Origin: Phymorhynchus buccinoides
Taxonomy: Eukaryota; Mollusca; Gastropoda; Neogastropoda; Raphitomidae
DNA length: 64,000 nt
Direction: 5' to 3'
Assembly (NCBI GenBank): GCA_017654935.2
Contig: CM065691.1
Location: 27,946,455 to 28,010,454, forward strand
Made by a program: the position numbers and the translations under genes. Under the pieces are notes generated by a model, which worked only from the letters and a program-made list of their open reading frames with translations, did not search any database and was not told where the DNA came from. Position 1 is the stretch's first letter. Each line of letters opens with the position of its first letter. Positions 1 to 64,000 of this stretch are shown here, piece by piece.

Positions 1-175
1 GAATTGTTTTTAAAATACCGGATTTCAGGCAAAAAACGGACAAAATCCCACCCCTGCTTAAATCACTCTGAAACAAATATAAGACTGACACTACCTAAAC
101 ATGGTTTGAACTGGTGTAATACTGACATTGCATTGTGACATTGTGTCAATTTGATTACCATCTTTTTCAGATTAA

Positions 176-416
176 ACCTTTCGCCGCCAATGTCACATTT
201 TTGCACCACAATGGTTTAATACCCATGTCACTAAAATGCATCAAACCTGGGCCTGTTATCCAAAGACCCTATTTACTTAATTTGGGGAGGTAAGAATAGG
301 CCTTACTATATACATGTCACAGAGGAATTCCCAATAATGCATATGATTTTTTTTTCTCCACCCAGATAAGTGTATGATGGGGTTTTTTTGCTGAAAAATG
401 GCTGGCGGCGAAAAAA
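176..416. mobile_element. TTAA MITE, CCCTTTCACCGCCA family (degraded)
   Basis: Left end after TTAA reads acctttcgccgccaatgtc. The right end ctggcggcgaaa lacks TTAA. Interior matches 3594-3832 in reverse order. Confidence 0.65.
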
Positions 417-489
417 AGTGCATCCCTTCAAATTTTACACAAAATTAAGATTTTGCTGTAACAATTTCTTACTATGTTACTAGTCACAT

Positions 490-552
490 TTCAAGGCGCG
501 GGGGTCTCAGTCGGAGGGAAAAAGCATTGCCTTAATAGTCCGAAAAATATGA
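490..552. mobile_element. Half copy of the TTTTTCGGAC TA-type MITE
   Basis: Contains ggcgcgggggtctcagtc and agtccgaaaaatatg, one end of the family at 58768-58928. Confidence 0.5.
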
Positions 553-717
553 TAATAATCTGAAACAACAAAACTTACTACTTTTGTTCCTGTCATGTTA
601 GATGACAGGAAATCTAAAGTAATTTTGGGATCTTTTTCAATAATAGTCTCAACAAAACCCAATAGTTTTCTTCTTCTGCCATGTCAGATGACAGCGGTCA
701 TTCCTCGTGTCACATAC

Positions 718-1532
718 CTCCTCGTCTGTTTGGTTCTGAGTTTCCTCAGTGAACTTGGAGTCCACGTGCTCCAGAAAGTCCTCAATGATGTCCAAAGACA
801 GCAGGCTTTGACTGAAGATCAGCCTGTGCACAGCAACAATAACCCTCATAATCATGGGTGCAACTCCCCAAAATGAAAAAAAAATGAAAGGCAGGGGTCC
901 AGGGACCAATGGCCCCGGCAGGGTACAGGGGCAGAGCCCAGTCAGACTATTCAAGGGGGCAACTTAGGAGAAAGATATAACGAGACAGACAGTTAAAATG
1001 ATAGACAGACAGTTTGAGTTTGATAAGCCTTGTAAAATTATTACATTAATAATAATAATAATAATAATGAAGAAAACTTATATAGCGCACATTCCAGGCT
1101 AGCTGCTCATGGCGCTTTACAAAAAATACATTTAATCAAATCACATTAATACCCATGCCCGCACGCACACAAGCACACACACTGACGAACATAGCATATC
1201 ATTTACACGCGCATGCACACATACATGCAGTACATACATACATACATACATACATACGTACGTACACACAGACACAAACACACACACATCCCCACACACG
1301 TGCATAAGCACATGCCAGCGCGCGCATGCACACACACACTTTCTGTCTCCCAACTTTCCCATGCCATTCCTCATCCACACACGCTTTCATTCTCACAATC
1401 CGATCATGGTGGACAGTAGTGTTCAGAGAATAGATGGGTTTTCAGGTTGGTTTTGAAAACTGACATTGCCTTTGTAAATTTCCAACTAAGTTAAAAACGC
1501 CCCAAATCGCTTGTGGTCATGTAAATGTGTGT

Positions 1533-1585
<53 letters not shown>

Positions 1586-4500
1586 GCGTGTGCGTGTGCG
1601 TGTGCGTGTGCGTGTGTGTGTGTGTGGATGAATTAAAAAAACCTGAAGTTCAGTTTCTGGTAAAATTAAAAATACTGAAAACTGTAAAAATGAAAGAGTA
1701 GCACCCATGTATCATTGTCATCATTTTCATGGGTGGGAGTAGAACATTTCAGGTATACTGACACATTTTCTCAGCTATACTGAAAACGACAGCAAGGATA
1801 TATTTACATGTTCCAGTTGGACAAAATTGCTATACTGAATTCAGTATCTATACTGAAGGCCTCCCACCTCTGCATTTTGATTTTAACAGTGACATAACTG
1901 AAGAGTTTACTAACTTGTTTACTAAACTGATTGAATGAAGGGGAAGAAAAAAATGAACAAACAAAATTAAAATTGTTACGGATTCAGGCATCAGAATCGT
2001 CTGGAGTCCAATCCTCTGAAAACCTCGGTACAAGGGCCACCAAGACTGTAGAAGGACAACACTGAAATCAGTTTCCAACACCACCAAAAAGGCTTAAAGC
2101 AGTGATAAATTACTTTAAAATGCCATTTAACAGAAAAGATAACACTCAATAAAAAGGCAAAACCTCTGACAGTAGAAGCCAATCCTCTGTCAGAAATTAT
2201 TAATCCTCTGAAATTCGCAGATCCTGTGACAATTCTGACGCCTGGGATTCCTCGACCTGACAAACCAGGTTGTGACTTGCCAGTCGGGACTCTCATGAAT
2301 GAAACGACATGGGAGCAACGCCACTGTGCGACCCAGTTTTCTCCCTAGAACCATCCCCGTTTGGAACTCGCTCCCAGCGTCTGCTGCAGAGGCTCCCAGC
2401 TTGGCACACTTCAAGCAGGAGCTCAACAACCTCTCATTCTAAACCTATCACTCCCTCCCCAGCAAAAAGTGGTTAAGAAGGTTGGGGCTGTGCCGGTCGG
2501 GGTTTGTCCCCGGGGGCCGCTACGGTAGCCGGATTGGCCTGACTGGAGCCATGAAACGCTGGGGAGATCTCTATATTTTTTAGTTCAATTCTTTTCAGTT
2601 GCTTCTTTCATTTTGTTTTATTTTTCTTCCTGCTACTCCACAACCACGCTGTATAATTATCCAGTTGGATAGCTCAGCGTTACGATTCAGATTCACATTC
2701 AGAAGGTCGGACAGCAAAAAACAAAACAAAAACAAAAAAAACAAAAAAAAGAAATTAGGGGTGCCTGCCAGAACGGTCTATCTCAAAAGGAATAAAGAGC
2801 ACAGATAGGCAGTTCTGGCATTCACCCCTCGAAAACTAAATGGTGGATGCTCACACTTTGTCTCCAATCTCCTCGCACATGCGCAGGATGTCGAAGAGCA
2901 GCATGAGCTTGCCGCTGAGCTCCATCTTGTTCTTGTCCTCCTCCTTCACGTGCTCTGCCCACCACTGACCACTGACCGCCTGACCAACATCCTCCTCTAT
3001 CGCCTTTATCTCCTCCTCACTCTCACCTGACAACACACAACACATTGCGTGATTCAACACACACCTGGCAAGACACAACACATTGCGTGATTCAACACAC
3101 CTGACAACACACAACACTGCGTGATTCAACGCACTTGACAAAAACATGAAACACTGCGTGATTCAACTCATCTTACAACACACAACACTGCATGATTCAA
3201 CGCACCTCACAACACACAACACTGCATGATTCGACCCACGTGACAACACACAACACTGCATGATTCAACGCACCTCACAACACTGCATAATTCAACGCAA
3301 TTCACAACACTGCATAATTCAACGCAACTCACAACACTGCATAATTCAACGCACCTGACAACAAACACATTGCGTGACACTGATTCAACACACCTCACAA
3401 CACATTGCGTGACACTGATTCAACACGCCTCACAACACATTGCGTGATCGATCATGGGTGCAACTACACAAAATGAAAAAACCCTGAAAGGTCGGGGTCT
3501 AGGGGTAATGTCCCCCTGCAGCTAAAGAAAAATTGATTTATTAAGGTATTTTAGTTTTGCTTTTTCCACAATTTATACAAATGCTTATTTTAACCCTTTC
3601 ACCGCCAGCCATTCTTCAACTTAAAAATACCATTAAATGTAACTGGGTAGAGAAAACAAGTTATTTGCAATATTGGGAATTCCTCTATTCCCTGTATAAC
3701 ATTAGGCCTATCCCTACCTCTCAAAATGAAGAAAGTATGGTCTTCAAAATAACAGGCCCCGATTTGATGCCTTTTAGTGACATGGGTGCTAAACCATTGT
3801 GGTGCTTAAATGCGACATTGGCGGTGAAAGGGTTAAAGTGTTTGAAAAATACTTTTACTTCATGAACGAACAATGAGCCCATCAACAAACTTTGTACTGA
3901 CCTTTTTCGCCATTCCTCGACCTCGTTTTCCAGTTATTGACAACTTCGTCCTTGTCGCTACCAGACCTGTGGACATTACCAAATGAACAGTGACTGGTCA
4001 CAAAGACTGATAATTAAAATGAAGACATGGTCAAATCGTTTCTGAAACACACACACACACAGCAATTAAAATAAGATTTCACATTTTACAAGAACATTGA
4101 ACAAATTAAAGACTTAACCACCTTGACAAAGTAAGCTCCCTTGAAAAAAACTTCTAAATACAGACAAAGTCCTGTAAGCATATCCAACTCACAATTTACC
4201 GATTAAATCCAAAATAAAAATTAATATTCCTATTCATCCACAACATTTGACTGATATCGATCCATTACATTCAGGAGAAAAAAAAAAGTGACAGAAATGC
4301 TGAAACATTGTCCCAATCATACAACAAACAAGACAGTCTAAAGTGACGTTAACTGCATCATTTACAGATTGGATTGTAGAGGGGAAGTGTTGGTTTTTTT
4401 TTGCTTCTTTTGCTATCTTTGCTGTCTTCTTGTGTATCTATGTTGATAAAGGTGCATTCGCCGAAATATCCAGTTGTTTTGTTGTGTCTCTTGTTAATAA

Positions 4501-7500
4501 AATAACGTCACTTTACACTTGTGTGCTTGTTTGTTTGTTGTATGTTCCAGTGACGTTGCAGTCTGTTTCAGTTTATTGTCCTGATCAGCTTAGCAGAGGA
4601 CTCTTAAGGCATAGAGAATTCTAGGACTTAAAATTCCACACCTGTATTATAGAGTTTAAATGTATGTAATCAAAGAATGTCTATCAAGATTTACAGCAGA
4701 ACTAAATTTCAACAGTGTGCACAAGTGAATCTTCAAATGAAATTGATACACCATTTGATTTTAACAACATTCTACCTTTAATCCTTCCCTCCCCCGCAAC
4801 AAAAGTGAAACAAAAAAGCTAAATTGACATGGATCAAACAAATACATGGGTGCAACTCCCCAAATGGCAAAATGAAAAAAAACTGAAAGGCAGGGGTCCA
4901 GGGACCCTTGGCTCTGGCAGGGTACAGGGGCAGAGCCCTGTTGGACGATTCAGGGGGGCAACTTAACTTTTCTACTACCGTCGGCGGGTTGACCCGCCGG
5001 TTTACCGTATACCGTTGCTAGCCACGGGCGGGTTTGACCGCCAGATACTAGGGAAACCCCGGTGTCCCCCTTTGCGCTATTTATATCAAGTGACATCACA
5101 TCCTTTACTTCCGTGACATGCGCAGTTCGCTCAGGGAAAGCCCAATCTTCCGCCATCTTCATTTGTAGGCTAAATTTTGTAATTTTCAATCGATTTTCGT
5201 CGCGTTTTCGATGATGGAAACTGACAACTTTTGGCGTGAACCTCTACAAGATGGCGATAGTGCCGACAAAGCATTTACTGTGGAAAAAGTGGCAGAATCT
5301 GAACTTAGGCGAATCAAAAAGAGCATCGAAAGTGTTGAAACGATCTTGGGTTTGCAGCAGCAGATCGACACAGGTAAATTTAGTGATGATTCGAGCGAGT
5401 ATTTTTTTAATGGATTTTTTAAGAGAGTACGTGCGAAAATCAGTGCAGCGGCAAAAATTACTTGGTGCGCAACAGTAAACAGTCTAAGTAATACTTGGTA
5501 GCAGAAGAGTTAAGAGAGAGAGATACCGAGATAGACAGACAGTTAAAATGATAGACAGAGACAGCTTGAGTCTGATAAGCCTTGTAAAATTATTACATTG
5601 CCTTTGCAAACTTCCAAGATAGAACAACTAGACTAAGTTCAAAACGTCCCAAATCACTTGTGGTCAATTTTTGTTTGTTTGTTGTTGAAATTTTAAAAAA
5701 CTGAAGTTCAGTTTCTGGTAAAATTAAAAATACTGAAATCAGTGTAAACAATGAAAGAGTAGCACCCGTGCTAATAACTGACTGCAAGAACAAACACAAC
5801 TACATGCGTAGACAGACTTTTTCCGTGACTTTCTGCGTCGGCGGCGAGAACTCGGCCCCTCATTCCCACTGTCACCGGAATAGACGTGGGATTCACTGTC
5901 ACTGCTGCTGCCACTGCTGCTGCCACTGTTGTATGAGCGATCCGTCTCATCGTCATCAATGAAAGACTCTTCGTCATCAAATTTTCCCTGTAATAAAGAA
6001 AATAGAAATAATTTTCATCACATTTTCCCTGTAATAAAGAAAATAGAAATTATTTTCATCACATTTTCCCTGTAATAAAGAAAATAGAAATTATTTTCAT
6101 CACATTTTCCCTGTAATAAAGAAAATAGAAATTATTTTCATCACATTTTTCCAATAATAAAGAAAATAAAAATTATTTTCATCAAAGTTTCCCTATAATA
6201 AAGAAAATATAAATTATTCTCATCAAAGTTTCCCTATAGTAAAGAAAATATAAATTATTCTCATCAAAGTTTCCCTATAGTAAAGAAAATATAAATTATT
6301 CTCATCAAAGTTTCCCTATAATTAGGTGGCGGCTGGCTCTTCTTACGGCTACCACGCTTGCCGTCAAAATCGTAAACAGTGACTCACTTAAAAGTTGTCA
6401 AAGTTGGATTAAACTTCACTTTTTATGTTTTATGTTATACAGAATTAAAGATGAATGATTATTCTTTGCTCTCGTTGTTTTGTTATATTTGTGTGAATGA
6501 GAAAAGTGTGTTTAATTTAAAACCAAAAACACGGTAAAAACCGAAAGTTTGACTGCCGCAGTGTTTCCCGAGTTTCGAGCAAGATCACTGACCGTAAACA
6601 AATCACAGAAGCGGTTTTTTAAAACTGCCAATGCACATAAATAACCCATCAATGGAAAGCTCAAAACCTCTACTTTGTGATGATGGGGGGTATTTTTTAA
6701 AGAGATTCCAATATCATGGCCAAAAAAGCGTTTTAAAAATGTAAATAAATATTTCGCAACCTTCCACTCGCCGAGGCATGTCATGCCGGATATCATTTTA
6801 AAGCTCAGCCAATGAGCAACCAGAATACATCAAAAGCAAGGCGAAACGAAGACTTGGGAGAGAGCCGCGCGAAATATACCGCGGCATGTGATTGGTCCGT
6901 TCTCTCAATAGAGTGTTCGTCATGGCGTCACCCAGCAGAGATCAGATCGCTAAGAATTTCGCCACGCTTCGCCCATTTCTCGGTAAGTTTGACAATTAAA
7001 ACACTATCGATCGATAAACTGATCATTAAGGAAACGAATTCATAGCATAGTTCCTTTAATTAAATTATATAATTTGTAATAGTTTCGTTTGAAGTGAGCC
7101 ATCGCTTCGACGGCAAGCTAGGCTCCATCGGACATAGCCATTCATAGACGGTGTGCCCAATCGATGTAAAAATAAAGGCACTATTTTGTTGAATTACGTG
7201 TATTGAGCTACTGTGCCGTTGAAATTAATGTTTCTCTGATTCAGGTTTTTTTTCTTTAGCAGTTTTGACGCGATTTGATATTTTAAATAATATTTCTTAT
7301 CGAGCTATCGTTTCGCCCAAGGGACATCACTCTTATCGAAATACTTGTTTGCTCGATGTTTCGATTCGAAGCCTTCGACAAAGGAGCAAAAGCTGAGGGT
7401 TTTGAAGAACACTATTGCCTAGAACCCGATTTAAAATGCAACATAATGCAATAAATACGTTATTGATGAGCCTGTGACTCTTTCAGGAAGTTGCATTTAG

Positions 7501-10500
7501 GTTTTACATCAAGAAGTTGAAGTTGAAGGTTTAAACTTGTAGTGTTGCAAAACATGTTATTGTTAAAGAATACCCCCCCCCCCCCTCCCTCCAATACACA
7601 CTCACATGCATGCATGAATGCATTCTCTCTCTCTGACACTTTTTCATAAGATTATATGGGTTTTAACTAGAAATAGTAGAATGCACCCTCTCATATTGCC
7701 ACTCACACACATTAGTGTACACATTTATGTACACAATGTGACACACACACATGCACACCCTCATGTACACAGTGTGACATACACACACACACACAATAGT
7801 GCACACACTCATGTGCACAGTGTGACATACACACACACACTCATGTACAGTGTGACACACACACGCACTAGTGACTCATGTACACAGTGTGACATGCATG
7901 CACACACTCATGTACACCATGTGACACACACGCATGCACACACTCATATGTACAGTGACTCACACACTCTGGAGGACACTTGCATAAGATGATGTGTTTT
8001 TTTCTTTCAGAGGATGCAACATATGGTGATTTAAAATTGGCGTTCTTTGCACAAGGGCGTGGAGCTAGGAAGAAGATAACTGGGCTTCAGTTCAACAACA
8101 AGCTTATGCTACAGATGTTTCTCCTTCGAGAAGATGGATCCAAAACATGGGCTGACACTGAGAAATTTGTTATGAAGTTTTGCGGCGATGCACCTCCACT
8201 GAGAATTAAAACTGTGATAGAAAGCAGTGCCACAGCTGTTGGAAAACTGAACTTAACATCCATTGCTGAAGATGATTTATCAAAATTTTTCCTGACTGAA
8301 GTTCAGATCCACCAAGGGGTTGGATCTTTTGCGTCTGACATCGGATTAAGTGCAGATAATTTAAGAGACTTGTCTTTTGATGCTCTTTGCTCACAGCCCT
8401 CCAACGGACTTGTTCTAGACCTGGAAAAATTTAGAACAAAAGAACATTTGGCAGCTAGTTCTATCCAGGCATGGTTAAATAAGCTCACAAGGCTTGACCT
8501 TCCCATGCCATTTTTGAGAAAAAAATAAGAAAAAATGAAGCAAGAACAGGCCCGTCTCAGGAAAAAAGGCAGTGGTGGCAGTGACGAGATGAAATCTTTC
8601 CTCTCCAGCAAATTTCCATTGCCAGGTGACAATCCCACAGTAGGTTCTTGTAGTGTAGGCTCAACAACATCATCACCTGCTTCGACCATTGGCCTGAAAC
8701 TGGGTACCCAGGCAAATGAACTGTCTGCTGTCAAGAGAAAGCTTGAAGACACCACCAAACAGCTGGAGAACTCCACAATTGTAGGTAGCGTCTTACACGA
8801 TCAGCTTCAAGAGGCCAAATCTAGGGGGGAAAAACTGACGACGGAAGTTGAACAATTGTCAGAAGATCTTGAGGTGACAAAAGAAACACAAAGCACCCTT
8901 GAAAAAGAAAATGTAGAGTTGCAGAAAAAGGTTAACACATATGCCAAAGGAACAGTCAAGAGGACACTTGATAAAACAACAAAACAGTTGGAAGAACAGA
9001 GCAAAGTGTGCAAAGATCAAGAACAAAACATTCAAGATCTTCAAAATCAAAAGGGTAATTTGAAAGAAAAATATAAGAGACTTCAGCTTGACATAGCAGA
9101 ACTTAAGAGGAGATATCAAAGAAACCAACAAAGACTGGCTGAAGCCCAAGCTGAAGCTGAACTTCAGCCAGAGCCAATGGATCAAGATGAGATTCATGAG
9201 ATCCGTCTCAAGGACGAAAGAGGACATTTTATTCCAGATGCCATCAAATGTGTGATGGCTTTGATAGGTGAATGCGATGTTCCTGCCCATAGATGTGGAG
9301 ATGTGATAAAAACTGTTGTAAGTTATGTTTGCCATGCAACAGTACCAGAGACAGATCTGCCATCACAGCGTTCTGCACTTCGGTTTGCAGACAGGGCTCA
9401 CGTAATTGGAAAAGCCCATGTTGCAGAAACTGTGGTAACAGCAGACAATTTTGATTTTCATGCTGACGGAACAAGCAGAGGAGGCCGCAAATTTGTAGGT
9501 CAGCAAGTGACTGTAGAGGGACAGTCCATGTCACTTGGATTCATCCCTGTTGCTGTTGAGGACGCTTCGACGCTGGTCGAAATCAGCATGAAGATTCTTG
9601 AAGAACTCTCTGATTTAATTTTGACACCAGATGAAGCACAAGAAAATTTTGTAAACATTTTACAAAATTTGTCAGGGGTTATGAGTCATGAAGTCATGAC
9701 TTCTGTCATGAAGTCATTTGGCAAGGAATTGGAAAAGGAGAGGAAACAACTGCTGCAGACTGATGAGGAGCTCCAGTTTCTTCACTGTAACGCTCACTTC
9801 CTTCTGGGACTGGGATCTGAAGCAAAGAAGACACTGACACAAGCCTACAAAGAAGCAGCTGATGCAGCGGTTCCAGGAGGAGAAGAAGCAGCCCAATGCC
9901 ATGGCTTCGATTCTACAATTGTCAGGTATCTGTCTCCCTCTCTTTCTCTCATAGTTTAAAAAAAAAACCTGAAATCAGTGTATACTCCTTGCACTTGAAT
10001 GAACATCTCCCTAGGACAACACATGCCCAGGATTTTTAACACATACACACTTAACTTTTGCTGATGCTATTAATAGTATTATGGGCCAAATGGCCTGCAA
10101 AAACTGAATTAAACACATTGCTATAGTTATTGTTACACATACACTTTTTGTAAACGAAAATGCTCATATTGCCTTTGGCAAGTCTAAAATCTTTTATTTA
10201 CAAACTGAGCTTGGTTTGAAAAGCCCTATTCTGACTGTTGCAGATATATCTACATGGCATGTGATTGTCTTGGACCCCGTGGTGACGACAGATCAGGATG
10301 CAGAGATGTCTGGGTAGCCTTTTGCAGTATGATCGAGAGACAGTCAGCCATCACAAGCTTCCGTGACAACCGGTTTAATAACCTCTTCCAGGCAGCAGCC
10401 AGCCTTCACTACCATCGCCAGGACATCCAGGACTGCCTTGGTACTTTCTTGAAAACTCGCAACAGGAAAATTCAGATGGTCTTTGATGACTGCCAGAGTG

Positions 10501-13500
10501 ACCAACTAGACTGCCAGCTGATTGCTCTTGGTCTTCTTTACTTCTGGATAACTGGTATGTATCCATGACATTAACTTAAATTTCATAGTTATCAATCATT
10601 CAAAGTGATAATACAGTTCAAAGTTGTTAACCATTCAAAATTAAAGCTATCAGAAATTACATACACTCAATTAAACTTCTTCTTCTTCTGCATTCCCAGG
10701 TCATACATAATTATGATCATAATGGGTAAGGTACATATGTGTCCGGTTTTCAGTTTTCACTGGTCTCCTCGCTGCGTACAGCCGACACATTCCAATTTCA
10801 CTTGCTTTCAGTTTCTGTTTCTATCAATGTGAAATGGAAAAAAAGCACTGAACTGAGTTTTGACCAATTAATTTGATTTCTAAAGCTTATTCTTTTCCCT
10901 GTGTGTGTGTTTCAGGCCCATACTGGAGTCTGTTGGGAAAGTCTCTGCATTACTTGGACTTCTACCTAGAAGTGGCAAGGCTGCAGACCGTTCTGAAGGA
11001 ATGGGAGGAGGATGCTTCGCCAGCATTAGAACAGAATTGGTTTGCAGTGTTTCCTGGAATCAAGTTCAATTTTGACCACAACATCTTTGCATCTCTGAGG
11101 AATGTGAATGATGACACTAAGCAGAATGTAAAAGGTCTTCTGCAGAAATTGTGCACTGCATTTTTGTTAGTCACTGATCGGCAGTTGAAAGACTTTTTGC
11201 CTGGTGGTCGATACCATAACGTCCAAGACCCAGAACTTCGGGAAAAGATGTCCCATTCTTCTCTCACAAACCTTGTTGGAGAACAATGCTTCGGGGACTT
11301 GGACTTTTCCATGTACAAACGTCGCAATGCCACCCTTCATCATCATTCCACAGTCAACATGTTGAAAAGGAACAAATCCATATCAACTTGGCTGGACCAC
11401 AAAGATGAACACGAACAGCGGGAGTTACTACACCTTGCCGCTGTGAAGTCTGCGTCTCTGCGACGAGAACACCAGAACATGGAAAAAGAGGCCATCACCA
11501 GAAAAAAGGAACAGCTTCTGGAACTACAGCAAAAGAAGAGGGAGATGGAGATTCGAAAAAACCAGCAAATTGCAAACATTGGGAACGCTCTCATGCATCA
11601 CAGAGGACCATGCAAATCAACTGCAGATGTGCAAAATCTTCTTGATTTTTACAACACAAACGGCGGTATACAGAAAGCCTTAAAGGCAGAACTTCAGTAC
11701 CAGAAAGTGGTGCTGAAAGTGTCCTCCCCGTTCTTAAAGAAAGTGACGGGAACTGCCCTCTTTCTCTTCAACAACCTGATGCAGGTTTTTGGTGGAAATC
11801 CTGTGACACAGCTACCACCCCTTCGGCATGCAGACGTAAATCAAGCTCCGCGGGCAAAGTGTCCCAGGCTGCACCCTGATGAGTGTGAGGAATCTGAAGA
11901 TGATGAAGAAAGTGATATGGAAGAAGAGACAGACGTTGACGAGGACTCTGAAGGTGACGATAGTGATGCTGACAATGATGCTGAACAGGCTGAAGAATTG
12001 GATCAGTTTGGAAACTTCACTTTTACGCTGAAAGGGGAAATAGTAGCAGTGTACTATGATGATGACTACTACATTGGAACAGTGGTTGATTTTGAAGAAA
12101 AAGAAGAGGAGTCGGATTACAACTGGGCAGAGATCAACTTTATGGAAAAAACAACCATCCTCATCAAAGGAAAGAGCAGATTCAGATGGCCCAGTCGCCC
12201 TGACAAGTTCAGGGTGTCATCCAAGTTTGTGTTTGCGGAATCGCTCAAAATAGGTCCATCGTCCTACTCGGGCCGCATCTATGCTGTGGAGGAGCCAAAA
12301 GATCTGGAAGACAGATACAAGACATACAAAAGATTGTGTCAACAGTTTTAAGCCAACACATCTATGCATGATTTTGTAAGTGAAAAGTAACTCGACCCCA
12401 ACTCCCCCCACTCCCCTGTACCCTCCCCCCTTATTCTCCTCTTCCCTCAGCCATCTTTAAAGTGGATATTGGTTTTATTTCTAATATAGTGAATACATTA
12501 TCAAAAAGACACATGCAAACTGTGAAAAATGACATTTTAAAAGTTGTTGCCGAATTTCAGCTTAATTGGTCAATTTGTTCAAGAGTTATGACTAATAATG
12601 TTGTTCACTTGGTCGGATGGGACCATTCCGCATGGGCGATTTTGGCATTTTTTCCAACTTTGAGACCCCACCAAGTGATTGTTTCTTTACATATCAGCCT
12701 GAAAAAAAAATAGGCATTATCTGCACATACAGGAGACTTCATATAAACAATTCTGAAAGATTTGGATGATAAATGGTGAAGTGGCTGGACTCTAAACATG
12801 GCTTGTCATGTAATTTCGCCACTCGTCAGACGTGATTTTCCCCATATTTGAAGGTGTGTAATTTCACAACTAATGATCTTATGATTATGGTTTTATGTGG
12901 GCTTGATCTCCTGTATGCATAGAATAAGTATATGAAGACTTGTGTCTGTATTTTACCATTTGTGCATTTTGTAGATGACTAAAGTTGGCCTTTTTCACGT
13001 TCTGGACGCTCTTTTCAAATGCGTCAATTTTTAAAATGCTATATTTTCAAAACTAATCAAGATATGAACTTAATTTTTTTTTTTATAAGGTTGGTTTGAT
13101 CAAATCTTTTAAAAATCAACAAAAAATATGAGTAAATATTGGTATCAAGTTTTGTCTTGCCGCCACCTACTATAATAAAGAAAATAGAAATTATTCTCAT
13201 CAAAGTTTCCCTATAGTAAAGAAAATAGAAATTGTCAATGTCACAAGTCAGGGGACCAGGTACGCTGAACTTGTACTACACGCATGCACATCTACACCAA
13301 CGCTTATTATTTATTACGAGAGAAGCGGCGGGAACTATTGTTTTTGTTTCGTCCTTGCGGCATCCGCCCGTCTGTGTGCAATCTTGACCATGAGGGAACT
13401 TTGCACCCGCCCAGGTTCAGCTTTGTTTGGGGTTTTTTTTGTCTTATTTATAGATCACTTATTCAGTCACAAACTGTACAAAGCATACTCAAATTATATC

Positions 13501-16500
13501 ACTTCCAAGGTAGAGATATTTCATCGTAGCAACAGAGGTATTTTTAGACTGCTGCAAACTACAAAGAATTTACTCCATAATAAAATCCTTGTTACCAATA
13601 CTCAAACATCTGACAGTGATTTTCTTTCATATTCAAATATATATATATATCGAAAAGCTCCATTGCACTTGCAAATTAGGAAAGTGTTCTTAGTAAGCCA
13701 ACAGAAGACATAAAACATGGGAATTAAGCACAAGGTAGATGCTAGCAAGGAGCCAGTTTACTAGTAGTGTTTGTTTTTTATTATTAAACTGCCTGCTGTA
13801 CAACATTTCATACAGTAGAACTAGAAGGCTACCCTGTACTCCCACCTCCCCCTCAATCAAGTGTTTCAGTCCTGAGCTTCCTAAGAGTGTAGGGAGTTCA
13901 GGGCAAAACAAAACCAACTGAGTGAGGCATCTGCTCTAACGCAATTCTCCTGTCCAGCTCTCCAAAGTTTCCCTGCACATAAATTACCACTAATCTACAT
14001 TCCATACAATCTTCTTTAAACAAACTTTCTCTCTAATAAATCCAGTCACCTTATTCTGATCCCTGATCTCTGCCATCTTGAGCACCCAGGGGTGTGTCCA
14101 GATCTTCATGAGGTTCTGGTAGTCCTTGAAGAGGCGGGCCCCCTTGGAGGTGATCTGCCCATCGATCTGCCCACTGCGGTCCAGGTACTCTTGGTACAGA
14201 GTCATCTGCATCTCCGACAGGCGTACCGAGATCACGTACTCCTGCTTCGGCGGCAGAAACTTGGTCAGTGCTGAGTAGTCCCGCCGCTATAAACAAACAA
14301 ATGTTTTTTAGTAGTTGTTTTTTTCCATTACACAAAACATTGAATACACACAAAGAAGTTTTCTTCAGCTCCTTGTTTCTTTCTCGCATACCCATACCAA
14401 CCAACTGGTGGTCTGTACCCTCTCCCACCGTCACTGACCTGCACACAGCCTGCCAGCAGCTCGTGCAACACGTGGGCCCTCTGCTTCATGGTGTGCACAC
14501 CCCAAGTACTACCTTACACAGCACCACCTCCCACCGTCACTGACCTGCACACAGCCTGCCAGCAGCTCGTGCAACACGTGGACCCTCTGCTTCATGATGT
14601 GCACACCCCAAGTACTACCTGCTACACTGTACCACCTCCCACTGTCACTGTCACTGACCTGCACACAGCCTGTCAGCAGCTCGTGCAACACATGGGCCCT
14701 CTGCTTCATGATGCGCACAACCAAGTACAACCTTACACTGCACCACCTCCCACTGTCACTGACCTGTACACAGCCTGCCAGCAGCTTGTGCAACACATGG
14801 GCCCTCTGCTTCATGATGCGCACACCCCAAGTACCACCTTACACTGCACCACCTCCCACTGTCACTGACCTGTACACAGCCTGCCAGCAGCTCGTGCAAC
14901 ACATGGGCCCTCTGCTTCATGATGCGCACACCCCAAGTACCACCTTACACTGCACCACCTCCCACTGTCACTGACCTGTACACAGCCTGCCAGCAGCTCG
15001 TGCAACACATGGGCCCTCTGCTTCATGATGCGCACGTCCCAAGTACCACCTTACACTGCACCACCTCCCACTGTCACTGTCACTGACCTGTACACAGCCT
15101 GCCAGCAGCTCGTGCAACACATGGGCCCTCTGCATCATGATGCGCACACCCCAAGTACTACCATACACTGTACCACCTCCCACTGTCACTGACCTGTACA
15201 CAGCCTACCAGCAGCTCGTGCAACACATGGGCCCTCTGCATCATGATGCGCACATACCAAGTACTACCATACACTGTACCACCTCCCACTGTCACTGACC
15301 TGTACACAGCCTGCCAGCAGCTCGTGCAGCACATGGGCCCTCTGCTTCATGATGCGCACGTCCCTGCCGGTGGAGTCAGAGTGCTGCCCGTTGATGATGG
15401 GGTTCACGAACCGGTTGGCAAACTCCTTCTTCGTACCCAACAGGTTGGGCTTCACAAAGTCCACCATGCAGTGATCTGAACACAAAATTGATCCGTTACA
15501 AATCCATGACAAGTCTTCAAATCTTGCAAACTTTTCAGGTAAAGTTGCTAGCAGAAAAAAAACAAAGAGAAAGAAAAACTGATAAGACTCCCTCCCTCGT
15601 CCCCTTCATTCCTACCTATGAGTGACCACATTCATATCAGACTATTCTGCCGATCTGCTGAAGAACCCTTACATTATGGAACGGCAAAAACGAGACAGAG
15701 AAAGACAGACAAACAGACAGAGCTTGCTGAGAAGACGTTCAACACAAAGGTGCTGCTGAGTGACAGTCCTGGCCTGCACAGGTTTGTAGACCAGGACCTG
15801 TATTCACATCGAGATAGTACGAGACTTATCGTCATACCTTAGAAGTCAACATTTCTGAAAACATAACAGATAGAATGGTGTCCCCGGATTCTTTGGTATA
15901 AATAGTTCCCCCACCTTCTGGAAGTTCTGTGCTTGTAACTTCCTCTAATCTCTTTCTCTTTGACTCTGCCTTTTCTCTTTGCTTATTGTCATCTACCATC
16001 TTTCTGCCTTACCAGTCCATTCACCTGCCCTTTTTTCACAAAACATTTTCAAAAAAAAATTCCTCCAGCCGAAGTCGGACTTGCTGGGCCTAACTATTTC
16101 TTAGTTAGGCGCATAACGGCAGCATGACGCATCTGCGCTCATAATTGACAGGAAACTGTCTGAGCGATCGAAGATGAAGAAGAAGAATGGTGTAGGATGT
16201 GGGGGAGCAAGGGGTGAAAATTCAAAAAACCCAAACTGACACTCTATCAAGCTGTTCTGCAGCGGTGTTCCAGTGAGGACCACCCTGCGCCTGGTCTTGA
16301 TCTGGTTCATGGCCTTGGAGACCGCCGTGGCCGCATTCTTCATCAGGTGGCCCTCGTCACACACCACCAGGTCAGGGCCTGCACACGTCAGTTCACAACC
16401 AAATATATAATGTGTGCGTGAGCGTGCGTGTCTGCAGGGCTCCCAATCGTTCCACAAAACAAGGGGTCCCAGGAACTCCTTCACTTACAGTATAGAGGGT

Positions 16501-19500
16501 CCTAGAGGCGGGATAGAGGGTCCCAGTGGCATAGCGAATGCTAAAAAGAATTTTTCTAGTGCATCCCTGGGACCCCCTGCACATTCTTTTAGAGGGTCCT
16601 GTACAATTTTAGTGCTTCATAGACCCCCAAATGGGGGTCCCTGGGAGCCCTGGTCTGTGTGTGTGTGTGCGTGCTTGTGTACGTGTGTGTGTGCATGTGT
16701 GTGGGCATGTTGTCACTGTTGTTTTTGTTGTTACAATAAGATATATTATTTCAGGTGGTTCATGTAAGATATATTATTTTTGTGAAGCGCCTAGAGCCCC
16801 CACGGGAGATTAGGCGCTATAGAAATTATCATTATTATTATAGTACATACCTGCACACGTCAGTTCACAACAAAACATATAATACATACCTGCACACGTC
16901 AGTTCACAACAAAACATATAATACATACCCGCACACATCAGCTCACAACAAACATATAATACATACCTGCACATGTCAGTTCACAACAAAACGTATAATA
17001 CATACCTGCACACATCAGTTCACAACAAAACGTATAATACATACCTGCACACGTCAGTTCACAACAAAACATGTGCAGGTATGTGTGCGGGTGTGTATTA
17101 TATTACATGTGCAGGTATGTGTGCGGGTATGTATTATATGTTTTGTTGTGAAATGACGTGTGCAGGTATGTATTATATGTTTTTCTGTGAACTGACATGT
17201 GCAGGTATGCATTATACGTTTTGTTGTGGAGTCTTTAAGCCAGGGTACGTACGACATCAACAACATTAGGAAATGTTGGGAAAAGATGAATGGGGATATT
17301 ATCTCTTTCAAGACCAAAAAGAAAAATGAATAGCTAGGGTAGGGTTGGCTTCAAGCACTCATTCTTCACATGTATGTTGACTGGAAAACTGACCCGGGTC
17401 GATGAGGGATTTGTGGAAGATGGCTCTCTGACGCTTGTTCTTGACCCTGGTGCCCTGAGACAGGTTCCGCATCATCTCATAGCCCAGGATCATGATGCCT
17501 CCCTCCTGGTACCACTCCTCCAGGATGTCCGCCCTCTGGTGATTCTGCTTCACGCTGGACAGCTCATACACCTGGAAAACACAGGTACATTCTGGAGAGT
17601 AAGTCATCCCAGGCAAGGGATCTCTATGGAAGATACAGTCAGTCCTCCATTTTAAGACCCTCTGTTAAGCGACCACCTCTCATTTGAGACTGATTTTTTT
17701 TTTACTATATAAACAACCTCTCTTAAACGACTTTCTCTAAAATGCGACTTACGACCTCCATTTTGCTGTTTTTTACGACCGTTACCGTATCGGCATACAC
17801 TTGTAGCAAAGGGAAACAACTATGTGTATGTTCCGGTCAAGGACTCGAAAGCAGTCACTTCCCTTGTTCAAACAAATGGCGGAGAAAGAAGGTAAAGCAT
17901 GCGAGGTGAAACTACAATCTCGATTGCACGATCATATGATGTTGGATATGATTTTTTTTCCAGCACCTAATCAGTTTTCATGTGTTCTTTTTGTGTGTGT
18001 GCATGAAGAGGAGAGTTATCCGTAAAAAAAAATTTCTTCAACTGCCAGTGACCACCTCCATTATAAGACCGATTATTCTGGACATTTTAAAAGTCTTAAA
18101 ATAGAGGTTTGACTGTATCTCTTCATTTACGTCAAGGTCCAATGACTGCTTTTATCTTTGGATCGACAGCACCCCATCTTCTTCTACTGACTGAGAACAA
18201 AGTCATCATCTCCATCTGTAACAATGTGTTTATCATTGATAACGCCAATTCAACTATACTCCTATCACATCAAAACTGAGCTGTAAATAAATACAGTGGT
18301 ACCCCTCTAATAAGACCTTGAAAGTGCGGTGAAAAAAAAGTCTTATCTGAGGGGTGGTCTTATTAGAGGACCAAGCAACTTCCAAGTTGAAACTAGGTGA
18401 TCGGTCATACTCCATAAGTTGGAACTCAGTGATTCAGAATGGTTTCACTTTACAAAAAAAAAAGTTGAAAAGCAGCTCCTTTCCGCTATGAGACTGATAA
18501 ATCGGCGTTAGTGTGTGCACTACAACTCTCGCTGAATGCAAACAACTCACAAAATCCAATAAATGAAAGCAGCTGGCGCATTAGTGTTTGCCGTGATTTC
18601 GTATCTGCGGTGTATGCGGCGCCATTTTGTCAGCTGAGTTGTATGCGCGGTAAAAGTTCTGTGTGTGCAAACTGTGACTAAAAATGAGCGTTACTTTGTC
18701 ATGTTTTATGTTGTGTTGTGTCGTTGTGCATAATCCAGTATTTAGTAGGTCCGTTATGGCGAAGATTAGGTCTGTACTGTTATGTGTAGTTTGTGTGTGA
18801 GTGCAACATGGGCCATCGAAGTTGCCATCGGACCCGTTGCCATGACTTTCGATCACGAGTTCGTCTGCTTTTCATCGAGAGATCGATTTGCACGAACTTG
18901 ACTGCAAAAAGATAAGATTGTGGTCGCATCTCAACCCCTGAAATCGGGTCGTAAGTCGGAACTCAGGAAAAGTCGTATTTGCGGCATAGGATATATAGTG
19001 GAATGTGTTCGGGGAACAAAAAATCAGTCGTATGTGAGGAGAAGTCGCATTTGCGAGCGTCTTATTAGAGGGGTACCACTGTAACAGCTTGAAAGTACAA
19101 AATGGTGGTTAAGTTAAAAAAACTAACATCACAATGCAGGCCTGGTTGAACATCTAAAAATTGTCCCACCTCAAGATATGCCTATCACTTTTATTTTCTT
19201 CAAAAGACTTTAATTCTACTGAAACTATGTCTTTTTACACACGCACACACACACACAAATAGCTGATCAGCTGATAGGTCCCAGGTCTGTAATCAGTCAG
19301 GCGTACTTCAACAACCATGTCTGCACTTTTTCACGCACCTTTTGTTTTTGTTTTTTATTCCAGGCTATTTTATAAAAGTATAATCTCTACCTTCTCCAGA
19401 CCTGTTTACCCCCTACACAAGTCTGGCTGGAGTAGTCTGGGTATCTGAAATGAGTAGTTTTGGTGTGAAATGTGTAGTCCTATTTATTAAAACCATCAAA

Positions 19501-21618
19501 CACTGTTCACTGAAACTGAGTAGCAATCAAGAATTAAAGAGCATTCTTATCAATTTTCAAGAGTAGTAGAGGTCCAAACTGAGTAGAATACTACTCGAAA
19601 AGAGTAGAGTAACACGCATGGTAGTGGGGGCAAAGTGGTTTTCAAGGAAAATGGCCGGGGGTCCAGGGGGCCGAAGAAAATTCAATAAAATTCAATAAAT
19701 GAGAGTGAAATGTTCACTTATTCATGCCATTTCAATATCATTTTGTTTCAAACTGTTTCACGGATTTTCCGCGATTCGCGGAGGTCTACCATGCCTGAGT
19801 AAACGGGTCTGCTTCTCCTTTCAAACATGTTATCAAGTAAGAACACATCGTGCAAAAACTCTTACGTCCAGCCTGTCCTTTTCGTCGAGCCAAATGTCGA
19901 ACTCGTTCTCCCAGTTGAGCACGGTGTTGAGGGGGGACACCACCAGGCAGCGCCTCACCTTGGTCAGCTTTTTGTGGCTCATCATCGTGTGCACAAAGGC
20001 CACAACCTGCACAACACAAGGTATAAATTGTAAAGAAACTCTACGGAGAGCTGGACAACAGTGCCTCACCTTGGTCAGCTTTTTGTGGCTCATCACCGTG
20101 TGCACAAAGGCCACAACCTGTCACAACACAAGGTAATTGTACAGAAGCTCCACGGAGAGCTGGACAACAGTGCCTCACCTTGGTCAGCTTTTTGTGACTC
20201 ATCTCCGCGTGCACAAAGGCCACAACCTGTCACAACACAAGGTAATTGTACAGAAGCTCTACGGAGAGCTGGACAACAGTGCCTCACCTTGGTCAGCTTT
20301 TTGTGACTCATCTCAGCGTGCACAAAGGCCACAACCTGCACAACACAAGGTAATTGTACAGAAGCTCTACGGAGAGCTGGACAACAGTGCCTCACCTTGG
20401 TCAGCTTTTTGTGGCCCATCACAGTGTGCACAAAGGCCACAACCTGTCACATACAAGGTAATTGTACAGAAGCTCTACGGAGAGCTGGACAACAGTGCTT
20501 CACCTTGATCAGTTGTGGCCCATCACAGTGTGCGCGAACACCACAACCTGTCACATACAAGATATAAATTGTACAGAAGCTCTACGGAGAGCTGGACAAC
20601 AGTGCTTCACCTTGGTCAGCTTTTTGTGGCTCATTACAGTGTGCACAAAGGCCACAACCTGTCACATACAAGGTACCGTATTTTTCGGACAATAAGGCCG
20701 GGTTCACATTAGACGCGTAAGTTCCGTACGGAAAACCCTAAATAAGTGGAAGAAAGCAAGGATAAAAGTTTACGCATATAGGGGAAATTCGGACACGTGC
20801 GCAAATCTTTTCCCTTCTTTGTTTCACTTATTTATGTATTGCGCACGGGTTTCTGCATGGAATATCCGCTTATGTGTGTACACGGCCTAATAAAGCGATA
20901 CTTTTTTTTCTCCAGAGTGAGACCCCTGCACCTTATAATGTGACTACTAATATAGTAAGAAAATATAATTTAAAAAATCAGAATTTTGTGTAAAATTTGG
21001 GGGTGCGCCTTATAGTCCGAAAAATAGGGTATAAATTGTAAAGAAACTCTACAGAGAGCTGGACAACAGTGCTTCGTCTTGATCAGTTGTGGCCCATCAC
21101 TGTGTGCGCGAACACCACAACCTGTCACAACACAAGGTATAAATTGTAAAGAAACTCTACAGAGAGCTGGACAACAATGCTTCATCTTGATCAGTTGTGC
21201 CCCATCACCGCGTGCGCGAACACCACAACCTGTGCCACATGTCTCAATTGCCACGCTTTGCTTCAGCCAACAATACTTCTGGATTAATTTAAATACATCA
21301 CACGAATCCCCCACATTCTGTCTCCTTTTAGTTTCCCCAAGACATAAAAAGAAATTGAAGAAATTGATACAAACAGCCTACGCCTATCCAAGAGACACAG
21401 GGATAAATTATATGAGTAATATCAAATATGCAGTCACCATATCAAATATGCAGTCACCAGCATCAAGTTAGAGCAGAAATCAATAAAAAGTCCTGATCTA
21501 CTTACAGACAATGTTTTGCCCAGCCCCATGCAATGGGCAAGGATACAGCCAGCTGATGTCTCGTTTTTCTTTGCCCGCTCCAGCGATTCAAACAGACAAT
21601 CCCAAATAAACTGAACAG
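718..21618 (-). CDS. ATRX: ATRX-like SNF2 chromatin remodeler (partial, 10 exons)
   Basis: ATP-dependent nuclear chromatin remodeler of the SNF2 family (in vertebrates it acts with DAXX in H3.3 deposition). Minus-strand exons in transcript order: 21618-21506, 20006-19866, 17571-17394, 16378-16241, 15475-15300, 14286-14050, 5987-5818, 3966-3902, 3026-2855, 823-718. Phases agree across every junction, giving about 498 residues. Seen: motif [11 protein letters not shown], motif Ia [11 protein letters not shown], motif II DEGH, motif [11 protein letters not shown], the insert-lobe text [19 protein letters not shown], an acidic Ser-rich linker (exon 5987-5818), then [22 protein letters not shown] opening the C-terminal lobe. 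The wording fits ATRX better than RAD54L2/ARIP4, the main alternative. The 3' end of exon 5987-5818 has a weak donor and is uncertain. The 3' exons lie beyond position 1. N-terminal exons, including any ADD domain, are not found to the right of 21618. Five junctions are flanked by arrays derived from themselves. Confidence 0.93.
853..1709. mobile_element. CATGGGTGC-ended repeat, copy 1
   Basis: Begins CATGGGTGCAACT and ends AGTAGCACCCATG. Interior matches the copy at 4845-5770 (gacagacagttaaaatgatagacag, ttcagtttctggtaaaatt). A (CA)n-rich stretch (1140-1400) and a (GT)n run (1536-1626) lie inside. The spurious ORFs here are microsatellite translation. Confidence 0.7.
1080..1140 (-). repeat. 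SINE-type 3' tail (GCGCTATATAAG)
   Basis: Reverse-orientation tail with (TTA)n: tatatagcgcac then catggcgctttac. Similar tails at 16775-16842 and 28893-28968. Confidence 0.5.
1985..2250 (-). mobile_element. CAGGCATCAGAAT MITE, copy 1
   Basis: Ends caggcatcagaat and attctgacgcctg. Interior is the reverse complement of the copy at 37309-37558 (aaggctt, ttaacagaa, cctctgacag). Confidence 0.7.
2314..2442 (+). pseudogene. LINE reverse transcriptase C-terminal fragment
   Basis: Open 43-codon stretch ending [16 protein letters not shown], then [13 protein letters not shown]. FxPRTIxxWNxLP followed by FKxxL is the usual C-terminal signature of LINE ORF2 proteins. The trailing ctgtgccggtcgggg (from 2490) is shared with 63730. 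Confidence 0.8.
3027..3450 (-). repeat. Array seeded on the acceptor of ATRX exon 3026-2855
   Basis: Roughly a dozen degenerate units of 25-40 bp. On the minus strand they read TTGAATCACGCA(R)TGTTGTGTGTTGTSAGGTG, repeating the polypyrimidine-poor GTGTTGTGTGTTGTCAG acceptor of this exon. Most units carry AG followed by GTG. Confidence 0.8.
3594..3832. mobile_element. TTAA MITE, CCCTTTCACCGCCA family
   Basis: Flanked by TTAA (3590-3593, 3833-3836), ends CCCTTTCACCGCCAGCC and GGCGGTGAAAGGG. piggyBac-like by target site. Confidence 0.85.
4845..5770. mobile_element. CATGGGTGC-ended repeat, copy 2, split by another element
   Basis: Same termini and interior as 853-1709. Interrupted at a TTAA by the element at 4967-5509. 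A third fragment is at 3453-3525. Confidence 0.7.
4967..5509 (+). mobile_element. TTAA-flanked element with a first-exon remnant
   Basis: Flanked by TTAA at 4963-4966 and 5510-5513, with 13-bp termini CTTTTCTACTACC and GGTAGCAGAAGAG. The empty site (gcaacttagg) is visible in the sister repeat at 853-1709. Contains a GC-rich promoter-like stretch, then ATG at 5211 ([14 protein letters not shown] and on) running to a GTAAAT donor-like site near 5373. A piggyBac-type deletion derivative is likely. Confidence 0.7.
5988..6322 (-). repeat. 41-bp minisatellite seeded on an ATRX acceptor (left part)
   Basis: About eight units of ~41 bp. On the minus strand each reads TTTCTTTATTACAG then GGAAAA, the same acceptor and first exon bases as ATRX exon 5987-5818. 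Units drift away from the exon (tgtaataaag to tatagtaaag). The array continues at 13170-13235 on the far side of the 6.8-kb transposon. Confidence 0.9.
6922..12351 (+). CDS. Large transposon-borne protein, four exons, DDE-like core
   Basis: Unrecognised family. Exons 6922-6982, 8011-9925, 10244-10554 and 10916-12351 join in perfect phase into 1,240 sense codons plus a stop. The ATG at 6922 is chosen because the 61-nt exon ends at a GTAAGT donor and restores phase at the 8011 acceptor. Layout: conserved N-terminal region (~1-193), Ser-rich spacer, long coiled coil (~253-408), central region with HADGTSR (Asp ~506), LHCNAH (~612-617) and RDNRFNNLF, a basic helical segment ([20 protein letters not shown] area), an acidic Asp/Glu stretch (~1083-1125), and a C-terminal SH3/Tudor-like module ([17 protein letters not shown]). 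An in-frame TAA occurs at codon 193 (8526-8528). An ADGT aspartate plus a C-x-A-H motif resembles RNase-H-fold transposases such as hAT or KDZ; that is inference. It may be a transposase or a protein carried by the element. Confidence 0.75.
7690..7980. repeat. CA-rich imperfect repeats in intron 1 of the transposon gene
   Basis: Cacacac blocks alternating with catgtacacagtgtgacat units. No coding evidence. The rest of this intron (6983-7689) shows nothing recognisable beyond a C run at 7571-7584. Confidence 0.8.
10680..10800 (-). mobile_element. GAA-tailed SINE fragment inside the transposon gene intron
   Basis: Reads ttcttcttctgcattcccagg, then ggttttcagttttcactggtctcc, the 3' end of the family at 38160-38515, in reverse orientation. 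Confidence 0.7.
13170..13235 (-). repeat. 41-bp minisatellite, right part after transposon
   Basis: About one and a half further units of the array at 5988-6322, resuming directly at the CTATAAT target duplication. Confidence 0.85.
14420..15299 (-). repeat. ~107-bp array carrying copies of an ATRX exon 3' end
   Basis: Eight extra copies of the 3' part of exon 15475-15300 plus ~50 bp of intron. On the minus strand each encodes the [23 protein letters not shown] segment followed by a GTCAGTGAC donor. Unit spacing is 102-118 bp, with differences at a few sites, including copies with a doubled GTCACT. The copies stay largely open in frame, which produces the long spurious ORFs here. Confidence 0.93.
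15882..16183 (+). mobile_element. GAA-tailed SINE with 10-bp target duplication
   Basis: Starts ccccgg, contains ccaccttctggaagttctgtgc and ttagttaggcgcataacgg, ends in gaagatgaagaagaa. Flanked by AGAATGGTGT at 15872-15881 and 16184-16193. Confidence 0.85.
16775..16842 (+). repeat. SINE-type 3' tail (GCGCTATAGAAAT)
   Basis: gaagcgcctagagcccccacg, then ggcgctatagaaatt and (ATT)n, typical of invertebrate SINE tails. Confidence 0.5.
16850..17225. repeat. 38-bp array from an ATRX acceptor, with an inverted half
   Basis: Six direct units of ~38 bp (16850-17075) contain, on the minus strand, GTTGTGAACTGACGTGTGCAG, the acceptor region of ATRX exon 16378-16241. From about 17070 to 17225 three to four units run in the opposite orientation, giving a foldback of about 150-bp arms. 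Each unit has CAGGTATG, both an acceptor-like and a donor-like motif. Confidence 0.85.
17636..18115. mobile_element. TA-flanked CAGTCARWCCTC element
   Basis: Ends CAGTCAGTCCTCCATTTTAAGACC and GAGGTTTGACTG, flanked by TA. Pogo/Tigger-type ends. Internal ATG region at 17870 ([11 protein letters not shown]) may be a transposase remnant. Confidence 0.75.
18294..19081. mobile_element. TA-flanked CAGTGGTACCCCTC element, 788 bp
   Basis: Ends CAGTGGTACCCCTCTAATAAG and its inverse, TA on both sides. No intact ORF. Pogo/Tigger-like deletion derivative. Confidence 0.8.
19398..19615 (-). mobile_element. CAGACCTGTTTAC MITE, reverse copy
   Basis: Begins cagacctgtttaccccctaca. Interior is the reverse complement of 53687-53894 (actactca, ccaaaactactc). 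Confidence 0.65.
20676..21029. mobile_element. TA-flanked MITE (CCGTATTTTTCGGAC family) with nested insert
   Basis: Left terminus CCGTATTTTTCGGAC and right terminus GTCCGAAAAATAGGG, flanked by TA. The target aaggTAtaaattg is intact in sister repeat units nearby, so the empty site is visible. Tc1/mariner-type by its TA duplication. A second element is inserted inside. Confidence 0.9.
20696..20887. mobile_element. 192-bp nested MITE, TAA target duplication
   Basis: Ends GGCCGGGTTCACA and TGTGTACACGGCC, flanked on both sides by TAA. A 3-bp TAA duplication and GGCC termini suggest PIF/Harbinger type. It is inserted in the MITE 20676-21029. Confidence 0.75.
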
Positions 21619-21889
21619 CTGAAACAGGAAAAAAAAAGAATTGTAACAGTATGCTTTAATAGACAAGATTTCAATGTAAGTACATTTGTTTCAAACTTGT
21701 GTGTGCGTGCTTGTGTGCGTGCATTGTGTGTTTGAGTATCTGCGTGTGTTACCTTCTGCATTATTTTCTACATCACCGAAATTCTTTTCCTTCTTCTCAT
21801 GAAGTCATGGGATATAAACAAAACCAACCGCTTGGCAACACTTCCAACCAGGGCTTCTGAAAACGTAGATTGTGCGGATTTACGTACAA

Positions 21890-22450
21890 CAGCTCTCAAA
21901 TCCCCCCCCCCTAGAATGTCACTCAAACCATGCATGAGATTTACCCTTTAAAATCTCAAGAAGAGGGTGAGGTGACGCATTAAAATGATTTATGCGTTAA
22001 CACAGCTGTTAATTTTCAGTAAGATGACAACGTTGCTCATTTCAATAGTCTGCTAGGCCAAACTAGGCTACTGCCACAATGAGGAGTCGCTAACCTAGAT
22101 ATAAAATTTTTTTAAAGATTGTGCAGACACTGTCAGAACGTAGTAAACATAGAAAACTCATTGTTCATTTCTCAAAATCCAATAAAATTGTTGCAAACAC
22201 TTGATATTCCTTTCGTCAACATACCACCAGTCTGGCAAGTGATAAAGAAAACTTGAAGACAAAGGAGAAACAGATTGTTCGTCAAAAACAAAAACAGGCA
22301 CCCAAAAAAATAGTGATCAGTAGGTGTGAGAATGAAGTGTTGTATACATGTGTGCATGTACGTGTGTGCGTGTGTCTGTGTAAGTGCCGTTTACTTACGT
22401 AGGAAGTAGGGTCTTGAGCCTTTACAATTTGAAACTGGGGGTGAACATAC
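21890..22450 (+). mobile_element. Dispersed repeat related to 43145-43545
   Basis: Matches the reverse complement of 43145-43545 over ~400 bp (catgcatgagatttaccc, aatctcaagaagagggtgag, acgttgctcat, gtctgctag, cacttgatattcc, ctttacaatttgaa). It ends in one gggggtgaacatacccctt unit of the 32-bp minisatellite at 42085-43155. Confidence 0.75.
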
Positions 22451-22546
22451 CCCTTATGGCTGGTACCCACGTGTCGTCATATCCGGCCACAAGGAGCGCC
22501 ATATTATGGGAGACCGCCATCTTAGTCACTAACTTTTTTTGAAAAA

Positions 22547-22591
22547 TGCCAGATCGATGCTGCGTATTTGGCTGTTCCAATTCAAAACTTA
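22547..22591 (+). pseudogene. THAP-type zinc finger first-exon remnant
   Basis: ATG then PDRCCVFGCSNSK before a stop. The M-x-x-x-C-C-x-x-x-x-C-x-N start is typical of THAP domains, including P-element transposases. Only the first ~14 codons are visible, so this is tentative. Confidence 0.45.
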
Positions 22592-22731
22592 TCTAAACTG
22601 TATTTATAACATCTGGATGTTTTCTTTACACATTTAGATAACATTTTCACTTTGTTTACACACAAATGACTAAGATGGCGACACTTTCGTTAGAATGGTC
22701 GAGATGCGCACGCAGGTGGGTTGGAGCCATA

Positions 22732-23449
22732 CAGTGGAGTCCAACTATAACGAACTCGCTTTTAACAAAATTTCGAGATTAACGAACTGACTTCAATTTC
22801 CCGGCAAATGCCCTTCTATTTGTCACTTGCAAAGCCATGGGTATAACGAACAAAAAATCCTTTTGAAATAACGAACACCCGCTTTTTACGAACACATGTT
22901 CTACGCCCCAGGCTAATTTTATTTACTTGGAAAAATAGCCTATAACGAACTCAGCCTGTGCGATGCGCTGCAAAAACCTAGGCCTTCAAACTCCAAGCTA
23001 GAACGTGTTGTCAAGAGGAAGGAAGTTGGAAAATATGAACTGCGCATGCGTGAACTCATTTAGATTCACACTGGGTCGTCTGCTAGGCCTAGGCTTCCTA
23101 CAGATCATTCGGTTTCTCAAGGTCGCTTTACAATTCGCGCTCAAAATAAAGATCGAAAAGTTTGTGAAAGCCTCTTGTGTGATGTGTTGTCACTTAATGG
23201 ACAAACTTGTTGAAAAGTGTGCCAAAACAGATCAGCGTCAAACACTGCTGAACTTCTTCAAGCCTTGTACATCCTGTGATTAAGACAGACGATCCAAACT
23301 GGTCAAGTTTATGTTTTCGGTTATCATTGGCGAGTGTTTGAACTGGTTTTGTTTTCAACATACATTGTACATGTGTATGTATAACGAAATCCTGATACAA
23401 CGAACTGAGTCTGTGTTCCCTTAAAATTCGTTTTACCCGGACTCCACTG
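22732..23449 (+). mobile_element. Tigger/pogo-like element with transposase tail
   Basis: TA-flanked, 718 bp. Ends CAGTGGAGTCCAACTATAACG and GACTCCACTG. Inner frame to 23283 ends KTDQRQTLLNFFKPC, a PCNA-interaction (PIP) box motif QxxLxxFF as known at the C-terminus of pogo-type transposases. Most of the catalytic region is missing. Confidence 0.8.
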
Positions 23450-23500
23450 TAACTGTAAACAGGGGGTGAGCGTACCCCTTAGGAGAGGATAAAATCAGAA

Positions 23501-24000
23501 NNNNNNNNNNNNNNNNNNNNNNNNNNNNNNNNNNNNNNNNNNNNNNNNNNNNNNNNNNNNNNNNNNNNNNNNNNNNNNNNNNNNNNNNNNNNNNNNNNNN
23601 NNNNNNNNNNNNNNNNNNNNNNNNNNNNNNNNNNNNNNNNNNNNNNNNNNNNNNNNNNNNNNNNNNNNNNNNNNNNNNNNNNNNNNNNNNNNNNNNNNNN
23701 NNNNNNNNNNNNNNNNNNNNNNNNNNNNNNNNNNNNNNNNNNNNNNNNNNNNNNNNNNNNNNNNNNNNNNNNNNNNNNNNNNNNNNNNNNNNNNNNNNNN
23801 NNNNNNNNNNNNNNNNNNNNNNNNNNNNNNNNNNNNNNNNNNNNNNNNNNNNNNNNNNNNNNNNNNNNNNNNNNNNNNNNNNNNNNNNNNNNNNNNNNNN
23901 NNNNNNNNNNNNNNNNNNNNNNNNNNNNNNNNNNNNNNNNNNNNNNNNNNNNNNNNNNNNNNNNNNNNNNNNNNNNNNNNNNNNNNNNNNNNNNNNNNNN
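23501..24000. other. Assembly gap (500 N)
   Basis: Exactly 500 Ns, suggesting a placeholder of unknown true length. The left edge (23452-23485, ctgtaaacagggggtgagcgtacc) matches the 32-bp minisatellite unit of 42085-43155 in reverse, so the gap may be caused by that array. Confidence 0.95.
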
Positions 24001-24132
24001 ATCAACCACTTTAACACCTTTAGACAATATTTCCAATAAACTGATTTTTCCTTAACATTCTTGTGGAATAATGGTTGCAACAAAAGTAACAGCCAAAGCC
24101 AGAGGTTTATGTGATTTTGAATCCTGTTACAG

Positions 24133-54195
<30,063 letters not shown>

Positions 54196-54973
54196 TTCAA
54201 GCCTATTCTAGAAGACACTGCTGCTCAAACATTCCACAACAAAGCGTGACAAGGATACTTTTTTTTACCTTGCTCACATCCCATCGCTGCTTTTCTGCTT
54301 AACACGGTCCTCAAACCCCTCTGCTTCCTAGGGAACAGCACAATGATGGATCTCAGGAACTTTGTTTTCTAAATTCTATAATTTTAGAGTTGGCAGCTGC
54401 TGAAAGTATATTCTGTTCATTCCTTTTTGTTTCTTGGGAACAAAATTAGAAAGGCTATGATTTCATTTGCAATCGTTCAATTTTTTCCCCCATTCTGTAG
54501 CTTACAGAGAAAACCGAAGTGTGTATGTGCGTGTGTGTGTGTGAGTGAGAGAGAGTTGCTGTATCATTTTATCTCCTTGGTGGAGAGAGTAAAAGAACCA
54601 TTTTGAATGAACATTTGTTCTGACCATTACTGTTAGTACTGATGTTCATGTATTATGTCCTATGGTTAACTAGCATTATTTCTGCCTTTGGAGACAAGAG
54701 AGAATTTAGAATGCGCGCTGATTAGCTTGTGGATGGATCGTTTTCTTTAGTCAAAGAATTTGGTGAGATTACTATGTCAGGAAAAACCCAACAATAACTG
54801 ATAAAGCTTGATGTTGATATAATATTTATGTCAAGATTAAATATGAACATATATAAAATTAGTATTCTTTTTTATGTTATGGTATATCATGAAGCTGCTT
54901 ATTTTTTTCTTATGAAATTTGAGATTGACTTACTTTAAGTTTTATAAATGGATTCATTTCATATATTTGTATT

Positions 54974-55197
54974 TATCAGGGATGGGAATTGTCCACCAAA
55001 CAGCAAATTTCCATTGTTTTTCCGCCGAAAAAACAAAAAAATTAATTAAATTTAGCTCTTCTAATGCTGTTTTAGGGCTTCAGTTACAAAAAAAAAAGCT
55101 TCAGCGTTACCCCCTGGACCCCTACTAGGGGCCTTCTGTGGCCCCTAGACCCCCGCTTTTTAGCTTTTTCTTACTTTTCCAATTCCCATGCCTGATA
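54974..55197. mobile_element. TATCAGGSATGGGAATTG MITE in CORO7 3' flank
   Basis: Ends tatcagggatgggaattg and caattcccatgcctgata. Core gtccacc...cccctactaggggcc. Confidence 0.8.
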
Positions 55198-55617
55198 AAG
55201 TGATATTTTATATACTGAAACAGAACTATCTTCTGTTCAGAACAGACTTGAGTGTATGCTAATTTTATACCTTTGTATACTTTTAGTATTTCCACTTTTC
55301 CTAAGAAAAGATGTAGATATATATGTAAAAATTGAATTTAAATATGTCTCTAAAATACAAAATTTGAGAAAATCAACATTTGAAGATTAAAAAAAAATCA
55401 ATAGGTAAAGAAAAAATATCGCCTGTTGATGATTTGAGCAGTTTTTTGTACAGTTATGATGAAATATGAATTAGACGGAATTATTCTGTTCAACTTACTG
55501 CATATTTCTATGTATTATATTGATATATCTATATTATATTGAGATAATTCTGTGCTCCTGTCAAAGTGTTTCAGAATGTCGATACCTATGGATCATCACA
55601 ACTATACTGTGAAAGTA

Positions 55618-55623
55618 AATAAA
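55618..55623 (+). terminator. Candidate CORO7 polyadenylation signal
   Basis: AATAAA 1.4 kb after the stop. Another AATAAA lies at 57900-57905. Which is used cannot be told from sequence. 55200-55960 shows nothing else. Confidence 0.4.
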
Positions 55624-55966
55624 TATTAAATGCATTGCGAGGGGGAAAAAAAAGATCACCCATTCTCTCAGTTCTGCTTGTCCATATTTCATTTGTACAA
55701 TTGATCACATTTTTGTTTTTTATACTTTTACTTTTCAAGCGTCATGAACATGTAAATGATAAAACACAGGCCATATTATCTGTGAGTACTGTTCTGAGAT
55801 GTATGCATTTGTGTTGCACTTGCAAGCATTTACAAGTTGTAAAGTATGCATGACATAATATAATAACAAAAGAAAACAAAACTTTTGCTCTTTTTTTGTT
55901 AAACATGCTTTATGATTATCAAATAAGGGCAGATTAAGGGATGCAACTCTTTCACGCGCACATTAA

Positions 55967-56273
55967 CCCTCTTGCATTCGCATTTGTTACAGAAAGAACG
56001 TCTTCTACAAGTTCTAGTGTTCATATTCTTTCACGCATTTTCGAGAAAATCTGTCTTTTGAGGCATACAGAGCGCCATACACTTGCCAGCACATCATTGC
56101 AAGTGAGAAGTTTCTTCACAGTGTGTGTATAACAAGCCAGAACTTACTGCGTGATGAAAATGCCATCAGAGGGGGTCTCAAAGTGGGGGCAAGCTACGGG
56201 CGGTTTTGGGCGGCTTGAATACACAGAGGCAACTTATGGCTGGGCGGTTTTGGCTGGAATAAATGCAAGAGGG
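55967..56273. mobile_element. TTAA MITE, CCCTCTTGCATT family
   Basis: TTAA both ends, termini CCCTCTTGCATTCGC and AAATGCAAGAGGG. From 56280 to 57105 nothing is recognised. Confidence 0.85.
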
Positions 56274-57109
56274 TTAAAGAATGTACCTCTTACATGCTCA
56301 AGCTACAATTGTACAAAAAAACACTTCATCTACTCTTACACAATTGTGTTTCCCTATGAAATGTTATTACAAACAAACCAGTGAAAAATGTCAAAGATGA
56401 GCTACATGGTTTTTTATTTGACATTTTGGAGATCAAAATGTTCATGACAATTGACAACACCACCACCAAGATGACAGAGCCATATAAACTGTATGCCCAA
56501 TTCAAGGCAAAGACTGAAACAAAAGCAAAAACAAACAATTTTTCATAATTTAAAATGGCAAAACAAATTACATGTATGCTTGTAGAGTAGCTGTAAATTT
56601 CGAATTAATCAAGTAAGACCAACTGGTGAATTCAGGGGAGTTAATTTTGAGTCGGTGGGTTTTGGTGTTACATTTTTTTTCCCTGTACATGTATCAGCAT
56701 AGCATTACTTAGACATCACATATTTTACAAAATATTATTAGTGAATACCTTTTCACTATACCTACTTTGCAGTGTCTTTATATTATTCAAAATTACATGT
56801 ATTTAACTGGTAATAAGTTGATATTCTGACTGTGAATATGATGGCGCATGCCGCAACTGCAAGGTCTAAGGAAACGTTGTACCAAGTTCCGTTATGATCA
56901 GTTGAGTGGTTTAAGTGCTATGAACTGGAACACATTTTGGTCATTCACAGATGCACACACATGCATACATACGGACAGCAGGGAAACACACACACACAGG
57001 CCCTCGTTCTCATTCCAATGTTATGTATTTCCGTTCTGTTAAAACTGGGAGTACAAAAAAACACAGAAAGAAAAAAGACTGAAAACTAATTTCAGCTGTG
57101 CAGATTATA

Positions 57110-57281
57110 CGGTGCAGCCTCCCTTTTAAGACCTTCAAAAATCATCCAAAATTAGGTCTTATAAGAGAGGGGTCTTTAAGAGAGGTAATTTTAATACTTA
57201 CAAAGAAGGGCCATGTCTCAGAGAAGTAGGTCTTATATGGGAGGGAGTCTTATAATAGGTCTTATAAGGGAGGTTCCACTG
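57110..57281. mobile_element. CAGTGGAACCTCCC MITE (left end mutated)
   Basis: Left cggtgcagcctccctt, right gggaggttccactg, TA flanks. 57290-58005 holds AT-rich sequence without recognisable genes. Confidence 0.85.
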
Positions 57282-58008
57282 TACTTGTATAGTGACAAAA
57301 GTACCGTAAATGAAGAAAATGACTAGCATAAAAGCAAAATTTGCAACTTTGTAAATGGACATTTATTTTTCTTTTAGTAAACCATCTCTTCATCTCATTT
57401 GGGCATTAAAAAAAAGTTAAAACAATCATTTTGCGAGTTCACATTTCAATTAATTATTGCTCACCTTTTATTCGTAAAAACAAAAAAACCATTTCTGTTT
57501 CCAGATCTTATATGTTTGACTATAGCAATGTCTAAAAATGAATTCAATTTCAAACATATTTCCCATATTTTAATATGTAGCAACCGCATAAATGTTTTTG
57601 AATTATTTATTGTTTTACACTGACATGAGCATACAAATATACACCAAATGTATAGTATGGGCATTTGTAATTAATTTGTATTGTGTATGCATACGTCACA
57701 TGACAAGAAAGCTGAAAGTCTGTGCAATATTTGTTTCAAATGAAAAAGGTGCATCAATAGTGTATTCTATTTTTTGCTTTGAAATCCATATTGTATATCT
57801 TACTAAGAGACTTTCTGTTTCTGTTATTGCACTTGTAAGCGTATTGTAATTTGCACATCTCTATTTTAATCAAGCTGTCAAATGTATGTTAACAAAAATA
57901 ATAAAGTTATCAATTCAGTACAGTGTGTATGTCAATCAAGAGTGTGTGTGATTGAAATCAGATTGAATCATTATAATTATCTATGTGTGTATATGGCCCT
58001 TCATTTAC

Positions 58009-58114
58009 AAAGTGGCACAGTGGTAGCGCGTTCGCTTCGTGTCAAGTAAACCCGAGTTCGAACCTGGGTACAGGGGATTTTTTCCTCTCATTCTGCACTA
58101 GGTCTGAACGTGGA

Positions 58115-58145
<31 letters not shown>

Positions 58146-58347
58146 CGTGTGCCCATGCACTTAGCATACATTAAACCCAGTGGCAACGAAAAAGTTGTCA
58201 TTTGGTAAAAATTTACACCCCCCCCCCCCCCCCCCCCTCCCGTGACAAAAATCCAATGCAAAAATTTTTTAATTTGTACTGCCTCGGCTGCTCTCTCCAG
58301 GTGGGAGTAACCCGAATTTCACAGACGCCTCTGTGACTATAAAGTAC
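58009..58347 (+). mobile_element. tRNA-headed SINE
   Basis: Head with A-box-like tggcacagtggtagcg and B-box gagttcgaacctggg, then gagtctttcggatgagacg and aaccgaggtcccgtg body, ending acgcctctgtgac. A C run is inside at 58219-58237. A Pol III-derived SINE rather than a tRNA gene. Confidence 0.85.
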
Positions 58348-58589
58348 CTAATACTAATACCTAATAATAATACCTAATACTAAATACTAATATATTATTA
58401 TTAACTCTGTGTGTTTGTGTGTTCTTTTGATTTGTTAAATATTAGTCCAGTAATATTCTCACATCAAACAATCCATTTCAACAGTTTCGAAAACACACAC
58501 ACACATTTTATTTGGTCAAAGCACAGCATACCAGGTAGATATTACTTTGAAGCATGTTTCAGGGTGGGGTTTTTTTGTGTGTCAAACTA

Positions 58590-58742
58590 CCTTATTTTTT
58601 CGGACTATAAGGCGATACTTTTTTCCAAGACTAAGACCCCTGCGCCTTATAATGTGACTGATGAAATAGTTTTTAAAAACATTAGTAACAAAATCTGAAA
58701 TTTGGGGGTTGCGCTGTGCTCCTTACAGTCCGAAAAATACAG
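58590..58742. mobile_element. TTTTTCGGACTATAAGG MITE
   Basis: Ends ccttattttttcggactataag and cagtccgaaaaataca. Confidence 0.8.
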
Positions 58743-58767
58743 CAAGTGTTAACAGGTTTTATCATTA

Positions 58768-58928
58768 CCATATTTTTCGGACTATAAGGTGCACCTTAGT
58801 ATAAGGCGCACCCCCCAAATTTTAGATTCTGTTACTATATTTTCTGACTATTTTAGTAGTCATATTATAAGGCGCAGGGGTCTCAGTCTGGGGAAAAAAA
58901 GTATCGCCTTATAGTCCGAAAAATACAG
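58768..58928. mobile_element. TTTTTCGGACTATAAGG MITE
   Basis: TA-flanked, ccatatttttcggactataa and tatagtccgaaaaatacag. 58935-59410 has nothing recognised. Confidence 0.88.
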
Positions 58929-59419
58929 TAAATATTTTCTGCTCTAGCTAAGGTAATATTTTTCTTTTGTTACAATGTTCCAATATAGAGTTAGAACATT
59001 GTTCACATGTATCCATTTTCTCAACACACGCACACTCTCTCTCTATCCCCTCTGCCTTTCCTTCGCATGTGCTTCTTCAAAGCGGTGAATGCTTGTCAAC
59101 AGACACCCACCATCTCCAACCAACAAGATCAATCATTGAACTAGTCTGGATAAAAGAGGCATTACGAGTCGATTCAACATTTTTATTGTCCCATTTCAAG
59201 ACAACACAAGGATCCAATAATCAAGGCGTATAATTACGATGAAAAAAGTAACAAAAACCTCCACCCATGAATTCTAAATTGATCCCCTTTTCTCTACATG
59301 TTTATCCATCGAAATTACTATTTTTTTTTTTTTTAAAGATTGTGAGCTATTTACATGTCCATAAAGGAGAGGAAAAAACTATTGAATGACCCGAATTAAA
59401 TCACAATTCGCTGTATTAA

Positions 59420-59760
59420 ATCACAATTCACCGCCAATGTTGCATTTTTGCACCACAATGATTTAACAACCATCGCGCAGCTACGCAAAAAAAAATCCTG
59501 CCGCGCCGCGAATCTCACGCGCAAGCGGCGCATAAAATGCTCCTTGCGCGAATCTCTCACACGCAAGCGGCGCAGCAGCAAAAAATTGAAATCAGGGTCT
59601 GTTATTCAATGATATTGTGTTCCTGAATTTGGGCAGTAAGGATTGACCCAATTCTAAATGTGTCGCAGACAAATCCAACAATATTGCAAACAAAATCGTT
59701 TCTGTAGCCAAGTAGCTTTAATGGAAGTGTTTGGCTCAAAGATGGCTGGCGGTGAAAGGG
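59420..59760. mobile_element. TTAA MITE, CCCTTTCACCGCCA family, with inner insertion
   Basis: Right end ggcggtgaaaggg plus TTAA. About 110 bp of gcgcaagcggcgca repeats (59472-59580) interrupt the left half. Confidence 0.75.
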
Positions 59761-60220
59761 TTAAATAGCATACCAGCACAACAGAAAAAAGGAACCAAGT
59801 TCTGGTGCATGAGAGCAACATAAATTGATTCAACATCATTGCACACCTAGTATATAGAAAAAAGCTGTTCTTAGTCTGCTACTGTTTTTAAAACTGAAAA
59901 TACACTAGTTGGAGGAAAAACTACAATATTAGAAATATTTTTCTTTAAAATGTCAATATCGTGTAAATAAATATCCAATAAATAAAATGTTTTTTCAATA
60001 AAATGTTTATTCACATTGTCTTCCATTTCTTCAGTCCTAATCTTGCCCTTGAAAAAAAATACTAGCCAATAACTTCAGATAAACTGAATGTTTTGAAAGC
60101 GTAGATCAGTCCAGAGCACTTTTCAGCATGATGATGATTGAAACCGGTGGAAATAAATGATCAGAAAATGAAGACGTTAACTAGTGAGGAAATTCTGACA
60201 GGCGTTTTTATATGGTGACT

Positions 60221-60535
60221 CCCCCATGGGGATACCGGGGGGTATTTCGTACAAATAGTTCCCCCACCTTCTGGAAGTTCTGTGCTTGTAACTTCCTCTA
60301 ATCTGTCGGTCTCTTTGACTCTGTCTTTTCCCTTTGATTACTGTCATCTGCTATCTTTCTGCCTTACTGGTCCATTCTCCTGCCTTTTTTTTAAATAAAT
60401 TCTTACAAAGATTTCTTCAGCCGAAGTCGGACATGCTGGGCCTAACTATTTCTTAGTTAGGCGCATAACAGTAGCATGGCGCATCTACGCTCATGTGACA
60501 GGAAACTGTCTGAGCGAACGAAGAAGAAGAAGAAG
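60221..60535 (+). mobile_element. GAA-tailed SINE abutting the UFM1 stop codon
   Basis: Full-length copy with 11-bp target duplication ATATGGTGACT at 60210-60220 and 60536-60546. The right duplicate overlaps the UFM1 TAG (60545-60547, minus strand). Confidence 0.92.
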
Positions 60536-60544
60536 ATATGGTGA

Positions 60545-62424
<1,880 letters not shown>

Positions 62425-62499
62425 CTGAAATGTGAACAGATAATCACCATTTGACAGTGTTGCCATTATGTTAATCTAACAACTGAGTTAAGTATGTAC

Positions 62500-62615
62500 T
62501 TGTGTGTGTGTGTATGCGTGTGTGTGTGTGTGTGTGTGTCTTTCATTTAACGTCTATCCAATTCTCGTGATATTGGAGTTTTAGATGGATGTGTGTGTGT
62601 GTGAGAGAGAGAGAG
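62500..62615 (+). repeat. (GT)n/(GA)n microsatellites
   Basis: Two runs upstream of UFM1 exon 62424. No first exon of UFM1 was found between here and 64000. Confidence 0.9.
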
Positions 62616-63311
62616 AGATTCAGATTGTTTTCAGACTTCATGGGTCATATGACCCTTGGCTGCTCAAAACGAGGGGTCAGTTTTGAAAATGATGGGCCAC
62701 TTAAGCAGCACAATGGTTTCATTAATTAAATGACTGCCAAATTGGATGCACCAGACGTGCGCATCCCAATACTATGTGCGTTTTTTATTTTTTAAAATAT
62801 GCGTCATTGGCGCGGGCGTGCTGACAATCTGAACCTCTGGTGTGTGTGTGTGTGTGTGAACTTCCAAGCATATCTTTGTGTGGAATTGGTACAATGCAGA
62901 AAGTTTGTTTCCACCTACTTGAACAAATTTATCAATATCAGTATCACTCATTACACATTGTGCACAACCACTTCCAGGGACTGACAGCACCGATCAATAA
63001 CTTGAATAAGATCTTCAACTGAGCTTGCCTCCACTGACCATTAGACATGTTTTTGCATGTTGCTGGAAATGGGGGTTTGATGTAATGGTCTTAACTCAGT
63101 GTAAGCAGTAAATGTCTTTCTTCTATACTTTTCTATTAGGTACATATGTCCTCCTAGTCAGAAGTGGCATCTGCAACATGAACTATCGATCCAGATCAAG
63201 ATCGACATAATCACACAAAAACATGCATGTCTTTTTTCAAATGACTTTTAATTAAAACTCATATTCTTTCAAATCTTTGGGAACAGGTTGGTTTCATTGA
63301 TCATTCATGAT

Positions 63312-63380
63312 GCAGCAACTGAGGCTCCCTCTTTGGTAATGGTATCATTCAAGAGGGAGCTCAACAACATGTCATTTTAA
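63312..63380 (+). pseudogene. LINE C-terminal fragment
   Basis: AATEAPSLVMVSFKRELNNM then SF-stop, closely like the tail at 2380-2442. Confidence 0.7.
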
Positions 63381-63513
63381 AATTCCAGCAGTGCCTTCTG
63401 AGGCCTTCCTAACCCCAGTTGCCTCCGACCGCCGTAGGATCAGACCGACACACTTCACGGATTGTACAAGTGATAACATCATGAAAAGACAAGCATTATG
63501 ATTATGTAACTCC

Positions 63514-63684
63514 CGCGGCTTCAAAGTAAGATCTTGCCACACAGAACAGTACAAGAACTCCTTCGTAAGGACAGTAGTGGAGTGGAATCAGCAAACCGAC
63601 GCCTCCATCGTAGCAGGCTCCGCCAGCGCAGCATCACCAGCGCCAGGCAGTACACCTTCGGGGCCTGCTCCAAAGAAAGACTAA
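63514..63684 (+). pseudogene. LINE reverse transcriptase C-terminal fragment
   Basis: 57-codon open stretch: RGFKVRSCHTEQYKNSFVRT, VVEWNQQTDASIVAG, then a Pro/Ser/Ala tail. Downstream ctgtgccggtcggggcttgt (63737) matches 2490. The 3' end of a CR1/Jockey-clade-like LINE is likely. Confidence 0.7.
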
Positions 63685-64000
63685 ATTAGGGAGTAGGGGC
63701 CATAGATCAGAGTAGTGGTAATTGCAGGGCAAGAGCTGTGCCGGTCGGGGCTTGTCCTTGGTGAGCGCTATGCTACCTCTCCGGAGAGGTCTTGCCTAGA
63801 TGCCGCAAAAGAAAGGTCTATGGCCCATTGTTTTACTGTCATACCATCGGGACAGTACTCACTGCCATACCACCAGGACAGTATTTTAAACGCACTGTCA
63901 TACCATCAGGACAGTACAACAGTACAAGTAATTAAACTCGCAAAGCGCTCTCCCATTTCCGTTGAGTAAATAGGCTCCTTCAACATACCAAATACAGATA

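What the first reader, a model, noticed from the sequence alone, without database searches (positions are those of the whole stretch)
6323..13169. Intact-ended 6.85-kb transposon encoding an unfamiliar 1,240-codon protein
Exact 11-bp inverted termini TAGGTGGCGGC, an apparent 7-bp duplication CTATAAT, and a four-exon gene whose phases join exactly. The protein combines a conserved N-terminal region, a 155-residue coiled coil, an ADGT/C-x-A-H core that looks RNase-H-like, and an acidic plus SH3/Tudor-like C-terminus. I know of no named superfamily with this set of features. A 7-bp duplication is unusual (hAT and P elements usually give 8).
Basis: partly seen in the sequence, partly recalled or inferred. 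Interest (0 to 1): 0.88.

Follow-up and report, generated by a model that had tools for sequence, protein, structure and literature searches.

The report
Snail jumping gene, hidden hAT lineage
This 6.8-kb stretch is a DNA transposon that duplicates 7 bases where it lands; its large protein, predicted to fold like the hAT transposase Hermes but with no sequence match to it in our tests, has relatives in molluscs, a ribbon worm, a tubeworm and echinoderms, and although this copy is likely dead, two near-identical sister copies with open frames suggest that the family jumped recently.

The parts
6323..13169 (+). whole transposon copy, 6,847 bp
   Evidence: termini, TSD, three further full-length copies with the same ends
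6323..6333 (+). left terminal inverted repeat TAGGTGGCGGC
13159..13169 (-). right terminal inverted repeat
6316..6322 (.). 7-bp target site duplication CTATAAT, left
13170..13176 (.). 7-bp target site duplication CTATAAT, right
5974..6322 (.). 41-bp tandem array into which the element inserted; continues to the right of 13169
   Evidence: TRF; register restored with one TSD copy
6922..6982 (+). exon 1 of the transposase gene
   Evidence: the same splice map keeps L009 and L010 open
8011..9925 (+). exon 2 (N-terminal domain, coiled coil, first half of RNase-H core)
10244..10554 (+). exon 3 (insertion domain, NRFNN motif at 10368-10382)
10916..12351 (+). exon 4 (rest of insertion domain, catalytic Glu, C-terminal region) with terminal stop
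8526..8528 (+). in-frame TAA, codon 193: private lesion of this copy
9687..9699 (+). site where the second catalytic Asp is lost and two codons inserted: private lesion
8013..8495 (+). N-terminal all-helical domain with a basic GRGARKK stretch (GRGRRP-like in relatives); DNA binding inferred only
   Evidence: AlphaFold2 mean pLDDT 91.8; relatives; no solved fold matched
8730..9210 (+). coiled coil (approximate limits)
   Evidence: coiled-coil-only hits; helices in the relative's model
9465..9467 (+). first catalytic Asp (D506 of the joined frame, DGT motif)
   Evidence: 52 of 52 aligned homologues; end of strand 1 in model
9786..9797 (+). C-x2-H motif CNAH
   Evidence: C and H in 52 of 52 aligned homologues
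11281..11283 (+). catalytic Glu (E885 of the joined frame)
   Evidence: 52 of 52 aligned homologues; helix start in model
11872..12351 (+). acidic stretch plus C-terminal SH3/Tudor-like beta barrel (predicted)
   Evidence: strands; no significant Pfam or PDB sequence match
10676..10799 (+). short interspersed repeat inside intron 3, with three more copies in the window

Best explanation
This is one copy of a family of DNA transposons ending TAGGT...ACCTA that duplicate 7 bp at the insertion site, and its protein is predicted to be a DDE transposase with the fold of the hAT transposase Hermes, likely from a lineage so diverged that our tests found no sequence match to hAT. Shown: the ends, the 7-bp duplications in four families of one genome, near-identical copies (99.4-99.9%), conserved D-D-E, CxxH and RFN positions, and homologues in several phyla. 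Predicted: the RNase-H core with a helical insertion between the fifth strand and the catalytic Glu, the N-terminal helical domain and the C-terminal barrel. Inferred: recent activity; the transposase would multimerise through its coiled coil, bind the ends through its N-terminal domain, excise the element through the DDE site (by the hAT route, with hairpins on the flanking DNA), and join it to a target cut with a 7-bp stagger, preferring T at position 2 and A at position 6; the acidic stretch and barrel would contact chromatin. The window copy likely makes no active enzyme (stop codon, lost catalytic Asp) and could move only if a sister copy supplied the protein.
Against: hhalign of the family profile against Hermes finds nothing (40 shuffles score higher at the median). 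Motif blocks do not beat shuffles at the Hermes catalytic residues: the CxxH block ranks the true site 1 of 596 but 48% of shuffles score as high; the other four blocks rank it 12th to 45th. No hAT dimerisation or BED model among the Pfam families shown for 37 members, while Hermes itself is found. The family has R-F where Hermes has R-W, and termini TAGGT rather than the usual YARNG (recalled). TSD is 7, not 8. L011 and L027 lack a clean TSD. One homologue (P0048) has N at the second Asp. No transposition was observed.
Confidence: 0.82

Rival explanations
1. It is a plain member of the hAT superfamily, already held in Repbase under a hAT name, and only our searches lack the bridge sequences.
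For: Fold match to Hermes; the Repbase paper's own example command extracts hAT entries annotated '7-bp TSD', which suggests that such entries exist (PMC4455052, passage); hAT5, hAT6 and fungal hAT7 have short TSDs (PMC12730594, passage).
Against: No hAT domain among the Pfam families shown for 37 members scanned and no profile match to Hermes. The hAT7 paper places hAT7 among fungal and plant hATs; I could not compare sequences.
Confidence: 0.35
2. It is a separate cut-and-paste superfamily in the wider CxxH group (hAT, P, MuDR, Kolobok, Dada) that is not specially close to hAT.
Confidence: 0.2
3. A host gene that happens to lie between short inverted repeats, not a transposon.
For: Spliced four-exon gene in the window copy.
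Against: Several near-identical copies at unrelated sites with TSDs and empty sites; dozens of related open frames in the genome.
Confidence: 0.01

Closest known systems
hAT superfamily (Hermes of the housefly)
   Same: Predicted RNase-H core with a helical insertion domain; D-D-E and CxxH order; an R-aromatic-N motif; target duplication of several bp with T near the start and A near the end
   Different: No sequence-level match; 7-bp not 8-bp TSD; TAGGT termini; no BED finger or Pfam dimerisation domain seen; added N-terminal helical domain, long coiled coil, acidic region and SH3/Tudor-like C-terminus; about 1,240 against 612 residues
hAT7 (fungal hAT with 7-bp TSD, PMC12730594)
   Same: 7-bp TSD, hAT-type
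   Different: Placed by its author among fungal and plant hATs; twenty hAT7 families carry TET/JBP genes; sequences not compared here
Dada superfamily
   Same: 6- or 7-bp TSD and a C/DxxH motif (PMC8869645)
   Different: Many Dada insert in small RNA genes; here the nine exact TSDs are nine different 7-mers. No Dada sequence or structure was at hand to compare
P superfamily (P element, Galileo)
   Same: RNase-H core with an insertion; 7-bp TSD in Galileo (recalled; the search listing only counts the term '7-bp TSD' in two Galileo papers)

Membership tests
hAT superfamily | RNase-H core with helical insertion as in Hermes | tested here: met
hAT superfamily | D, D, E catalytic triad with C-x2-H after the second D | tested here: met
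   52/52, 51/52, 52/52; C and H 52/52; catalysis itself not tested
hAT superfamily | R-W motif in the insertion domain (motif role recalled) | tested here: not met
   R-F in 52 of 52; Hermes has TRWNS
hAT superfamily | hAT C-terminal dimerisation domain PF05699 | tested here: not met
   Not among the 25 families shown of 29 that matched 37 members at E<=0.1; the four not shown can be no better than E 0.069. Control Hermes E 4e-25
hAT superfamily | sequence or profile similarity to a known member | tested here: not met
   hhalign against Hermes: probability 0.3% and 0.06%; Hermes as a single sequence only, a weak test; no hAT profile could be obtained
hAT superfamily | 8-bp TSD (5-, 6-, 7-bp groups known) | tested here: inconclusive
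   7 bp in 9 of 11 two-ended copies
hAT superfamily | TIR beginning YARNG (recalled) | tested here: not met
   TAGGT in three families, TAGAT in one: 4 of 5 positions at most
Dada superfamily | 6- or 7-bp TSD | tested here: met
Dada superfamily | transposase similarity to Dada | not tested
   no Dada sequence at hand
P superfamily | fold of P element transposase | tested here: inconclusive
KDZ (Zisupton, Dileera, Kyakuja) | transposase similarity; 8-bp TSD in Zisupton | not tested
   8-bp TSD read in a passage of PMC12730594; no sequence at hand

The most novel reading that the evidence does not exclude
A new superfamily-level branch of animal cut-and-paste transposons: a hAT-fold engine no longer recognisable by sequence, defined by TAGRT termini, a 7-bp stagger and an added SH3/Tudor-like chromatin-reading tail that guides insertion, spread through molluscs, nemerteans, annelids and echinoderms and still recently active.
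Probability: 0.4. Interest if true: 0.78.

Novelty: new variant of a known kind. Interest (0 to 1): 0.66.

Why it matters
Proteins of this family sit in public animal genomes as 'uncharacterized' or 'hypothetical' genes, two of them joined to host domains in Nucella gene models, so naming the family would clean up gene sets. It extends the hAT fold well beyond its recognised sequence space and gives a natural variant with a 7-bp stagger, which makes the question of what sets stagger length testable by structure. Near-identical open copies make it a candidate new gene-transfer tool from a lophotrochozoan. A transposase carrying a predicted chromatin-reader domain would be a handle on how DNA transposons choose sites.

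Full report
The element. The window copy spans 6323-13169. Its 11-bp termini are perfect and are the only matches with up to one mismatch in 64 kb. The 7-bp duplication CTATAAT is certain because the target is a 41-bp tandem array: with one CTATAAT removed, the two flanks run on in exact register.

The gene. Exons 6922-6982, 8011-9925, 10244-10554 and 10916-12351 join in frame. A second lesion lies at the place where 15 of 15 first-round homologues have M-x-D-R (mostly MSDR): the window has lost the Asp and gained two codons. Both lesions are absent from the three other full-length copies. The window copy is therefore likely dead.

Other copies. In the own genome (2.12 Gb) three more full-length copies were found, L009, L010 and L011, with the same termini; the four copies are 99.4-99.9% identical to each other outside gaps. 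L009 (CATGATT) and L010 (CTAATAT) have exact 7-bp TSDs and uninterrupted frames of 1,237 and 1,238 codons. L011 has frame-breaking deletions and no exact TSD; its flanks read cctgatgg and ccgtgatgg, alike but for one extra base. The right end has five matches in the genome, the four copies and one 92% relative, so the family looks small and young; the tool calls its counts lower bounds.

Other families with the same signature. A protein search of the genome with exon 4 gave 93 matches (a lower bound), many in open frames of 1,000-1,270 codons. I fetched ten stretches there: nine element loci and L030, which extends L027. Family A (L024, L025): 14-bp TIR TAGGTATTCCAAAG, TSDs CAGATAG and GTAGTAG (the latter also matches at length 4, being a repeat). 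Family C (L026, L031, L027): ends TAGGTACTCC and TAGGTATTCC when read inward, perfect for 6 bp only, TSDs CTGGGAC and ATACAGT; L027 has a changed left end and no TSD. Family D (L032, L033): 10-bp TIR TAGATGGGAC, TSDs CAATAAA and CTCATAG. Family B (L028, L029) was dropped because its right end was not resolved. So 9 of 11 two-ended copies have an exact 7-bp duplication. The proteins of families A and C are about 30% identical to the window frame. L026 sits in a tandem repeat whose neighbouring unit is the empty site; only a 7-bp join restores it (26 of 30 positions, against at most 10 of 30 for joins of 0-6 or 8-12). Positions 2 and 6 of the nine TSDs are T in 6 and A in 7 (binomial 0.024 and 0.004 at window base frequencies). 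The hAT pattern nTnnnnAn had been read before this was counted, but the sample is small. Families A and C fall in the other half of a midpoint-rooted tree from the window family (D was not in that tree), which suggests that the 7-bp stagger and TAGRT ends are old in the clade; the rooting is a guess.

Distribution. The core profile found 128 proteins at E<=0.001, of which 120 are listed. Named hosts: Littorina, Nucella, Gigantopelta, Patella, Plakobranchus, Elysia, Sinanodonta (molluscs), Lineus (nemertean), Lamellibrachia (annelid), Anneissia and Acanthaster (echinoderms). Most of the rest come from ENA, JGI or other contigs without an organism name. In Nucella eight listed relatives are 93-99% identical to P0052 over the matched part and a ninth 86%, so the family has likely multiplied recently there too. 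Viral and prokaryotic collections gave none.

Against. Sequence does not show kinship to hAT. Pfam: 37 of the 52 aligned members were scanned; of 29 weakly matching families 25 are shown, none a transposase; further members and own-genome frames gave none either; the Hermes control is positive. hhalign finds no match. Motif blocks do not beat shuffles: CxxH ranks the true Hermes site first of 596 but 48% of shuffles score as high, and the other four rank it 12th to 45th. Hermes was a single sequence there, so this is a weak test. I could not obtain a hAT profile because the genome search for PF05699 did not complete.

Domain make-up. The N-terminal domain is confidently modelled (pLDDT 91.8) but matches no solved fold. 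Its basic GRGRRP-like motif and a transposase's need to bind its ends make DNA binding likely, not shown. The C-terminal barrel looks SH3/Tudor-like in the model; sequence searches do not settle it.

Literature. In the listings of all 10 searches no title or abstract start describes this family; Repbase entries were not searchable. Passages only were read in PMC12730594, PMC8869645, PMC10368747 and PMC4455052. Galileo's 7-bp TSD, the Hermes residue numbers D180, D248 and E572 (the letters at these places were confirmed), the R-W role and the YARNG rule are recalled.

Verdict. A real, likely recently active transposon family in a deep lineage that I could not find named, with a predicted hAT-type engine; a new variant of a known kind, possibly a new superfamily.

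Noticed in passing
window 16104-16484 (-): Exon-like frame with an SNF2-related domain (Pfam E 1.3e-12), ATRX-like by eye: a host gene on the minus strand next to the element.
   Followed up: partly
window 10676-10799, 38183-38300, 45782-45889, 24540-24647: A ~120-bp interspersed repeat (75-84% identical), one copy inside the transposon's third intron; likely a SINE, not identified (no Rfam hit).
   Followed up: partly
window 30624-31730, 42081-43157, 46579-47646, 52429-53172, 14422-15359: Long tandem arrays with units of 43, 32, 73, 49 and 106 bp.
   Followed up: no
P0107 and P0108 (Nucella lapillus proteins): Automatic gene models join this transposase to host domains (CW zinc finger; EMC1): likely insertions merged into host gene models, or possibly real fusions.
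   Followed up: no
G000 contig C3082, 6.17-6.52 Mb (L012-L016): The left ~830 bp of the element, split by about 300 bp of other sequence, repeated several times with the same flank: likely a segmentally duplicated block.
   Followed up: partly
G000 C2, C7, C12, C22, C31, e.g. L028/L029: Seven equally scoring matches in 570-residue open frames holding only the C-terminal half of the protein (L028 and L029 carry NRFNN and E but no D-D in that frame); in the two fetched the element starts TAGGTGTGTCC.
   Followed up: partly
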